From NCBI RefSeq assembly GCF_000369045.1, contig NZ_KB849786.1, positions 789,906 to 853,905 of the forward strand: DNA of 64,000 nt. The letters run 5' to 3'. The stretch comes from Acinetobacter pittii ATCC 19004 = CIP 70.29 (lineage in GTDB: Bacteria > Pseudomonadota > Gammaproteobacteria > Pseudomonadales > Moraxellaceae). Shown piece by piece: positions 1 to 64,000 of this stretch. The notes under the pieces were generated by a model. The model ran no database searches, had not been told where the DNA came from, and saw nothing but the letters and a program-made list of their open reading frames with translations. A program made the translations under genes and the position numbers. The first letter of the stretch is position 1, and every line of letters starts with the position of its first letter.

Positions 1-537
1 AAGACATAAAAATTCAAAAACAAGCTGTAACGGTTGGGCAGAGAATTGCAAAATAGAACAAGTTAGAAATATACCAACAGCCATGCCGACCATTGGTGCG
101 ATACTATTAATAAGCGAACCCTGAAGCTTACTAAAATCTAAAATTGCTGCGCCTATAGCCGAGACAGCAAGCCCTGTTGCGATTCCTTGTAAGCCCCGTG
201 CAATAAATAACATCGAAACATCTGAAGCAAATAAGAAAAAGCTCATCGAAATAATTTGCAGAAAAATGGCTGCAATAATGACAGGACGACGTCCAATATA
301 GTCAGACAAAGAACCAATAATCAGTAATGAACCCAGCAAAGTAAAAGCATAAGTTGCAAAAATTAAAGTCAAAGTGACAGGTGAAAATTGCCAAAGCTGT
401 TGGTATAGACGATAAAGTGGAGTCGGTGCACTAGACGCCGCCATAAAAGTCATGAGCGTGATTGTATTAAGTGTCAATGCACTTGCACTATCTAACTGAA
501 AAACTGATCCAGACCGTTTTGAACTTGAATTGTTCAT
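1..537 (-). CDS. MFS transporter, 3' end outside window
   Basis: Open reading frame running leftward from an ATG at 537 and off the left edge, so only about 179 N-terminal residues are present. The translation begins MNNSSSKRSGSVFQLDSASA and continues with hydrophobic segments typical of a major facilitator: the loop 2-3 signature GSLSDYIGRRPVI, then RGLQGIATGLAVSAIGAAI in TM4-5. This is an inner-membrane proton-driven exporter or importer; substrate unknown. It is divergent from a TetR regulator, a common drug-efflux arrangement, and two dyads between them look like its operators. The C-terminal half cannot be judged here. Confidence 0.85.
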   Translation of the reverse strand, partial: MNNSSSKRSGSVFQLDSASALTLNTITLMTFMAASSAPTPLYRLYQQLWQFSPVTLTLIFATYAFTLLGSLLIIGSLSDYIGRRPVIIAAIFLQIISMSFFLFASDVSMLFIARGLQGIATGLAVSAIGAAILDFSKLQGSLINSIAPMVGMAVGIFLTCSILQFSAQPLQLVFEFLCL

Positions 538-551
538 ATAAGATGAATAAC

Positions 552-576
552 ATAAAAGCGAATATTTAGCTTTTAT
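552..576. promoter_or_regulatory. Candidate TetR operator, dyad 1
   Basis: Perfect inverted repeat ATAAAAGC (552-559) / GCTTTTAT (569-576) with a 9-base spacer, 15 bases upstream of the MFS start codon. It shares the core AAAGC-N9-GCTTT and a spacer ending in TTTA with the dyad at 587-617. The role as operator is inferred from symmetry, repetition and position. Confidence 0.55.
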
Positions 577-586
577 ACATTATTTT

Positions 587-617
587 TACACTAAAGCAAA
601 TCTTTAGCTTTAGTGTA
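587..617. promoter_or_regulatory. Candidate TetR operator, dyad 2
   Basis: Perfect 11-base inverted repeat TACACTAAAGC (587-597) / GCTTTAGTGTA (607-617) around a 9-base spacer, in the divergent promoter region between the MFS gene and the TetR gene. Same core and spacer length as the dyad at 552-576; the centres are about 38 bases apart. Likely bound by the adjacent TetR protein; inference. Confidence 0.6.
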
Positions 618-675
618 TTTTGTATATAGATATAAATATTTATAAATTTTTTGATTCCTTTTACAGAGTTTATAA

Positions 676-1236
676 ATGGCAAAAGTTGTTACTGGCTTAC
701 GTCCTGGCGGTCGTAGTGAAAGAATTCAAACTGCGGTGCACCAAGCGGTAAAAGAGCTTCAAAAAACCTTAGAGCAGACCCAAATTACCATACCTATGAT
801 CGCTCATGAGGCAGGAGTAACACCTTCGACAATTTACCGCCGTTGGGGCGATATTAATCAGCTATTTTCAGATGTAGCCCTAAATGAACTTAAACCTGAT
901 ATGGAACCAAAAGATTTAGGTTCATTTCAGCTAGATATCACTGCATGGATTGAACAATATTTTGAGGAGTATTCTTCTGAAGTTGGTCAAACATTATTGC
1001 GTGATGTGCTATATACAGCCGACTCTTCAAATGCAAGAAAATGTGAAACCTTAATTATTCAACAACTTGATATTATTCAAGCCAGAGCTAGATCGCGTAA
1101 TGAACCCACTATAAATAATGAAGAAATTATCGAAGCTGTTATTGCCCCTATGCTATTTCGCATCTTATTCACTGAACGTACCTTAAGCTTAGATTACGTC
1201 CACATTTTATTGGAACGGTTATTTAACGCTCCCTAA
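676..1236 (+). CDS. TetR/AcrR family transcriptional regulator
   Basis: 186-residue one-component regulator. The N-terminal helix-turn-helix spans roughly residues 38-58 (ITIPMIAHEAGVTPSTIYRR, then WGD), the classical TetR fold with the YRRWG segment after the recognition helix. The C-terminal all-helical part would bind a ligand and dimerise. It faces away from an MFS transporter gene, so the usual model is repression of the transporter and of itself until a substrate-like ligand binds. Two matching dyads at 552-576 and 587-617 fit as its operators. The start at 676 is the only good one; the preceding bases are AT-rich with a weak Shine-Dalgarno. The ligand cannot be read from sequence. Confidence 0.88.
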   Translation: MAKVVTGLRPGGRSERIQTAVHQAVKELQKTLEQTQITIPMIAHEAGVTPSTIYRRWGDINQLFSDVALNELKPDMEPKDLGSFQLDITAWIEQYFEEYSSEVGQTLLRDVLYTADSSNARKCETLIIQQLDIIQARARSRNEPTINNEEIIEAVIAPMLFRILFTERTLSLDYVHILLERLFNAP

Positions 1237-1693
1237 TTTGAATTAATTTATCAAAGCCTATTAGTAGGATTTTTTTAACAAAAAAGAGACACTTTATCTT
1301 GTTAAAAAATTATATATCAATTTTTCTTATTATTTTTAAACTAAATTTTCATAATTTATAATTTACATGTTTTTTATAAAATCATTTATTTAATAAATGT
1401 TGTGCTGGTATGAGACAATTAAACTTCTACAGCCATTTTTGTGCATGTTTTTACTTAAAATATTAAGATTAAATAATGCTTTATAACGAATTTTGGTTAT
1501 TTTTTTATTTTTTAAAACTAGAAAATTAAAATGATTTTATATAATTTATTGCATGATTATTGAATTTGACATTTTTTAAATTTATAACACAGGCCGTTTT
1601 TTATTCTTTACAATGGCTTTTCCTTGATAAAGCAGCTTGTGGTGCACGCTTTATATTTTATTTTTTTATCCCCATCGAAAAGGTATTTAGATA
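1237..1693. other. AT-rich intergenic region upstream of dctA
   Basis: No gene seen. Just after the TetR stop is a small CCTA-TTAG-TAGG hairpin followed by seven T (about 1257-1276). It is followed by an AT-rich 11-base inverted repeat, TTTTTTAACAA (1271-1281) / TTGTTAAAAAA (1299-1309); either may end the TetR transcript. The rest is presumably the dctA promoter and leader. I found no convincing -35/-10 pair and no sigma-54 site. Confidence 0.5.
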
Positions 1694-2992
1694 ATGGATT
1701 TCAATACCCTTGACCAAGAAACGGTACAGAAAAAACAGAAGTTTCACCAAATTTTGTATGTACAGGTCATCTTTGCAATTATTTTGGGCATTTTAATTGG
1801 TCATTTTTACCCAGAACTTGGCGAAAGTTTAAAACCGCTTGGTGATGCATTCATCAAGATTGTTAAAATGATTATTGCTCCCGTCATCTTTTTAACCGTT
1901 GTTACAGGCATTGCCAGTATGACAAACATGAGCCGAGTCGGCCGTGTAACTGGTAAAGCTATGCTTTATTTCCTTACCTTCTCAAGCTTGGCGCTTGTGG
2001 TTGGTATGATTGTGGCAAATATTATCCAACCAGGTAAAGGTCTTAATATTGACCCCGCTACCTTAGTCAACGACAAAGTAAATACTTACGTTGAAAAGGC
2101 GCATGCAACAAATATTACTGACTTCTTCATGAATATTATCCCGCAAACACTCGTCAGTCCTCTGGCAGGTGGCGAGATTTTGCAGGTTCTGTTTGTGGCG
2201 GTATTATTTGGTATTTCTTTGGCTGCATTGGGTGACCGTGCACGTCCAATTACCGACTTCTTAAATAACTTAACAGCTCCAGTTTTTTACCTTGTTGGTA
2301 TGTTAATGAAGCTTGCTCCAATCGGTGCTTTTGGTGCAATGGCTTTTACCATCGGTGCGTATGGAATCGAATCAATTGGTAATTTATTACTATTAATTAT
2401 GACGTTCTATATTACAGCAGTGTTGTTTGTCATCGTAATTTTAGGAGCAGTAGCCCGTTACAATGGCTTCTCAATTATTCATTTAATCCGTTATATCAAA
2501 GATGAACTTTGGTTAGTTTTAGGAACAAGTTCTTCTGAAGCAGCTTTACCATCTTTAATGGATAAAATGCAAAAAGCAGGTTGTGAAAAATCGGTGGTAG
2601 GTTTGGTGATTCCGACAGGTTATTCATTTAACCTCGATGGTACAAATATCTACATGACTATGGCGGCTCTATTCATCGCACAAGCGTGTAATGTTGACTT
2701 ATCAATTAGTGAACAAATTGCATTGCTTCTTGTGGCAATGGTAAGTTCTAAAGGTGCAGCAGGGGTGACTGGTGCAGGCTTTATTACTCTGGCTGCCACT
2801 CTATCGGTTGTACCAGCGGTTCCTGTAGCAGGTATGGCTTTAATTCTTGGTATTGACCGTTTTATGTCGGAGTGCCGTGCATTAACAAATTTAGTTGGTA
2901 ATGCTTGCGCAACAATTGTTGTAGCACGATGGGATAAAGCTTTAGATAAAGATCTTTTAGATAAAGCTTTAAAGAATCCTAAAGCAGAATAA
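1694..2992 (+). CDS. dctA: C4-dicarboxylate:cation symporter (DctA family)
   Basis: 432-residue inner-membrane secondary transporter of the dicarboxylate/amino acid:cation symporter (SDF) family. It takes up succinate, fumarate, malate and related acids with protons or sodium. Diagnostic motifs are the serine-rich re-entrant loop SSSEAALPS at residues 279-287 and [11 protein letters not shown] at residues 307-317 in TM7, plus the [10 protein letters not shown]-type second hairpin loop near residue 355. The length matches bacterial DctA (about 430). The gene is monocistronic, with a strong terminator right behind it. GltP-like glutamate transport is the main alternative, since substrate cannot be fixed by fold alone, but overall similarity favours DctA. 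Confidence 0.88.
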
Positions 2993-2998
2993 TCTTAT

Positions 2999-3053
2999 AA
3001 AAAATCTGTAGCTGAGGGCAATTTGGGAGATTAGCCTCGCTACAGATTTTTTG
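2999..3053 (+). terminator. dctA intrinsic terminator
   Basis: AAAATCTGTAGC (3001-3012) pairs perfectly with GCTACAGATTTT (3039-3050), with an inner GAGG/CCTC pairing, followed by Ts. It starts seven bases after the dctA stop. Confidence 0.85.
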
Positions 3054-3151
3054 TTTAATGTCTAACAATATATTTTAATTAAACCATTCTAAAGTTCTGC
3101 AATATTACTTATCTTTCAAAAAGACAATACTGTAATTCGAGTCGTAAAAAA

Positions 3152-3355
3152 TTATGCTTTTAAGTGATCCTCAAACTCTTCACCTAATTGCATCGCTAAT
3201 GAATTACCTGCTAAATCACAGGTCACTAAACCATATTCTTTTTTAAAACTAAAAGTAAAACCTTTTCCATCAGCAAGATTTTTAACTGAATACCCTAACT
3301 TTTCTAACCAAATACGAAACGCAATCAAATTTTTAGCTTTAACAACCTTTTTCAC
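3152..3355 (-). CDS. Small hypothetical protein, GTG start
   Basis: 67-residue leftward gene. The start is GTG (3353-3355), preceded on its strand by AAGGAG with a 7-base spacer, a strong ribosome-binding site that makes this a credible gene. The product begins MKKVVKAKNLIAFRIWLEKL and is a small mixed-charge soluble protein with no signal peptide, membrane span or metal motif. The N-terminal 25 residues look helical and basic, the C-terminal half acidic. I do not recognise a family and propose no function. It stands alone between the dctA terminator and an AT-rich gap. Confidence 0.6.
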   Translation of the reverse strand: MKKVVKAKNLIAFRIWLEKLGYSVKNLADGKGFTFSFKKEYGLVTCDLAGNSLAMQLGEEFEDHLKA

Positions 3356-3716
3356 GTGAGAACTCCTTCTATCCGTGGCATTACATCTTATTTATTAATA
3401 GGGTTTTAATTAGATTTTTTAAAGGGGGAAAACTTTGTTTTATTTTGCAACTTGTAAAAAAAGTAAGATAGATAAAGAACAGTTTTCATTTTTATAAAAA
3501 TATGGAGGTGTTATGTAACTAAAAAATAAAAACTTTTTATTTAATTAGTTGTTTATTGATGTGTTTTTAAAAAAATATAAATTCGAGACAATTTTTAAAA
3601 AGATGAATAAATATGAAGATAGTAAATGTAAAAAATAATTACGATCAACGTGCGCTATGCAAAAAGATACAGTTTTTAAAATGAAACTGTATCTCTTAAA
3701 AGGAGAGACTTTAACT
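3356..3716. other. AT-rich gap with gloB terminator
   Basis: No convincing gene; open frames here are low-complexity AT-rich translations. The right end holds the gloB terminator, and the left end carries the promoter and ribosome-binding site of the small leftward gene ending at 3152. Confidence 0.5.
3661..3694 (-). terminator. gloB intrinsic terminator
   Basis: AGATACAGTTT (3665-3675) pairs with AAACTGTATCT (3684-3694). On the minus strand the stem is followed by a run of Ts (complement of 3661-3665). It lies 23 bases beyond the gloB stop. Confidence 0.8.
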
Positions 3717-4448
3717 TTAAAAATTATCTTTAAGTACACGCAAATGAGCAAAGTCTTCAGCACTTTCTGCACGAAGAAAAGGATTGGTTGCTAATTCGAG
3801 TTCAATCGTACTCGGAAGGGTGATTGATCCTTTCTTACGTAGCTCACGGACTTCTTCGGCTCGTTCAGATAAGGCGTGGTTATGCGGCTCTACTGTTAAG
3901 GCAAATTCGGCATTTGAAAGAGTGTATTCATGCGTACAATAAACTTTGGTTTGTGTTGGTAGCGCTGCTAAACGACTAAGTGAGTGATACATTTGTTCAG
4001 CCGTACCTTCAAATAATCGTCCACATCCCATTGCAAACAAAGTGTCACCGCAGAATACAGCTTCTAACTCTTCAATAAAATACACAATGTGTCCTAAGGT
4101 GTGACCTGGGGTCGCGATAATCTCTACTTTTAAATCATTAAATTTTAAATGATCGTCATGTTGTAAGGGGTGAGTAATTCCCGGAATTTTTGAGAGCTCA
4201 TCACGTGGACCATAGACAGTAATATTTTGGCCAGCCGTTAAATCCGCTACACCACCGATATGGTCTTTATGCCAATGAGTGAGCCAGATTTGTTTTAAAG
4301 TGAGTTGATGATTTTGACAAAATTGAGTCACAAGATCAGCTTCTGTTGGATCAACTGCAACAGCCTCTTGGGTTTCAGTATCTTCTAAAATCCAGATATA
4401 GTTTTGGAGGGCATTCTGTACATCAATAAAATGAATTCTATAACGCAT
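3717..4448 (-). CDS. gloB: Hydroxyacylglutathione hydrolase (glyoxalase II)
   Basis: 243-residue cytosolic metallo-beta-lactamase-fold enzyme that hydrolyses S-lactoylglutathione to lactate and glutathione, the second step of methylglyoxal detoxification. The binuclear metal motif THWHKDH is at residues 57-63. Further metal ligands are in ATPGHTLGH (His), FCGDTLF (Asp) and YCTHEYT (His), each at the expected spacing. The C-terminal substrate-binding segment RRKKGSITLPSTIELELATNPFLR is the glyoxalase II-specific domain, which separates it from generic MBL hydrolases. The length (about 250) is normal. It appears to be a single-gene unit with its own terminator. Confidence 0.93.
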   Translation of the reverse strand: MRYRIHFIDVQNALQNYIWILEDTETQEAVAVDPTEADLVTQFCQNHQLTLKQIWLTHWHKDHIGGVADLTAGQNITVYGPRDELSKIPGITHPLQHDDHLKFNDLKVEIIATPGHTLGHIVYFIEELEAVFCGDTLFAMGCGRLFEGTAEQMYHSLSRLAALPTQTKVYCTHEYTLSNAEFALTVEPHNHALSERAEEVRELRKKGSITLPSTIELELATNPFLRAESAEDFAHLRVLKDNF

Positions 4449-4560
4449 TGTTTTATCCTAAAACCAAATCCAAAGAGTAAGTAATCGCTGTTTTTGATAA
4501 TAACAGAAAATGGTATTAAGCCACTCACTCAACCTTTTATGAAAATGATGTATATAAAAC

Positions 4561-4589
4561 AAAAAAGCCCCCATTTAGGGAGCTTTTTA
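4561..4589 (-). terminator. metQNI operon terminator
   Basis: AAAAAGC-C-CCC / GGG-A-GCTTTTT hairpin (4562-4587) with an ATTTA loop, 10 bases past the metI stop, flanked by A and T tracts; leftward transcription would end here. Confidence 0.8.
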
Positions 4590-4599
4590 TATGAGTAAT

Positions 4600-5295
4600 T
4601 TAACGGATCTTAGAGAGCCAGTTACCTAGCGTCTGTACAATCTGTACTAAGAGCAATAGAACAATTACTGTTAAAATTACAACGCTTGTATCAAAACGTT
4701 GGTAACCATAAGAGATTGCTAAGTCACCAATACCACCTGCGCCCACTGCACCAGCCATTGCTGTTGCACCAATCAAACTGATTGTCGCTGTTGTGAGGTT
4801 TAAAATGAGTGAACTGCGTGCTTCTGGCAAAATAAAGCGGTAAATAATTTGCCAAGGTGTAGCACCCATCGCCTGAGCAGATTCAATAATTCCTTCATTT
4901 ACTTCGAGTAGGGAAGTTTCAATCAAACGTCCCATATATGGACCAACGTAAATTGTTAAAGGGACAATCGCAGCCCATGTACCAATTGAAGTTCCTACCA
5001 ATAACTTGGTAAGAGGAATCACTGCAATAAGTAAAATAATGAATGGGAGAGAGCGTAACGCATTTACAATTGGGTTAAGTAAATGATAGACGAATCTATT
5101 TGGCAAAATACCTTCTGGTCGAGTTACAAGCAAGATAACCCCTTGAATGAAACCCCAAATACCACCAAATAAAAGCGCAAAAAACACCATGTGAAATGTT
5201 TCTTGTAGAGCTGTTACAAACTGGTCAATTGAAAGAGAACTGTGCCAGAAAGGTTGAGTAAGTTCAGTTAACCACTGTACGATTAAATCTCTCAT
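4600..5295 (-). CDS. metI: Methionine ABC transporter permease MetI
   Basis: 231-residue inner-membrane permease of the methionine-uptake ABC importer. It has about five hydrophobic spans and the EAA-type coupling loop (EGIIESAQAMGATPWQIIYRF, then ILPEARSSL), which docks on MetN. Its length is close to E. coli MetI (217). Its start overlaps the end of metN by 4 bases, indicating translational coupling, and it is the last gene of the metQ-metN-metI unit. It forms a homodimer that passes D- and L-methionine delivered by MetQ. Confidence 0.93.
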   Translation of the reverse strand: MRDLIVQWLTELTQPFWHSSLSIDQFVTALQETFHMVFFALLFGGIWGFIQGVILLVTRPEGILPNRFVYHLLNPIVNALRSLPFIILLIAVIPLTKLLVGTSIGTWAAIVPLTIYVGPYMGRLIETSLLEVNEGIIESAQAMGATPWQIIYRFILPEARSSLILNLTTATISLIGATAMAGAVGAGGIGDLAISYGYQRFDTSVVILTVIVLLLLVQIVQTLGNWLSKIR

Positions 5296-6317
5296 ACTTG
5301 ATCTCCTGATTGAACTACACTCACTTCATTTTTCTCTAAAAACTCGATAGCCTGTTTAATCAACTGTGGCTCACCTAGAAGCTGTACAAACATTTGACCA
5401 ATGACAGTACCGTTAATTTCAGTCATGTTAGCGAATAAGATATTTAAACTAATATCAAATTGTTTAATCAGTGACTGAATTACAGGTTCTTGAGCAGAAC
5501 GGCCCAAAAACTGTAAACAGTAGATGCTATGGTGATGCTGATTTTCGAGTTGATTTAAAATATTCACAGGCAACTGTTGATGTAACACAGTTTGAATAAA
5601 GTTTTTAGTCGTCGGATGTTGAGGATTACTAAAGATATCAATCGTTGAACCTTGTTCAATGACTTTACCAGCTTCCATCACAGCTACATGATCACAAACA
5701 GTTTCAATGACATCCATTTCATGGGTCACCATAACGATTGTGATTTTTTGCTCTTGATTGATTTTCTTGAGTAACTCTAAAACAGACTTGGTTGTTTGTG
5801 GGTCTAGAGCAGAGGTTGCTTCATCACACAAAAGAATTTTTGGATGATTTGCCAAAGCACGAGCAATACCGACACGTTGCTTTTGGCCGCCAGAAAGTTC
5901 ATCAGGATAAGCATCTTTTTTGTGCTTAAGATCAATAAACTCCAATAACTCATTTAAGCGCTTTTCACGTTCTGCTTTATTGTAATTCAGCAGACGCATT
6001 GGCATTTCGATATTTTCAGCAACCGTTTTGGTTTGTAGCAAATTGAAGTGCTGAAAAATCATACCAATATTTGCACGTTCCTGACGTAATGAACGCGCAT
6101 CCAAAGCAGTGAAGTCCTTTTGATTAATGATAACCTGACCTTCATTTGGTCGTTCAAGTAAGTTAATCAGGCGGATTAAAGTACTTTTACCTGCACCACT
6201 ATAGCCAATAATGCCAAAAATACTCCCTTCAGGAATTTCCAAATTAATTTGGTCCAGAGCTCGTATGGTTTGGCCTTTAAGCTGATAGTGCTTTGAAATG
6301 TTTTTAAATTGAATCAT
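5292..6317 (-). CDS. metN: Methionine ABC transporter ATP-binding protein MetN
   Basis: 341-residue ATPase that drives methionine import. Walker A is GYSGAGKST (residues 38-46), the ABC signature LSGGQKQR (141-148) and Walker B ILLCDEATSALD (161-172). The C-terminal 80-90 residues are the NIL/ACT-like regulatory domain that lets cytoplasmic methionine inhibit transport in E. coli MetN. The length matches E. coli (343). It is second in the unit: metQ lies upstream across a 75-base gap containing a strong terminator hairpin, and metI overlaps downstream. Confidence 0.95.
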   Translation of the reverse strand: MIQFKNISKHYQLKGQTIRALDQINLEIPEGSIFGIIGYSGAGKSTLIRLINLLERPNEGQVIINQKDFTALDARSLRQERANIGMIFQHFNLLQTKTVAENIEMPMRLLNYNKAEREKRLNELLEFIDLKHKKDAYPDELSGGQKQRVGIARALANHPKILLCDEATSALDPQTTKSVLELLKKINQEQKITIVMVTHEMDVIETVCDHVAVMEAGKVIEQGSTIDIFSNPQHPTTKNFIQTVLHQQLPVNILNQLENQHHHSIYCLQFLGRSAQEPVIQSLIKQFDISLNILFANMTEINGTVIGQMFVQLLGEPQLIKQAIEFLEKNEVSVVQSGDQV

Positions 6318-6340
6318 GTCGTCAAAAACTATGCTAAAAA

Positions 6341-6372
6341 GAAAAAACAGGCAAAGAGTCTTTGCCTGTTTC
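6341..6372 (-). terminator. Terminator hairpin between metQ and metN
   Basis: Perfect 12-base stem AAACAGGCAAAG (6345-6356) / CTTTGCCTGTTT (6360-6371) with a 3-base loop. On the minus (coding) strand it is followed by a T-rich tail (complement of 6336-6347). It begins 21 bases after the metQ stop and ends 24 bases before the metN start, so it should make most transcripts stop after metQ. Confidence 0.8.
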
Positions 6373-6392
6373 GCGTTGCAGCTATTATATTA

Positions 6393-7265
6393 CTATTTAG
6401 CTTCCGTGAGGTAGCTGATTGGCTGATTCACGTCAACTTTTGTACCACCAAAGTGTTGTTCAACGTATTTTTTAACAGCTTCAGTGTGGTATAGCTGACC
6501 AACTTTCTGAAGAATTGGGTCATCTTTGCGAGATTCAGCTGTTGCAAGGATGTTTACATTCAGTTTAGTGCTTTGGTCAACAGGTTCATAGTAGATAGAA
6601 TCTTTAAGTACGTTTAAACCACCTTCTAAAGCTAATGTATTACCTAAAACAATTGCATCAACTTCATCTTTTACGCGTACAGCTGTCGCCATTTGGATTG
6701 GTTTGATATCAATTTTTTTACTGTTATCGATAATATCGCTTGGTGTGCCTTTAGCAGGGTCGAAGTCAGCTTTAAGTTTAATTAAGCCGGCACTTTGTAA
6801 TAACAATAATGCACGAGCTTCATTCGCTGCATCATTAGGAATTGCAATGCTTGCACCTTGTTGGAATTCTTCTACTTTTTTATGTTTACTTGAGTAGATT
6901 CCCATTGGCTCAAGATAAGTTGTAGCAACTGGAGCAATTTTATCTTTATTTGATGCATTGAAAGCCACCAAATATGCATAAGATTGGAATGCATTTAAGT
7001 CAACTTCTTTATTTGCTACAGCTGTATTCATTGCAACATAATCAGTGAAATTTTTCACCTCAAGCTTAACACCAGCAGCTTTAGTTTCTGGTAAAGTCGA
7101 AATATAACGCCAGATATCAGCGTCAGAACCAGTTGAGGCAATAACCACAGTTTGAAGTTGTGATGAATCACCACTCTTTCCAGCTTGTGGTTCACTTTGT
7201 TGTTTACCGCAAGCTGCAAGTAATAGCACAGACACGCTTAAAAAAAGACTGATCAGCTTTTTCAT
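6393..7265 (-). CDS. metQ: Methionine-binding lipoprotein MetQ
   Basis: 290-residue NlpA-family substrate-binding lipoprotein. The signal peptide MKKLISLFLSVSVLLLAAC ends in the lipobox LAAC, so Cys19 should be lipidated and anchor the protein to the membrane. The mature protein carries the typical SBP elements (IASTGSDADIWRYI, VDLNAFQSYAYL, ISIPND-like SIAIPNDAANEARALLLLQSAGLIKL). It captures methionine and hands it to MetI/MetN. Unlike the E. coli metNIQ order, metQ is the first gene here and is separated from metNI by a terminator. This would yield more binding protein than transporter. A hairpin lies just upstream of its ribosome-binding site (7285-7315). Confidence 0.94.
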   Translation of the reverse strand: MKKLISLFLSVSVLLLAACGKQQSEPQAGKSGDSSQLQTVVIASTGSDADIWRYISTLPETKAAGVKLEVKNFTDYVAMNTAVANKEVDLNAFQSYAYLVAFNASNKDKIAPVATTYLEPMGIYSSKHKKVEEFQQGASIAIPNDAANEARALLLLQSAGLIKLKADFDPAKGTPSDIIDNSKKIDIKPIQMATAVRVKDEVDAIVLGNTLALEGGLNVLKDSIYYEPVDQSTKLNVNILATAESRKDDPILQKVGQLYHTEAVKKYVEQHFGGTKVDVNQPISYLTEAK

Positions 7266-7707
7266 GTAAAAAAAGTCCTGATTAAGAGAGATATCAACTA
7301 TTTAGTTGGCTCTCTAGAAAAGAGAATGAGTTTTGTTGTCACGTCACAAAGTTTTGAATGCTAAAAGTTATAGCTTTTAGCTCTTTTCTAATTCCTCAGA
7401 TACTTGTTTTACCGTTTTTGATCTGTACTAAATAAAACTATTTTCACAACAGTTCTATCATGAGTTGACAGTCTTTAAGCGATTTCTAAAAGTATTCAAT
7501 GTTAAAAATAACGATTATCCCTAACAGAATTAGATGATGAGCCTCAATATTTAGAGGCACAATAACTTTGTGGAAAGTTCCAACGCTTTATCTAATCATA
7601 TCAATAAAAACATATTCAATATAGTGGACATGTTTCGATCTTATTGATTGGAAGTGAATAAAAACTGGGATTTATATAAAATTTTCTGATAAATAAGAAT
7701 GAAATAT
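7266..7707. other. metQ promoter/leader region
   Basis: No gene seen in this gap. The part next to metQ holds a two-part hairpin at 7285-7315 just upstream of its CAGGA ribosome-binding site. The rest is AT-rich. I could not recognise a known SAM riboswitch or MetJ-box array. Confidence 0.45.
7285..7315 (-). promoter_or_regulatory. Hairpin in metQ 5' leader
   Basis: AGAGAG (7285-7290) pairs with CTCTCT (7310-7315), and inside it CAACTA (7295-7300) pairs with TAGTTG (7303-7308). In the metQ transcript it ends about 20 bases before the start codon. A control role is inference. Confidence 0.4.
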
Positions 7708-7736
7708 AAAAAGCCCTCTTTAATAGAGGGCTTTTT
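7708..7736 (-). terminator. purD terminator
   Basis: AAAAAGCCCTCT (7708-7719), loop TTAAT, AGAGGGCTTTTT (7725-7736), 17 bases beyond the purD stop. Its A and T tracts make it potentially bidirectional. Confidence 0.9.
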
Positions 7737-7752
7737 ATCAGTTGAGAGTTTT

Positions 7753-9039
7753 TTACTCAGCTTTTTCTCGTGCAATTGCGCGATAGCCAATGTCACTACG
7801 ATATTGCATACCTGTAAAGGTTACTTGTCCGCATACTTCAAGTGCATTAATTTGTGCTTCAAGCACGCTGTCGCCTAGCGCAGTTACACAAAGAACTCGA
7901 CCACCAGAAGTCACGATGTGACCATCTTCACGAGTTGCAGTGCCTGCGTGGAAAATTTTAGTATCTTCAGGTGATTGTCCAATACCTGAAATTACATCGC
8001 CTTTGCGTACGCTATCAGGATAGCCTTCGGCTGCAAGTACGATACCGATTGACTTACGTTCATCCCATTCAGCTTCTTTTGGTAAATTGCCAGCAATACC
8101 AGCTTCTACCAATTCAACAAGAGATGACTTTAAGCGCATCATGATTGGCTGAGTTTCAGGATCACCGAAACGACAGTTGAACTCGATCACACGTGGTTGA
8201 CCTTGTTCATCAATCATTAAGCCAGCATATAAGAAACCAGTGTAGACATGTCCGTCAGCAGCCATACCTTCAACAGTCGGACGCATGATTTCAGTCATAA
8301 CACGTTCGAAAATTTCAGAAGTTACCACCGGAGCAGGAGAGTAAGCACCCATACCGCCAGTATTAGGACCTTGATCGCCTTCAAAAATACGCTTGTGATC
8401 TTGTGAAGTTGCCATTGGTAAAATGTTTTTACCATCAATCATACAAATGAAAGAAGCTTCTTCACCTGCAAGGAACTGTTCAATTACAACACGTGAACCA
8501 GCATCACCAAATTTGTTGCCTGCAAGCATGTCATCAATTGCTGCAAAAGCTTCTTCGTTGGTCATTGCAACGATTACACCTTTACCAGCAGCAAGACCGT
8601 CTGCCTTAATTACAATTGGTGCACCATTTTTTTCAACATATGCTTTAGCTGCATCAACTTCCGTAAATACTTCATAAAAAGCAGTTGGAATGTTATGACG
8701 CTTTAAAAAATGTTTAGCAAATGCTTTTGAGCCTTCAAGCTGCGCAGCATATTGAGTTGGTCCCCAAATTTTTAGACCTGCTTCGCGAGCAGCATCTACC
8801 ACACCATTCACTAAAGGTGCTTCTGGACCAACAATAATAAGTTCAACATTATTTTCTTTAGCAAAAGCGATAATTGCAGGGTTGTCTAAAATATCAAGCT
8901 GAACATTAACGCATTTGTCTTCAGTTGCAGTTCCCGCATTTCCCGGTGCAACGAAAACTTGAGTAACTTTGGTATCTTGCGCGATTTTCCATGCCAAAGC
9001 ATGTTCACGACCACCACTACCTAAAACTAAAATATTCAT
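7753..9039 (-). CDS. purD: Phosphoribosylamine-glycine ligase PurD
   Basis: 428-residue cytosolic ATP-grasp enzyme that joins 5-phosphoribosylamine and glycine to form GAR, the second step of de novo purine synthesis. The start MNILVLGSGGREHALAWK is the canonical N-terminal domain. VGPEAPLVNGVVDAAREAGL and the ATP-grasp stretch IVIKADGLAAGKGVIVA are also typical. EFNCRFGDPETQ supplies the metal and ADP ligands. The length matches E. coli PurD (429). It follows purH in the same direction as in most gammaproteobacteria, but a terminator-like hairpin lies between them (9119-9143). Confidence 0.97.
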   Translation of the reverse strand: MNILVLGSGGREHALAWKIAQDTKVTQVFVAPGNAGTATEDKCVNVQLDILDNPAIIAFAKENNVELIIVGPEAPLVNGVVDAAREAGLKIWGPTQYAAQLEGSKAFAKHFLKRHNIPTAFYEVFTEVDAAKAYVEKNGAPIVIKADGLAAGKGVIVAMTNEEAFAAIDDMLAGNKFGDAGSRVVIEQFLAGEEASFICMIDGKNILPMATSQDHKRIFEGDQGPNTGGMGAYSPAPVVTSEIFERVMTEIMRPTVEGMAADGHVYTGFLYAGLMIDEQGQPRVIEFNCRFGDPETQPIMMRLKSSLVELVEAGIAGNLPKEAEWDERKSIGIVLAAEGYPDSVRKGDVISGIGQSPEDTKIFHAGTATREDGHIVTSGGRVLCVTALGDSVLEAQINALEVCGQVTFTGMQYRSDIGYRAIAREKAE

Positions 9040-9118
9040 TTTTAATTTGTTCCTTAACTTTAATCCTTTTCATCCCCCTCTATTCCTCAAGGTGGAGTTT
9101 AGCTCCATTATTGTGGAA

Positions 9119-9143
9119 AACCCTCCTGAATGAAAGGAGGGTT
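9119..9143 (-). terminator. Hairpin between purH and purD
   Basis: AACCCTCCT (9119-9127), 7-base loop, AGGAGGGTT (9135-9143). On the minus strand it is followed by TTTT. A smaller TGGAG/CTCCA hairpin lies next to it at 9093-9107. It probably reduces readthrough from purH into purD rather than separating them fully. Confidence 0.55.
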
Positions 9144-9162
9144 AGGGAGGACTAAATTTAAA

Positions 9163-10737
9163 TTAGTGGCGGAAATGGCGCATACCAGTGAACACCATTG
9201 CAATACCAGCTTCGTCTGCTGCAGCGATTACTTCTTCATCACGCATAGAACCACCTGGTTGAATGATGCATTTAATGCCAGCTTTAGCAGCATTATCAAT
9301 ACCGTCACGGAACGGGAAGAATGCATCAGAAGCCATTACAGCACCTTCAACAACCAAACCAGCATGTTCAGCTTTAATGGCAGCAATACGCGCTGAGTTA
9401 ACGCGACTCATTTGACCTGCACCTACACCAATAGTTTGGCGGTTTTTAGCATAAACAATTGCGTTTGATTTTACATATTTTGCAACTTTCCAAGCAAAGA
9501 TAAGATCATCAATTTCTTGCTCAGTTGGCGCACGCTTAGTAACTACTTTAAGATCATCTTTAGTGATCATGCCCAAGTCTTGATCTTGAACAAGTAAGCC
9601 ACCATTTACGCGTTTATAGTCAAGTTGTGGTGCACGTGCATCAATTGCAGGTAACTCACCACATACTAAAACACGTACATTTTTCTTAGCACCAGTTACT
9701 TCAAGTACGCCATCAGCAATACTTGGAGCAATAATCACTTCAACGAATTGACGTTCTACAATTGCTTGAGCAGTTGCAACATCTAATTCACGGTTGAATG
9801 CAATAATACCGCCAAAAGCAGATTCTGGGTCAGTCGCATAAGCTAAATCATAAGCAGCTTTAATGCCGTCTAAAGAAACCGCAACACCACAAGGGTTAGC
9901 GTGTTTCACGATGACACAAGCAGGTTTTGCGAATGATTTAACACATTCAAGTGCAGCATCTGTATCTGCAATGTTGTTATAAGACAATTCTTTGCCTTGT
10001 AACTGTTTTGCAGTAGAAACTGATGCTTCTTTTGCATTAGCTTCGACATAGAAAGCAGCCGATTGATGTGGGTTTTCACCGTAACGTAAATCTTGTGCTT
10101 TGTTCAATTGAGTATTGAATGTACGAGGGAATAAGTCAGCTTCACCTTCGGTCTTACCAACGCGAGCGCCTAAGTAAGAAGCGATCATGCCGTCGTATTG
10201 AGCTGTATGTTCAAATGCTTTAACTGCTAAATCAAAACGTGTTTCATAAGAAAGTGAACCAGCAGTTTTTAATTCATTAATTACAGTGTCGTAATCAGAA
10301 GCATTAACTACAATACCTACTGAAGCATGGTTTTTAGCAGCTGCACGAACCATTGTAGGACCACCGATGTCAATATTTTCGATTGCATCAGGAAGAGTAC
10401 AGTCAGGTTTTGCAACGGTTGCAGCAAATGGATAAAGGTTTACAACAACAAGATCAATCGGATCGATGTTGTGTTCTTCCATAACTGCTTCATCTAAACC
10501 GCGACGAGCAAGAATACCGCCATGAATTTTTGGATGTAAAGTCTTAACACGACCATCCATCATTTCAGGGAAGCCAGTATGTTCAGATACTTCTACAACC
10601 GCGATATTATTATCTTTAAGCAACTTATATGTGCCGCCTGTAGATAATAGTTCTACCCCTAGAGCTGCAAGGTTTTGAGCAAATTCGACAATTCCTGTCT
10701 TATCAGATACAGAAATCAAAGCACGTTTAATAGTCAT
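9163..10737 (-). CDS. purH: Bifunctional AICAR formyltransferase/IMP cyclohydrolase PurH
   Basis: 524-residue enzyme catalysing the last two steps to IMP. The N-terminal MGS-like IMP cyclohydrolase domain starts [19 protein letters not shown]; the large AICAR transformylase domain contains the catalytic KHANPCG (Lys and His). I place the start at 10737 ([10 protein letters not shown]), giving the family length (E. coli 529). The frame stays open to 10800, but that extension overlaps the fis terminator and has no family similarity. It lies downstream of fis and upstream of purD. In E. coli purHD is purine-repressed, but I saw no clear PurR box here. Confidence 0.96.
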
Positions 10738-10787
10738 GATGTTTAATTCAACAATTTCAAGTCTACGGATTAAAACCAATAAGCATA

Positions 10788-10818
10788 AAAAAATGCCCAC
10801 GACGTCGTGAGCATTTTA
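10788..10818 (-). terminator. fis terminator
   Basis: Near-perfect hairpin around the palindrome CACGACGTCGTG (10798-10809), extended by AAATGC / GCATTT. On the minus strand it is followed by seven Ts. It sits five bases past the fis stop and makes purH transcription depend on its own promoter or on readthrough. Confidence 0.88.
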
Positions 10819-10822
10819 TCAT

Positions 10823-11092
10823 TTATTCACTCATTAAACCGTGAGCTTTTAACTTTTTACGTAAAGTGCCACGGTTGAGTCCAAGAATTTCTGCAGCACG
10901 TGTTTGATTACCACGTGTATATTCAAGAACTACAGATAAAAGAGGTTTCTCCATTTCTGCTAGCACCATGTCATATACCTGAGATGGTTGCTCACCTTGC
11001 AATTGTGCAAAATAATGGCGAACTGCGCGATCCACGTGGATGCGAAGAGCAACATCAGATTGTGCAGTAAAAATAGGAGATTTGCTATTCAT
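10823..11092 (-). CDS. fis: DNA-binding protein Fis
   Basis: 89-residue nucleoid-associated protein. The C-terminal helix-turn-helix [20 protein letters not shown], then LKAHGL is almost invariant in the Fis family; it bends DNA and controls rRNA and growth-phase genes as a homodimer. The start is taken as the ATG at 11092 (MNSKSPIF). An upstream ATG at 11113 would add MIFGLTR, and neither start has a strong Shine-Dalgarno. Elsewhere fis usually follows dusB in one operon. Here there is no dusB upstream: the next gene is the zinc-ribbon protein, then prmA. A long hairpin at 11160-11191 lies in its leader, a possible site of growth-rate control. Confidence 0.93.
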
Positions 11093-11468
11093 GCGAGTTA
11101 ATCCGAAAATCAAATACTAGCTTGGGTAAAGTAGTATATAAATGTGGTCTAAAAATACGGAGTCCTGTTTTAGATCCTAAAACAGTGACTCTAAAACATA
11201 AGAACAATTAGCTTGCCATATTTCTTCGTATTGAATAAAAAATAAGCGTAACAATAATTAAATATTTGTTACAGCCCCCTCAAAAACAAAAAAAGTTAGG
11301 CTATGCGCTTAAAGTAGAAAAGCACACATGCTTAACAGTATTTTTTTTGGATTGAGAGCGAGGAGTATATGAGTCAAAGCTTTCGTGGCGCGTATCATAC
11401 CATTGTCTAGGAAAAAGTGAGCAAATTAACTGCATTTTTTTTTATTTTTTTTTCACTTTTTTTACATT
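11093..11468. other. Gap upstream of fis, no dusB
   Basis: No gene supported. It contains the long hairpin at 11160-11191 and two long T runs around 11430-11462 next to the zinc-ribbon gene end. A 13-codon rightward frame (11369-11410) has AGGAG only 3 bases from its ATG. I do not call it a gene. Confidence 0.5.
11160..11191 (-). promoter_or_regulatory. Long hairpin in fis leader
   Basis: CTGTTTTAG (11165-11173) / CTAAAACAG (11077+100 to 11185, i.e. 11177-11185) with an ATC loop, extended by GAGTC (11160-11164) / GACTC (11187-11191). It lies 68-99 bases upstream of the fis start and lacks an immediate T run. It could be a leader structure or an operator. Confidence 0.5.
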
Positions 11469-12314
11469 TTAGGGGTGGACAATTTCTAATCGATAATTTA
11501 CTAGCCTTTTTTTGCTTTTGTTTAGCTCAAATTGGAATCGGAAAGGGGTATTTGATGGAATGCGTTGAATACCCCGTAGGTTTTCAACTAGATATTGTTG
11601 AGGAGTTAATATGATTTCCTCTGTTTTGTCTGGCTCTGTTGCAAAAATCAACTTTAGATTAGGAAGCTCAATACTTTTATCATTCTGGTTGAGCAATATA
11701 CCTGAGAACTGGGTATGGTTTGCATCAATCTTGCGGACTTTTAACTTTTCTATATAGATAAGTTGATAAAGTTCTGCTGATTTGTTGCAGTGTAGTATTT
11801 GGCAAACGTAATTAAATGCATGGCTAACGGTTGGGCTTGCATGCATGAGCTTAGGGTTAAACCAGAGGATTTGAAAAGTAAAGACTAAAATTAAAATTAG
11901 GTTGGCAGAGCTCCAGAGCGTATAGTACAACCAACTATGCTTTTTATTGTTGTCTTGTTCTTGTGGGGATGCCTGCTCAGCTAAATTAAGGTTTGGTAGA
12001 GCATTAATAGGTTCGTTGTGAAAGTAATTTAAGTTGTTGAGATAAGTTAAAAGATCAATATTAGAGTTTTCTACTTTTTGGTCAAAGATATCTAGTACGT
12101 GAGAATGCGTCATATATCTTGTCTGCATTGAACCATTGGCTAGAGTCGTTGAGTTGACCATAACTGGCTGTTCAATATTGATTAGATGGGTTAAGGCATT
12201 AAAGCTTGAATTACATTTAGGGCAACAAACCATACCCTGAGCAACAGTCAATTGAGTAAGAGATACTTTATAAACTGTTAAGCACTTAGGGCAGCGGGTT
12301 TGTTTTTCATTCAT
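11469..12314 (-). CDS. Zinc-ribbon and DUF3426 membrane protein
   Basis: 281-residue protein with an N-terminal MJ0042-type zinc ribbon: CPKCLTVYKV near residues 8-17 and CCPKCNSSF near 30-38 give the two CxxC pairs. A polar linker of about 85 residues follows, then one hydrophobic span (SWLYYTLWSSANLILILVFT, continuing FQILWF) and a C-terminal DUF3426-type domain (FSGILLNQNDKSIELPNLKL). Proteins of this architecture commonly sit next to prmA in gammaproteobacteria, as here, where it follows prmA by 12 bases. The biochemical role is unknown. The zinc ribbon would be cytoplasmic and the DUF3426 domain periplasmic, an inference from the single membrane span. Confidence 0.8.
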   Translation of the reverse strand: MNEKQTRCPKCLTVYKVSLTQLTVAQGMVCCPKCNSSFNALTHLINIEQPVMVNSTTLANGSMQTRYMTHSHVLDIFDQKVENSNIDLLTYLNNLNYFHNEPINALPNLNLAEQASPQEQDNNKKHSWLYYTLWSSANLILILVFTFQILWFNPKLMHASPTVSHAFNYVCQILHCNKSAELYQLIYIEKLKVRKIDANHTQFSGILLNQNDKSIELPNLKLIFATEPDKTEEIILTPQQYLVENLRGIQRIPSNTPFRFQFELNKSKKRLVNYRLEIVHP

Positions 12315-12326
12315 GAGTTAAAAATC

Positions 12327-13232
12327 TCAATTTATTGTTTTACGTTTTCCTGAAATGCGACACCAGTTTTCTTCGCGCTTTTCGACATCTAATATATCAA
12401 AAAATTCAGAATAAACACGTGAAACATCAGCAACTTGCTCTTCAATCACACCAGCAAGTGCGAACTCGCCCTCAGATTTGATTAAATTTGCAAATTCAGG
12501 CGCAAGCATCATTAAAGGTCCTGCTAAAATGTTTGCAACTAAAACATCGGCTTGTTTAGGTTTGAATTCTTGATCAAACTCTTCAGGAAGACCTACATAT
12601 AGTCGATCTAATACACCATTGAGCTCTGCATTTTGTTTTGTTGCTAAAACAGCTTGCGGGTCAATATCTGTGGCATATACTTTTTTTGCGCCTAGTAACA
12701 AAGCTGCTACGCCTAAAATGCCTGAACCACAGCCATAATCAATCACGATTTTATCTTTAACGTCAGTTTTACCAAGCCATTGTAAGCATAGGAAGGTACT
12801 TGCGTGATTACCTGTACCAAATGCAAGACCTGGATCTAACTTAATGTTAGTTGCGTCTGCTTCTGGTGGCTCTAGCCATTCAGGCACGATCCAAAACTTT
12901 TCTCCAATCTGAATTGGCTCATAGTAATCCATCCACGCGCGTTCCCAGACTTGATCTTCAAGTTCTTCATGACGCATAGGAACATCTGGAAGTTGAGCTT
13001 TTAAGAAAGCTTCTAAAGTGTCGACATCAATTGGGTCTTGTTCGTCTTGTTGATAGATGCCTGTCACAATAACTTTGTTCCATAAAGGTGTTTCACCCGG
13101 TAATGGTTCAAGTAAAGCCTGATCTTCAGCATCATCCAGCGTTACGCTTACCGCACCTAGAGACATTAAAAGTGTTTCTGTGAACTCAACTTGTTCTTGA
13201 TCAACGGTAATGTGTATTTGTAACCACTTCAC
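12327..13232 (-). CDS. prmA: Ribosomal protein L11 methyltransferase PrmA
   Basis: 301-residue cytosolic SAM-dependent methyltransferase that trimethylates ribosomal protein L11. The N-terminal L11-recognition domain ([20 protein letters not shown]) is followed by the catalytic domain: [15 protein letters not shown] and the SAM-binding [20 protein letters not shown], then VANILAGPL in place of the NPPY-type motif. The length is normal (E. coli 293). It heads a leftward pair with the zinc-ribbon/DUF3426 gene. Loss of PrmA has little growth effect in E. coli. Confidence 0.95.
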
Positions 13233-13293
13233 GAAAAGGACCTAAAAATTTTATTTAAAGGCGTATTGTAGCGGACTAGACCATTTTAAAAAA

Positions 13294-13324
13294 GAAAGCG
13301 GCCCATCTTTAATGGACCGTCTTT
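13294..13324. terminator. Weak hairpin left of the secreted-protein gene
   Basis: AAAG-CGG-CCAT (13295-13306, one mismatch) pairs with ATGG-CCG-CTTT (13312-13324), flanked by A-rich sequence. It may terminate the leftward transcript of the small secreted-protein gene ending at 13387. Confidence 0.4.
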
Positions 13325-13386
13325 GAAAATACTGATGAGATATAGCGGAAAATAAATGACTTCTTCTATACCTATGTCAAAACAGA

Positions 13387-13617
13387 TTAAGGAGCAGGGG
13401 CCTTAAATTGTAACTTGCCATTTTCGTTTGGTTGGCAAGTACCGTTAAAGGTTACACCGTTGTGATTGTATGAAACCCATTCACCTTGCTGTTTTTTTGC
13501 ACAGACTCGAATTTGTTTTTGCATTTCAGCTTTGCTCGTGTCAGCAGCATGGGTAAAAGTTACGCCTGAAAAACAAATTAGAGATGCAGTTAAGATTTTT
13601 AACATGGTCGTTTTCAT
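13387..13617 (-). CDS. Small secreted hypothetical protein
   Basis: 76-residue leftward gene with a good ribosome-binding site (GAAGGAA, 6 bases before the ATG). It has a clear Sec signal peptide: MKTTMLKILTASLICFSGVTFTHA with an AxA-like cleavage before ADTSK. The mature product is about 52 residues with two cysteines (VCAKK and GTCQP), which could form one disulfide in the periplasm. Between them is an aromatic/glycine stretch, EWVSYNHNGVTFNG. I do not recognise a named family. It stands alone between prmA and mnmG. Confidence 0.7.
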   Translation of the reverse strand: MKTTMLKILTASLICFSGVTFTHAADTSKAEMQKQIRVCAKKQQGEWVSYNHNGVTFNGTCQPNENGKLQFKAPAP

Positions 13618-13810
13618 TTTGTATTCCTTCTCGTTGCGTTAATTTTAAAGTCATAGAAGTGCTGTACATTTTTTATTCTAAGATGAATTAATTTTAAAAA
13701 CATTCACTTTGTATTGAATTCATGAAACAAAATGTCAAATCATGTGGCATAGCGTAAATTATGTGAAGACAATTTTGTAATTATGTACATCAATAAGCAG
13801 ATAATTTTGC

Positions 13811-13816
13811 TATAAT
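13811..13816 (+). promoter_or_regulatory. -10 box of mnmG promoter
   Basis: Perfect TATAAT at 13811-13816. No good -35 at the usual spacing. Transcription starting about 7 bases downstream would exclude the upstream ATG at 13815 and supports the mnmG start at 13851. Confidence 0.5.
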
Positions 13817-13850
13817 GTTCCGTCTTTTTTTTTCTGGTGTTTTTGTACTC

Positions 13851-15731
13851 ATGCACTATCCTAAAGTTTATGATGTTATCGTTATCGGTGGCGGTCACGC
13901 AGGTACGGAAGCGGCCCTTGCTGCTGCGCGTATGGGACGACAGACTTTGCTTTTGACCCATAACATTGAGACTTTGGGCCAAATGAGTTGTAACCCAGCA
14001 ATTGGTGGTATTGGTAAGTCTCACCTAGTCCGTGAAATTGATGCACTTGGCGGTGCAATGGCTCTTGCTGCCGATAAAGGTGGTATTCAGTTCCGTATTT
14101 TAAATTCGCGTAAAGGTGCAGCTGTGCGTGCGACACGTGCCCAAGCTGACCGTGTTCGTTACAAAGCTGCCATTCGTGATACTTTGGAGAATCAAGTAAA
14201 TCTTGATATTTTCCAGCAAGCAGCTGATGACCTGATTGTTGAAGGCGATACTGTTAAAGGTGTTGTTACCCAAATGGGTATTCGCTTTGATGCTAAAACT
14301 GTTGTGTTGACTACAGGTACATTCTTGGGTGGTGTCATCCATGTTGGTTTAGAAAAATCAAGCGGTGGTCGTGCGGGAGATCCTCCTTCTATTGCACTTG
14401 CTCAGCGTTTACGTGAATTAAAACTACCTGTTGGTCGTTTAAAAACCGGTACTCCACCACGTATTGATGCACGTTCAGTTGACTTTTCTGTGATGATTCC
14501 ACAGCCAGGTGATTTCCCGTCTCCAGTCATGTCATTCATGGGTGATGCTTCTATGCATCCTGAACAAGTAAACTGTTATATCACGCATACAAACGAAAAA
14601 ACCCACGACATTATTCGCGGTGGTTTAGATCGTTCACCAATGTATACGGGTGTTATTGAGGGGGTAGGTCCACGTTACTGCCCATCAATCGAAGATAAAA
14701 TTCACCGTTTCGCTGATAAAGACTCACATCAAGTATTCTTGGAGCCAGAAGGTCTAGATACACATGAGCTTTATCCAAATGGTATTTCGACCTCTTTACC
14801 GTTCGATGTTCAGTTCGAGCTTGTACGCTCAATTCGTGGTATGGAAAACGCTCATATCTTACGTCCGGGCTATGCAATTGAATATGATTATTTCAATCCC
14901 CAAGCTTTGAAATTTACACTTGAAACTAAAGCGATTAATGGCTTGTACTTTGCTGGTCAAATTAATGGTACAACAGGTTATGAAGAAGCTGGTGCCCAAG
15001 GTTTACTTGCAGGTTTAAATGCTGCGCGTCGTGCGTGGGAGCAAGAAGAGTGGACACCTAAACGTGACCAAGCTTATATGGGTGTGCTAGTTGATGACCT
15101 CATCACGTTAGGTACTAAAGAACCGTACCGTATGTTTACTTCACGTGCTGAATATCGTTTGATGTTGCGTGAAGATAATGCGGATCAGCGCTTAACTTCT
15201 ATTGGTCGTGAACTTGGTTTGGTTGATGATGTACGTTGGGCTGCTTATTGCGAGAAAATGGAAGCGGTTGAGCGTGAAACCTCTCGTTTACAACATTTAT
15301 GGGCAGCACCAAATAACCCGATGGGTAAAAAATTCGTTGAAATGACGGGTGCTGATTTGAGTAAGGAATGTAGTGCGATTGATTTGCTTAAACGTCCTAA
15401 TATCACCTTCGGTCAAATTGCTAAACTTACTGGTTCTGATGTTTCAGAACAAGTGGGTGAGCAAATTGAAATTGCTGTGAAATATGAAGGTTATATTAAC
15501 CGTCAGCATGAAGATGTTGCTCAATTAAAGCGTCTTGAAGAAACCAAAATTCCTGCCGATTTTGACTATGATGTAGTGTCAGGCTTATCACGCGAAATCA
15601 CGCAGAAGTTAAAAACAGTTCTTCCAGAAACTTTAGCTCAAGCAAGTCGTATTCCTGGTGTTACACCAGCAGCAGTTCAGCTTGTAATGATCACAATTCG
15701 TAAGAATAATATGATTAAGAAAACAGCTTAA
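13851..15731 (+). CDS. mnmG: tRNA uridine-5-carboxymethylaminomethyl modification enzyme MnmG
   Basis: 626-residue FAD protein that, with MnmE, installs the (carboxymethyl)aminomethyl group on U34 of tRNAs reading NNA/NNG codons. The start is set at [20 protein letters not shown], which aligns with E. coli MnmG. The frame is open from 13815, but the extra 12 residues overlap a TATAAT box. The FAD dinucleotide motif is [18 protein letters not shown]; the MnmG signatures [18 protein letters not shown] and [13 protein letters not shown] are present. The C-terminal MnmE-interacting domain is intact ([30 protein letters not shown]). It is single-gene, with a strong terminator. In many bacteria the gene lies near oriC with rsmG; rsmG is not next to it here. 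Confidence 0.97.
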
Positions 15732-15745
15732 TCATTTAAATGTAC

Positions 15746-15774
15746 AAAAAGCCCAGTTAAGACTGGGCTTTTTT
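15746..15774 (+). terminator. mnmG terminator
   Basis: AAAAAGCCCAGT (15746-15757), loop TAAG, ACTGGGCTTTTTT (15762-15774), 14 bases after the mnmG stop. Confidence 0.9.
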
Positions 15775-15801
15775 ATTTTCTGTTCAAAAAATATATGGAA
15801 A

Positions 15802-15839
15802 CTTCCTAAGGAAGAAAAGAGATTTCGCTTCCTTTTTTT
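15802..15839 (+). terminator. Second terminator with competing hairpin
   Basis: AAGGAAG (15808-15814) pairs with CTTCCTT (15828-15834), followed by five more Ts: a second terminator behind mnmG. The same GGAAG arm can instead pair with CTTCC (15802-15806), giving an alternative small hairpin, as in an attenuator. Whether the two compete is untested. Confidence 0.5.
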
Positions 15840-15904
15840 CTTATTTCACATATTTTAAGTCGCCAGTTATATTGAATTCACGTTCAAACAAGAGGGCTTT
15901 AATC

Positions 15905-15970
15905 ATGACAATGAAATCAATTCGCTACAATGGATATGAAATGGCATGCCAATGCTCATGTTCAAAATAG
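15905..15970 (+). CDS. Possible 21-residue Cys-rich microprotein
   Basis: Short frame from ATG 15905, preceded by AGAGGG about 9 bases upstream, a plausible ribosome-binding site. The product is MTMKSIRYNGYEMACQCSCS plus a final Lys, with three cysteines in ACQCSC at the C-terminus, a pattern seen in metal-binding or leader peptides. It is isolated between two terminators (15802-15839 and 16077-16104), so the interval looks like a small independent transcription unit. It could equally be a small RNA: an inverted repeat CAGATCA (15985-15991) / TGATCTG (16014-16020) lies downstream. A second overlapping frame, 15930-16016 (28 codons), is also open. Coding status is unproven. Confidence 0.3.
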   Translation: MTMKSIRYNGYEMACQCSCSK

Positions 15971-16076
15971 CGCAAAAGAAAGAGCAGATCAGTTTTGGTG
16001 GGGGAGAACATCTTGATCTGAAAACAAGTAAAAAATAAGAACGATATAAAATTAAGAAAATTATAATTCAAAATCT

Positions 16077-16104
16077 AAAGAGAACCTGATGGTTCTCTTT
16101 TTTA
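16077..16104. terminator. Bidirectional terminator
   Basis: AAAGAGAACC (16077-16086), loop TGAT, GGTTCTCTTT (16091-16100), with A and T tracts on both sides. It ends leftward transcription of the WYL regulator, whose stop is at 16108, and any rightward transcript from the 15.8-16.0 kb interval. Confidence 0.85.
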
Positions 16105-16107
16105 TAT

Positions 16108-17115
16108 CTATTTATTATCAGTTTCAATTTCTCGCACAGCATTATGTACTTGTACTGGCTCAATATGCAGTAATTTCTTACCAAAACTACGTAGCCACCA
16201 TACTAGTTGAGATGTAAAAGGTACGGTTGCTGAAACTTCTACAATATTTTCTTCAAGCGGAGTAATTGTTTGGTCTTTACTTAACTGACTTTCATAAAAG
16301 GTTTTCGCAGTTTGCTCTGTCATGGTTAAGGTGAGCTGAATTGATTCGGTTGGTTGGTTGTAGTCCACTCTAAAGCCTAAAGCCCCTGAGTCAATATAAT
16401 GATCAATATCAAAATTAACTGGATGCAGTGCTCGACTGTCTAATACTTTTGCTGATTTAAAACGGTGCAGAGCAAATGTTTGAACTTCAGTTTTGTCATG
16501 TCGTGTGCAAATTAAATAAATGACTGCACCTTTTTGTACCAAAGCCAAAGGATTTAAAACATAAGTTCTGTCTTCACCCTGATTGACCCGTGCCCGATAA
16601 ACACATTCTATTTGCTTGTCTTGGAGCAAACCTTCATAAATTGCTTGTTGAGCATTTCGGTCAACTACAGGTGGAATTAACGGTTGGCTTGCCGGAACAA
16701 TACGTACACGGTTAATCCACTGTCTCACATTATTTTGTGTAGAGAGACTACGTTTGGCCAAATCGAACCATGGTCCCATCTCATCAAGCAGGCTCGGAGG
16801 AAGGAGGTGCTTAAGGTGCTCCTCAACCATCATAAAGGTTACCGCTTGAGAGCTTGTCATGTGAGGTAAGCTTTGAATAGGAGCGTCTGATTGCCACCGC
16901 CAGCCTTGAGGTACGGCTTTATTGCTCTCTATCGGAAAACGTTGAGCAATTTGATTTAAATCACGCTGAATAGTCCTTAAACTAATATCAATACCTTCAC
17001 GCTCAAGCATTTCTTGCAATTCACGGGTCCCGATCCATTTGCCGGTCGGGAGGCGAGACAAGATTTGCCATTGGCGATATAAACTATTCGAAGTTTCTTT
17101 TTCTATTACAGACAT
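16108..17115 (-). CDS. WYL-domain transcriptional regulator (YafY type)
   Basis: 335-residue one-component regulator. The N-terminal winged helix-turn-helix covers about residues 15-75 (LSRLPTGKWIGTRELQEMLE; GIDISLRTIQRDLNQIAQRF). The WYL domain follows at about 165-235 (IECVYRARVNQGEDRTYVLN; PLALVQKGAVIYLICTRHD). The eponymous W-Y-L here reads V-I-Y-L, a variant. A C-terminal WCX domain (VPFTSQLVWWLRSFGKKLLH) completes the family architecture. WYL domains sense small ligands or nucleic acid. The gene diverges from the Anbu operon across a 225-base gap, so it is a candidate regulator of it, but WYL proteins are not sigma-54 activators. Confidence 0.88.
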   Translation of the reverse strand: MSVIEKETSNSLYRQWQILSRLPTGKWIGTRELQEMLEREGIDISLRTIQRDLNQIAQRFPIESNKAVPQGWRWQSDAPIQSLPHMTSSQAVTFMMVEEHLKHLLPPSLLDEMGPWFDLAKRSLSTQNNVRQWINRVRIVPASQPLIPPVVDRNAQQAIYEGLLQDKQIECVYRARVNQGEDRTYVLNPLALVQKGAVIYLICTRHDKTEVQTFALHRFKSAKVLDSRALHPVNFDIDHYIDSGALGFRVDYNQPTESIQLTLTMTEQTAKTFYESQLSKDQTITPLEENIVEVSATVPFTSQLVWWLRSFGKKLLHIEPVQVHNAVREIETDNK

Positions 17116-17144
17116 AAGCGTAATACATCTATATCCAATTGCTT

Positions 17145-17158
17145 TGGTGTCAACACAA
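17145..17158. promoter_or_regulatory. Possible activator site upstream of sigma-54 promoter
   Basis: TTGGTGTCAACACAA is a short dyad (GTGT-CA-ACAC) about 138 bases upstream of the -24 element, the usual distance for an enhancer-binding protein. It only weakly resembles the NtrC half-site GGTGCA. Speculative. Confidence 0.2.
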
Positions 17159-17281
17159 TAAAAAATCTTTACAGATTTAGCAAGTTTGTCAGATTCAGTT
17201 TATAGCCCATTGGGTAAACGATGATAAGATTTAGAAGAAAGTTATAACAATGATGCCGTACAAGTATTACAGATATATAAG

Positions 17282-17298
17282 TGGCACTGAAATTGCTT
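17282..17298 (+). promoter_or_regulatory. Sigma-54 (-24/-12) promoter of the Anbu operon
   Basis: TGGCAC-TGAAA-TTGCTT: GG at 17283-17284 and GC at 17295-17296 are separated by exactly 10 bases, and the flanks match the sigma-54 consensus TGGCAC-N5-TTGCW. Predicted start of transcription is near 17308, giving a leader of about 33 bases before the ATG at 17341. Confidence 0.8.
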
Positions 17299-17340
17299 AT
17301 TTAAAAATGAAATATAGATAAATGATAAGACGAGGTGGTT

Positions 17341-18891
17341 ATGTCAGAACAAGAGCATGAATTACATCTAGATAATGATTTTTTTATACAAGAGCAGACA
17401 ACAACAGCACTTATTAACCCAACCTCTTTTTTAGAACATATTTCTGTGCAAACCAATCTCTTTGAGCAACTCAAATCACAGTTCTTTAATGAGATGCTTG
17501 ATGATGTAACGTCAAATGGTGCAGCTTCTAAAAAAATTGAACAATGGTTGAGCATCCGTACTTTAGATGAGTTAAAGGAGTTAAATACTCAAGCAAAACA
17601 GCATTTTCTTTATCATGGGATTACTTTTAATGTTTATGGTGATAAAGAAGGAACGGAGCGCACTATTCCTTTTGATTTAATTCCAAGAGTAATCGAGAAA
17701 AAGCAATGGGAAAAAATTGCCTCAGGCTGTGCGCAGCGTGTTAAAGCATTAAATTATTTCCTAGATGATATTTATCATGGACAACATATTTTAAAAGAAC
17801 AAATCATTCCCGAAGAACAAATTATGGGAAATGATGCTTTTCAGCCCCATATGCTTAAACATTCTTTAAAAGGAAAAATTTATTCACAAATTAGTGGGAT
17901 CGATATTATCCGTGATGGTGAAGGGGAGTTTTTTGTATTAGAAGATAATTTGAGAACACCTTCTGGCGTATCTTATATGATTGAAAGCCGAAATATTAGC
18001 CAGAAATTAATGCCTGAACTATGTACAGCCAATAATTTACAAGGGATTGAGCATTATCCAAAACTTTTAAAAGAAATATTGCAAGAAAATTCTTCTGCAG
18101 ATCAACCTTTTATTGTGGTGCTAACACCAGGGCGTTTTAACAGTGCTTATTATGAACATGCTTTTCTAGCGCGTGAAATGGATGTGCCATTGGTCACAAA
18201 TCGGGATTTATTTGTAGAAAATGATCAAGTATTTGTCAAAACTATTCGTGGGCGTCAAAAAGTAGACGTAATTTACCGCCGTTTAGATGATGACTTTCTA
18301 GATCCTTTAGCATTTCGACCAGACAGTGCTTTAGGTGTAGCAGGTCTTATGTCTGCTTATTTACAAAAAAATGTCGTGATTGCAAATGCACCTGGAACAG
18401 GCGTGGCTGATGATAAATCTATCTATCCTTATGTAGATCAAATGATTCAATACTATTTGGATGAAACACCAATTCTAAAAAATGTACCCACTTATCAGTG
18501 TCGTAAAGAAGAAGACTTAGATTACGTACTCTCTAACCTTGATCAATTAGTCGTTAAGGAAGCACAAGGTTCGGGCGGATACGGCATGTTGATTGGACCT
18601 AAAGCAAGCTCATGCGAAATTGATGACTTTAGAAAAAAATTGATTGCGATGCCACATATGTATATTGCGCAGCCTACCTTAGCTTTATCTGTCGCTCCAA
18701 CTTTAACGACAGGTGGGGTGGCTGAGCGTCATATTGATTTGCGTCCATTTGTATTGAGCTCACCTTATCGTACAGAGATTGTGCCTGGTGGCTTAACACG
18801 TGTGGCCATGCAGGCGGGTTCTTTAGTTGTAAATTCGTCTCAAGGTGGCGGTATAAAAGATACATGGGTTGTTGAAACATTACATTCCTGA
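17341..18891 (+). CDS. Circularly permuted type 2 ATP-grasp protein (Anbu operon)
   Basis: 516-residue protein of the circularly permuted ATP-grasp family (formerly DUF404/DUF407), predicted to form an amide or peptide-like bond using ATP. Family hallmarks are RTIPFDLIPRVI (about residues 102-113), SGIDIIRDGEGEFFVLEDNL, then RTPSGVSYMIESRN (about 183-216) and a late GSGGYGMLIGP nucleotide loop. The start is the ATG at 17341 behind GAGG; a GTG at 17335 overlaps that Shine-Dalgarno and is unlikely. It is the first gene of a four-gene unit with alpha-E, transglutaminase-like and Anbu genes, a conserved bacterial association. The substrate is unknown. It lies 33 bases after the predicted sigma-54 transcription start. 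Confidence 0.9.
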   Translation: MSEQEHELHLDNDFFIQEQTTTALINPTSFLEHISVQTNLFEQLKSQFFNEMLDDVTSNGAASKKIEQWLSIRTLDELKELNTQAKQHFLYHGITFNVYGDKEGTERTIPFDLIPRVIEKKQWEKIASGCAQRVKALNYFLDDIYHGQHILKEQIIPEEQIMGNDAFQPHMLKHSLKGKIYSQISGIDIIRDGEGEFFVLEDNLRTPSGVSYMIESRNISQKLMPELCTANNLQGIEHYPKLLKEILQENSSADQPFIVVLTPGRFNSAYYEHAFLAREMDVPLVTNRDLFVENDQVFVKTIRGRQKVDVIYRRLDDDFLDPLAFRPDSALGVAGLMSAYLQKNVVIANAPGTGVADDKSIYPYVDQMIQYYLDETPILKNVPTYQCRKEEDLDYVLSNLDQLVVKEAQGSGGYGMLIGPKASSCEIDDFRKKLIAMPHMYIAQPTLALSVAPTLTTGGVAERHIDLRPFVLSSPYRTEIVPGGLTRVAMQAGSLVVNSSQGGGIKDTWVVETLHS

Positions 18892-18913
18892 TTGTGGGTT
18901 AAAGAGGAACTTT

Positions 18914-19510
18914 ATGGTTTTACTCAATTCGAGTGCGCATCAAATATATTGGTTGGGCCGATATTTGATGCGAGTTAAATTTGCAGCTTCTTATTTACCC
19001 TTTACAGAAGATGAGAAAGCAACAAGATTTGCAGCAGCATTTGGTTTGGTCATAGAAAATGCTGAATTACTAAATCACTATATGTTAGACAAGAAGCAAA
19101 CATTTTCATTACTGAACCAGCTCATTATTGCTAAAGATAATATTCAGGAACTAAGAGGTATTTTGTCATCACATGCTTATGCAGAATTAAATAATGTGAT
19201 TAATACGCTTCAAGCTCAACCTGATGCATTGAGTAAAGCGGTCGAACAATGCACGCAAATACTAGAAGCGGAACATGAAGATGTTCGTTTATTTTTGCAT
19301 TTAGGCCAAAAAATAGAGCAATTTGATATAGAACTGCGTTTTGGAGAAGATTTATCTGTTCTCATACCAGAGCTAGATATAGTGGTGCAACAGCTCGTTA
19401 ATTTGAATTGGGAAAATATAGATGAAAATTGGCAAGCACTAAAGCAGCAACTTACGTGGGACGCTTACTATACTTTTACACAGCAGTTGGAAAATATGTT
19501 TGAGGGCTGA
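18914..19510 (+). CDS. Alpha-E domain protein (Anbu operon)
   Basis: 198-residue all-helical protein of the alpha-E family (formerly DUF403), nearly always encoded beside the circularly permuted ATP-grasp protein. The family start motif is seen as VLLNSSAHQIYWLGRYLMRV, with acidic helices throughout. The start at 18914 is chosen because GAGG lies 6 bases upstream. The frame is open from 18869, but that extension overlaps the preceding stop and does not resemble the family. The gap to the preceding gene is 22 bases, and the transglutaminase-like gene follows after 2. Biochemical role unknown; it probably works as a partner of the ATP-grasp enzyme. Confidence 0.88.
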   Translation: MVLLNSSAHQIYWLGRYLMRVKFAASYLPFTEDEKATRFAAAFGLVIENAELLNHYMLDKKQTFSLLNQLIIAKDNIQELRGILSSHAYAELNNVINTLQAQPDALSKAVEQCTQILEAEHEDVRLFLHLGQKIEQFDIELRFGEDLSVLIPELDIVVQQLVNLNWENIDENWQALKQQLTWDAYYTFTQQLENMFEG

Positions 19511-19512
19511 TT

Positions 19513-20292
19513 ATGAAATTGATGGTTAATCATCAAACGCATTATAGCTATACTGAAACTGCTCGGAACAGCATTCAGTATATTAAAATGATGCCTCAAA
19601 CATCGCCTCATCAACATGTTATGAATTGGGCAATTAGCGTGCCGGGTGAGAAAACAATAAAGAGAGATATATTTAACAATGTATGGATGACGGCTAGTCA
19701 GCGTTATCCATACCAACATCTTACATTTATGGCCCAAGGAATTGTTGAGCTTCAAAATGTAGAACTAGGTTGTGTAGATCTCTCTACACCTACAAATTTG
19801 TTTTTGCAGATGACAGGTGCAACTCGATGTGATTCGGAAATGTTGGACTTTGCCAAAAATATTGTAGTGGTCAAGGACCGACAGCATATTGCGTTATTAA
19901 GCGAATATATCTTGCAAAAAATACTTTATCAGCCTGAAAGTACTTCGGTTCAGACAACTGCGATTGAAGCATTTCATGCGGGTCAAGGTGTATGCCAAGA
20001 TCATGCTCACATTTTAATTGCGATGTGTCGTGCGCTACAATTACCTGCACGTTATGTCTCTGGTTATCTATTTGATCAAAACTATCCGCACCTTGCCAGT
20101 CACGCTTGGGCGGAGGTATTTTTAGAAAATCAGTGGTATTGTTTTGATGTAAGCAATCAGTTGTTTACACCCAAACATCACATCTACCTTGCAGTAGGAC
20201 GTGACTATCTCGATGTGGCACCTATTCGTGGCGTAAGAGAGCAAGGTGGAGTTGAGAACATGATGTCTGTGGTTCAAGTGTTGGCATGTTGA
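19513..20292 (+). CDS. Transglutaminase-like cysteine peptidase (Anbu operon)
   Basis: 259-residue cytosolic protein with the bacterial transglutaminase N-terminal domain followed by the papain-like core. The catalytic triad is Cys161 in QGVCQDHAH, His197 in ASHAWAEVF and Asp212 in CFDVSNQ. The C-terminal GRDYLDVAPIRG is typical of this subfamily. Such enzymes may hydrolyse or transfer amide bonds, and here probably act on the product of the neighbouring ATP-grasp ligase. GAGGG lies 5 bases upstream of the ATG, and the gene is 2 bases after the alpha-E stop, so it is translationally coupled. It precedes the Anbu gene by 16 bases. Confidence 0.92.
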   Translation: MKLMVNHQTHYSYTETARNSIQYIKMMPQTSPHQHVMNWAISVPGEKTIKRDIFNNVWMTASQRYPYQHLTFMAQGIVELQNVELGCVDLSTPTNLFLQMTGATRCDSEMLDFAKNIVVVKDRQHIALLSEYILQKILYQPESTSVQTTAIEAFHAGQGVCQDHAHILIAMCRALQLPARYVSGYLFDQNYPHLASHAWAEVFLENQWYCFDVSNQLFTPKHHIYLAVGRDYLDVAPIRGVREQGGVENMMSVVQVLAC

Positions 20293-20308
20293 ATGTAAAG
20301 AGAATGAA

Positions 20309-21043
20309 ATGACCTATTGTTGTGCGCTAAGATTGGAACAAGGTTTAGTGTTTATTAGTGACACAAGAACCAATGCAGGAGTTGACCATATTTCTGTGTT
20401 CCGAAAACTGCATACTTTCGGTGTTACCGGAGAACGTTTTATCGCCTTGCAAACTGCAGGTAACTTAGCAACAACGCAAGCTGTTATAGGTCATTTACAA
20501 AATGCCCTGACTTTGCAGCAAGAGCCTAATCTATATAGTGTTAATACGATGTTTGAGGCGGCTGAACTAATTGGCAAAACCTTAAAAACTGTTTTAGAGG
20601 ATATTAGTTCGGACACTCAAGAACAAATGAATTATGCCTGTAGTATTTTGGTGGGTGGGCAGATTAAGGGTGGTGACATGCAACTTTATAATGTCTATCC
20701 ACAAGGCAATTTCATTTGCGCAACTACAGATACACCGTATTTTCAAATAGGTGAAAGTAAGTATGGAAAGCCTATTCTGGATCGAGCTTTATATTATGCA
20801 ATGCCACTAGACGATGCATTACGTTGTAGCCTGATTTCTTTTGATTCGACTTTGCGTTCAAATGTTTCTGTTGGCTTACCACTTGATGCATTGGTCTACA
20901 TTAAAGATAGCTTTGTTATCCCCATGGGAAAACGAATAACCGAAGATGATCCTTATTTCTCACAGATTAGTAAACAATGGTCAGATACTCTTCGTCGGGG
21001 TTTACAGGAAATGCCAAAGCCTACAGATGATTACTGGCGATAA
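20309..21043 (+). CDS. Anbu, proteasome-like peptidase
   Basis: 244-residue Ntn-hydrolase-fold protein of the Anbu (ancestral beta-subunit) family, a bacterial relative of proteasome beta subunits and HslV. After Met removal the N-terminus would be Thr (Thr2 of the precursor). The conserved active-site set is visible: Thr2, Asp18 in FISDTRTNAG, and Lys33 in VFRKLHTF. No propeptide precedes the Thr. The family forms open helical or ring-like oligomers in published structures, and peptidase activity is weak or debated. It is the last gene of the ATP-grasp/alpha-E/transglutaminase/Anbu unit, followed by a terminator. The native substrate is unknown. Confidence 0.92.
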   Translation: MTYCCALRLEQGLVFISDTRTNAGVDHISVFRKLHTFGVTGERFIALQTAGNLATTQAVIGHLQNALTLQQEPNLYSVNTMFEAAELIGKTLKTVLEDISSDTQEQMNYACSILVGGQIKGGDMQLYNVYPQGNFICATTDTPYFQIGESKYGKPILDRALYYAMPLDDALRCSLISFDSTLRSNVSVGLPLDALVYIKDSFVIPMGKRITEDDPYFSQISKQWSDTLRRGLQEMPKPTDDYWR

Positions 21044-21060
21044 ATTTTGAATGTTTAAAT

Positions 21061-21091
21061 AAAAAAAATCCAAGCATGCTTGGATTTTTTT
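21061..21091. terminator. Bidirectional terminator, Anbu operon and alr
   Basis: AATCCAAG-CATG-CTTGGATT (21066-21085) between A and T tracts, between two convergent genes ending at 21043 and 21105. Confidence 0.9.
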
Positions 21092-21104
21092 TATATTTTA
21101 TTAT

Positions 21105-22181
21105 TTAAGTACTTTTACGAGTGGGGCGATTGCTTAATCGACAGAGTAATTCATATCCTATCGTTCCGTTTGCATCCGCAACATCATCAACTAAGCGATG
21201 TGGACCCCAGAGTTCAACTGGAGTGCCTAATTTTACTTTCATGCCTGTCACGTCGATTGCAATCATATCCATACTCACTCGCCCTACAACCGCACAGGGT
21301 TGTTTATCAATAGCGACATAGTTCGGTTTAATATAAGCTCGTGGATAACCATCACCGTAACCTATAGAAACAATTGCAATATCCATTGCTTGAGTGGCAC
21401 AGAAAGTTGATCCATAACCGACATGTTCATTAGTTTGAATATGGTTGAGTGCAATTACTTCTGCTGAAAAAGTCATCACTGGTTTTAAGTCAAGATCATG
21501 GACTGTTTGATCTGCAAAAGGTGAGGCGCCGTAAAGCATGATACCCGGACGAACATAATCAAAATGTAACTCTGGCCATTTATAAATAGCAGCAGAATTA
21601 CAGCAAGAAGCTAACACTGGATCACAAGCTTGTTTAACTTGTAGAAATTGTTGTTTTTGTTGCTCGTTAAGTGGATGGTCTACATCTGCATTTGCGAAAT
21701 GCATTGCAAGTACACAAGTAAATCCTTCAGATTTTAAAGTCTTAATAACTTCAATAATTTCTGGATTTTTAAAACCTAACCGGTTCATCCCACTATTAAG
21801 TTTAACCCAGACTTTTAAACCTTGATTGATGTACGCTTGTTTGTGTTTAATCAACCATTCAAACTGTTGTTGATGGTGAATGATACATTCAAATTTTTGT
21901 TTAATTGCAATTGGCATTTCATCTTCAGAAAATACCCCTTCAATTAAAGTGACAGGTTGTTGAAATCCTAATTCACGAATTTCCAAACCTTCTTGTAGGC
22001 AGGCGACACCAAAGGCATCTGATGCATTTAAGGCTGCTAAACAGTCTTTGATTCCATGTCCATAAGCATTGGCTTTTACCATACTTACAATTTTTGAATT
22101 TGTTGCGAGTTGTTTGACACGGTTTAAGTTATATTGAAGTGCATTGCGGTCAATATAAACTGTTGCTTGGCGCACCCTCAT
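21105..22181 (-). CDS. alr: Alanine racemase
   Basis: 358-residue PLP enzyme interconverting L- and D-alanine for peptidoglycan. The PLP lysine is Lys36 in MVKANAYGHG. The catalytic tyrosine is in HVGYGSTF and further cofactor contacts are in YVRPGIMLYGASPF. The length is typical (E. coli Alr 359). Two starts are possible: ATG at 22181, only 3 bases after AAGGAG, and GTG at 22175, 9 bases after it. The second has better spacing and would give MRQATVYIDRNALQ. It follows dnaB by 26 bases in the same direction, the dnaB-alr arrangement known in gammaproteobacteria. Confidence 0.95.
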   Translation of the reverse strand: MRVRQATVYIDRNALQYNLNRVKQLATNSKIVSMVKANAYGHGIKDCLAALNASDAFGVACLQEGLEIRELGFQQPVTLIEGVFSEDEMPIAIKQKFECIIHHQQQFEWLIKHKQAYINQGLKVWVKLNSGMNRLGFKNPEIIEVIKTLKSEGFTCVLAMHFANADVDHPLNEQQKQQFLQVKQACDPVLASCCNSAAIYKWPELHFDYVRPGIMLYGASPFADQTVHDLDLKPVMTFSAEVIALNHIQTNEHVGYGSTFCATQAMDIAIVSIGYGDGYPRAYIKPNYVAIDKQPCAVVGRVSMDMIAIDVTGMKVKLGTPVELWGPHRLVDDVADANGTIGYELLCRLSNRPTRKST

Positions 22182-22207
22182 TTACTCCTTTGGGCTAGAG
22201 ATAGAGC

Positions 22208-23653
22208 TTATTCTTCATCATCATATTGGCTGTAATACTCAGGAGAGAGATTACTAAATCGAGTATATTGACCTTCAAAAGCAAGACGAACTGAACCAAT
22301 TGGACCGTTACGCTGCTTACCAATAATAATTTCTGCAGTGCCGGCCTCTTTTGACTCTTTGTTATAAACCTCATCACGGTAAATAAACATAATTAAGTCG
22401 GCATCCTGCTCGATCGCACCGGATTCACGTAAGTCGGACATTACAGGGCGTTTATTTGGACGGTTTTCCAGACTTCGGTTAAGCTGAGAAAGTGCAATAA
22501 CAGGACATTGCATCTCTTTCGCCAATGCTTTTAAGCTACGAGAAATTTCTGAGATCTCGCCTACACGGTTATCACCCATGCCCGGGACTTTCATGAGCTG
22601 CAAGTAATCGACCATGATACAACCGATTTTACCATCATGCATTTTGGCAACACGACGAGCACGGGCACGAAGTTCAGTTGGAGGTAGGGCAGATGAGTCA
22701 TCAATATATAGATGCATTTGTTGAAGCTGCAAAATTGTGCCAGTCACCTTGGTCCATTCATCTGCATCGAGGTTACCAGAGCGTAAATGTCCTTGATGGA
22801 CTTTACCCATTGCGGAAATAAGACGCATCGCAATAGAGTCTGCTGGCATCTCCATTGAAAAGACCAGAGCAGGTAACTTGTTATATTGCAAAACACTCTC
22901 AACCAAATTCATGGCAAAAGTAGTTTTACCCATTGATGGGCGTGCAGCAACGATAATTAAGTCACCAGGTTGCATACCAGATGTTTTATTATCAAGTTCT
23001 AAGAAGCCAGTCGTTAAACCTGTAATATTGCCATCTAATTTTGAAAGCTCATCAAGCTTACTAATTACGTCTGCGGTAACAGAACTAATAGATTTAGGAC
23101 CAGCATCTTTTTTATTGTTATTGTGCTGTTCTGCTAATGAGAAAATACTTGTTTCAGCTAAGTCTAAAATTTCACTTACACCGCGGCCTTTCGTGTCATA
23201 AGCATTTTGCAAAATTTCAGTACTAACTTTAATCATGCTACGAAGCGTAGAAAACTCTTTAATTTTAGTGGCATAAGTTTCTAAGTTATAGAAACTTGAA
23301 GGTGAGTCAGCCATGAGCTGCATTAAATATTCTTCGCCACCGATAGCATCAAGTAAATTTTGTTTTAAGAGCCAGTCACTTACTAAGACAGCATCATAGG
23401 GTGAGTTTTCTTGTGCTAATTTCTCGATTGCACGAAAAATATATTTATGGCGAGTCGCGTAAAAATCATTTTCTTTGAGTACATCATTAACTTGTTCGAA
23501 AGATTCTGCAACTGTCATCAGGGCAGCTAGAACAGCTTGTTCAATAGCTAAATTGTGTGGGGGAGTGCGAAACTCTTTAAGTTGGCCTGATTCACTCGTT
23601 TTATTTTCTGTTGGAGATGAAAGCGCTAAAGAAGTGGCATTCGCCTGAGACAT
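22208..23653 (-). CDS. dnaB: Replicative DNA helicase DnaB
   Basis: 481-residue hexameric helicase that unwinds DNA at the replication fork. The N-terminal primase-interacting domain (FRTPPHNLAIEQAVLAALMT, residues about 28-130) precedes the RecA-like motor. Walker A is AARPSMGKTTFAMN (about 237-250), Walker B is IMVDYLQLM, and the C-terminal signature DLRESGAIEQDADLIMFIYR is present. The length matches E. coli DnaB (471). It is upstream of alr. No intein or insertion is visible. Confidence 0.97.
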   Translation of the reverse strand: MSQANATSLALSSPTENKTSESGQLKEFRTPPHNLAIEQAVLAALMTVAESFEQVNDVLKENDFYATRHKYIFRAIEKLAQENSPYDAVLVSDWLLKQNLLDAIGGEEYLMQLMADSPSSFYNLETYATKIKEFSTLRSMIKVSTEILQNAYDTKGRGVSEILDLAETSIFSLAEQHNNNKKDAGPKSISSVTADVISKLDELSKLDGNITGLTTGFLELDNKTSGMQPGDLIIVAARPSMGKTTFAMNLVESVLQYNKLPALVFSMEMPADSIAMRLISAMGKVHQGHLRSGNLDADEWTKVTGTILQLQQMHLYIDDSSALPPTELRARARRVAKMHDGKIGCIMVDYLQLMKVPGMGDNRVGEISEISRSLKALAKEMQCPVIALSQLNRSLENRPNKRPVMSDLRESGAIEQDADLIMFIYRDEVYNKESKEAGTAEIIIGKQRNGPIGSVRLAFEGQYTRFSNLSPEYYSQYDDEE

Positions 23654-23810
23654 AATTAGACCTGATGATAAAGAAATGTGTACACAAAGAGGCTGTAAAG
23701 CCGAGAACTATCTTAAAACAAAATTAAATAAACTACCTAATTAAAAAACCAATTAAACTGAAGAACTGATCAGGAATTAATATATCTTATTTTAAAATTT
23801 GAAACATAAA

Positions 23811-23840
23811 AAAAGAGCATGCAAAAGCATGCTCTTTTTT
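23811..23840 (-). terminator. Terminator of rpsF-rpsR-rplI
   Basis: AAAAGAGCATGC (23811-23822), loop AAAA, GCATGCTCTTTT (23827-23838), 12 bases past the rplI stop. On the minus strand it is followed by more Ts. Confidence 0.9.
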
Positions 23841-23851
23841 TTGATGAGAAA

Positions 23852-24298
23852 TTACTCAGATACGATAGTAACGAGAACTTCTGCAACAACATCATGGTGC
23901 AATTGGATTGCGATGTTGAATTCACCAGTGTGACGAAGCGCGCCATTTGGTAAACGAACTTCTGCACGGTCAACTGTAAGACCAGCATTCGTTAATGCGT
24001 CAGCGATGTCACGAGTACCGATAGAACCGAAGAGTTTACCTTCGTCACCAGCTTTAGCAGTGATAACGATGTTAACTTCGTTCAATTGTTCAGCACGTGC
24101 TTGAGCAGCAGCTAAAACTTCAGCTTCTTGCTTCTCAAGTTCAGCGCGACGAGCTTCAAAAGCAGCAGTGTTAGCTTCAGTAGCTGCAACTGCTTTACCT
24201 TGAGGGATAAGGAAGTTACGGCCGTAACCAGCTTTAACTGATACTTTATCGCCTAATTTACCAAGGTTCTTAATGCGTTGTAATAAGATAACGTCCAC
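23852..24298 (-). CDS. rplI: 50S ribosomal protein L9
   Basis: 148-residue large-subunit protein. The N-terminal globular domain has the L9 signature [20 protein letters not shown] and [18 protein letters not shown] long connecting helix ([20 protein letters not shown]) leads to the C-terminal domain ([16 protein letters not shown]). The length matches E. coli (149). It is the last gene of the rpsF-rpsR-rplI operon and ends at a strong terminator. Confidence 0.98.
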
Positions 24299-24306
24299 AG
24301 ATCACC

Positions 24307-24534
24307 TCACTTATGGTTGTCAGTGTACGGAATCAAAGACAAATAGCGAGCTTGTTTGATAGCAAGTGCTAATTGACGTTGATAACGAGCTTTAGTACCA
24401 GTGATACGGCTAGGAACAATCTTGCCGTTTTCAGTGATGTACTGTTTTAAAGTGTCGATATCTTTGTAGTCGATGTACGCAACATTCTCAGCTGTAAAGC
24501 GGCAGAACTTGCGACGACGGTAAAAACGTGCCAT
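24307..24534 (-). CDS. rpsR: 30S ribosomal protein S18
   Basis: 75-residue small-subunit protein that pairs with S6 on the platform. The start [20 protein letters not shown] and the core [20 protein letters not shown] are canonical, with E. coli length (75). It lies 11 bases after rpsF and 8 bases before rplI. The priB gene that separates rpsF and rpsR in enterobacteria is absent. Confidence 0.98.
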
Positions 24535-24545
24535 TGATGTTCTCC

Positions 24546-24929
24546 TTATTCAGCTTCTTGAGCAACTTGCTGTGCTTCTTCGCGTTGAGCTTTACGCGCA
24601 CGCTTTTCTTCAGCACTCTTAGCAAGCAATGACTCTTCAGTGATTGCGTGTTCACGACGGATGATAAGGTTACGAATGATCGCGTCGTTATAACGGAATA
24701 ATTCTTCTAACTCATCAAGCGTAGTTTGACCACATTCAACATTCATAAGAATGTAGTGCGCTTTGTGAATTTTGTTAATTGGGTAAGCCAATTGACGACG
24801 GCCCCAATCTTCTAAACGGTGAATTTGACCTTCAGCTTCTTTGATCTGAGAGATATAGCGTTCAACCATACCTACAACTTGATCGCTTTGGTCTGGGTGT
24901 ACCAAAAGTACGATTTCGTAATGACGCAT
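24546..24929 (-). CDS. rpsF: 30S ribosomal protein S6
   Basis: 127-residue small-subunit protein. The start is the ATG at 24929 ([18 protein letters not shown]) preceded by AAGGAGCTGAC. The open frame extends to 25055, but that part corresponds to the structured leader and not to protein. [20 protein letters not shown]-like core and [12 protein letters not shown] are S6 family features. The C-terminus has an acidic/alanine-rich tail, as in many S6 proteins that receive glutamate additions from RimK. It is the first gene of rpsF-rpsR-rplI. Two hairpins precede it. Confidence 0.97.
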
Positions 24930-24985
24930 TGTCAGCTCCTTACGGTTTAAACAGCCCCTAATAAAAAAAATTAGAAGCAAGGAGT

Positions 24986-25019
24986 CATAACTTAATAAGT
25001 TATGTCGCAAAAATTGCGA
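24986..25019 (-). promoter_or_regulatory. Tandem hairpins in rpsF leader
   Basis: TCGCAA-AAA-TTGCGA (25005-25019) directly abuts CATAACTT-AAT-AAGTTATG (24986-25004). Both lie 57-90 bases upstream of the rpsF start in the transcript. S6:S18 autoregulation through rpsF leaders is known in other bacteria, but I cannot confirm its consensus here. Confidence 0.45.
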
Positions 25020-25100
25020 AGGCTGAATTATAGGTAAAAGTTCGACTAAAAACAAATCTTTTGATCAGAAAAGTAAAACTTCTTTACTATAAAGAGGAAA

Positions 25101-25124
25101 TCCTCTCTTGTTTAAAAGAGAGGA
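25101..25124 (-). terminator. Possible cyo operon terminator
   Basis: TCCTCTCTT (25101-25109), 6-base loop, AAGAGAGGA (25116-25124), overlapping the end of cyoE. The tail is only weakly T-rich on the minus strand. Confidence 0.4.
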
Positions 25125-25990
25125 AGATTTGGAGCAGGGGATTGATAGGTAAAGCTAAAGCTCAAACTTAACAGGGTAATTAATATGACCGAGTACAGGA
25201 AAAAACGTTTAGCCCACAATTGATCATTTACGGCTTTAAATCCAATAACTGATAAATATAACCAATATGCAGTCAAAGCATTAAAGGTAATTAAAAAGAA
25301 TACATTGGTATAGCCAAAACAATATAACCCATTTAAAACAGCTGCAAATAATAGGATATAGATTACACATTCAATTTTCGTACGATAAATAGAACGTGCT
25401 ACAGGCAAAATTGGAATTCCCGCATTTTTGTAATCATCAAAACGATAAATTGCAATTGCCCAAGAGTGAGGCATTTGCCATAAAGCGTATGCTAAAAACA
25501 AAAGCAAGGCTGCCACATCAAATTGATGAGTTACTGCTGTATAACCAATAACAGGAGGGCTCGCTCCGGAGATACTACCAATGACGGTTTGATGGATTGA
25601 AGTACGTTTGGTCCACAAGCTATAAAAACCGACATAGACAATAAAACCAATCATTGCAAACAAAAATGCATAACCATTTACACCGAACCACAAAATGCTA
25701 AAACCAATTACTCCAAGCACTAATGCATATATCAGCGCAACAGTAGGAGAGATTGTTTTTTTAACAAGTGCACGGTTTTGAGTGCGCTGCATCTTTGTAT
25801 CAATATCTTGATCTATAACATTATTAACCACACAACCAGAAGCCACAACTAAAGTTGTTCCAAGTAGGGTGAGAAGTAATAATAAGATGTCTATAGAGCC
25901 TTGGGCGGCTAAGAAAAAGCCGCCCAAGGTGGTAATGAAATTACCGAAGAGAATTCCTGGTTTAGTCAGGAATAGATATTTTCTCAACAT
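25112..25990 (-). CDS. cyoE: Protoheme IX farnesyltransferase (heme O synthase)
   Basis: 292-residue polytopic UbiA-family prenyltransferase that adds a farnesyl group to heme b to make heme O for the bo3 oxidase. The Asp-rich substrate motif is NNVIDQDIDTKMQRTQNR (about residues 55-72), with a second conserved region WQMPHSWAIAIYRFDDYKNA (about 170-189). It has about nine hydrophobic spans, and its length matches E. coli CyoE (296). It is the last gene of the cyoABCDE operon, 10 bases after cyoD. Confidence 0.95.
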   Translation of the reverse strand: MLRKYLFLTKPGILFGNFITTLGGFFLAAQGSIDILLLLLTLLGTTLVVASGCVVNNVIDQDIDTKMQRTQNRALVKKTISPTVALIYALVLGVIGFSILWFGVNGYAFLFAMIGFIVYVGFYSLWTKRTSIHQTVIGSISGASPPVIGYTAVTHQFDVAALLLFLAYALWQMPHSWAIAIYRFDDYKNAGIPILPVARSIYRTKIECVIYILLFAAVLNGLYCFGYTNVFFLITFNALTAYWLYLSVIGFKAVNDQLWAKRFFLYSVILITLLSLSFSFTYQSPAPNLPLF

Positions 25991-26000
25991 GACAATCAGT

Positions 26001-26330
26001 TTAGATCATCATATTGTAGTGAAGGTAATTCATAATCCACACAGAACCGATTAAAAGTACGGCGATACATAGGATTGTGTAGATGAATGCAATCATATTC
26101 CAACGTTGTTCAGATGATGTATTCATGTGTAGGAAGTACACAAGTTGTACAAGAACCTGAGCAACCGCAGTGATTGCAATCACTGTAACTAAAAGACCAC
26201 GACTGAAACCACCCGCCATCACCATCCCGAAAGGGATGATGGTGAGGATAACAGAAAGGATAAATCCAACAGTGTATTGCTTAAAGTTACCGTGTGACGC
26301 ACCAGCAGCATTATGCTCATGACTACTCAT
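26001..26330 (-). CDS. cyoD: Cytochrome o ubiquinol oxidase subunit IV
   Basis: 109-residue membrane subunit of the bo3 quinol oxidase. The start at 26330 ([15 protein letters not shown]) overlaps the cyoC stop by one base. The frame is open further upstream, but only over cyoC. It has three predicted membrane spans and the same His-rich N-terminus as E. coli CyoD (MSHSTDHSG-like). It aids assembly of the Cu-B site in E. coli. Confidence 0.95.
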   Translation of the reverse strand: MSSHEHNAAGASHGNFKQYTVGFILSVILTIIPFGMVMAGGFSRGLLVTVIAITAVAQVLVQLVYFLHMNTSSEQRWNMIAFIYTILCIAVLLIGSVWIMNYLHYNMMI

Positions 26331-26950
26331 TAGAGAACTCCCAGTAAGTAAACGACGCTGAATACACAGATCCAAACGATGTCAAGGAAGTGCCAGAACA
26401 AGCTTAAGCAAGCAAGACGACGTGTATTCGGTAAAGTCAAACCTTTAGTTTTGATTTGATACATTAATACTAGCATCCACACTAAACCAGAAGTTACGTG
26501 GATACCGTGTGTACCAACCAAAGTAAAGAACGATGATAAGAATGCACTGTGAGTTGGACCATGGCCTTCATGTACAAGGTGATGGAATTCATAGACTTCC
26601 ATTCCAATGAACGATGCACCAAAAAGGAATGTAATAAATAACCAAGTGATAACTTGATTTACATTCTTTTTATAAGATGCAAGTACAGCAAAACCAAAGG
26701 TTACCGATGAAATCAATAAGGCAAATGTTTCAGTTAACACGAAGCCTAATGAGTCATGGAATAGGTCATATGCGCTTGGAGTGCCTGCTGGAACATGACT
26801 GCTTAATACAGCGAACGCAATGAAGAGTGATCCGAAAAGAATCAAGTCACTCATCAAGTATGTCCAGAAACCAAAAACCGTTAAGTCGGTATCATCATGT
26901 TCATGATGACCGTCATGGCCGTGGTTGTCGTGATGAAGTACTTCAGCCAT
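26330..26950 (-). CDS. cyoC: Cytochrome o ubiquinol oxidase subunit III
   Basis: 206-residue integral membrane subunit with five predicted spans. Typical motifs are [20 protein letters not shown] and [17 protein letters not shown]. The N-terminus is very His/Asp-rich ([15 protein letters not shown]), as also seen, less strongly, in E. coli CyoC. The length is normal (E. coli 204). It lies 4 bases after cyoB and overlaps cyoD. It stabilises the core of the oxidase. Confidence 0.96.
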
Positions 26951-26954
26951 TTCC

Positions 26955-28946
26955 TTAGTCCTTCTTCAAGTGTTTTTCAAGTAAAGCATAGCGTTCGTTT
27001 TCAATACGCTCAACTTCAGCAGCAGGAACGTAGTAGTCAACATTCTTAGTGAATGAGCTTACGATCAAGCTAACAACAGCTGCAACGAATGAAACAACAA
27101 CGAGCCACCAAATATGCCAGATGAGTGCAAAGCCAAGAAGAGTAATGAACATTGCAATGACAAAACCAGCAGCACGATCAGTCGGCATGTGGATGTCTTC
27201 ATATTTAGTGTTACGTGCGTATGCTACACCATTTTCTTTGTCAGTCCAGAAACGGTCGATACCGCTTGCATCTGGTTCATGTGCAAAGTTGTAGAATGGA
27301 GCAGGGGAAGAGGTCGCCCATTCAAGCGTACGAGCATCCCATGGATCGCCAGTAAGGTCCATGTTGTCTTTGCGTTGTAAGAAACCAACGATGATTTGCA
27401 TTAAGAAACATGCAATACCAATCGCAACAAGAACAGCACCAAATAATGCAATCGCAAGGTACGGATCCCATTCAGGGTTGTCATATGTATTCAAACGACG
27501 AGTCATACCCATGAAACCAAGGATATAAAGTGGCATGAATGCAAAATAGAAACCAAAGAACCAGAACCAGAACGCAGCTTTACCCCATGCTTCGTTGAGC
27601 TTCCAACCAAACATTTTTGGCCAGTAGTAAATGATGCCGGCAAACATACCAAACACCACACCACCGATAATTACGTTATGGAAGTGAGCGATCAAGAATA
27701 ATGAGTTGTGTACCAAGAAGTCCGCAGGTGGAACAGCCATAAGTACACCAGTTAAACCACCGATACCGAATGTTACAAGGAAGCCAAGCGTCCATAACAT
27801 TGGAGTAGTAAAGGTGATGCGACCTTTATACATGGTGAATAACCAAGAGAAGATTTTAACACCAGTAGGAATCGCAATAACCATGGTCATGATACCGAAG
27901 AACGCGTTAACGTTCGCACCAGCACCCATGGTGAAGAAGTGGTGAAGCCATACAACAAACGCAAGAACAGTAATCGCGATAGTTGCATACACCATAGACT
28001 TGTAACCGAACAACGCTTTACGAGAGAAGGTTGCAACGATTTCTGAGTATAGACCAAATGCTGGTAATACCAAGATATATACTTCAGGGTGACCCCATGT
28101 CCAGATCAAGTTCACATAAAGCATTGGGCTACCGCCAAGCTCATTTGTGAAGAAATGGAAGCCGAAGTAACGGTCTAGAGTAAGCATTGCAAGTGTACCT
28201 GTTAATACAGGGAATGATGCAATGATTAATACAGCCGTACAAAGTGAAGTCCACGTGAAAATAGGCATATCCATTAATTTCATGCCCGGTGCACGCATTT
28301 TGATGATGGTAACGAAGAAGTTAACACCAGATAAAAGCGTACCTAGACCAGAAACCTGAAGTGCCCAGATATAGTAGTCGACACCTACACCAGGAGAATA
28401 TTGAATGCCAGATAGAGGAGGGTAAGCCATCCAACCAGTCGCAGCAAATTCACCTAACACAAGTGAAAGCATCATCAAACCAGCAGCACCAGCGAATAAC
28501 CAGAAGCTTAAAGAGTTCAATAATGGGAAAGCAACGTCGCGAGCACCAATCTGTAAAGGTACAGAGATGTTCATCATACCTACAACGAGACCCATTGCTA
28601 CGAAGAAGATCATGATTACACCGTGTGCGGTGAAGATCTGGTCATAGTGGTCAGGATGTAGATAACCTTCGCCGCCGCCTTTAGCGAGGAAAAGTTGTAA
28701 ACGCATCATGATCGCATCGGCGAAACCACGCAGAAGCATGACAACAGATACGATGATATACATGATACCAATCTTTTTATGGTCTACCGTAATAAACCAC
28801 TCATTCCACAAATATCCCCATTTTTTGAAATAGGTGATACCGCCAAGCACTGCAATTGCACCAATTGCCATAAGGACCATGGTGACAAGTACGATTGGCT
28901 CTGTCGGGATAGAGTCCCAACCCAGTTTACCAAAAATCATATCCAT
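26955..28946 (-). CDS. cyoB: Cytochrome o ubiquinol oxidase subunit I
   Basis: 663-residue heme-copper oxidase core subunit that reduces oxygen to water and pumps protons. It binds low-spin heme b, high-spin heme o and Cu-B. Key ligands are seen as His108 (TAHGV), His286 with the cross-linked Tyr290 in GHPEVY, His335-His336 (WLHHFF), and His421 and His423 (AHFHNV). Glu288 marks the proton channel. The length equals E. coli CyoB (663). Second gene of cyoABCDE, 3 bases after cyoA. Confidence 0.98.
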
Positions 28947-28949
28947 GTC

Positions 28950-30002
28950 TTATTCCCCTTGAGCAGCGTGTTCAGCTGCAGCATGAGTGTCAGCTGTTGC
29001 GTGTTCAGCAGAGTGGTCAACACCATGATAGTTACTCATATAGTGGTTGATAATTGTTTCAAACAATTTAGGCTCAACAGTAGAGTAATAAGTCACAGGG
29101 TGTGGCTTAGTCGGGAACGGTTTCATAGCTTCAGCTTCAGCAACTGCTTTTTCATCACCAGCAGCTTTAGCACGATTTACTAAATGCTCGATCTGATGCT
29201 TAGAACGGTTACCATCACGTAAGGTTGCCAATTCAGCTTGGTCAAGCGTAGTTTTTTGAACTGCTTCTGGGTTAATGGTTGAACCATTACCTGCTTTAAC
29301 CGCTGCTACCCATTCGTTGAATTGTTGCTCTGTAACACTATGCGCCTTGAAACGCATTTGAGAGAAACCGTAACCTGAGTAGTTAGAAGAGAAACCACGA
29401 TATACACCAGTTTCATTTGCTAACAAATGAAGGTGAGTTTGCATACCTGCCATTGCATAAATCTGGCCGCCTAACTGTGGAATGAAGAATGAGTTCATTG
29501 TAAAGTTAGAAGTGATTTTAAAGCTTAACGGAGTTTTTTCAGGGAAACGTACTTCGTTAACTGTTGCAATGTTTTGTTCAGGATAAATAAAGATCCACTT
29601 AAACTGTTCAGCAATAACTTGAATAGTTAAAGGTGCTTTATCTGATTCTAAAGGACGGTATGGGTCATACTTGTGGGAACCCCACCAAGTTAACCAAGCT
29701 AAAATACCAATAATAATGACAGGGATACCCCATACTACAACTTCAATTGCAGTTGAGTGTGCCCATGTAGGTTTATAGTCTGCATCTTTATTTGACGCGC
29801 GATATTTCCAACCAAACCATAATGCCATGATGATTGAAGGAATCACCACAAGTAACATTAAATAGATCGCAGTCATCATAAGGTCACTTTGACCTTGACC
29901 AACTGGACCTTTAGAGTTTAGAAGTACCATATCACCACCACACCCAGTCAAAAGTGCGGCAAGCGTTGATAAAGACAATACAGCTAAAATCGTTTGTCTC
30001 AT
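28950..30002 (-). CDS. cyoA: Cytochrome o ubiquinol oxidase subunit II
   Basis: 350-residue lipoprotein subunit. The signal peptide ends in the lipobox LLTGC (Cys about residue 21), followed by two membrane spans and a periplasmic cupredoxin domain (IQVIAEQFKWIFIYPEQNIA; MNSFFIPQLGGQIYAMAGMQ). The Cu-A cysteines of cytochrome c oxidases are absent, as expected for a quinol oxidase. It is longer than E. coli CyoA (315), with a charged C-terminal extension rich in His and Ala (ADTHAAAEHAAQGE). First gene of cyoABCDE. A long imperfect dyad at 30061-30113 lies upstream. Confidence 0.96.
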   Translation of the reverse strand: MRQTILAVLSLSTLAALLTGCGGDMVLLNSKGPVGQGQSDLMMTAIYLMLLVVIPSIIMALWFGWKYRASNKDADYKPTWAHSTAIEVVVWGIPVIIIGILAWLTWWGSHKYDPYRPLESDKAPLTIQVIAEQFKWIFIYPEQNIATVNEVRFPEKTPLSFKITSNFTMNSFFIPQLGGQIYAMAGMQTHLHLLANETGVYRGFSSNYSGYGFSQMRFKAHSVTEQQFNEWVAAVKAGNGSTINPEAVQKTTLDQAELATLRDGNRSKHQIEHLVNRAKAAGDEKAVAEAEAMKPFPTKPHPVTYYSTVEPKLFETIINHYMSNYHGVDHSAEHATADTHAAAEHAAQGE

Positions 30003-30060
30003 TTTACAACCTCGGTGAAGAGTCCCATTCCCTAATTAAATATGGGATAGCGATTAAAGT

Positions 30061-30113
30061 GTCGCATGATTGAGAACGCTAATCCTTAAATTTAGACTTC
30101 TCAATTATATGAC
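30061..30113 (-). promoter_or_regulatory. Long imperfect dyad upstream of cyoA
   Basis: ATTGAGAA (30069-30076) pairs with TTCTCAAT (30098-30105), and an inner CTAA (30079-30082) with TTAG (30092-30095). Outer bases 30061-30068 also match 30106-30113 except at a few positions. It is centred about 85 bases upstream of the cyoA start. Confidence 0.5.
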
Positions 30114-30260
30114 ACCGCTACGTTGTAGGGCATTATGCCTCATATCGACAAACTAAGCTATACATAAAGTAGGCTGAAATAATTGTTTTAAAACCCGATT
30201 TTTTTTGTAGGGTATCGAATCGCAATAGAGCTTTTATTTAAATATCAACTCACTATAGAA

Positions 30261-30290
30261 AAAAGGAGGCGGGGTGCCTCCTCTTTTTTT
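30261..30290 (-). terminator. Terminator of RDD-family gene
   Basis: GGAGGC (30265-30270), loop GGGGT, GCCTCC (30276-30281), between A and T tracts, beyond the stop at 30319 on the minus strand. Confidence 0.75.
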
Positions 30291-30318
30291 AGACATTAAA
30301 TGAATGAGTCATTCACTA

Positions 30319-31074
30319 TCATTTGATCACTTTTGTTCTTGCAATTTTGTCATGTAAAGCTTGTCGCTTTTGTCCTAATGCAAAAGCGTAGTCAATAATT
30401 GTACTGATCGGCATAAACAATAAGTTTAATATGATAAAAACAATACTTCTTAATAAGAAGATGCGAGTTAAATTAACCTTGCTATTGTCCTCAGCATCTA
30501 CAATTTTAATTCCAACAATTTTCTTACCTATACTCTGACCAAACTTTGTTAAAAGAACGGCTTGAATTGCAAGCATAATTACGACGTAAAGAAGCATTGA
30601 ATGCCAAGCTTCTATTGGAATTAAAGTAAAAAGTTGCTGTTGCAATTCTGCAGCTTTAGTCGATGCGACTTCGGCAGATTGCATCTGTTTTTGCAGCTCG
30701 AATAATTGCTTATATTGAGCTTCATTAAAGAAAAAAGAAGGAATTGCAGCGATTGGTAACCAAAGCAATAAATCAATAATTTTTGCTAAAGCCCGAGCTG
30801 GAATAGATGCAAGTTCATGAACTTTAGGTTCTACACGAATTTGACGAATAGTTTCATTAGTTGATGTATTCGTATTTATTGTAGGTACAGAATAACCGAT
30901 AGGTTGATATACAAGTTTACCTTGGGTTAATTCTCCTAAAGCTTTCCATTCTGTCATGCCTTCATGCCAAGCTAAATCAGTTAACAAAATTTGTTGGCTA
31001 GCCAACATTTGATTTACTTGTTCTAAAGTATAAGGCCCAGCTTGTTGATTATTACGTGCCAAGTAAATTTGCAT
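30319..31074 (-). CDS. RDD family membrane protein with GYF-like N-terminus
   Basis: 251-residue protein. Residues 1-60 form a GYF_2/DUF4339 domain (IYLARNNQQAGPYTLEQVNQ; LAWHEGMTEWKALGEL). This is followed by a linker and an RDD domain with three or four membrane spans (ELASIPARALAKIIDLLLWL; FGQSIGKKIVGIKIVDAED). RDD proteins are widespread inner-membrane proteins, some proposed as transporters; GYF-like domains bind proline-rich peptides in eukaryotes, but the bacterial role is unclear. It has its own terminator and lies downstream of ppsA, separated by another terminator, so probably independent. Confidence 0.85.
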   Translation of the reverse strand: MQIYLARNNQQAGPYTLEQVNQMLASQQILLTDLAWHEGMTEWKALGELTQGKLVYQPIGYSVPTINTNTSTNETIRQIRVEPKVHELASIPARALAKIIDLLLWLPIAAIPSFFFNEAQYKQLFELQKQMQSAEVASTKAAELQQQLFTLIPIEAWHSMLLYVVIMLAIQAVLLTKFGQSIGKKIVGIKIVDAEDNSKVNLTRIFLLRSIVFIILNLLFMPISTIIDYAFALGQKRQALHDKIARTKVIK

Positions 31075-31101
31075 AAATAAAAATTCTCTATTCTAAAGAT
31101 G

Positions 31102-31131
31102 AAAAAAGACCCACGGATGGGCCTTTTTTTA
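31102..31131 (-). terminator. ppsA terminator
   Basis: AAAAAAG-A-CCCA (31102-31113), loop CGGA, TGGG-C-CTTTTTTT (31118-31130), one mismatch, 8 bases past the ppsA stop. Confidence 0.85.
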
Positions 31132-31138
31132 TAACATA

Positions 31139-33526
31139 TTAGATTTGCTTGATTTTTTCTTCAGCAAGGAAGAACCATGTATCTAAAACTGAGTCTGGGT
31201 TAAGAGAGACAGATTCAATACCTTGTTCCATTAACCATTTTGCAAGATCTGGATGGTCTGAAGGACCTTGACCACAGATACCTACATATTTACCTGCTTT
31301 ACGGCAGGCATGGATTGCCATTGAAAGAAGAGCTTTAACAGCTGCATCACGTTCATCAAATAAGTGTGAAACAATACCTGAGTCACGGTCAAGGCCTAAC
31401 GTTAACTGAGTTAAGTCATTAGAACCAATAGAGAAACCATCGAAGTGCTCTAAGAATTGTTCAGCTAACAGAGCGTTAGTTGGTAATTCGCACATCATGA
31501 TTACTTTTAATCCGTTCTCACCACGTTTTAAGCCATTTTGTGCAAGTAATTCAATAACACGTTTTGCTTCAGATACTGTGCGTACAAAAGGAATCATGAT
31601 TTGAATATTGGTTAGACCCATTTCATCACGAACTTTCTTAAGTGCGCGACATTCTAATTCGAAACAATCACGGAAGTTATCAGATACATAACGGCTTGCA
31701 CCACGGAAACCGAGCATCGGGTTTTCTTCTTCAGGCTCGTATAACTTACCACCAATTAAGTTTGCGTATTCGTTTGACTTGAAGTCAGACATACGAACGA
31801 TAACTGGCTTGTCACCAAATGCAGCAGCAAGAGTTGCAATACCTTCAACCAATTTTTCAACATAGAAATCTACAGGTGATGCATAACCTGCGGTACGAGT
31901 TAAAACCGCAGCACGAGTTTCACGAGGTAGGCTATCAATATTGAGTAAGGCTTTAGGGTGCACACCGATCATGCGGTTAATGATGAACTCAAGACGAGCA
32001 AGGCCAATACCTTCGTTTGGAATTTGAGCAAAGTCAAATGCACGGTCAGGGTTACCTACATTCATCATAATTTTAAACGAAAGCTTAGGCATAGATTCGA
32101 TTGAGTTGCGTTGAACTTCGAAATCTAAAGCACCTTCGTAAATGAAACCTGTATCACCTTCAGCACAAGAAACAGTTACTTCCTGGCCATCAGTTAATAC
32201 TTCTGTTGCGTTACCACAACCAACAATCGCTGGTACACCAAGTTCACGTGCAATAATTGCTGCGTGACATGTACGACCACCACGGTTAGTGATAATTGCA
32301 GCAGCACGTTTCATTACCGGTTCCCAGTCAGGATCGGTCATATCTGATACAAGAACGTCGCCTTCTTGAACTTTGTCCATTTCTTTAATTGAGTTAACAA
32401 TACGGACTTTACCAGAACCAATACGTTGACCAATTGAACGACCTTCACAAAGAACAGTACCTCTTTGTTTGAGAAGGTAGCGTTCCATAGTGCCTACATT
32501 TTGGCGGCTTTTTACAGTTTCAGGACGGGCTTGAACAATATAAATTTGACCGTCATCACCGTCTTTTGCCCATTCGATATCCATTGGAGCACCGTAATGC
32601 TGCTCAATGATAAGCGCTTGTTTAGCTAACTCTTGTAACTCATGGTCATTTAAAGCGAATTGTTGACGGTCTTGTTTTTCAACATCAACAACAACAACAG
32701 ATTTACCCGCAGAACCTTCTTCACCATAAATCATTTTTTGGTGTTTAGAGCCAAGGTTACGACGTAAAACAGAATGTCTTCCTGCATTTAATAATGGTTT
32801 AGATAGGTAAAACTCATCTGGGTTAACGGCACCTTGTACAACCATTTCACCTAAACCGTAAGATGCAGTGATAAATACAACATCACGGAAACCAGATTCT
32901 GTATCAAGTGTAAACATTACACCCGCAGCGCCAGTTTCAGAACGAACCATACGCTGAACACCCGCAGAAAGTGCAACGATGTCATGATCAAAACCCTGGT
33001 GCACACGGTAAGAAATTGCACGGTCATTATATAAAGAAGCAAACACTTCTTTAATCGCAATAAGTACGTTATCAATACCGCGAATATTCAAGAAAGTTTC
33101 TTGCTGACCCGCGAAAGAAGCATCTGGTAAATCTTCAGCAGTTGCAGATGAACGAACGGCAACCGCGATGTCAGGGTTGCCGTTAGAAAGTGCTGTAAAA
33201 GCGGCGCGAATTTCTTGTTCTAAGGTTGCAGTGAGTGGAGTCTCTACAATCCATTGACGAATTTTTGCACCTGTTTCTGCAAGAGCATTTACATCATCGA
33301 CGTTGAGTTGAGCAAGTTCTGCTTGAATTCGAGCGTTAAGACCACTTTGGTCTAAGAACTCACGATAGGCAGCAGCAGTAGTTGCAAAGCCACCAGGTAC
33401 CGATACACCAGCATTTGATAAATGGCTGATCATTTCACCCAAAGATGAGTTTTTCCCACCTACGAGTTCGACATCGTGTTTCCCTAATTTTTCTAGACCG
33501 ATTACGCGCGCTTCCAAAGTTTTCAC
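31139..33526 (-). CDS. ppsA: Phosphoenolpyruvate synthase (pyruvate, water dikinase)
   Basis: 795-residue cytosolic gluconeogenic enzyme converting pyruvate, ATP and water into PEP, AMP and phosphate. Domains in order: N-terminal ATP-grasp-like nucleotide domain ([12 protein letters not shown], residues 22-33; [20 protein letters not shown], 123-142), the swivelling phosphohistidine domain with His421 in [15 protein letters not shown], and a C-terminal PEP-binding barrel ([18 protein letters not shown]). Thr419 is two residues before the catalytic His, the position targeted by PSRP-type regulators. The divergent neighbour is exactly such a regulator. Length matches E. coli PpsA (792). Confidence 0.97.
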
Positions 33527-33579
33527 TCCACTTTTGCAGTATTAATGTCTATCTTGGCATGAAATTATAAAAATAAAGT

Positions 33580-33603
33580 GCTTAGTTGAGAATTATACTA
33601 AGC
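33580..33603. promoter_or_regulatory. Dyad between ppsA and ppsR
   Basis: GCTTAGT (33580-33586), 10-base spacer, ACTAAGC (33597-33603), in the 147-base divergent promoter region. A possible shared operator; inferred. Confidence 0.4.
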
Positions 33604-33673
33604 GACAGTCATGTAAGATCAGTTTACTATAAAGATTATATAGCACTAAGACAAATGTTTAAGGAGAATTTTA

Positions 33674-34510
33674 ATGTCAGAAAGTAAACAATTTAAGCGG
33701 AGTGTTTTTTTTATTTCTGATGGAACTGCAATTACTGCCGAGACTCTTGGACATTCGTTATTAGCACAATTTCCCAATGTAGATTTTGATATTCACATCA
33801 TGCCGTATATTACAACTGAAGAGGCGGCAATGGATGTGGTGGTTGAGATTAATCGATGCCAAACCAAAGACGGTTGCCTACCTTTAGTATTTGATACTTT
33901 AGTCGATCCGCATGTGCGGGAGATTATTAATACGGCTAAAGCAGTTAATCTTGATGTCTTTGAAGGCTTAATTAGTAAACTTGAGCAAGAGCTTGGGACA
34001 CCACCAACAACATTGGTCGGGCAGACCCACGCGGTAACCGATTCTGAATATTATAAAGCCCGTATTGATGCTGTTCATTTTGCGCTTGATAATGATGATG
34101 GAGCACGTACTCGTCATTATGACAAAGCCGATTTAATATTAATTGGAGTTTCCCGTTCGGGTAAAACACCGACTTCTATTTACTTATCTCTTCAATTCGG
34201 TATTCGTGTTGCAAACTATCCATTAACTGAAGAAGATTTAGATGATAACCGGTTACCAGCAGTATTAAGAGCTCATCGTAGTAAGTTATTTGGTTTGATG
34301 ATTGATGCTGAGCGTTTGGTCGCAATTCGTAGTGAACGTAAAGCGAATAGCCGTTATGCAAGTTTTAGCCAATGCCAAATGGAGCTAAGAGCAATTGAAG
34401 GGATTTATATTTCAGAAGGCATTAAATATTTAAACGTGACCGAAATGTCGATTGAAGAGATTTCAACACGTATTTTACAAATGACGGGATTAAAACGTCG
34501 TATTGGTTAA
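33674..34510 (+). CDS. ppsR: PEP synthase regulatory protein (bifunctional kinase/pyrophosphorylase)
   Basis: 278-residue DUF299 protein that inactivates PEP synthase by ADP-dependent phosphorylation of the Thr next to the catalytic His, and reactivates it by phosphate-dependent removal. The P-loop is GVSRSGKT at residues 158-165. The N-terminal FFISDGTAITAETLGHSLL and C-terminal NSRYASFSQCQMELRAIE are family signatures. The length matches E. coli PpsR (277). The ribosome-binding site is AAGGAG, 8 bases before the ATG. It diverges from ppsA, its presumed target, 147 bases away. Confidence 0.95.
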   Translation: MSESKQFKRSVFFISDGTAITAETLGHSLLAQFPNVDFDIHIMPYITTEEAAMDVVVEINRCQTKDGCLPLVFDTLVDPHVREIINTAKAVNLDVFEGLISKLEQELGTPPTTLVGQTHAVTDSEYYKARIDAVHFALDNDDGARTRHYDKADLILIGVSRSGKTPTSIYLSLQFGIRVANYPLTEEDLDDNRLPAVLRAHRSKLFGLMIDAERLVAIRSERKANSRYASFSQCQMELRAIEGIYISEGIKYLNVTEMSIEEISTRILQMTGLKRRIG

Positions 34511-34898
34511 TTTAATCAAATGCTTATTTTGACCATTCAATTTTTGTATATTAGTTATAGATAAGTTGAATGGTTTTTTTATACATATATCTTAGTGAAA
34601 AATAAAAGTTTTAAATATAAAACAAAATGTTATTAAAAGGTTCTTATTGGTTATAAACCCGTGGATATTTTGAAACTCATTTGTAAATTTAAATAACTCT
34701 ATTGAAAAGAAGTGTATATTTTTTATTGTGTTAAAAAATAGTAATTATTTAATTTTTCTAAATATTTTAGAAAATCATCCATAAAAAATCCATAATTTAT
34801 AAAATGTTAAATGGTTCACACTTTTTTGGTGTTGTGTGATTAGTTTTTTATTTTAATTATACTTTCCCACCTCGATATGGGACTATCTGATTATCAAA
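34511..34898. other. ppsR terminator and pgaA leader
   Basis: No gene seen. After the ppsR terminator come about 300 AT-rich bases that must hold the pga promoter. They include TCACAC (34816-34821) / GTGTGA (34834-34839), and a small hairpin TCCCA/TGGGA (34865-34882) ending 16 bases before the pgaA ATG. No clear Shine-Dalgarno precedes pgaA. Confidence 0.5.
34532..34580 (+). terminator. ppsR terminator
   Basis: ACCATTCAA (34532-34540) pairs with TTGAATGGT (34566-34574) across a 25-base loop and is followed by further Ts. Confidence 0.75.
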
Positions 34899-37337
34899 AT
34901 GCTAAAAAAATGTGTTTTTTCATTGGTATATATCTTGCCACTTAATTTATATGCCGCTCAAGTGGATGAATTGCGAGAGCAAGCTATTCATACTTACAAA
35001 ACTGGACAAACTCAACAAGCAATATTGAAATTAGATCAATTGCTAAATAAATACCCACATGACCAAAAATTGCTAGCTGATTATTTAGTTGTAATGTCAA
35101 GTGAAAAAAAAGATCTACTGACTTTTTCTCAGCATTTAGCAAATATTAATTATGTGACTTTTCCAGAATATGGCCAATTACCATTAATACGTAATTTGCG
35201 TGATTTTAAACACTTTAAAGATGCAATTGAGTGGTCGAACAAATTTAATATTCACAAGACATCTGATGGGCAGATTTTATTAGCAGTTTTATATGCTGAA
35301 GCTCAAGATCCTGTAAATGCTAAGGTACATTTAACAAGTATTAAGAATAAAAATCTTACAGCTGAGCAATTTGTTCAAATTGCTTATGCATATCGACTCA
35401 TTAATTCACCAGTAGATGCTTTATCTGTAATTGAGCAAGCTTATCAACAGCAACCAAACTCTTTTGCGGTTTTACAAGAATATAGTTATGACTTAGCGGC
35501 TGTAGGTTCCTATAAAAAAGCTCAGCAGTTATTGCTTGCCAGCGATAAAAATGCACAAACAGAAGCGCTACAGCACTGGTTAAAAGTCAGTGAGTTTTCT
35601 CAACGTGTAAATAATGCAATTACTCGCTATAAATATCTCAATCGAGAAGGGATGTCGGATAGTGAAGGCTTTGCTGAGCTTGATGCTGTATTGAAACAAG
35701 GTGAGCAAATACAGCCTTTGATTCAACCGTCAGACTCCAATTATTTAAGATTTCATTATGACTATTTATATGCTTTGGACTTTCGTGGGCGTAGCCGTAC
35801 GGTATTAGATGAATTTACTAAATTAAATGTACCGTTAGAAAAGCTACCGGCTTATGTACGTCATGCGATTGCGGATAGTTATTTAGCAGAAAGACAACCG
35901 CAGCAGGCTGAACTCGCTTTTAAAACCTTACTTACCGAAAAAAACTATTCAGATATGACGGTATATACGGGGCTTTATTATTCTTATATTGAACAAGAAA
36001 AATATAAACAAGCTGAGCAACTTTTGAATGATGTTGATCGGTTGATCCCTACGTATAAATACAGTCAAGCCAAAGGGGTGGATAAATCAAGTCATCCTGA
36101 TCGTGATGATTATATCGCTTTACAAGGCATGCATTTAGCTTATGCAAATCATTTGGATAAATCAGAAAAGCATTTTCAGAAACAAGTAGATCTTGCACCT
36201 GCTAATCAAGGTTTAATTAATAACCTTGCTCGTGTTGAGCGCTGGAGAGATAAGCCATTACAGGCGAAGCAAACAATTGATCGTTTAAATGGCTTAACGC
36301 CAGTTGCTAAAGATACGCGTATTAACCAAATGCAAAATGCCCAGGCTTTAGGGAATATTCCTGAGTGGCGCAAAAGCACAGAAAGTCTTTTGCAATATTA
36401 TCCTGAAGATAGTGGCGTAGTTAAAAGTCGAAAAGAATTAGATGATCGTGATAGAGCAACCATCTCTCATTCAACAACTTGGGGCCAAAGTAAAGCAGAG
36501 AAGAGTGATTCTGTGAGTGGGCAAAATGGTTTGAAAGACCGCGAAATAGAAACGCGTATTAATAGCCCTTGGATTAAAGATAATTATCGCCTATTTGCTT
36601 GGCATCAAGATCGTTACGGAGAATACCGTTTTGGTGATGTGCATGATCAACGTTATGGTGTCGGTGCTGAGTGGCAAGAAAACCGTAAGGCATTGTCGGC
36701 AATTTTGTCGCAAAGTACTGATGGTGGACAAGCAGGTGTTCGTCTTGATTGGTCACAATGGCTAAACGACCACTGGCAATATCAATTGCAATATGACAGT
36801 CAGGCTAATATTCCATTACAAGCAATTGATGCGGGTGAGGATGGACAAGCTTACCGCGCCGCTTTGACATGGCAAAAAGATGAGTCACGCCAAATTGGGG
36901 CAAGTTATGGCTTAACCGATATAAGCGACGGTAATAAACAACAAGAATTTTCGACCTTTTGGCGTGAGCGATTATTTGATGCGCCTCATCATATTACCTA
37001 TGGAACGGTACGTGGATTTTATGGCAGCAATAGCCAAGATGAGACCGCTTACTTTAGCCCAAGTAATCATTACAGTGCTGAGTTGAATTTAAGTCATGAC
37101 TGGGTCACTTGGCGAGAATACGAACGCTCATTTAAACAGCATTTTGAAGCTGGAGTCGGGCTTTATAAACAAGCAGATTACTCAGCTCGACCAACATACT
37201 CTTTGCAATATCAACATCAATGGCAGCTCTCACGGACTTGGCAACTTAATTATGGAATTGGTTGGCAATACCATCCATACGATGGTCATGATGAACAACA
37301 TACCTACGGTATTTTCGGATTTGAAGGGCGTTTTTAA
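34899..37337 (+). CDS. pgaA: PNAG outer-membrane export porin PgaA
   Basis: 812-residue secreted protein. The signal peptide is MLKKCVFSLVYILPLNLYAA. The first 500 residues are tetratricopeptide-like helical repeats in the periplasm (for example TYKTGQTQQAILKLDQLLNK and ADSYLAERQPQQAELAFKTL). The last 300 form an outer-membrane beta-barrel ending in a Phe (TYGIFGFEGRF). It exports partly deacetylated poly-beta-1,6-N-acetylglucosamine for biofilm. First gene of pgaABCD; its stop overlaps the pgaB start by one base. It has no clear Shine-Dalgarno, and a small hairpin lies just upstream. Confidence 0.96.
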   Translation: MLKKCVFSLVYILPLNLYAAQVDELREQAIHTYKTGQTQQAILKLDQLLNKYPHDQKLLADYLVVMSSEKKDLLTFSQHLANINYVTFPEYGQLPLIRNLRDFKHFKDAIEWSNKFNIHKTSDGQILLAVLYAEAQDPVNAKVHLTSIKNKNLTAEQFVQIAYAYRLINSPVDALSVIEQAYQQQPNSFAVLQEYSYDLAAVGSYKKAQQLLLASDKNAQTEALQHWLKVSEFSQRVNNAITRYKYLNREGMSDSEGFAELDAVLKQGEQIQPLIQPSDSNYLRFHYDYLYALDFRGRSRTVLDEFTKLNVPLEKLPAYVRHAIADSYLAERQPQQAELAFKTLLTEKNYSDMTVYTGLYYSYIEQEKYKQAEQLLNDVDRLIPTYKYSQAKGVDKSSHPDRDDYIALQGMHLAYANHLDKSEKHFQKQVDLAPANQGLINNLARVERWRDKPLQAKQTIDRLNGLTPVAKDTRINQMQNAQALGNIPEWRKSTESLLQYYPEDSGVVKSRKELDDRDRATISHSTTWGQSKAEKSDSVSGQNGLKDREIETRINSPWIKDNYRLFAWHQDRYGEYRFGDVHDQRYGVGAEWQENRKALSAILSQSTDGGQAGVRLDWSQWLNDHWQYQLQYDSQANIPLQAIDAGEDGQAYRAALTWQKDESRQIGASYGLTDISDGNKQQEFSTFWRERLFDAPHHITYGTVRGFYGSNSQDETAYFSPSNHYSAELNLSHDWVTWREYERSFKQHFEAGVGLYKQADYSARPTYSLQYQHQWQLSRTWQLNYGIGWQYHPYDGHDEQHTYGIFGFEGRF

Positions 37338-39160
37338 TGAATAACATGATGTCAAAAATGTTGAGCTGTGTGTTTGCCTCAACATTATTACCCGTACAAT
37401 TTGCCTATGCCCGCATTGAAACTGAACTACCAAAAAATCATACGGTTTCGTTAACTTTTCATGATGTACGAGATGACGTACTCAAGGAAGGTGATCGTGA
37501 TATTTATGCGATTCAGACCAATAATCTGGCGCAGTTTCTCGATTGGCTTAGTCAGTCGGACTGGAAACCGATTCGACTAAAAGACATTGAAGAGGCGCGC
37601 AAGCAAGGTAAAGAATTACCTCATAACTCTATTCTACTGACCTTTGATGATGGTGCTTTAAGTAGTTATAGCCGAGTATTTCCTTTGCTTAAGCAATATA
37701 AAATCCCAGCAGTTTTTGCACTTCCAACCAGTTGGTTAAATGGTAATATAAAAGCGGGTTATGAAGCCTATGGTCAAGGTAATTTGGTGAACTGGGCTCA
37801 AGTTCGTGAAATGCAAGCATCTGGCTTAGCCGAGTTTGCAAGCCATAGCGATGATTTACATCATGGTGTATTAGCCAATCCTCAAGGCAATGAGCAACCT
37901 GCTGCTACTTCTTATGCCTATTTAAAATCGCAATCACGTTATGAAACCGATGCGGAATATCAACAGCGCATTTTGCAGGATTTAAAAAAATCTTATGCAG
38001 TTTTAAAAAAAGAAGTAGGGGTTAATCCTAAAGCAATTATTTGGCCTTATGGCGCCGTGAATGAACAGTTAGAAAAGCTAGCACAACAGGCGGGTTTCCA
38101 GTTTTCATTCAGTTTGGGACGTGATGGAATGAATCGCGTAAGTGACTCAACTTTTAAACGTAGCTTAGTCATTGATAACCCAACAGCCGAACAACTGACA
38201 GAGGGTATGTTAAATATCCTGAACTTCGAAGAGGCAGATTTATTTAAGCAGCCACGTCATTTTGTGAGTATGGATTTAAAGCACTTAGCAGCGCAACAAA
38301 ACTCTCAGACTGATGAAAAATTAGGGCAGTTGCTATCAAAACTGTATAGTTTGAAAAACAACGCTTTAATCTTTAAGCCTTTGGAAGACAAAGATGGAGA
38401 TGGGCAATATGATGTAGCTTATTTCCCTACAAATAAAATGTCTGTTCAACAAGATATTTTAAACCGTAGTTTATGGCAGGCTCAAACTCGCGCAGGCCAA
38501 TCGGTAATATTAGAGTTGCCTGCTTATCCGCAAAAAAATAAACCATTTTTAACTGTAGATTTAGCTAAAGATATTGCGCGTTTTAACAGTAATTTAAGTG
38601 GTATTCAGCTTAATGCAGGATCATCTTTAAATTGCGCAATGCAAAAAATAACAGTGCAAGAAAGTTGTATTGAGCAATCAAAACAGCTCGAACAACTGAG
38701 TCAACTGACTAAAAAAGCGGTAAAACCTTATTTAAATATGAGTAATCAGGCGCAGTTTAGTTTATTGCTTACACCTGATTTAGATCATGTGGAAAATCTA
38801 CCTGAGCTTATAAAAACACTTTTAATGCAACATGACTTAGTCAATTTGAAGTTTGATGTGATTGGTAAGAAAAAACAATTTAATCAGTTGTTAACGCTAT
38901 TAAATACACTTGATGAAAATGATAAGCAAAGAATAATGCTGACTTTAGTATTACCAGAAAATTCGCAAAAAAATGCTTGGGAAGAGGTTCAGCAAGGACT
39001 ATTTTCTATTCAGCGAGTAGGAATCCAGAAATTCGGTATTGATGGCTATGACTTTGAAAAATCAAAAGATGTTCATCAATATTTATATAATCCGCTTAGT
39101 CTGAATGCTAGCCCTGTGATGTATCAGCCTTTTGCTGGATTGGTAGAGGGGAAAAAGTAA
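37337..39160 (+). CDS. pgaB: PNAG N-deacetylase PgaB
   Basis: 607-residue periplasmic protein. The signal peptide (about residues 1-26) ends QFAYAR with no lipobox cysteine, unlike lipidated E. coli PgaB. The N-terminal polysaccharide deacetylase domain keeps its metal site: Asp104-Asp105 in TFDDG, His170 and His175 in ASHSDDLHHG. The C-terminal domain corresponds to the glycoside hydrolase 153 region but is shorter (E. coli PgaB is 672). The stretch GIQLNAGSS (422-430) replaces the E. coli GILFHDDAL, which holds the catalytic Asp. It deacetylates PNAG before export; hydrolase activity is doubtful. It overlaps pgaA and pgaC by one base each. Confidence 0.94.
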   Translation: MNNMMSKMLSCVFASTLLPVQFAYARIETELPKNHTVSLTFHDVRDDVLKEGDRDIYAIQTNNLAQFLDWLSQSDWKPIRLKDIEEARKQGKELPHNSILLTFDDGALSSYSRVFPLLKQYKIPAVFALPTSWLNGNIKAGYEAYGQGNLVNWAQVREMQASGLAEFASHSDDLHHGVLANPQGNEQPAATSYAYLKSQSRYETDAEYQQRILQDLKKSYAVLKKEVGVNPKAIIWPYGAVNEQLEKLAQQAGFQFSFSLGRDGMNRVSDSTFKRSLVIDNPTAEQLTEGMLNILNFEEADLFKQPRHFVSMDLKHLAAQQNSQTDEKLGQLLSKLYSLKNNALIFKPLEDKDGDGQYDVAYFPTNKMSVQQDILNRSLWQAQTRAGQSVILELPAYPQKNKPFLTVDLAKDIARFNSNLSGIQLNAGSSLNCAMQKITVQESCIEQSKQLEQLSQLTKKAVKPYLNMSNQAQFSLLLTPDLDHVENLPELIKTLLMQHDLVNLKFDVIGKKKQFNQLLTLLNTLDENDKQRIMLTLVLPENSQKNAWEEVQQGLFSIQRVGIQKFGIDGYDFEKSKDVHQYLYNPLSLNASPVMYQPFAGLVEGKK

Positions 39161-40407
39161 TGAGGGTATTACTCGATATTCTGTTTGCTTTTGCCTTTTT
39201 ATATCCCTTACTGATGGCTTGGACATGGATGGTAGGGGGACTTTGGTTTTTCTTTAAAAGAGAATACCGCGAACAAGCGCTTCCTGAACCTACAGGTGAA
39301 GGATGCAGTATCATCATTCCGTGTTTTAACGAAGAAGCGCAAGTACGCCAAACAATTCGTTATGCGCTACAAACCAAATATCCTAATTTTGAAGTCATTG
39401 CTGTTAATGACGGAAGTAGTGATAGGACCGCCGAAATTCTAGATGAATTGTCAGCGCAAGATTCACGACTTCGGGTTGTACACTTAGCAGAAAATCAGGG
39501 TAAGGCCGTAGCTTTAAGATCGGGAGTACTGGTTAGTAAATACGAATATCTTGTTTGTATCGATGGAGATGCGTTGTTGCATCCGCATGCGGTACTTTGG
39601 TTAATGCAACCATTTATTAACTTCCCGCGAATTGGTGCTGTAACAGGTAATCCGCGAATTTTAAACCGATCTAGTATTTTAGGAAAATTACAAGTTGGTG
39701 AGTTTTCTTCGATTATTGGTTTGATCAAACGTGCACAACGTACATATGGTCGTATTTTTACTGTATCTGGTGTGATTGCAGCATTTCGTAAAACCGCACT
39801 GGTTCGAGTCGGGTTTTGGTCTGACGATAAAATTACCGAAGATATTGATATTTCATGGAAGTTACAGCTCGACCATTGGGATATTCAGTATATTCCGCAA
39901 GCACTTTGTTATATCTATATGCCTGAGACATTTAAAGGTCTATGGAAACAGCGTCTTCGCTGGGCGCAAGGTGGGGTAGAGGTTCTTATAGAATATATTC
40001 CACAAATGTTCAAACTGCGTGTTCGAAGAATGTGGCCGGTCATGATTGAGGCGCTAGTCAGTATTATCTGGTCTTATGTGATGATCATGATCTTCACGCT
40101 ATTTTTTGTTGGATTATTTGTTGAACTGCCTCAGCAATGGCAGATCAAAACGCTTATGCCACAGTGGTACGGTATAATATTAGGCGGAACATGTTTGATC
40201 CAGTTTTTAGTGAGTTTGTGGATTGATCATCGTTATGACCGAGGGCGTTTTTTTAGAAATTACTTTTGGGTGATTTGGTATCCGTTATTTTTCTGGCTAC
40301 TGACTTTGTTTACAAGTGTTGTTGCGGTACCAAAAACTTTATTTAACACAAAAAAACGTGCTCGTTGGGTAAGTCCAGACCGAGGCTTCCGTGGAGATAA
40401 CCCATGA
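39160..40407 (+). CDS. pgaC: PNAG synthase glycosyltransferase PgaC
   Basis: 415-residue inner-membrane family 2 glycosyltransferase that polymerises UDP-GlcNAc into PNAG. Motifs: EVIAVNDGSSDRT (residues 78-90), CIDGDALLHPHA with Asp135 and Asp137, the TEDIDISWKLQ acceptor motif (about 223-233) and the QRLRWAQGG (Q/RxxRW) motif (about 264-272). Membrane spans are at the N-terminus and in the last 130 residues. The start codon overlaps the pgaB stop, and pgaD overlaps its end by 4 bases. In other bacteria activity requires PgaD and c-di-GMP. Confidence 0.96.
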   Translation: MRVLLDILFAFAFLYPLLMAWTWMVGGLWFFFKREYREQALPEPTGEGCSIIIPCFNEEAQVRQTIRYALQTKYPNFEVIAVNDGSSDRTAEILDELSAQDSRLRVVHLAENQGKAVALRSGVLVSKYEYLVCIDGDALLHPHAVLWLMQPFINFPRIGAVTGNPRILNRSSILGKLQVGEFSSIIGLIKRAQRTYGRIFTVSGVIAAFRKTALVRVGFWSDDKITEDIDISWKLQLDHWDIQYIPQALCYIYMPETFKGLWKQRLRWAQGGVEVLIEYIPQMFKLRVRRMWPVMIEALVSIIWSYVMIMIFTLFFVGLFVELPQQWQIKTLMPQWYGIILGGTCLIQFLVSLWIDHRYDRGRFFRNYFWVIWYPLFFWLLTLFTSVVAVPKTLFNTKKRARWVSPDRGFRGDNP

Positions 40408-40862
40408 AACTTGAGGAAAATAAGGATATAGAGACTTTAGATATCCCTGAATATATTGATCAGCCGGAATATGTCAAAAATAAAACAGCAAACTATACAT
40501 TACAAACCATTGGCTGGATTTGTTTAATGTGGCTGCTTTTCCCATTGGTTTCACTGTTTTTATGGGTTTTTGAAGGTCACTTAATTTATGATTACGTCTG
40601 GGTAGACCACTTATCAGAAGTTAAGACCTTATTACATTTAGCATTAATGATCGGAATTAGCGCGCTTATTTTAATTTTATGGGCAAGTTATAACTGGATT
40701 AGGTTTAGTGGTGAGGACCGACGTGCTAAGGCACCTAATAGTTCTGTAGAATTATTAGCGGCCCAATTTTCAGTTACTTCCGACATGCTAAATGATTTGC
40801 AAGAAAAACAGCGCATCATTTTGCATTACGATGATCATGGTAATTTGCAAAAATATGAGTAA
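40404..40862 (+). CDS. pgaD: PNAG synthase accessory protein PgaD
   Basis: 152-residue inner-membrane protein with two hydrophobic spans (IGWICLMWLLFPLVSLFLWV about 39-58; LMIGISALILILWASYNWIR about 83-102) and cytoplasmic ends, the PgaD topology. In E. coli PgaC and PgaD together bind c-di-GMP. The sequence is poorly conserved, but position and topology are decisive: fourth gene of pgaABCD, overlapping pgaC by 4 bases. It is followed by a terminator. Confidence 0.93.
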   Translation: MKLEENKDIETLDIPEYIDQPEYVKNKTANYTLQTIGWICLMWLLFPLVSLFLWVFEGHLIYDYVWVDHLSEVKTLLHLALMIGISALILILWASYNWIRFSGEDRRAKAPNSSVELLAAQFSVTSDMLNDLQEKQRIILHYDDHGNLQKYE

Positions 40863-40865
40863 ATA

Positions 40866-40896
40866 AAAAAGCATGGCCTAAAACCATGCTTTTTTA
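40866..40896. terminator. Bidirectional terminator after pgaD
   Basis: GCATGG (40872-40877), loop CCTAAAA, CCATGC (40885-40890) flanked by six As and six Ts, between convergent genes ending at 40862 and 40900. Confidence 0.9.
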
Positions 40897-40899
40897 CTT

Positions 40900-41463
40900 T
40901 TATGGGATTGCTCTGATAATAATATCAACAGGTTGTTCTATACCATCCATGCTGTGAACAGATCTATTGGTAATTTTAACAATTGGCCATGTTTGCAATT
41001 TACAGTTGGGTTTCTGAAGTGCTGCATAATAACTGTCGGATTTAAAAAATACTTTTTTGGTGGTTGCAGTATTGGGAGTCAAAAGACGCTTAAGCCATGG
41101 TTCGTTTACTTGAGTTTCTAGAAAACGTAGTGCCAGAATGCTTTTAACACGATTATTAAATAACCTGCGGTTTTTGATAATAAGTGGGTGGGTAATTAAC
41201 TTATGCGTACCCATCTGACTATGGGGCAAAATAAAATGAGGAGTGATTTGGAAGACAGTCACAAATTTTGCTTGCTGACAGATTTTTTCAAGATGAGTCA
41301 CGCTATCTTGATTTGTACCAATAATCGCGACAGATGAATGTGAAAAGTCAAAATCTTTAATTGACGTTGAGGAAATCACTTGACCAGTAAAATCTTCGAA
41401 ATCTTGAGAGATATTCTGAAAAATTACTGATTTTGAAGTGTTATTTTTAATATTAATACTCAT
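40900..41463 (-). CDS. Degenerate flavin monooxygenase-like fragment
   Basis: 187-residue protein that looks like the middle of a Baeyer-Villiger/flavin-containing monooxygenase. FDFSHSSVAIIGTNQDSVTH corresponds to the second (NADPH) Rossmann segment, with the usual GTGxS turned into GTNQDS. QQAKFVTVFQITPHFILPH matches the conserved VTVFQRTP..LP region. KKVFFKSDSYYAALQKPNCK matches the K/R-x-S-x-DYYPALxxPN region. The N-terminal FAD domain and the C-terminal third are missing. It may be a decayed gene or a repurposed small protein. Its ribosome-binding site lies inside a short palindrome (41467-41482). Family assignment is from memory. Confidence 0.55.
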   Translation of the reverse strand: MSINIKNNTSKSVIFQNISQDFEDFTGQVISSTSIKDFDFSHSSVAIIGTNQDSVTHLEKICQQAKFVTVFQITPHFILPHSQMGTHKLITHPLIIKNRRLFNNRVKSILALRFLETQVNEPWLKRLLTPNTATTKKVFFKSDSYYAALQKPNCKLQTWPIVKITNRSVHSMDGIEQPVDIIIRAIP

Positions 41464-41566
41464 TTTCCAAAAGTCCTTTTGGTTTTTTAAATCATGATGT
41501 TTTTATCGTTTTAATATAAATAACCAAGCAGGAAGTTGGGGTAAAGTCTTTTCAGATAGATGGTCA

Positions 41567-41597
41567 TCCCATACTCGAAATCAATTCAAGTATGGGA
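41567..41597. other. Hairpin after the LLM oxidoreductase gene
   Basis: TCCCATACT (41567-41575) pairs with AGTATGGGA (41589-41597), with an inner GAA/TTC pairing. It has no T tract, so it is a weak terminator at best. Confidence 0.4.
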
Positions 41598-41611
41598 GCT
41601 TGAAGTAGAGT

Positions 41612-42616
41612 TTAATGTTCTGTTTTTACATTCATGAGCTGTGTAAAGCTTTCTAAACGTTTAGCTGTATCGTATACATCACATGTAAAAATAAATTCAT
41701 CAACATCATACGTCGCTAATAACTTTTGTAAGCCAGAGCGAACAGTATCTACAGAACCAATTTGCGCCATTGCATAGAAGTTTTCGACAGAAAGTTGTTC
41801 TGCTGTATTCCATAATCCCTGCATTGATTCAACTGGTGGTTTCAGCTTTAAGCTTTCTCCACGAATTAAACCTAATACGCGTTGGTAGGCACTTGTTGCT
41901 AGAAACTGTGCTTCTTCATCTGTATCTGCTACAACAACAGGCACACCCATTGAAACATATGGCTTATCTAGATACTCAGAAGGTTCAAAGTTCTCCCGAT
42001 AAAGTTGAATCGCTTGACCTAACATACGTGGGGCAAAATGGGATGCAAATGAGTAGGGAAGTCCAAGTTTTGCCGCGAGTTGTGCACTAAATAGGCTAGA
42101 TCCAAGTAACCAAACAGGAACATGGGTGCTTTGCCCTGGTGTTGCAATAATTTTTTGTTCTGCTTGAGGTACATCGAAATATTTTAAGATTTCGGCAACA
42201 TCTCGAGGAAACTGATCTTCTGTTTCTTGATGGCCACGACGTAAAGCTCGCATGGTGAGTTGATCTGTACCGGGAGCACGGCCTAAACCAAGTTCAATAC
42301 GATTTGGATATAAAGTAGCAAGCGTCCCGAACTGTTCTGCGACAACTAAAGGGGCATGGTTAGGAAGCATAATTCCCCCTGAACCTAAGCGAATATGCTG
42401 TGTATGTGCTGCAATAAAACCGAGTAAGACAGCGGTAGCTGAACTTGCGATTCCATCCATGTTGTGATGTTCCGCAAGCCAGAAACGTTCATAACCTAGT
42501 TTTTCTGCATGTTGTGCCAATTCTAATGCGTGACGTAATGAGAATTCGATGGTTTTATCATTACGAATAGGAGCAAGTTCCAAAATGGAGAACTTGGTAT
42601 CTTGAAGTGATCGCAT
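41612..42616 (-). CDS. LLM-class flavin-dependent oxidoreductase
   Basis: 334-residue luciferase-like monooxygenase (YhbW/MsnO8 type) with a TIM-barrel fold using FMNH2. Typical stretches are [13 protein letters not shown] at the N-terminus, [20 protein letters not shown] (about 43-62), [20 protein letters not shown] (about 76-95) and [20 protein letters not shown] (about 108-127). Substrate unknown; relatives oxidise small organic or sulfur compounds with reduced flavin from a separate reductase. It is a single-gene unit. Two ATATCG-N8-CGATAT-type dyads just upstream suggest a dedicated regulator not encoded next to it. Confidence 0.88.
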
Positions 42617-42635
42617 GCGATATTCTCGAATAAGG

Positions 42636-42659
42636 ATATATCGAAATAATACGATATAT
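42636..42659. promoter_or_regulatory. Candidate operator upstream of LLM gene, dyad 1
   Basis: ATATATCG (42636-42643), 8-base spacer, CGATATAT (42652-42659), 20 bases upstream of the LLM start. Same core and spacer length as the dyad at 42671-42693. Confidence 0.55.
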
Positions 42660-42670
42660 AGGGTGTGATG

Positions 42671-42693
42671 TATATCGTTTTTTTTCGATATTA
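42671..42693. promoter_or_regulatory. Candidate operator upstream of LLM gene, dyad 2
   Basis: TATATCG (42671-42677), 8 Ts, CGATATTA (42686-42693): second copy of the ATATCG-N8-CGATAT pattern, centred 34 bases from the first. A further half-site CGATAT is at 42618-42623. Confidence 0.55.
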
Positions 42694-42710
42694 ATTTTTA
42701 GCTATAAATA

Positions 42711-42735
42711 AAAAAGCACCCGAAGGTGCTCTTTT
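42711..42735 (-). terminator. Terminator of glycine-zipper gene 1
   Basis: AGCACC-CGAA-GGTGCT (42715-42730) with As on the left that become Ts on the minus strand. The same hairpin recurs at 43453-43468. Confidence 0.85.
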
Positions 42736-42749
42736 GATTTATCTGTGAA

Positions 42750-43256
42750 TTAGCGGTTTTTATACCAACCACGGTGTAAGCCATTGTCATGGCGACGGCT
42801 ACCACCTTTATAATAACGACGGTCACCATCGTAATATCTGCGGTCATCACGATCGTAACGATCACGGTCATAACGGTCATCGTAGTTACGATCTTCAGCA
42901 ACTTTACGACCTAATGCAGAACCACCAGCTGCACCTACTGCTGCACCGATGTATCCACCGTTGGTGCCGCCCATATTTTTGCCGACTGTATAACCAGCAC
43001 CACCACCTAAAGCACCACCAATTGCAGCTTCTGTACGATTACGACGATCACTTGCTGCAGCTGCACCACCAGCACCACCTAAAGCAGCACCGATTGTTGC
43101 ACCTGAGGTACCACCAATACTTTTACCAATTGCAGTACCCACTACACTACCTAAAGCAGAGGTTGCAGCAACACGTGTACCATTGTCAGCATGTGCAACT
43201 GTTACCATAGAAGATGTTGCAATTAATGCACTAGCCAACCAAATATTCATTTTCAT
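42750..43256 (-). CDS. Glycine-zipper protein with Arg/Asp/Tyr-rich tail
   Basis: 168-residue exported protein. The signal peptide MKMNIWLASALIATSSMVTVA(HA) is followed by about 80 residues of glycine-zipper repeats (GTAIGKSIGGTSGATIGAAL; GGALGGGAGYTVGKNMGGTN). The last 50 residues are a low-complexity tail rich in Arg, Asp and Tyr (RYDRDRYDRDDRRYYDGDRR). Glycine zippers associate with membranes, often in outer-membrane lipoproteins such as the SlyB/17 kDa type, but no lipobox is present here. Function unknown. It is a tandem paralogue of the gene at 43493-43912, which lacks the tail. Its own terminator follows. Confidence 0.8.
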   Translation of the reverse strand: MKMNIWLASALIATSSMVTVAHADNGTRVAATSALGSVVGTAIGKSIGGTSGATIGAALGGAGGAAAASDRRNRTEAAIGGALGGGAGYTVGKNMGGTNGGYIGAAVGAAGGSALGRKVAEDRNYDDRYDRDRYDRDDRRYYDGDRRYYKGGSRRHDNGLHRGWYKNR

Positions 43257-43446
43257 CGTAGAACTCCATGTCCTTTTTACTGGAAGGACAGTTATCTTTA
43301 TCTTGGGGTAAATGTAATAAAAAATTTCGTGATAATTATGGAGAACCCCAAGGGTGATACAAGTGTTTTGTGTCTGTTTGTAGTGTTTGTATTAATTTGT
43401 GGATAAACCATGAGCATACGACAAATTAGCTTTTAATCACTCATAA

Positions 43447-43470
43447 TAAAAAAGCACCCGAAGGTGCTTA
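43447..43470 (-). terminator. Terminator of glycine-zipper gene 2
   Basis: AGCACC-CGAA-GGTGCT (43453-43468) preceded by As: identical stem-loop to the one at 42715-42730, supporting tandem duplication including the terminator. Confidence 0.8.
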
Positions 43471-43492
43471 AATATCTGTTCGTCAAATTTGA

Positions 43493-43912
43493 TTAGTGAT
43501 GACGACGGTGTTTTTTCTTCCAGTGTTTAGAAGATTTTTCTGTATAACGGTCTTTAGAGATTTTATTACCTAAAGCAGAACCACCCGCAGCACCTAAAGC
43601 AGCGCCGACATAACCACCGTTTGTACCACCCATGCTTTTACCAACGGTATAACCAGCACCACCACCTAAAGCACCGCCAATCGCAGATTCAGTACGGTGA
43701 CGACGGTCACTTGCAACAGCTGCACCACCAGCACCGCCTAAAGCAGCACCAATTGTTGCGCCTGATGTACCGCCCATGCTTTTACCAATTGCAGTACCTG
43801 CTACGCTACCTAAAGCAGAAGCGGCTGCTACATGTGTTGTATTGTCAGCATGTGCCACAGTAACCATTGAAGTTGCTAGAACAGCGCTACATAACCAAGC
43901 ATTTAATTTCAT
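43493..43912 (-). CDS. Glycine-zipper protein, short paralogue
   Basis: 139-residue exported protein with a signal peptide (MKLNAWLCSAVLATSMVTVA(HA)) and the same glycine-zipper core as its downstream neighbour (GTAIGKSMGGTSGATIGAAL; GGALGGGAGYTVGKSMGGTN). It ends in a short basic His/Lys tail (KHWKKKHRRHH) in place of the Arg/Asp/Tyr-rich tail. The two genes share upstream sequence (ATGTAA.AAAA; ATATGGAGAACC-like) and the downstream terminator, so they arose by tandem duplication followed by tail divergence. Function unknown. Confidence 0.8.
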   Translation of the reverse strand: MKLNAWLCSAVLATSMVTVAHADNTTHVAAASALGSVAGTAIGKSMGGTSGATIGAALGGAGGAAVASDRRHRTESAIGGALGGGAGYTVGKSMGGTNGGYVGAALGAAGGSALGNKISKDRYTEKSSKHWKKKHRRHH

Positions 43913-44104
43913 TTTTGACTCCGTGTCCCTAGTTGCAGGACCCTATATCTTTTGTTACGGCAAATGTAACAAAACACTTCTCCCCAAATATGGAGAACCA
44001 TCTTTTGATTATTGCAGTTTAGTGTCTGGTTTGTATGTTTTCTATTAAAATAGAATATTTAATACTCATATAGATAAATTAAGCTTTATTTAGTTTTGAC
44101 GGGG

Positions 44105-45007
44105 TTAGTCACGATCAGAACATAGAAAATTTATTAAAGCTCTTGTCGCAGACGACATATGTTTATGTTGTGCGTACAGTAAAGAAAAGGGCCGTGTGTG
44201 ACCTGCATAACCCTCAAGTAGGGGCTGCAATTTTCCTTGCCGGATCTTTTCATTAACAATAAAGCTATAACTCTGACATATTCCTAATCCACTTTCAGCA
44301 AGAGAAACTACTCCCAAAATATCTTCTTTTACTAAAATCCGATTTGATGGTATCCATTGAATTTCATTATCACCATTTTTAAAAAACCATGGAGTGACCT
44401 TACCTGTGCTCGGTAATTCAAAGGCAATACATTGGTGATGGTTTAAGTCTTCCAAAGTTTGAGGAACACCCATATGTTTTAAATAATCGGGTGAAGCAAC
44501 AAGTTGAAGAGGGGCAAGCTCCAAAGGTCTGGCAATGAGAGTGCTACTAGGAAGCTGACCTTGACGAATAGCTAAATCAAATCCTTCCGCAATTAAATCG
44601 ACGTTTCGATTTGAAATACTGACTTCAATTTGAATATCTGGATATTGCAAAAGAAATTTTTGTAGTAATTCTGGAAGGCGATAGTGTCCATAGGTAGTGG
44701 GTACGCTTAATTTAATTTTGCCGGAAATTTGCAGTTGCTTACCTTGAATAGCACGCTCTGCATGGTCAATTAACTGAAATGCATGTTGCATCTTTTCATA
44801 ATAAAGTTGACCAGCTTCAGTCAGGCTCAAATGACGAGTTGTTCTTCTAAAAAACTGAATGCCAAGTTTTTTCTCTAGCCGCGTAATTGTTCTACTAATG
44901 ACTGAAGGAGTTGTTGCTAAATAAATTGCAGCTGCACTAATAGAAAGCTTCTCAGCCACAATTAAAAACACTTCAATATCGGCAAGATGGTCAAATTGAC
45001 GTGACAT
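44105..45007 (-). CDS. LysR family transcriptional regulator
   Basis: 300-residue regulator. The N-terminal winged helix-turn-helix is at about residues 8-65 (LADIEVFLIVAEKLSISAAA; TTPSVISRTITRLEKKLGIQ; FFRRTTRHLSLTEAG). The C-terminal substrate-binding domain starts near residue 93 (GKIKLSVPTTYGHYRLPELL). The CrgA-like subgroup is suggested by the RTTRxLSLTEAG motif. It is divergent from an exported DJ-1/PfpI-family gene over a 116-base gap, so it most likely controls that gene and itself. Inducer unknown. Confidence 0.93.
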   Translation of the reverse strand: MSRQFDHLADIEVFLIVAEKLSISAAAIYLATTPSVISRTITRLEKKLGIQFFRRTTRHLSLTEAGQLYYEKMQHAFQLIDHAERAIQGKQLQISGKIKLSVPTTYGHYRLPELLQKFLLQYPDIQIEVSISNRNVDLIAEGFDLAIRQGQLPSSTLIARPLELAPLQLVASPDYLKHMGVPQTLEDLNHHQCIAFELPSTGKVTPWFFKNGDNEIQWIPSNRILVKEDILGVVSLAESGLGICQSYSFIVNEKIRQGKLQPLLEGYAGHTRPFSLLYAQHKHMSSATRALINFLCSDRD

Positions 45008-45123
45008 TTAGTCTTCAAACGCAAAAAAGATTTGCAAAGGTGGTTGTTTATCTACCTGATTGGTAAAAATAGAATATATCCATCCAAAATATAAATCCAG
45101 CAAATGGTTGGAATGAAGGTCGA

Positions 45124-45966
45124 ATGATGAAATCTCTAAATAAAATAATGCTTGCAGTAGTTGCCGTTTCAGCAGCATTCAGTGCAAATGCTGCTCATGT
45201 GTTGATTGTATTGTCTGATGAGGCGCATTTAGAGCTAAAAAAAGGTCATATTTTTAAAACAGGCTTTTACTTAAATGAGTTGATGCAACCTACAAAAATG
45301 CTTTTAGATGCAGGTCATACAGTAACTTTCGCTACACCAAAAGGGAAAGCTCCAACCTTAGATGAATCATCAAATAATGCGATGTATTTTAACCAAGATG
45401 AAAAAGCATTAAAGCAATATGCAGATTTATTGCATGATCTAAAATTAACATCTGCTCAAGATTCTCCAGTTGTAAGCCTATCTCGTATTGAACAAATTGG
45501 TGTGGGTCAGTTTGATGCTATTTATATTCCAGGTGGGCATGCACCTATGCAAGATCTATTAAAAGATAAACAACTTGGAAAAGTACTTACAGCTTTCCAT
45601 AAAGCTGGTAAACCTACTGCGTTGGTCTGTCATGGTCCTATTGCATTGATGTCTACTTTACCTAATGCCTCGGAAGTAGTTGGTCAACTCGAACAAGGTA
45701 AAACAGTGAAAACTGGCGAATGGATTTATAAAAATTATCGAATGACGGTGATTAGTAATCAGGAAGAAGAGCAGGCTAAAGCTTTATTAAAAGGTGGAGA
45801 AATGAAATTTTATCCACAAACGGCTTTACAGTCACTTGGCGCTAAGTATCAAAGTAATACCACTGCGTGGACTCCAAACGTAGTGGTGGACCGTGAACTT
45901 ATTACAGGACAAAATCCAGCGTCAGCTGTTTTGGTGGGCAAAGCCTTATTAGAAAAATTAAAATAA
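45124..45966 (+). CDS. Exported DJ-1/PfpI family (Hsp31-like) protein
   Basis: 280-residue type 1 glutamine amidotransferase-like protein. A signal peptide (MMKSLNKIMLAVVAVSAAFS, cleavage after ANA) directs it to the periplasm, which is unusual for this family. The nucleophile elbow is Cys in TALVCHGPIALM (about residue 174), with an upstream Glu-containing strand (IPGGHAPMQDLL) as in Hsp31/DJ-1 glyoxalase III-type proteins. Possible roles are detoxification of aldehydes or repair of glycated proteins; these are inferences. Either of two adjacent ATGs (45124, 45127) may be used. It is divergent from the LysR gene. Confidence 0.85.
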   Translation: MMKSLNKIMLAVVAVSAAFSANAAHVLIVLSDEAHLELKKGHIFKTGFYLNELMQPTKMLLDAGHTVTFATPKGKAPTLDESSNNAMYFNQDEKALKQYADLLHDLKLTSAQDSPVVSLSRIEQIGVGQFDAIYIPGGHAPMQDLLKDKQLGKVLTAFHKAGKPTALVCHGPIALMSTLPNASEVVGQLEQGKTVKTGEWIYKNYRMTVISNQEEEQAKALLKGGEMKFYPQTALQSLGAKYQSNTTAWTPNVVVDRELITGQNPASAVLVGKALLEKLK

Positions 45967-46257
45967 GTAGGCGGGGCAAAAGAGGTTTTTAAACAAAGCC
46001 TCTATTGTCATATAGAGGAAAAAGATGACTTATTATTTCTTACAGAACAGCCAAATTATAGGCAAGTAAATAAAACTTATTCGAAATCATTATATTTATA
46101 CGCCTCTACTTATTGGGAAAGTTGATGAATTGGCTGATTATATATGTCATTTAAGCAGCATAATCTGTAAACTATGCGCTATTTTTACGATTTTGCTTAT
46201 CTTCTATACTTACATAGCCTTCGATAAGCTTTTTGGACTTTTGAGATATTTCCTCTT
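45967..46257. other. Gap between DJ-1-like gene and prfA
   Basis: No gene seen. A CCTCTAT (45999-46005) / ATAGAGG (46012-46018) type hairpin without a T tract lies behind the DJ-1-like gene. The right half would hold the prfA promoter. Confidence 0.4.
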
Positions 46258-47346
46258 ATGAAAGCGTCACTCCGTTTACGACTTGATCAACTCTGTGATC
46301 GACATGAAGAACTTACTGCATTGCTTGCAGATGCTGAAGTGATCTCCGATAACAAACGTTTCCGTAAATTGTCTCGTGAACATAGTGATTTATCTGAAAT
46401 TACCGAAGTTTGGGGCAAATACCGTCAAGCAGAAGAAGATATTGAAACTGCTGAAATGATGAAGTCTGAACCAGACTTTAAAGATATGGCAGAAGAAGAA
46501 ATTCAAGCCAATAAAACATTGCTTGAAGAATTAGAAAGCCAGCTCAACATTTTGATGATTCCAAAAGATCCAAATGACTCTAATGCGGCTTATTTAGAAA
46601 TCCGTGCTGGAACAGGTGGTGATGAAGCTGCGATTTTCTCTGGTGATTTGTTCCGTATGTACAGCAAATATGCCGAGACACAAGGCTGGCGTATTGAAGT
46701 CCTTTCTGAAAATGAAGGCGAGCATGGTGGCTTTAAAGAAGTTATTTGCCGTGTAGATGGTGATGGCGTTTACGGTCGCTTAAAGTTTGAAAGTGGTGCT
46801 CACCGTGTGCAACGTGTTCCAGCCACTGAATCACAAGGTCGTGTGCATACATCAGCGTGTACAGTTGCGATCTTGCCTGAAATTGATGTTGATACCAACG
46901 TTGAAATTAATCCGGCAGATTTACGTATCGATACTTACCGTGCATCAGGTGCGGGTGGTCAGCACATTAACAAAACCGATTCAGCGGTGCGTATCACTCA
47001 CATTCCAACCGGGACAGTCGTTGAGTGTCAAGAAGAGCGTTCACAGCATAAAAACAAAGCTAAGGCGATGGCATTGTTAGTATCGCGTTTAGAAAATGCT
47101 AAACGTGCAGCAGCCGACGCAGCAACTTCTGAGATGCGCCGTGATTTGGTTGGTTCTGGTGATCGTTCTGAACGTATCCGTACCTATAACTACCCACAAG
47201 GTCGTATGACGGACCATCGTATTAACCTAACTTTATATAAGTTAGACGCGATTATGGAAGGTGATTTAACTGAATTGCTCGATAGCTTACATCGTGAATA
47301 TCAGGCAGATCAGCTTGCGATGCTTGCACAGGAAAATGGCGGCTAA
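46258..47346 (+). CDS. prfA: Peptide chain release factor 1
   Basis: 362-residue class I release factor for UAA and UAG stop codons. The stop-codon recognition tripeptide PAT is at residues 188-190 ([15 protein letters not shown]). The catalytic GGQ is at 233-235 ([20 protein letters not shown]), whose Gln is methylated by PrmC. Length is normal (E. coli 360). The downstream prmC start overlaps its stop codon (TAATG), coupling the modification enzyme to its substrate. Confidence 0.98.
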
Positions 47347-48161
47347 TGAATATTGCTCAAGCGCTTGCAATTCGTGGTGAGCCTGACAGTTATGAACGGC
47401 AAGAAAATGCTTGGTTACTTGAGCATTTTCTAAAAATCAATTCGCTTGAATTAAAGTTTAGACTTGAGCAAGAGTTAACTGCCAAACAAGAGCAAGATTA
47501 CTTGGCTGGTCTAGAACGTATCCAAAATGGTGAGCCTTTAGCTTATGTGACGGGTTCACAGCCATTTTGGACGCTCGATTTAAAAGTAACGTCTGATACT
47601 TTAGTGCCACGTCCAGATACTGAAGTTTTAGTTGAAACCGTTTTAAATCTAAATTTGCCAAATACTGCAAATATTGTTGATTTGGGAACGGGAACAGGTG
47701 CAATTGCGCTTGCATTAGCAAGTGAACGTCCAGATTGGCAAGTCACGGCAACTGATATTTATGCGCCTACTTTAGAAGTCGCAAAAGTAAATGCACAAGC
47801 ACATGATTTGCAACGTGTGAAATTTGCCTGCGGCGCTTGGTTTGACGCACTTGAACCACAAAAGTTTGATTTAATTGTTTCTAATCCGCCGTACATTGAC
47901 CCTGAAGATGAACACATGCAAGCTTTGGCTACAGAACCACGCCGTGCATTGGTTGCAGATCATCAGGGACTGGCTGATATTGAAATTATTATTGCTCAAG
48001 GGAAAAACTGGTTAAAACCGCAAGGCTGGATTGCACTAGAGCATGGTTATGATCAGGGACAAGCAGTTCGAGATATTTTCACAGAGCATGGTTTTAGTGA
48101 GATTAAAACCATTCAAGACTATGGCCAAAATGATCGAGTCACTTTGGCATGCTGGATTTAA
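47346..48161 (+). CDS. prmC: Release factor glutamine methyltransferase PrmC
   Basis: 271-residue SAM-dependent enzyme that N5-methylates the GGQ glutamine of RF1 and RF2. The SAM loop is IVDLGTGTGAIALALASERP (residues 110-129). The substrate-binding NPPY is at 180-183 (DLIVSNPPYIDPEDE). Length matches E. coli PrmC (277). Translationally coupled to prfA. Its stop is only two bases from the stop of the convergent permease gene, leaving no room for a separate terminator. Confidence 0.97.
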   Translation: MNIAQALAIRGEPDSYERQENAWLLEHFLKINSLELKFRLEQELTAKQEQDYLAGLERIQNGEPLAYVTGSQPFWTLDLKVTSDTLVPRPDTEVLVETVLNLNLPNTANIVDLGTGTGAIALALASERPDWQVTATDIYAPTLEVAKVNAQAHDLQRVKFACGAWFDALEPQKFDLIVSNPPYIDPEDEHMQALATEPRRALVADHQGLADIEIIIAQGKNWLKPQGWIALEHGYDQGQAVRDIFTEHGFSEIKTIQDYGQNDRVTLACWI

Positions 48162-48163
48162 AA

Positions 48164-49003
48164 TTACTTTTGTAGTGTATCTCGCCAACGTAATAACCAG
48201 TTTTCGATAAGTTTCATTAAGGTATCGGTTACTTTACCCAATAGCGCCAATAAAATAATTGCAATGATAACAATATCAGGTCGAGACGTTTCTCGGCCAT
48301 CACTGAGTAAATAGCCAATCCCTTGAGTGGCTGCAATCAGTTCAGCTGCAATCATAAACATCCAAGACAAACTTAAGCTGTTGCGTAAACCCGTTAAAAT
48401 GCCTGGAGAGGCTGCCGGTAAAATAATAGATATAATCCGCTGAAAAGCATTAAGCCGATAAACTTTTCCAACTTCAATGAGCTTTTTATCTACATTATGA
48501 ATTGCTGCAACTGTATTGGTATAGGTTGGAAAGAATGCTCCGATTGCAATCAATGTAATTTTAGAACCTTCATCAATTCCTAACCAAAGCAATAACAGGG
48601 GAATCCAAGCAAGACTTGGAATTGATTTAATTGCTGAAAAAGTTGGTTCTAAATAAGCTTCTGCTTCTTTACTTAATCCAACCCAAATCGCAAAAATTAA
48701 ACCTAAACCGCTTCCTATAATAAAGCCCAACAGAACACGCCATGTACTAATATAAATATGAGCAAACAGGTCGCTATGAGCTAAATCTAAAAAAGATTGC
48801 CATAAACTAGAAGGTGCAGGCAGTAGATAAGCATCGATATAGCCATTTCTGACTAAAAACTCGCAAGCCGTTAAAAAGATAAGTGGAATGAGTAGCGCTT
48901 TAAACCACAGTGTAAATTTATGGTTTAGATGCTTTTTCTCAGATTTTAAAGCCTGCTGAGCTAAGAAGTGATTTAGCTCAGCTTTGTTAAGTGAATCACT
49001 CAT
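48164..49003 (-). CDS. SsuC-type ABC transporter permease
   Basis: 279-residue inner-membrane permease of the SsuC/TauC family for aliphatic sulfonates or related anions. It has about six membrane spans and the EAA loop (VDKKLIEVGKVYRLNAFQRI; ISIILPAASPGILTGLRNSL). It is followed on its strand by nothing and preceded by a periplasmic binding protein gene, 3 bases apart. No ATPase (SsuB) is encoded nearby, so the pair must borrow one or rely on a distant gene. Substrate not certain. Confidence 0.88.
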   Translation of the reverse strand: MSDSLNKAELNHFLAQQALKSEKKHLNHKFTLWFKALLIPLIFLTACEFLVRNGYIDAYLLPAPSSLWQSFLDLAHSDLFAHIYISTWRVLLGFIIGSGLGLIFAIWVGLSKEAEAYLEPTFSAIKSIPSLAWIPLLLLWLGIDEGSKITLIAIGAFFPTYTNTVAAIHNVDKKLIEVGKVYRLNAFQRIISIILPAASPGILTGLRNSLSLSWMFMIAAELIAATQGIGYLLSDGRETSRPDIVIIAIILLALLGKVTDTLMKLIENWLLRWRDTLQK

Positions 49004-49006
49004 ATA

Positions 49007-49981
49007 CTATTTCACGACTTTTTGAGCAAAACGTGGGTCTAGCAACTGATCAACCACTTGATTGACGTTAGTACCTTTTCTAACCAAATCTTCTTCAGTC
49101 AAAATTTTCCCAGAACGTTTTAGCGCTTGTGCTTGAGTTGCTGATGGAATGCTTTGATCGAAGTTGGTTCGGCTCAGTTGTAGTTTAGCCACAGGTAGAG
49201 GAAGTTTTGATTCTTGAGCTAAAAGTGCTGCCACTTTATCTGGATTGGCTTTTGCCCATTTTCGGGCTTGTTCATAGGCTTTAATAACGGCCTCTACCGC
49301 TTCAGGGCTTTGCTTTGCAAAATCTTCTTTAACGCTCAGTACACTATAGCTATTAAATCCAACATTACGATAAAGCAATTTGGCACCCGATTGAATTTGA
49401 GCAGAAGCCATTAATGGATCAAGTCCAGCCCAAGCATCTACTTGGCCACGCTCTAATGCAGTTTTGCCGTCTGGGTGTTGTAGATGAACCAGTTGTACAT
49501 CACGTTTACTCAAACCGACAGTATCTAGTGCTTGTAGTGTAAATAAGAAAGGATCGGTTCCTTTGGTAGCTGCAATTTTTTTACCTTTTAAATCTTTTAG
49601 GCTTTTAATTGGTGAATTTTTTGCGATAACAAGCGCGGTCCATTCCGGTTGGCTTTGTACATAAACAGTTTTAATTGGACTACCATTCGCTCGACTTAAT
49701 ACAGCAGCTAATCCAGCGGTAGAAGCAAAATCGATGCTGTTACTGTTGAGATATTCTAATGAGCGGTTACTACCTTGACTAAAAACCCATTTAATTTGGG
49801 TATTTGGCAGTGCTTTTTCGAGAAGTTTTTGATCTTTAACGACTAAACTAGTTGGTGCATAGTAAGCATAATCAAGCTTAAGCGTAGTCGGAATTGCTGC
49901 AAAAGCAGATGAAGTAAATACAAACCCCAATGTTGATGCCAACAAAGTCTTTGGTAGAGAAAATTTTGATTTTAAAGACAT
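49007..49981 (-). CDS. Aliphatic sulfonate-type substrate-binding protein (SsuA-like)
   Basis: 324-residue periplasmic binding protein. The signal peptide is about MSLKSKFSLPKTLLASTLGF, ending SSAFA. The mature part has the SsuA/TauA hallmarks: KLDYAYYAPTSLVVKDQKLL, TKGTDPFLFTLQALDTVGLS and ERGQVDAWAGLDPLMASAQI. It probably binds sulfonates as a sulfur source; nitrate- or thiamine-precursor-binding relatives are alternatives. It precedes the permease gene by 3 bases. There is no ssuB, ssuD or ssuE in the window. Confidence 0.87.
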   Translation of the reverse strand: MSLKSKFSLPKTLLASTLGFVFTSSAFAAIPTTLKLDYAYYAPTSLVVKDQKLLEKALPNTQIKWVFSQGSNRSLEYLNSNSIDFASTAGLAAVLSRANGSPIKTVYVQSQPEWTALVIAKNSPIKSLKDLKGKKIAATKGTDPFLFTLQALDTVGLSKRDVQLVHLQHPDGKTALERGQVDAWAGLDPLMASAQIQSGAKLLYRNVGFNSYSVLSVKEDFAKQSPEAVEAVIKAYEQARKWAKANPDKVAALLAQESKLPLPVAKLQLSRTNFDQSIPSATQAQALKRSGKILTEEDLVRKGTNVNQVVDQLLDPRFAQKVVK

Positions 49982-50223
49982 GATAAAAATAAAACCGAAA
50001 TGAAATAAGAGATCATCCTTTCACGTGTTTAGAGGCTTATGAACTTAGTTATTTTGATTTATAAATCAGTTTGAAAGATAAAAGTTTGAATAAAACTATA
50101 AAACACTGTTTTTATGAATATTATTAAGTTTTAAATAAAGCGTTTATCTGAAATATTGAATTTAAAATACATAAATATCATAAGCTTAAGCTCTAATGCC
50201 TTAAGCTTTATTCGATGTATATG

Positions 50224-51252
50224 TTATTGCTTGTGTGCAGTTAAATTATCTCGATACGCACCTGGGCTGACACCTGTCCATTTTTTAAAAGCACGGTGAA
50301 ATGCACTTGGGTCATGGAAGCTTAAATCTTCACTAATATCTTGAATTGAGTCATTCGTTTTGCTTAAGCGTTGAACAGCAATATCACAGCGGATTTCATT
50401 TTTAATTTGTTGATAGCTTACACCTTCATGTTTCAGTCTACGTTGAACGGTGGCTTCTGAAATATTGAGTTGGTGAGCTACATCTTTAAGTTCGGGCCAT
50501 TGTGCAGGGTGGAGTTTCAATAAATGGCGACGAATAAGTACACTTAAGGCATTTTCATTTTTAAAGCGAACTAAAAGATTTTGCGGAGTTTGCTCTAAAA
50601 AATCATAAAGCGCTTTTTTATCTTTTTTAATTTTAATATCTAAATAGTGGGCATCGAACTCAACTCGATTTACTTCAGCATTAAATTGAATATCTTCACC
50701 AAAACGAACTAAATAGTCCTGAATATCTTGAGGTTTAGGACAACGTACCATAATAGTATTTAAACCAATTCGCTGGTCTATCAACCAGCACATAAGTCCG
50801 TGTACTAATATTAAAAAGGTTGCGTAGGTAAACATACGTTTAGGTTGTCCATGATCATGAATCACTAAATAAGCTTTGTCTTGTTCTCGAATGAGTTCTC
50901 CGTGCATATCATCTAAAACAAAGTTAAAAAACTTCAAAATATCGTAGAGTGCTTTTTCTAAAGTTTCAGCTGTACTGACGAGTTTAGTCAGTAATTTATA
51001 GCTTCCACGACGCATGGGGTGGCTATCCATCCCAAAAAATTCATCGTTCATGGCATTGGCAAGCTCTATCCACAATTGGGCATACGTCGTAACAGGCACA
51101 CGTGCCTTTGGAGACATAAGCAATTCAGCGGGGATGCCTGCTTTATTTAGAATTATTTGTGTATTTAGGCCTTTGGCATAAGCCGCACTCAGTGCTTCAT
51201 GTACTAGTGCAATCGAAATTGTGCCTTTACTTAAAGAAGATTGGACAACCAT
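50224..51252 (-). CDS. AraC family transcriptional regulator
   Basis: 342-residue regulator. The N-terminal part is an arabinose-binding-like ligand domain of the OruR/ArgR-type group (about residues 30-210). The C-terminal part is the double helix-turn-helix: LKDVAHQLNISEATVQRRLK, then HEGVSYQQIKNEIRCDIAVQ; the second motif DISEDLSFHDPSAFHRAFKK, then WTGVSPGAYR. It is divergent from an SDR dehydrogenase/acyl-CoA dehydrogenase pair over 169 bases, and likely activates it in response to a fatty-acid or branched-chain substrate; inference. Confidence 0.92.
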   Translation of the reverse strand: MVVQSSLSKGTISIALVHEALSAAYAKGLNTQIILNKAGIPAELLMSPKARVPVTTYAQLWIELANAMNDEFFGMDSHPMRRGSYKLLTKLVSTAETLEKALYDILKFFNFVLDDMHGELIREQDKAYLVIHDHGQPKRMFTYATFLILVHGLMCWLIDQRIGLNTIMVRCPKPQDIQDYLVRFGEDIQFNAEVNRVEFDAHYLDIKIKKDKKALYDFLEQTPQNLLVRFKNENALSVLIRRHLLKLHPAQWPELKDVAHQLNISEATVQRRLKHEGVSYQQIKNEIRCDIAVQRLSKTNDSIQDISEDLSFHDPSAFHRAFKKWTGVSPGAYRDNLTAHKQ

Positions 51253-51421
51253 GTCAAAGACTCATATTTTCTTCATATATTTCAAGTGAAATACTGCATA
51301 TTTAAAATTTGGATTGATCAAAAGCTGCAAACATTTTGAGGCTTTTTGAAATTGTATCGGAAAACAACAACTTTTACTCTCACTACTAAGTTTAAAGAAC
51401 ATTTCTATAGGACATTACATA

Positions 51422-52192
51422 ATGAAAATTCAAGGGAAACATTTCGTAATTACAGGTGGTGGCTCTGGTTTGGGTGCTGCAACAGCTGAGTATTTAGTCC
51501 AGCAAGGTGCTTCAGTTACCTTGGTAGACATGAATATAGAAGCAGGCGAGCAACAAGCGAAACAGTTGGGGCCAAAAGCTGACTTTGTAAAACTTGATGT
51601 AACCGATGAAGCGGCTGCTGAACAGTTCTTTAAAGATGTGTTAGTAAAACATGGTCGTTTACATGGTTTGGTTAACTGTGCCGGTATTGGCCCTTCTGCA
51701 AAAGTAGTTGGTCGTGAAGGCGTACATGATTTGGCATTATTTTCAAAGACTTTAAATATTAATGTTACAGGTACATTTAACATGCTGCGTTTTGCAGCAG
51801 ATGCAATGAGTAAAAACACGGTTGAAGAAGGTGAAGAAGACCGTGGTGTAATTGTTAACACTGCGTCTGTGGCAGCATTTGATGGTCAAATTGGTCAGGC
51901 TGCGTATTCTGCATCAAAAGGCGCTATCGTGGCGATGACTTTGCCGATTGCTCGTGAGCTTGCGCGACATGCCATTCGTATTATGACCATTGCACCGGGA
52001 ATTATGGAAACCCCAATGCTTAAGGGGATGCCACAAAATGTACAAGATGCTTTAGGGCAAATGGTGCCGTACCCATCTCGTTTAGGAAAACCAGAAGAAT
52101 TTGCCCGTTTGGTGGCACATATTGCTGAAAACTCTTACTTAAATGGTGAAGTCATCCGTCTAGATGGTGCAATTCGTATGGCAGCAAAATAA
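51422..52192 (+). CDS. SDR dehydrogenase, 3-hydroxyacyl-CoA dehydrogenase type 2-like
   Basis: 256-residue classical short-chain dehydrogenase. The NAD-binding motif is TGGGSGLG (residues 11-18), NCAGIG is at 85-90, catalytic Ser149 is in NTASVAAFDGQ, and Tyr162/Lys166 are in YSASK. GVIVNTASVAAFDGQIGQAA and IAPGIMETPML closely resemble HSD17B10/3-hydroxyacyl-CoA dehydrogenase type 2 enzymes, which oxidise 3-hydroxy-2-methylbutyryl-CoA in isoleucine breakdown. The adjacent acyl-CoA dehydrogenase supports a beta-oxidation-type role. It is preceded by TAGGACATT. An AraC regulator is divergent. Confidence 0.92.
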   Translation: MKIQGKHFVITGGGSGLGAATAEYLVQQGASVTLVDMNIEAGEQQAKQLGPKADFVKLDVTDEAAAEQFFKDVLVKHGRLHGLVNCAGIGPSAKVVGREGVHDLALFSKTLNINVTGTFNMLRFAADAMSKNTVEEGEEDRGVIVNTASVAAFDGQIGQAAYSASKGAIVAMTLPIARELARHAIRIMTIAPGIMETPMLKGMPQNVQDALGQMVPYPSRLGKPEEFARLVAHIAENSYLNGEVIRLDGAIRMAAK

Positions 52193-52211
52193 TAAAAATA
52201 AGGATGCTGAA

Positions 52212-53348
52212 ATGATCTTAAATGCTGAACAAAGTATGGTTCAGGAGATGATGCGTAACTATGCGCAAAATCAGTTAAAACCAACAGCCGCACATCGCGA
52301 TAAAACTCATGAATTTCCAGCTCAGGAACTCAAAGATTTAGGTGCACTAGGCGCTATGGGGATGACTGTGCCCGATGAATGGGGCGGTGCCGGAATGGAC
52401 TATGTATCTTTGGTACTCGCAATTGAGGAAATTGCCGCAGGCGATGGTGCTATTTCGACTATCGTCAGTGTACAAAATTCTTTGATTTGCGGTATTACAC
52501 TGGCATACGGTTCAGAGCAGCAAAAACAAACATATTTACCAAAATTTGCATCTGGCGAATGGCTAGGATGCTTTTGTTTAACTGAACCACATGTCGGTTC
52601 AGATGCAAGCGCGATTTTATGTAAAGCTGAACGCGATGGCGACCATTGGGTGCTCAATGGCGTCAAACAATTTATCACTAGTGGTAAAAATGCCCAAGTG
52701 GCTTTGGTGTTTGCGGTCACAGATAAACAAGCTGGTAAAAAAGGGATTTCGTGTTTTCTTGTACCTACCAATACACAAGGTTACTTGGTCACTCGTATTG
52801 AAGATAAAATGGGCCAACATGCTTCAGATACAGCCACTATTAATTTTGAGGACTGCCGAATTCCTTTAGAAAATTTAGTGGGGCAAGAGGGTGAAGGTTA
52901 TAAAATTGCATTATCTAATTTGGCAGCTGGACGTATTGGTATTGCAGCTCAATCGGTAGGTATGGCAAGAGCGGCTTTTGATGCAGCGGTGCAATATGCA
53001 AATGAGCGTAAAGCCTTTGGAGTCGAATTAGTTCAGCATCAGGCGGTTGGTTTCCGTTTAGCCGATATGGCGACCCAGATCGAAGCTGCGCATCAGTTGG
53101 TTTTGCATGCTGCAACTTTAAAAGATGCTGGGCTGCCTTGTTTAAAAGAGGCCTCAATGGCAAAGCTATTTGCGTCTACTATGGCTGAGCGAGTATGTTC
53201 GGATGCAATCCAGATTCATGGTGGTTATGGCTACGTGAGTGATTTCCCTGTAGAGAGAATTTATCGTGATGTTCGTGTAAGCCAGATTTATGAAGGTGCT
53301 TCTGATATTCAACGCTTGGTGATTGCTCGTGAAGTGGCTCAAGTTTAA
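52212..53348 (+). CDS. Acyl-CoA dehydrogenase
   Basis: 378-residue FAD enzyme that oxidises acyl-CoA to 2,3-enoyl-CoA. The start at 52212 (MILNAEQSMVQEMMRNYAQN) has AAGGA 8 bases upstream. The open frame begins at 52164, inside the SDR gene, and is not used. Motifs: FCLTEPHVGSDASA (about 119-132, FAD/substrate loop), AAGRIGIAAQSVGMARAAFD (about 238-257) and QIYEGASDIQRL near the C-terminus with the catalytic Glu. Short/branched-chain specificity is plausible next to the HSD17B10-like gene. It is followed by a terminator. Confidence 0.94.
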   Translation: MILNAEQSMVQEMMRNYAQNQLKPTAAHRDKTHEFPAQELKDLGALGAMGMTVPDEWGGAGMDYVSLVLAIEEIAAGDGAISTIVSVQNSLICGITLAYGSEQQKQTYLPKFASGEWLGCFCLTEPHVGSDASAILCKAERDGDHWVLNGVKQFITSGKNAQVALVFAVTDKQAGKKGISCFLVPTNTQGYLVTRIEDKMGQHASDTATINFEDCRIPLENLVGQEGEGYKIALSNLAAGRIGIAAQSVGMARAAFDAAVQYANERKAFGVELVQHQAVGFRLADMATQIEAAHQLVLHAATLKDAGLPCLKEASMAKLFASTMAERVCSDAIQIHGGYGYVSDFPVERIYRDVRVSQIYEGASDIQRLVIAREVAQV

Positions 53349-53376
53349 GTATTAGATTTTAAAAAATGTCGTTGAC

Positions 53377-53411
53377 TGCAAAAAACCGCAATTGTTATGC
53401 GGTTTTTTGCA
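53377..53411. terminator. Bidirectional terminator
   Basis: TGCAAAAAACCGCA (53377-53390), 7-base loop, TGCGGTTTTTTGCA (53398-53411), a perfect 14-base stem between convergent genes. Confidence 0.9.
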
Positions 53412-53437
53412 ATTAAATGAATCTCGCTTTTTAATGA

Positions 53438-54016
53438 TTAAATTTGAGCTTTGACTTCCTCACCAATCAAATAAAAAGTTCCACCTGCAATATAGTGCAG
53501 GCTGCGAAGTTCTTTCGGCGCATCTTGAAAGTGCCAGTGCCCATCTCTAAAAACGCGGCTATCTGCCCATGCACCTACAACAGAACCAATAAATAAATCA
53601 TGAGCTGATTGATTATGCGGTTCAGGAATAAGTTTACATACAAGCCATGCGACGCAATCTGCTACAAGTGGGCTCGTAAGACCTTCTTGATAGAATAGCT
53701 CAACACCGCAATGCTCAAGTTTTTCTGGATCATCCAATTTACTAATGGTTCCAAGTTGATGAGTCAGATCGAGCTGTGCATAGCAAGGAACTTGTAAGGT
53801 GAAATAACCACTTTGCTCAACGAGCTGGCGTGTTTTAGTACTTTTGTCGAGAACAACGGACACTTTGGCTGGCTTGAATTCTAAGGCACATGCCCATGCG
53901 GCAGCCATTACATTGCGGTCGTCACCATGTTGCGCGGAAACAAGGACAGTCGGACCATGATTTAACAAACGATAAGCTTTTTCTAACTCTACAGGTGCAA
54001 TATATGATTGAGACAT
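53438..54016 (-). CDS. Flavin reductase family protein
   Basis: 192-residue split-barrel FMN-binding protein (flavin_reduct domain). Typical elements are GPTVLVSAQHGDDRNVMAAA, WACALEFKPAKVSVVLDKST and DCVAWLVCKLIP. Relatives reduce FMN/FAD with NAD(P)H for partner monooxygenases or act alone. A luciferase-like monooxygenase is encoded 11 kb away, but I see no evidence that they are partners. Single-gene unit, convergent with the acyl-CoA dehydrogenase. Confidence 0.85.
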   Translation of the reverse strand: MSQSYIAPVELEKAYRLLNHGPTVLVSAQHGDDRNVMAAAWACALEFKPAKVSVVLDKSTKTRQLVEQSGYFTLQVPCYAQLDLTHQLGTISKLDDPEKLEHCGVELFYQEGLTSPLVADCVAWLVCKLIPEPHNQSAHDLFIGSVVGAWADSRVFRDGHWHFQDAPKELRSLHYIAGGTFYLIGEEVKAQI

Positions 54017-54185
54017 ATTTAGCCTAAGTAATACAGAAAATAGATAGTCTTATTGTTGCAGAAAGTGTGAGAGAAGTAATGTGATAGGGTATTAACCGAA
54101 TAAAAAACTTGTTTCCATTTTATAGCTTTCATAATGATTAACTTAGTCATAAAATCACTTGGCTTCTAAGTGAAAGGATTAACGC

Positions 54186-54962
54186 GTGACCGAGCTTCAA
54201 GATATCGATTTTGTAGAGTTAAGTGATGAAGAAATGCATCTCTATAGCCGTCAGATTTTACTTGATGGATGGGATATTGAAGCTCAGGAAAAACTCAAAC
54301 TTGCTAATGTGCTGATTGTTGGTGCTGGTGGAATAGGATGTAGCAGTGCGGAGTTACTAGCGCGAGCAGGGGTTGGGAAAATTACACTGATTGATGCAGA
54401 TACGATCGAGATAAGTAATTTACAACGACAAATCGCATTTGGTCATGAAGATATTGGTCGTTACAAAGCAGAAATTTTGGCTAAACGTTTACAGAAAATT
54501 AACCCTTATATCTGTGTTGAATACTATAACGAACGTTTAGACGAACATAACATTGATAGACTTGTTGAACACCAAGATGTGGTTTTAGATGGCTGTGATA
54601 ATTTTACAACTCGCTATTTGGTAAACGCAGCTTGTAAGAAACATCAAGTCGCATTAATTAGCGCTTCAGCAATTGGTTTTCAGGCGCAAATGTTTATGGT
54701 TGAAGGTGATTCAGCTTGTTATGAATGTCTTTTTCCGAAAGAACAGCATAGCAATGAAGGGCTGCGCTGTGCAGAGTCAGGGGTACTTGCAACTACTCCT
54801 GTAATGATCGCGTCATTACAAGCACATCACACTTTGCTGTATTTAGGTCTAAATCGTGTACCTTTAAAGCAGAAACTATTATTGTGGGATGGTTTAAATA
54901 TGACACAACGTATTGTTAGTTTTGATAAAGATGTAAATTGCCCACTTTGTCAGGCAAGCTAA
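54186..54962 (+). CDS. HesA/MoeB/ThiF family adenylyltransferase
   Basis: 258-residue E1-like enzyme that adenylates the C-terminal Gly of a sulfur carrier (MoaD or ThiS). The start is GTG, with AAGGAT 6 bases upstream. The ATP motif is VLIVGAGGIGCSSAELLARA (residues about 42-61), with DADTIEISNLQRQIAF next to it and the acceptor region DGCDNFTTRYLVNAAC. Zinc is bound by CYECLFP and the C-terminal CPLCQ pair. Most like MoeB, but the MoeB/ThiF choice cannot be settled without its carrier. No molybdopterin or thiamine gene is adjacent. Confidence 0.9.
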   Translation: MTELQDIDFVELSDEEMHLYSRQILLDGWDIEAQEKLKLANVLIVGAGGIGCSSAELLARAGVGKITLIDADTIEISNLQRQIAFGHEDIGRYKAEILAKRLQKINPYICVEYYNERLDEHNIDRLVEHQDVVLDGCDNFTTRYLVNAACKKHQVALISASAIGFQAQMFMVEGDSACYECLFPKEQHSNEGLRCAESGVLATTPVMIASLQAHHTLLYLGLNRVPLKQKLLLWDGLNMTQRIVSFDKDVNCPLCQAS

Positions 54963-55020
54963 TCAGTAAATTAAACAAAATTTGCTACACTCAACCTGAA
55001 TGATTTGGTTTTGAAGAAAT

Positions 55021-56319
55021 ATGAAAAAAAATATTTTGTTTGATGGGCTGCGTTCAGTCGCCCGCATTGGTGAAACAGCAGTGGTTGCGGCCAAAGCTGG
55101 AATTAAATACGCAACTGAAAAACCAAGTAATGCCAAACTCATGCGAGAGACTTTTGAGTCACTTGGCTCAACTTATATTAAGCTTGGTCAGTTTATTGCG
55201 AGTACGCCATCGCTTTTCCCACGTGAATATGTAGAAGAATTTCAAGGTTGTTTAGACCAGACACCAACACTCCCATTTAGTTATATTCAAGGTGTGCTTG
55301 CGTCTGAATTTGAAGGGCGTGATTTAAGCCAAATTTTTAGCTATATCGATGAAAAGCCATTAGCTTCTGCGTCAATTGCTCAGGTTCATGCAGCTAAGCT
55401 GACCACAGGTGAAGATGTCGTTATCAAAGTACAAAAGCCTGGTGTTGAAACCATTTTATATACAGACTTAAGTGTAGTACATTGGGCTGCCAAGCTGCTC
55501 GAACGTGCTGTACCAAAGATCAAATTCGCAGCTCTTTCTGAAATTGTAGATGAAATTAAAAGCCGTATGGTCCGTGAAGTCGATTTCATTGAAGAAGCAC
55601 AAAACCTAGATGATTTTGTGGAATATCTTAATATTTCACAAAATAAAGCAGCGACAGCGCCTAAAGTTTATCATCAGTTTTCTACACGCCGTGTTTTGAC
55701 CATGCAACGCCTATACGGTGTGTCTTTGACTGACTTTAGTGTCGTAAAACAATATGCTAAAGATCCATCGCAAGTACTGATTACTGCCATGAATACATGG
55801 TTTGGTAGTCTCATGCTATGTAAGAGTTTCCATGCTGACTTACATGCTGGGAACCTAATGTTGCTTGAAGATGGGCGTATTGGTTTTATTGATTTTGGTA
55901 TCGTCGGCCAGTTAAAACCTGAAGTTTGGACTGCATGTATTGCATTTATGGATGCCTTACAAAAAACTGATTATCAGGCAATGGCTGAAAATATGCTGAA
56001 AATGGGTATGACCCATAACAAAATTGACGTTCAGGTGTTGGCTCAAGATCTAGAGCGTTTGTTTAATGGCGTATTAATGGCCGATCCGCAACAGATATTG
56101 TCTTCAAATCCAGCCGATTTAAATGACATTATGATGGATATGGTCGGTGTAGGTGAGCGTCATGGGATTAAATTCCCACGTGATTTTGCTTTATTATTTA
56201 AGCAAATGCTTTATTTCGATCGTTTTATGCGCGTACTCGCACCATATACTGATATTTATGCAGACCAGCGTTTGAAAATGGTTCAAAATATGGAACCTGC
56301 TTCGTTGTTAAAGCACTAA
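55021..56319 (+). CDS. ABC1/UbiB family atypical kinase
   Basis: 432-residue AarF/UbiB-type protein kinase-like protein. The family-specific KxGQ motif is in STYIKLGQFIASTPSL (about residues 50-65). The Ala-rich nucleotide loop is KPLASASIAQVHAAKL (about 110-125). The catalytic loop is FHADLHAGNLML and the metal motif is FIDFGIVGQL. It lacks the two C-terminal membrane spans of E. coli UbiB (546 residues), so it is a shorter homologue. Family members support ubiquinone synthesis or lipid homeostasis through ATPase activity. folB follows 15 bases later. Confidence 0.9.
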   Translation: MKKNILFDGLRSVARIGETAVVAAKAGIKYATEKPSNAKLMRETFESLGSTYIKLGQFIASTPSLFPREYVEEFQGCLDQTPTLPFSYIQGVLASEFEGRDLSQIFSYIDEKPLASASIAQVHAAKLTTGEDVVIKVQKPGVETILYTDLSVVHWAAKLLERAVPKIKFAALSEIVDEIKSRMVREVDFIEEAQNLDDFVEYLNISQNKAATAPKVYHQFSTRRVLTMQRLYGVSLTDFSVVKQYAKDPSQVLITAMNTWFGSLMLCKSFHADLHAGNLMLLEDGRIGFIDFGIVGQLKPEVWTACIAFMDALQKTDYQAMAENMLKMGMTHNKIDVQVLAQDLERLFNGVLMADPQQILSSNPADLNDIMMDMVGVGERHGIKFPRDFALLFKQMLYFDRFMRVLAPYTDIYADQRLKMVQNMEPASLLKH

Positions 56320-56334
56320 GGTCAGTTTAAATTT

Positions 56335-56715
56335 ATGGATGCCATTATTATTGAAGGCTTGAAAGTTGAGACAGTGATTGGCTGTTTCAACTGGGAAAGA
56401 CAAATCATTCAACCTTTAATGTTGGATTTAACCATCCATAATGATTTGAGCCGAGCAGCAGAGTCTGACAAGCTTGAGGACACACTCAACTATGCCCAGA
56501 TTTGTGAGTTATCGGCTCAAACCATTCAACAAGCTAAACCTGAATTAATCGAGCATGCAGCACATTTGGTTTTACAATGTTTGTTTGAAACCTTTCCATC
56601 AATTGAAAAAATTACCATAACCATCCGTAAGCCAGCCATCATTGCAGAAGCAAATGCTGTAGGAATTCGTCTTGAACGCACCAGAAACAATTTTTGCGCT
56701 CGCCCTAGCGAGTAA
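56335..56715 (+). CDS. folB: Dihydroneopterin aldolase
   Basis: 126-residue folate-pathway enzyme that cleaves dihydroneopterin to 6-hydroxymethyl-dihydropterin and glycolaldehyde. Its family start is MDAIIIEGLKVETVIGCFNW, then ERQIIQPLMLDLTI. The catalytic Lys is in ITIRKPAII near residue 99. Length is normal (E. coli 122). Its end overlaps the folK-like frame by 44 bases in another reading frame, so the next two steps of the pathway are translationally linked. Confidence 0.94.
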   Translation: MDAIIIEGLKVETVIGCFNWERQIIQPLMLDLTIHNDLSRAAESDKLEDTLNYAQICELSAQTIQQAKPELIEHAAHLVLQCLFETFPSIEKITITIRKPAIIAEANAVGIRLERTRNNFCARPSE

Positions 56716-57109
56716 TTTAGACGCAGATCAGCACTTTACTTTTGCTTATACGCAATTGGCAACTTTGGGGAAAGTGCAGTTTTCATCTGTTTATCAAATT
56801 CCATGCCGAGATGGTATTGGAGATGATTATTGGAATTCGGCATGTCTATTAAAAAGCAATTTATCGTGTGAACAAATTGAATCTTTTCTAAAGAAACTTG
56901 AGTCAGATTCGGGGCGTGTTCGTCCGTCGCATCATATTTCTTTAGATGTAGATTTGATTGCATGGGGAAGTGATCTGGATCATATGCAATTTAATTCTAA
57001 AAAGCTACCTTTGGCACTCGATGTAAAAATTCCTTTATATGAACTTTGGCATTGTGAAACCTTAAAGGCTGATAGCATGATTTATCCAGTCGTTAATTTT
57101 AAAGTTTAA
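56672..57109 (+). CDS. Divergent HPPK (FolK-like) protein, TTG start
   Basis: 145-residue protein in the position of hydroxymethyl-dihydropterin pyrophosphokinase, the step after FolB. The start is TTG at 56672, inside folB. The N-terminal IFALALASNLDADQHFTFAY matches the HPPK YIAIGSNL region. However, the catalytic loop is shortened: GRVRPSHHISLDVDLIAWG against E. coli GRVRKAERWGPRTLDLDIM. The two metal Asps remain, but Trp89 and Arg92 equivalents are missing, and so is His115. It may be weak, dead or altered. Many Acinetobacter carry a second, canonical folK elsewhere (recalled, not seen here). Confidence 0.7.
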   Translation: MNAPETIFALALASNLDADQHFTFAYTQLATLGKVQFSSVYQIPCRDGIGDDYWNSACLLKSNLSCEQIESFLKKLESDSGRVRPSHHISLDVDLIAWGSDLDHMQFNSKKLPLALDVKIPLYELWHCETLKADSMIYPVVNFKV

Positions 57110-57190
57110 TACCCTTCAAACTAAATTTTACGCAAACTTTACGCGGGCTTTGACTTCCTCAATAGAGAATTTACGGGCATTTTATCGATA

Positions 57191-57220
57191 CTGAAATTCA
57201 CTAAATTAGTGTTATTTCAG
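57191..57220. promoter_or_regulatory. Imperfect palindrome upstream of kdpA
   Basis: CTGAAAT (57191-57197) / ATTTCAG (57214-57220) around CACTAA-A-TTAGTG (57199-57211). Its right arm ends at the CAGGA Shine-Dalgarno of the short frame at 57231. Could be an operator (for example for KdpE) or a leader hairpin. Confidence 0.5.
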
Positions 57221-57230
57221 GAAAATAAAG

Positions 57231-57365
57231 ATGCTTATAAATTCTCAAATGCGCATCTTGCATCAGTCTGGCATTGTCTTATGCGGACTTAAAACAAATG
57301 ATATTTCTCCATCTCTCCTTATTTCCAGTTTGGCAAATCAAGCCAAGGGGTATAGAGGAGAATAA
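57231..57365 (+). CDS. Possible 44-residue leader ORF upstream of kdpA
   Basis: Frame from ATG 57231, with AGGA 8 bases upstream, ending with TAA at 57363-57365, two bases before the kdpA ATG. The kdpA Shine-Dalgarno (AGAGGAG) lies inside its last codons, so translation of this frame would affect kdpA initiation. The product (MLINSQMRILHQSGIVLCGL...) does not look like the membrane peptide KdpF, which I do not find here. Coding status is unproven. Confidence 0.35.
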   Translation: MLINSQMRILHQSGIVLCGLKTNDISPSLLISSLANQAKGYRGE

Positions 57366-57367
57366 CC

Positions 57368-59077
57368 ATGTTAGAACTTATACTTGTTTTATTTATTGCT
57401 ATTTTTCTAGCATGGTGCCTCAGTAAATATCTATCCAAAGTGATGGCAAATCAGCCGATGTGGTGTGATGGATTATTTCGTTGGATTGAAAATCCTGTAT
57501 ACCGCTTGTTAGGTGTATCTCCACAACAACAAATGAACTGGAAACAATATTCTTTAGCATTTGTTGTGAGCTGTATTTTTCTTGCTGTGGCTATTCTTGC
57601 TATTTTTATGACGCAAGCGTGGCTACCATTAAACCCAAATCATGCACCAAATATGAGTTGGGATTTAGCACTACACACTGTTATTTCATTTTTAACAAAC
57701 ACCAACCAACAGCATTATTCTGGTCAGGCTCAGTTATCTTATTTGTCGCAAATGACAGGTATTGTAGGTTTGCAAGTCATTACTCCAATGATGGGGCTGG
57801 CTTTGGTTGTTGCGACATTAAGAGCTTTCTTTTATCAGCGTCCAAGCCATATTACGGCAGATGTTGCTGAGCAGCCAGATCAAATTTTAATTGGTAACTA
57901 TTGGGCAGATGTAATTCGCCCTACAGTCCGATTCTTGCTTCCACTCTGTTTTGTCTGGTCATTGTTGCTTAACAGCCAAGGCGTGCCAGCAACTTTCCAA
58001 GGTGGGCCAGAAGTACAACTTATTGATAAAGCCAATAGCGTTGAAATTCAAAAAATTCCTTTAGGACCAGTTGCGCCAATGGTGGCGATTAAGCAATTAG
58101 GTAGTAACGGTGGTGGTTGGTACGGTCCAAATAGTTCTGTGCCTTTAGAAAATCCTACACCATTTTCTAATTTACTAGAAATGATTGCGATCTTACTTAT
58201 TCCAATTACAGTCATTTTTATGGTCGGGCATTTTACTCAGCGTAAAAAGTTTGCTTACTTTGTCTTTGGCAGCATGCTTTTCATGTCAATTATTTCAGGT
58301 GCAGCGGCTGTCTGGTCTGAGAGTATGTCATCGACAGCATCTCAATTTGCCGTAATGGAAGGTAAAGAACAACGTTTTGGACCAGCAGCATCAGCAGTTT
58401 GGGCAGCGCTTACTACACAGGTAAATAACGGCTCGGTCAATATGATGCATGATTCTTCTGCACCGCTTACCGGTTTAGTCGAACTCATTAACATGCTGAT
58501 TAATGCCATTTGGGGTGGTGTGGGCTGTGGTCTGCAACAGTTTATGATTTATCTGTTACTCGCAGTATTTATTGCAGGTTTAATGACAGGTCGTACCCCT
58601 GAATTGTTTGGGCGCAAGATTGAAGCCGCAGAAATTAAGTTGCTCGCGATTATTATTTTGATTCAACCTTTAGTCATTCTTGCCTTTACCGCATTAAGCC
58701 TCAGCGTTCCAGGCATATCTGGAATTAGTAATCCGGGACCACATGGCATTAGCCAAGTGTTCTACGAATATGTCTCTGCATTTGCCAACAATGGTTCAGG
58801 TTTTGAAGGTCTTGGAGACAACACTGTATGGTGGAATGTTACTTGTAGTATTGCTCTACTGTTAGGACGTTTCCCGACATTAATTTTGCCATTAATGATT
58901 GCAACACATTTAGCAGCAAAAAGAAAAGCACCCGAAACAGCAGGTAGTCTTCAGGTTGAAACTCCAACCTTTGCTTTAACGCTGATTACGATTGTTGTGT
59001 TGCTTACCTTATTACAATTTATGCCAGTTCTTGTCCTTGGGCCTATTGCCGATCAACTTTTGTTGGTTAAAGGCTAA
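57368..59077 (+). CDS. kdpA: Potassium-transporting ATPase subunit KdpA
   Basis: 569-residue K+-channel-like subunit of the high-affinity KdpFABC pump. It has about ten spans and four selectivity-filter-like repeats, including TNTNQQHY, LGSNGGGWYGPNSS, and FANNGSGFEGLG. The length is close to E. coli KdpA (557). The ribosome-binding site AGAGGAG is 5-6 bases upstream. First established gene of kdpABCD; KdpB follows. Expression is expected under low K+ or osmotic stress, through KdpD/KdpE. Confidence 0.97.
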   Translation: MLELILVLFIAIFLAWCLSKYLSKVMANQPMWCDGLFRWIENPVYRLLGVSPQQQMNWKQYSLAFVVSCIFLAVAILAIFMTQAWLPLNPNHAPNMSWDLALHTVISFLTNTNQQHYSGQAQLSYLSQMTGIVGLQVITPMMGLALVVATLRAFFYQRPSHITADVAEQPDQILIGNYWADVIRPTVRFLLPLCFVWSLLLNSQGVPATFQGGPEVQLIDKANSVEIQKIPLGPVAPMVAIKQLGSNGGGWYGPNSSVPLENPTPFSNLLEMIAILLIPITVIFMVGHFTQRKKFAYFVFGSMLFMSIISGAAAVWSESMSSTASQFAVMEGKEQRFGPAASAVWAALTTQVNNGSVNMMHDSSAPLTGLVELINMLINAIWGGVGCGLQQFMIYLLLAVFIAGLMTGRTPELFGRKIEAAEIKLLAIIILIQPLVILAFTALSLSVPGISGISNPGPHGISQVFYEYVSAFANNGSGFEGLGDNTVWWNVTCSIALLLGRFPTLILPLMIATHLAAKRKAPETAGSLQVETPTFALTLITIVVLLTLLQFMPVLVLGPIADQLLLVKG

Positions 59078-59091
59078 GGAGGCGAGTGAAA

Positions 59092-61125
59092 ATGAATACA
59101 CAAACTCATGTAAATAGCCATAAACAAACCATGGCAGTGCCAAATTTTGAAGTTTGGAAAAATGCATTTGTGAAACTGCTACCGCAGCATGCAATTAAAA
59201 ACCCTGTGATGGCAATTGTATGGCTTGGAACAGTGGTTACAGGCATTAGTACAATCTTAGGTTACACCACGCTGTTATTTGGTTTAGTGGTTACAGCAAT
59301 TCTGTTTATTACCATTTTATTTGCTAACTATGCCGAAGCAGTTGCAGAGGCTAGAGGCCGTGGGCAGGCATCTTCACTACGTGCAGCAAGAGAAAATTTA
59401 ATGGCTCGAAGACTCAACTCTTTGACAGACCGTCAAGCTACTCAAGTTGCAGCGACTGAACTTCATTTAAATGATTTCATTGAAGTACATGCAGGTGAGC
59501 TTGTTCCAGCTGATGGTGAGATTGTAGAAGGCTTTGCCACTATTAATGAATCGGCTGTTACAGGTGAGTCAGCACCCGTGCTACGTGAAGCTGGAACAGA
59601 CCGTTCAGGTGTTATTGGCGGAACCAAAGTACTTACAGATCGTATTGTTGTGCAAGTGACTGCTGAATCTGGTCAAAGTTTCTTAGACCGTATGATTGCT
59701 TTGGTCGAAGGCTCAAATCGCCAGAAAACTCCGAATGAGATTGCGCTTGGCTTCTTGTTAATGGTAATGACAATCACATTTTTAATTGTCGTGATTAGCT
59801 TGCCATTTATTGCCAAGTATTTGCATATTGAACTTGATCCAGTCGTGCTCGTGGCGTTATTGGTCTGCTTGATTCCTACAACCATTGGTGGCTTGTTACC
59901 TGCGATTGGGATTGCGGGTATGAACCGTGCACTTAAAGCCAATGTTTTGGCGAAATCAGGTAAAGCAGTAGAAGTTGCGGGTGACATTGATGTGCTTTTA
60001 CTCGATAAAACAGGAACCATTACTTATGGTGACCGTCAAGCGACCTCTTTTTATCCTTTAACTTCGGTAACCGAGTCTGAGTTGAGAGCTGCTGCTTGGG
60101 TAAGTTCACTTGCCGACCCAACACCAGAAGGGAAATCGATTGTTAAGTTAGCAAAAGAGCAAGGGCTAAAACAGCAAGAACCTGAGCAAGCCGAATTTAT
60201 CTCTTTTAGTGCTTCTACCCGAATTTCTGGTGTGAATTTACCGAATGGTGACCAAATTCGTAAAGGTGCATTAGATGCAATCTTGAAATTTGTAGATGAA
60301 GATTATTCTCAAGATTTAGAATTAAAAGCGCGTGTTGAACAAGTTGCCAAAAAAGGAGCAACACCTTTAGCCGTCGCTAATCAACATCATGTGTTGGGTG
60401 TGATTGAACTCTCAGATGTGATTAAACACGGTATTAAAGAACGTTTTGCTCGTTTAAGAGAAATGGGTATTAAAACTGTCATGGTTACAGGTGATAACCC
60501 ATTAACTGCGGCCGCGATTGCTGCTGAAGCTGGTGTAGATGATTATATTGCCGAAGCAAAACCAGAAGACAAATTAGCTTGTATTCGCACCGAACAACAA
60601 CAAGGTCGTTTAGTTGCAATGGTCGGTGACGGAACCAACGATGCACCAGCATTAGCTCAAGCCGATATTGGCTTAGCCATGAATTCAGGTACACAAGCTG
60701 CAAAAGAAGCTGGCAATATGGTCGATTTAGACTCAGACCCAACCAAACTACTTGCTGTGGTCGAGATTGGGAAACAGCAGCTGATTACCCGTGGCGCTTT
60801 AACAACATTTTCGTTGGCAAACGACGTCTCTAAATACTTTGCCATTTTGCCTGCATTGTTCGCTGCTGCGATTCCACAAATGCAAGTATTGAATGTAATG
60901 CACTTGGCAAGTCCAAACAGCGCGATTTTATCTGCATTAATTTTTAACGCGATTATTATTCCGCTATTAATTCCAATCGCACTCCGAGGCGTCAAATTTA
61001 AACCTTCAACGGCAACTCAGTTATTACGTCGAAATATGTTGATTTATGGTGTGGGCGGTGTGGTTCTGCCATTCCTTGCCATTAAAGCAATTGATGTAGT
61101 GATTGTTCAATTATTTGGTTTGTAA
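59092..61125 (+). CDS. kdpB: Potassium-transporting ATPase ATP-binding subunit KdpB
   Basis: 677-residue P-type ATPase. The ATG at 59092 is preferred: AGGAGG ends 9 bases upstream, whereas the GTG at 59086 is only 3 bases from it. The phosphorylated Asp is in DKTGTIT (residues 305-311), the actuator motif TGES is at 157-160, and the hinge is VGDGTNDAPALAQAD. The length matches E. coli KdpB (682). ATP hydrolysis here drives K+ entry through KdpA. It follows kdpA by 14 bases and precedes kdpC by 13. Confidence 0.97.
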   Translation: MNTQTHVNSHKQTMAVPNFEVWKNAFVKLLPQHAIKNPVMAIVWLGTVVTGISTILGYTTLLFGLVVTAILFITILFANYAEAVAEARGRGQASSLRAARENLMARRLNSLTDRQATQVAATELHLNDFIEVHAGELVPADGEIVEGFATINESAVTGESAPVLREAGTDRSGVIGGTKVLTDRIVVQVTAESGQSFLDRMIALVEGSNRQKTPNEIALGFLLMVMTITFLIVVISLPFIAKYLHIELDPVVLVALLVCLIPTTIGGLLPAIGIAGMNRALKANVLAKSGKAVEVAGDIDVLLLDKTGTITYGDRQATSFYPLTSVTESELRAAAWVSSLADPTPEGKSIVKLAKEQGLKQQEPEQAEFISFSASTRISGVNLPNGDQIRKGALDAILKFVDEDYSQDLELKARVEQVAKKGATPLAVANQHHVLGVIELSDVIKHGIKERFARLREMGIKTVMVTGDNPLTAAAIAAEAGVDDYIAEAKPEDKLACIRTEQQQGRLVAMVGDGTNDAPALAQADIGLAMNSGTQAAKEAGNMVDLDSDPTKLLAVVEIGKQQLITRGALTTFSLANDVSKYFAILPALFAAAIPQMQVLNVMHLASPNSAILSALIFNAIIIPLLIPIALRGVKFKPSTATQLLRRNMLIYGVGGVVLPFLAIKAIDVVIVQLFGL

Positions 61126-61138
61126 TCTGGAGTTTGAA

Positions 61139-61744
61139 ATGAAAATTTATGTACAAAATTCAGAAGCAAATTTAGGTCAGACCTTAAGAGCATCTTTGGG
61201 ATTATTAATTTTTACCTTAGTTGGCTGTGGCGCTGCTTATAGTGCTATCGCTACAGGTGCGGGACAGGTGTTATTTAACAATCAAGCGAATGGTAGTTTG
61301 ATTGAAATAGATCATAGAGTTTTAGGGTCAAAATTAGTTGCTCAGCCATTTGTTGGAGAGGCTTATTTTCATCCGCGTCCTTCAGCAATTGCTTATGACC
61401 CGATGGCGATGGCAGGTACAAACTTAGCGCGTACTAATCCTGAACTACAGCAACAAATTGATGCTCAGATTCTTGCTGTGAAAAAACAAGATCACACGGG
61501 CAATACACCTATACCAAGTGATTTGGTGACTAAATCTGGTAGTGGTATTGATTCGCATATTAGTCCTGAATCTGCTCAGTTACAGGTTGCTCGAGTGGCT
61601 CAAGCTCGTCATTTAGATCCTAAGGTTGTGGAAGAGCTTTTGCAAAAGTATGTTGAACCGAAGCAGTTTGGTGTACTAGGGCAAGCTCGTGTTAATGTAT
61701 TACAGCTCAATATTGCTTTAGATCAATTACAATCTACACATTAA
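61139..61744 (+). CDS. kdpC: Potassium-transporting ATPase subunit KdpC
   Basis: 201-residue periplasm-facing subunit with one N-terminal membrane span (ASLGLLIFTLVGCGAAYSAI). The motifs VLGSKLVAQPF, YFHPRPSA, GTNLARTNP and SGSGIDSHISPESAQLQVAR are typical of KdpC. The start at 61139 has TGGAG 7 bases upstream; the frame is open from 61103, but that is inside kdpB. Length is close to E. coli (190). It stabilises the KdpAB complex and raises ATP affinity. Confidence 0.97.
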   Translation: MKIYVQNSEANLGQTLRASLGLLIFTLVGCGAAYSAIATGAGQVLFNNQANGSLIEIDHRVLGSKLVAQPFVGEAYFHPRPSAIAYDPMAMAGTNLARTNPELQQQIDAQILAVKKQDHTGNTPIPSDLVTKSGSGIDSHISPESAQLQVARVAQARHLDPKVVEELLQKYVEPKQFGVLGQARVNVLQLNIALDQLQSTH

Positions 61745-61782
61745 CTTAAAAATAAAGTTGTTAGTTTACCGGATGATATCAA

Positions 61783-64000
61783 GTGCAAAGCAATCGCGAA
61801 AATCAGGCTGAGGCCTTATTAAATCATGTCAACAGATATCAAGCCGGTCGACTAACGGTCTTTCTTGGTGCGGCACCTGGTGTAGGAAAAACTTATGCCA
61901 TGCTTGCCCGCGCCAAAGAATTATTTCAACAGGGCACAGATGTTGTTGTTGGTATTGTTGAAACCCATGGAAGAATCGAAACTCTAAAAATTTTGGAAGG
62001 GTTGCCTCAGATTGCTAGAAAAGAAATGCAATATCAGGGGCATATTTTAGAAGAAATGGACTTGGATGCTATTTTACTTAGGCATCCAAAAATTGTTTTG
62101 GTTGATGAATTGGCTCATCGCAACGTCCCAAATAGTCGTCATGAACGACGGTGGCAAGATGTTAATGAGTTGCTAGACGCTGGTATTGATGTATTTACCA
62201 CTATAAATATTCAACATTTAGAAAGCCTGAATGATGTGGTCTACCAAATTACGGGCATTCGAGTAAATGAAACAGTACCAGATCGGGTATTGGATCGTAT
62301 TCGAGACATTCGCTTAATAGATTTACCCGTCAGTGAGCTTATTGAAAGGCTCCATCAAGGAAAAGTCTATGTGCCAGAGCAAGCAAATCTGGCATTACAA
62401 GGCTTTTTTAGCATTTCAAATTTAACGGCATTACGTGAACTGGCAATGCAATGCGTTGCTGAGCATGTCGATTCAGATTTAAAAGAGAGTTATGCCTCAA
62501 AGGGTTTGAAATCTATATCGTTACAAAATGAATTGATGATTGCGATAGATGGGCAAGGCTCTTCTGAATATTTAGTGCGAGCAGGCTGCCGCTTAGCAGA
62601 ACGTAATGGGGCTACATGGACTGTAGTAAATGTTGATAGAAGTTTGGACTTTGGGCAGAGTTCAGTGAGTTCTTATAAAAAAGAATACATCGAGATTGAC
62701 CGTGCATTTGAGCTAGCTCGACAACTAGGTGGTCGAACTGAAGTTTTATATGGGCCGCGAGTTGCATCAGTGTTAATGGATGCCGCCGTTGATCGAGGTA
62801 TTTCCAATCTTGTCATTGGGAAAAGTATTTCACCGTGGTGGTTAAAGTTATTTAAGAAAAATTTAGCTCAGCAATTATTAAATCAAGAAAACTCGATTGC
62901 TTTAACCATTTTGCACCCAGAACAGGGCACTAAAAAGATTAATCAGCTCGAAAAACCTTCATTTTTATCATTAAAAGAAAGTATTTTTGTTTTAGCTGTG
63001 ACGTGCGGTAGCATTTTTCTAGCTCACTTCGCCGAAGTTCTATTTGGTATTGAAGACTTCTCTGTCATTTTTATTATTTCTGTTTTAATTGTTGCAACGA
63101 AAACCCGAATGTTAGCTGCAGTAGTGGCTGCTCTTATTTGTTTCTTAGCCTATAATTTTTTCTTTATTGCCCCGCGTTATACCTTTCAGATTTCAGCACA
63201 CCAAGGGGTAGTCACCGTTGTGGCTTTTTTTGCAGCAGCTTTAATTGCCGGGCGTTTGGCTTCTCAGTTACGCCAGCAAGTTTTATCTTTAAAAGCTGCC
63301 AATGCCTACACTAGGGTAATGCAAGACTTGGCACGTAAGCTTTCTAGTGCAGTAAATCTTGAAGAAGTCATGCAAACAGGACGTATGACTTTAGAAACAC
63401 AACTTCAAACTAAAGTGTGGATTTCTATTCGAGATAAGGTAATTTCATCTGATATTGAGCTAAATGATAAAGAAAAAGTAGCCGCAGAATGGTGTTTGAA
63501 ACACAAGCAGCCATGTGGGCGTTTTACTGATACGCTGAGTCAATCAAACTGGTGGTTTTTACCTCTTTTAGAACAAAAAAATAGCCTAGGTATTGTGGGA
63601 ATTTACTTTAAGGATGAAGTGGTTTCCTTAAATTTTGAGCAAAAGAAACTGACTGAAAGTGTAATTGAGTATATTGCACAGGCAGTACTTCGAACCCAAT
63701 TGGTGAATGAGCTTGAACAAGCAAAAGTCACCAGTGAAACAGAGCGCTTACGTTCTGCTTTATTATCTTCGGTATCGCATGATTTACGCTCGCCACTCGC
63801 TTCTATTATTGGGGCAGCAGACACACTTGCCAATTTTAAAGCTGAAATGACAGAACAAGACCAACAAGATCTGCTTGAAACAATTCATTTAGAAGGTGAA
63901 CGCTTAGACCGTTATATTCAAAACTTGCTTGATATGACCCGTTTGGGACATGAAGGTCTAACTTTAAAGAGAGACTGGATTGGCGTAGATGAATTAATTG
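61783..64000 (+). CDS. kdpD: Sensor histidine kinase KdpD, 3' end outside window
   Basis: 739 residues are present of an expected 890 or so. The start is GTG at 61783, behind GGAT, 38 bases after kdpC. The N-terminal KdpD domain has Walker A GAAPGVGKT at 29-37 and VLVDELAHRNVPNSRHERRW. A universal-stress-like domain (about 245-375) follows, then four membrane spans (about 405-500), a GAF-like region and the dimerisation domain with phospho-acceptor His666 in SVSHDLRSPL. The ATP-binding domain lies beyond the right edge. It senses K+ and osmotic state and phosphorylates KdpE. Confidence 0.95.
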   Translation, partial: MQSNRENQAEALLNHVNRYQAGRLTVFLGAAPGVGKTYAMLARAKELFQQGTDVVVGIVETHGRIETLKILEGLPQIARKEMQYQGHILEEMDLDAILLRHPKIVLVDELAHRNVPNSRHERRWQDVNELLDAGIDVFTTINIQHLESLNDVVYQITGIRVNETVPDRVLDRIRDIRLIDLPVSELIERLHQGKVYVPEQANLALQGFFSISNLTALRELAMQCVAEHVDSDLKESYASKGLKSISLQNELMIAIDGQGSSEYLVRAGCRLAERNGATWTVVNVDRSLDFGQSSVSSYKKEYIEIDRAFELARQLGGRTEVLYGPRVASVLMDAAVDRGISNLVIGKSISPWWLKLFKKNLAQQLLNQENSIALTILHPEQGTKKINQLEKPSFLSLKESIFVLAVTCGSIFLAHFAEVLFGIEDFSVIFIISVLIVATKTRMLAAVVAALICFLAYNFFFIAPRYTFQISAHQGVVTVVAFFAAALIAGRLASQLRQQVLSLKAANAYTRVMQDLARKLSSAVNLEEVMQTGRMTLETQLQTKVWISIRDKVISSDIELNDKEKVAAEWCLKHKQPCGRFTDTLSQSNWWFLPLLEQKNSLGIVGIYFKDEVVSLNFEQKKLTESVIEYIAQAVLRTQLVNELEQAKVTSETERLRSALLSSVSHDLRSPLASIIGAADTLANFKAEMTEQDQQDLLETIHLEGERLDRYIQNLLDMTRLGHEGLTLKRDWIGVDELI

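Follow-up and report, generated by a model that had tools for sequence, protein, structure and literature searches.

The four genes of the Anbu operon, which encode an ATP-grasp protein, an alpha-E protein, a transglutaminase-like protein and Anbu, have been described in this order (PMC6376114), and three Anbu proteins are reported to be inactive on standard proteasome substrates (PMC6376114). In Pseudomonas putida, PP_2685 and PP_2688 are up-regulated on nitrate as compared with ammonium, and the fragment upstream of PP_2688 gives a 3.7-fold induction on nitrogen depletion; the fragments upstream of PP_2685 and glnK are nitrogen-agnostic (PMC8050072). PP2685-2687 are also up-regulated under nitrogen limitation (PMC3325844), and the operon has been assigned to NtrB/NtrC (PMC7801951). 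Similarly, Anbu is stated to be highly expressed under nitrogen starvation (PMC6376114, citing Hervas et al.), and to be constitutive in moderate amounts and up-regulated in nitrogen-limited P. putida (PMC5666114, citing Hervas et al.). It should be added that in an RNA-seq analysis of an rpoN mutant under nitrogen limitation, PP_2686-2688 rise 14- to 20-fold, as compared with 11- to 15-fold in the wild type, and that the urt genes behave like PP_2686-2688 in this mutant; PP_2685, which encodes Anbu, rises just 1.1-fold in the wild type (PMC7801951). The rise of PP_2686-2688 in the rpoN mutant is evidence against a strict dependence on sigma-54.

Our literature search yielded no study of a promoter conserved among Anbu operons and none that names both Anbu and NtrC; the word Anbu does not occur where the P. 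putida papers describe the operon. A nitrogen-responsive promoter is already published for the P. putida operon (PMC8050072), and the Acinetobacter element described here adds a new member.

The Anbu operon and its upstream element

We analysed a 64-kb stretch of Acinetobacter DNA (the window), which holds the ATP-grasp, alpha-E, transglutaminase and Anbu genes in the order of the Anbu operon (Table 1). The nearest of three compared records is A. lactucae (95.0% identity over 11.3 kb); A. nosocomialis and A. seifertii show 87.6% and 87.4% identity, respectively. Residues T2, D18 and K33 of Anbu are invariant in an alignment of 16 sequences. Terminator-like hairpins, one of which follows the Anbu gene, are no more frequent in the region than expected by chance (2 versus 2.5 in shuffled sequences).

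Table 1. Features of the Anbu operon region (window coordinates)
Feature	Position	Strand	Basis
WYL-domain regulator, divergent from the operon across a common intergenic region	16108..17115	-	Pfam WYL + WCX
Sigma-54 (-24/-12) promoter element, very probable	17282..17298	+	sequence; kept in 142/143 Acinetobacter regions
Circularly permuted ATP-grasp protein, 516 aa, first operon gene	17341..18891	+	Pfam CP_ATPgrasp_2, E 8.3e-152
Alpha-E protein, short form, 198 aa	18914..19510	+	Pfam Alpha-E, E 2.2e-9, profile positions 5-163 of 294
Transglutaminase-like protein, 259 aa	19513..20292	+	Pfam Transglut_core + Bact_transglu_N
Anbu, proteasome beta-subunit homologue, 244 aa	20309..21043	+	Pfam Proteasome, E 2.4e-7
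Possible intrinsic terminator of the operon	21059..21094	+	16-pair stem (3 G-C), then T-rich tail; consensus match only

For comparison with other genomes we used the best 80 Anbu loci listed (the named loci). The WYL gene was found in all 18 Acinetobacter loci among these best 80; for the 62 others, the stretches examined gave no match at E 1e-8. The alpha-E protein has about 200 aa in Acinetobacter, whereas many other named loci encode one of about 310 aa. On visual inspection, the minus strand at 17183-17155 (TTGCTA-17 bases-TATTGT) resembles a sigma-70 promoter of the divergent WYL gene, with similar letters in many aligned species and a score under the scan threshold. In Acinetobacter sp. 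A47 (locus L220, 5793-6060), Anbu lies about 200 bases from the WYL gene and is apparently solo; no ATP-grasp gene was placed upstream of it, and no -24/-12 element was found between Anbu and the WYL gene.

The -24/-12 element, TGGCACTGAAATTGCTT, lies on the plus strand at 17282-17298. Its GG (17283-17284) and GC (17295-17296) are separated by exactly 10 bases within a TGGCAC-N5-TTGC context, and the ATG at 17341, with which a GTG at 17335 is in frame, begins 43 bases beyond the end of the element. The original prediction of a correctly oriented sigma-54 motif, with this spacing and at this distance from the ATG, is thereby confirmed in the sequence. From the spacing of the element, transcription would be predicted to start at about 17308.

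We searched the window and the whole genome for further copies of the element. TGGCACTGAAATTGCTT has a single exact match in the 64-kb window, namely the element itself. Neither the sites with at most 2 mismatches (6 versus 8.3 expected) nor those of a 16-base form in a relaxed scan (41 versus 42.2 expected) are in excess in the window; therefore relaxed matching alone, or the window alone, proves no function. At the scale of the whole genome, the core TGGCAC-N5-TTGCW has 13 matches versus 1 for the reversed-pattern control, and TGGCAT-N5-TTGCW has 19 matches versus 6.

Conservation of the element in Acinetobacter and in other genera

Of 175 Acinetobacter genomes, 145 gave a match to the first operon gene. 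With two fragmentary matches left out (G049 and G156), 143 upstream regions were available (30 loci and 113 more), of which 142 hold the element, the exception being G001. The -24 half reads TGGCAC in 35, TGGCAT in 106 and CGGCAT in 1 of the 142 regions, followed by N5 and TTGCT or TTGCA. The distance between the end of the element and the ATG is 36-46 bases in 130 of the 142 regions, when the ATG is picked by a simple pattern as the one after the first ribosome-binding-like stretch. In one genome, the -12 element and the operon's ribosome-binding site are set apart by an inserted stretch of about 265 bases (L061; also L218).

The eight core bases of the element are 100% identical among these regions, which is no evidence in itself, as the anchor pattern requires them. 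Because this invariance is built into the anchor, the real evidence of conservation is that 142 of the 143 regions hold the pattern at all. Moreover, in 92 non-redundant Acinetobacter regions the mean pairwise identity of the columns is only 30% upstream and 38% downstream of the element, so that shared descent alone does not account for its preservation. Of all blocks in the Acinetobacter upstream region, this one shows the strongest conservation.

A scan of other Anbu operons for -24/-12 sites had been proposed together with the original prediction. Operon starts in other genera were anchored on the match to the ATP-grasp protein, and a site was defined as GG-N10-GC with at least 9 of 11 consensus bases, within 420 bases upstream of that match. 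In 69 of the best 80 loci listed, an ATP-grasp gene could be assigned upstream; the other 11 were left out, as they have no such gene upstream on the same strand, and two more (L251 and L275) were dropped, as the match began far inside the protein. Classes were read from the record titles, and L280 ("Proteobacteria bacterium") was counted as gamma/beta. Among the best 80 loci listed, the site is present in 17/17 Acinetobacter, 37/39 other gamma/beta, 0/10 alpha and 0/1 other operons, and the reverse-strand control gives 1, 1, 1 and 0, respectively. In 26 of the 37 gamma/beta loci with a site (among the best 80 listed), a possible start codon follows 31-51 bases past the site; in 4 of the 37, the site is at least 139 bases from the possible starts.

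A second sample covered 60 operons across the phylum, of which 25 were left out, having no ATP-grasp gene within 4.6 kb upstream. The site was found in 15 of 25 operons of the same class (1.9 expected; reverse strand 0) and in 5 of 10 operons of other classes (0.5 expected; reverse strand 1). The operons that lack it are thus 10/25 of the same class and 5/10 of other classes in the phylum sample, 10/10 of the alphaproteobacterial ones among the best 80 listed, and Acinetobacter G001. The notion that alphaproteobacteria are without the site, suggested by the 0/10 among the best 80 listed, is weakened by the 5/10 operons of other classes in the phylum sample. A sigma-54-type promoter at Anbu operons is common and not universal.

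Genes sharing the promoter type

Of the 13 TGGCAC sites in this genome, 8 lie outside same-strand ORFs and precede an ORF start within 350 bases; the other 5 are inside ORFs. The eight targets are the Anbu operon, AmtB, a NarK-type transporter (an assignment slightly below the family cut-off), an ANTAR response regulator, an amidase of the FmdA/AmdA (formamidase/acetamidase) family, an NMT1-type binding protein, a TonB receptor and a TorF porin, the last two of which are not obviously nitrogen genes. The amtB site, TGGCACAAAGCTTGCTG, is 55 bases ahead of the start and overlaps a 102-aa ORF on the opposite strand. A sigma-54-like site is seen just upstream of amtB in all 30 Acinetobacter loci inspected (L295-L324), and in the two sequences examined for it, the site follows the apparent end of a glnK gene.

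Similarly, 12 of the 19 TGGCAT sites lie outside ORFs of at least 80 aa and have an ORF start within 350 bases. Their targets are XdhA, hydroxyisourate hydrolase, AgcS, an NCS1-type permease, a xanthine/uracil-type permease and GltB, whose start is 259 bases past its site; further targets are a ribonucleotide reductase, a nucleosidase, an AraC-type regulator and a metallo-hydrolase. Eleven of the 12 proteins were compared (L200 was left out), and L209 gave no family match. A TGGCAT-N5-TTGCA site (L205, L005) is seen before a persulfide-dioxygenase-like gene that is divergent from an activator ATPase gene, and we take these two genes to look like a FisR-type pair.

That the element is a sigma-54 promoter of the Anbu operon, as originally predicted, is supported by its conservation and by the presence of the same motif before nitrogen genes. 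We are highly confident that 17282-17298 is a real promoter, very probably of the sigma-54 type.

Probable nitrogen control and the likely activator of the promoter

Sigma-54 promoters need an AAA+ activator. The genome encodes RpoN, NtrC (750.6 bits, cut-off 620) and NtrB (325.4 bits, cut-off 240; both NCBIfam), with ntrB adjoining ntrC. Nine matches to Sigma54_activat exceed the cut-off, five of them strong: NtrC, a MobR-type phenol regulator and RtcR (both by NCBIfam), a 423-aa protein whose gene adjoins the persulfide-dioxygenase-like gene, and a protein that is presumably PilR-like, with no family over its cut-off.

For the box scans we used TGCACCA-N3-TGGTGCA, which we take to be the NtrC box consensus. 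NtrC-like boxes of at least 11/14 are present upstream of 23 of the 37 gamma/beta sites among the best 80 loci listed (0.56 expected from shuffles), and, in the phylum sample, upstream of 9 of the 15 same-class sites and none of the 5 others. No NtrC box was found upstream of the window element, where the best score against a profile built from Acinetobacter gltB and other Anbu boxes is worse than that of almost all shuffles (p 0.995). The same profile reaches a p of 0.05 or better in 12 of the 92 non-redundant Acinetobacter regions, and boxes of at least 11/14 occur in 7 of the 92 (0.3 expected), 6 of them at -71 to -83. In Acinetobacter gltB, a canonical NtrC box of at least 10/14 is found in 29 of 30 regions (0.86 expected; the 30 best-matching loci of 59 genomes). 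Because these gltB boxes are canonical, the weakness of the Anbu box in Acinetobacter does not come from a differing NtrC specificity. In Acinetobacter amtB, boxes of at least 10 occur in 2 of 30 regions versus 2.2 expected (again the 30 best-matching loci of 59 genomes).

Since the same motif precedes nitrogen genes, rpoN, ntrB and ntrC are present, and NtrC-like boxes occur at the operon outside Acinetobacter, nitrogen control of the Anbu operon is well supported. The four genes would be read from 17282-17298 by RNA polymerase with sigma-54 (RpoN), the most likely activator being phosphorylated NtrC, active when nitrogen runs short, and the operon would rise together with the genes for scavenging ammonium, nitrate, amides and purines. 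The best reading, and a likely one, is that nitrogen shortage controls the operon through NtrC; as the window has no recognisable NtrC box, we infer the activator step in this species, where the site used by NtrC may be degenerate, or NtrC may act with no recognisable site at all. The original suggestion of nitrogen shortage as the signal thus gains from the conservation of the element, the motif before nitrogen genes, the NtrC-like boxes elsewhere and the induction in P. putida (PMC8050072). That of an NtrC-type activator agrees with the presence of ntrB and ntrC and with the boxes in other genera; no recognisable box was found in the window. The further suggestion of an operon kept silent until it receives a signal is doubtful and not established, given that Anbu is described as constitutive at a moderate level (PMC5666114) and PP_2686-2688 as still induced in the rpoN mutant (PMC7801951).

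The promoter could be of the sigma-54 type and yet answer to an enhancer-binding protein other than NtrC, and to another signal. The four further strong activators of the genome (MobR-like, PilR-like, RtcR and the 423-aa protein) and the lack of an NtrC box in the window would fit this; however, in other gamma/beta genera this operon does have NtrC-like boxes, and nitrogen genes of this genome have the same promoter type. Moreover, a missing box is not unusual here, because just 3 out of 20 sigma-54-like promoters in this genome have an NtrC box of at least 11/14 (0.11 expected), so that other nitrogen promoters of the genome also go without a clear one. We regard another activator as unlikely. 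Less likely still, the operon might be read mainly from a sigma-70 promoter, perhaps regulated by the WYL protein, to which the -24/-12 element only adds. This would agree with the constitutive, moderate level reported for Anbu (PMC5666114), the induction in the P. putida rpoN mutant (PMC7801951) and the WYL gene of all 18 Acinetobacter loci among the best 80 listed. Yet no sigma-70-like site reaches the scan threshold on the plus strand between 17116 and 17340, where the -24/-12 element is the best conserved block, and the WYL gene was not found in the stretches examined for the 62 other loci among the best 80 listed; the ATP-grasp gene was placed in 52 of these loci and the sigma-54 site found in 37. 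A chance resemblance to a sigma-54 promoter, with which the lack of excess among relaxed matches in the window would agree, is contradicted by conservation (142/143 Acinetobacter regions and 37/39 gamma/beta operons among the best 80 listed) and has a negligible probability.

Implications and comparison with known systems

The sigma-54 promoter in many genera, in many of them with NtrC-like boxes, makes nitrogen limitation the condition under which substrates of Anbu should be sought. This promoter type groups the Anbu operon with genes for the use of amides, purines and nitrate as nitrogen sources, and the grouping with nitrogen-scavenging genes favours, by inference, a role of Anbu in nitrogen recycling or storage rather than in general protein quality control.

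Like the window, P. putida KT2440 has homologues of the ATP-grasp, transglutaminase and Anbu genes in one cluster, PP_2688-PP_2685 (PMC8050072); in one study, induction of the KT2440 operon persists in an rpoN mutant (PMC7801951). Six of the ten named Pseudomonas loci with a site (among the best 80 listed, P. putida not being among them) have their best box, of 10-12/14, at -66 or -68, in contrast to the window, which has none. It is also evident that Acinetobacter gltB differs from the Anbu promoter of the window in having canonical NtrC boxes. As a tentative and rather less probable proposal, the Anbu system could belong to a nitrogen-stress response common to beta- and gammaproteobacteria, its own enhancer having been rewired in Acinetobacter: the -24/-12 element would have stayed under strong constraint and the NtrC box would have eroded, with NtrC acting without a canonical site or another activator having taken over. 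In Burkholderia cenocepacia H111, the cluster I35_5080-83, described only as transglutaminase-like proteins, is listed among the common targets of sigma-54 and NtrC (PMC5491218). The promoters of the amtB/gltB type, which depend on NtrC and sigma-54, carry the same kind of -24/-12 element as the Anbu promoter.
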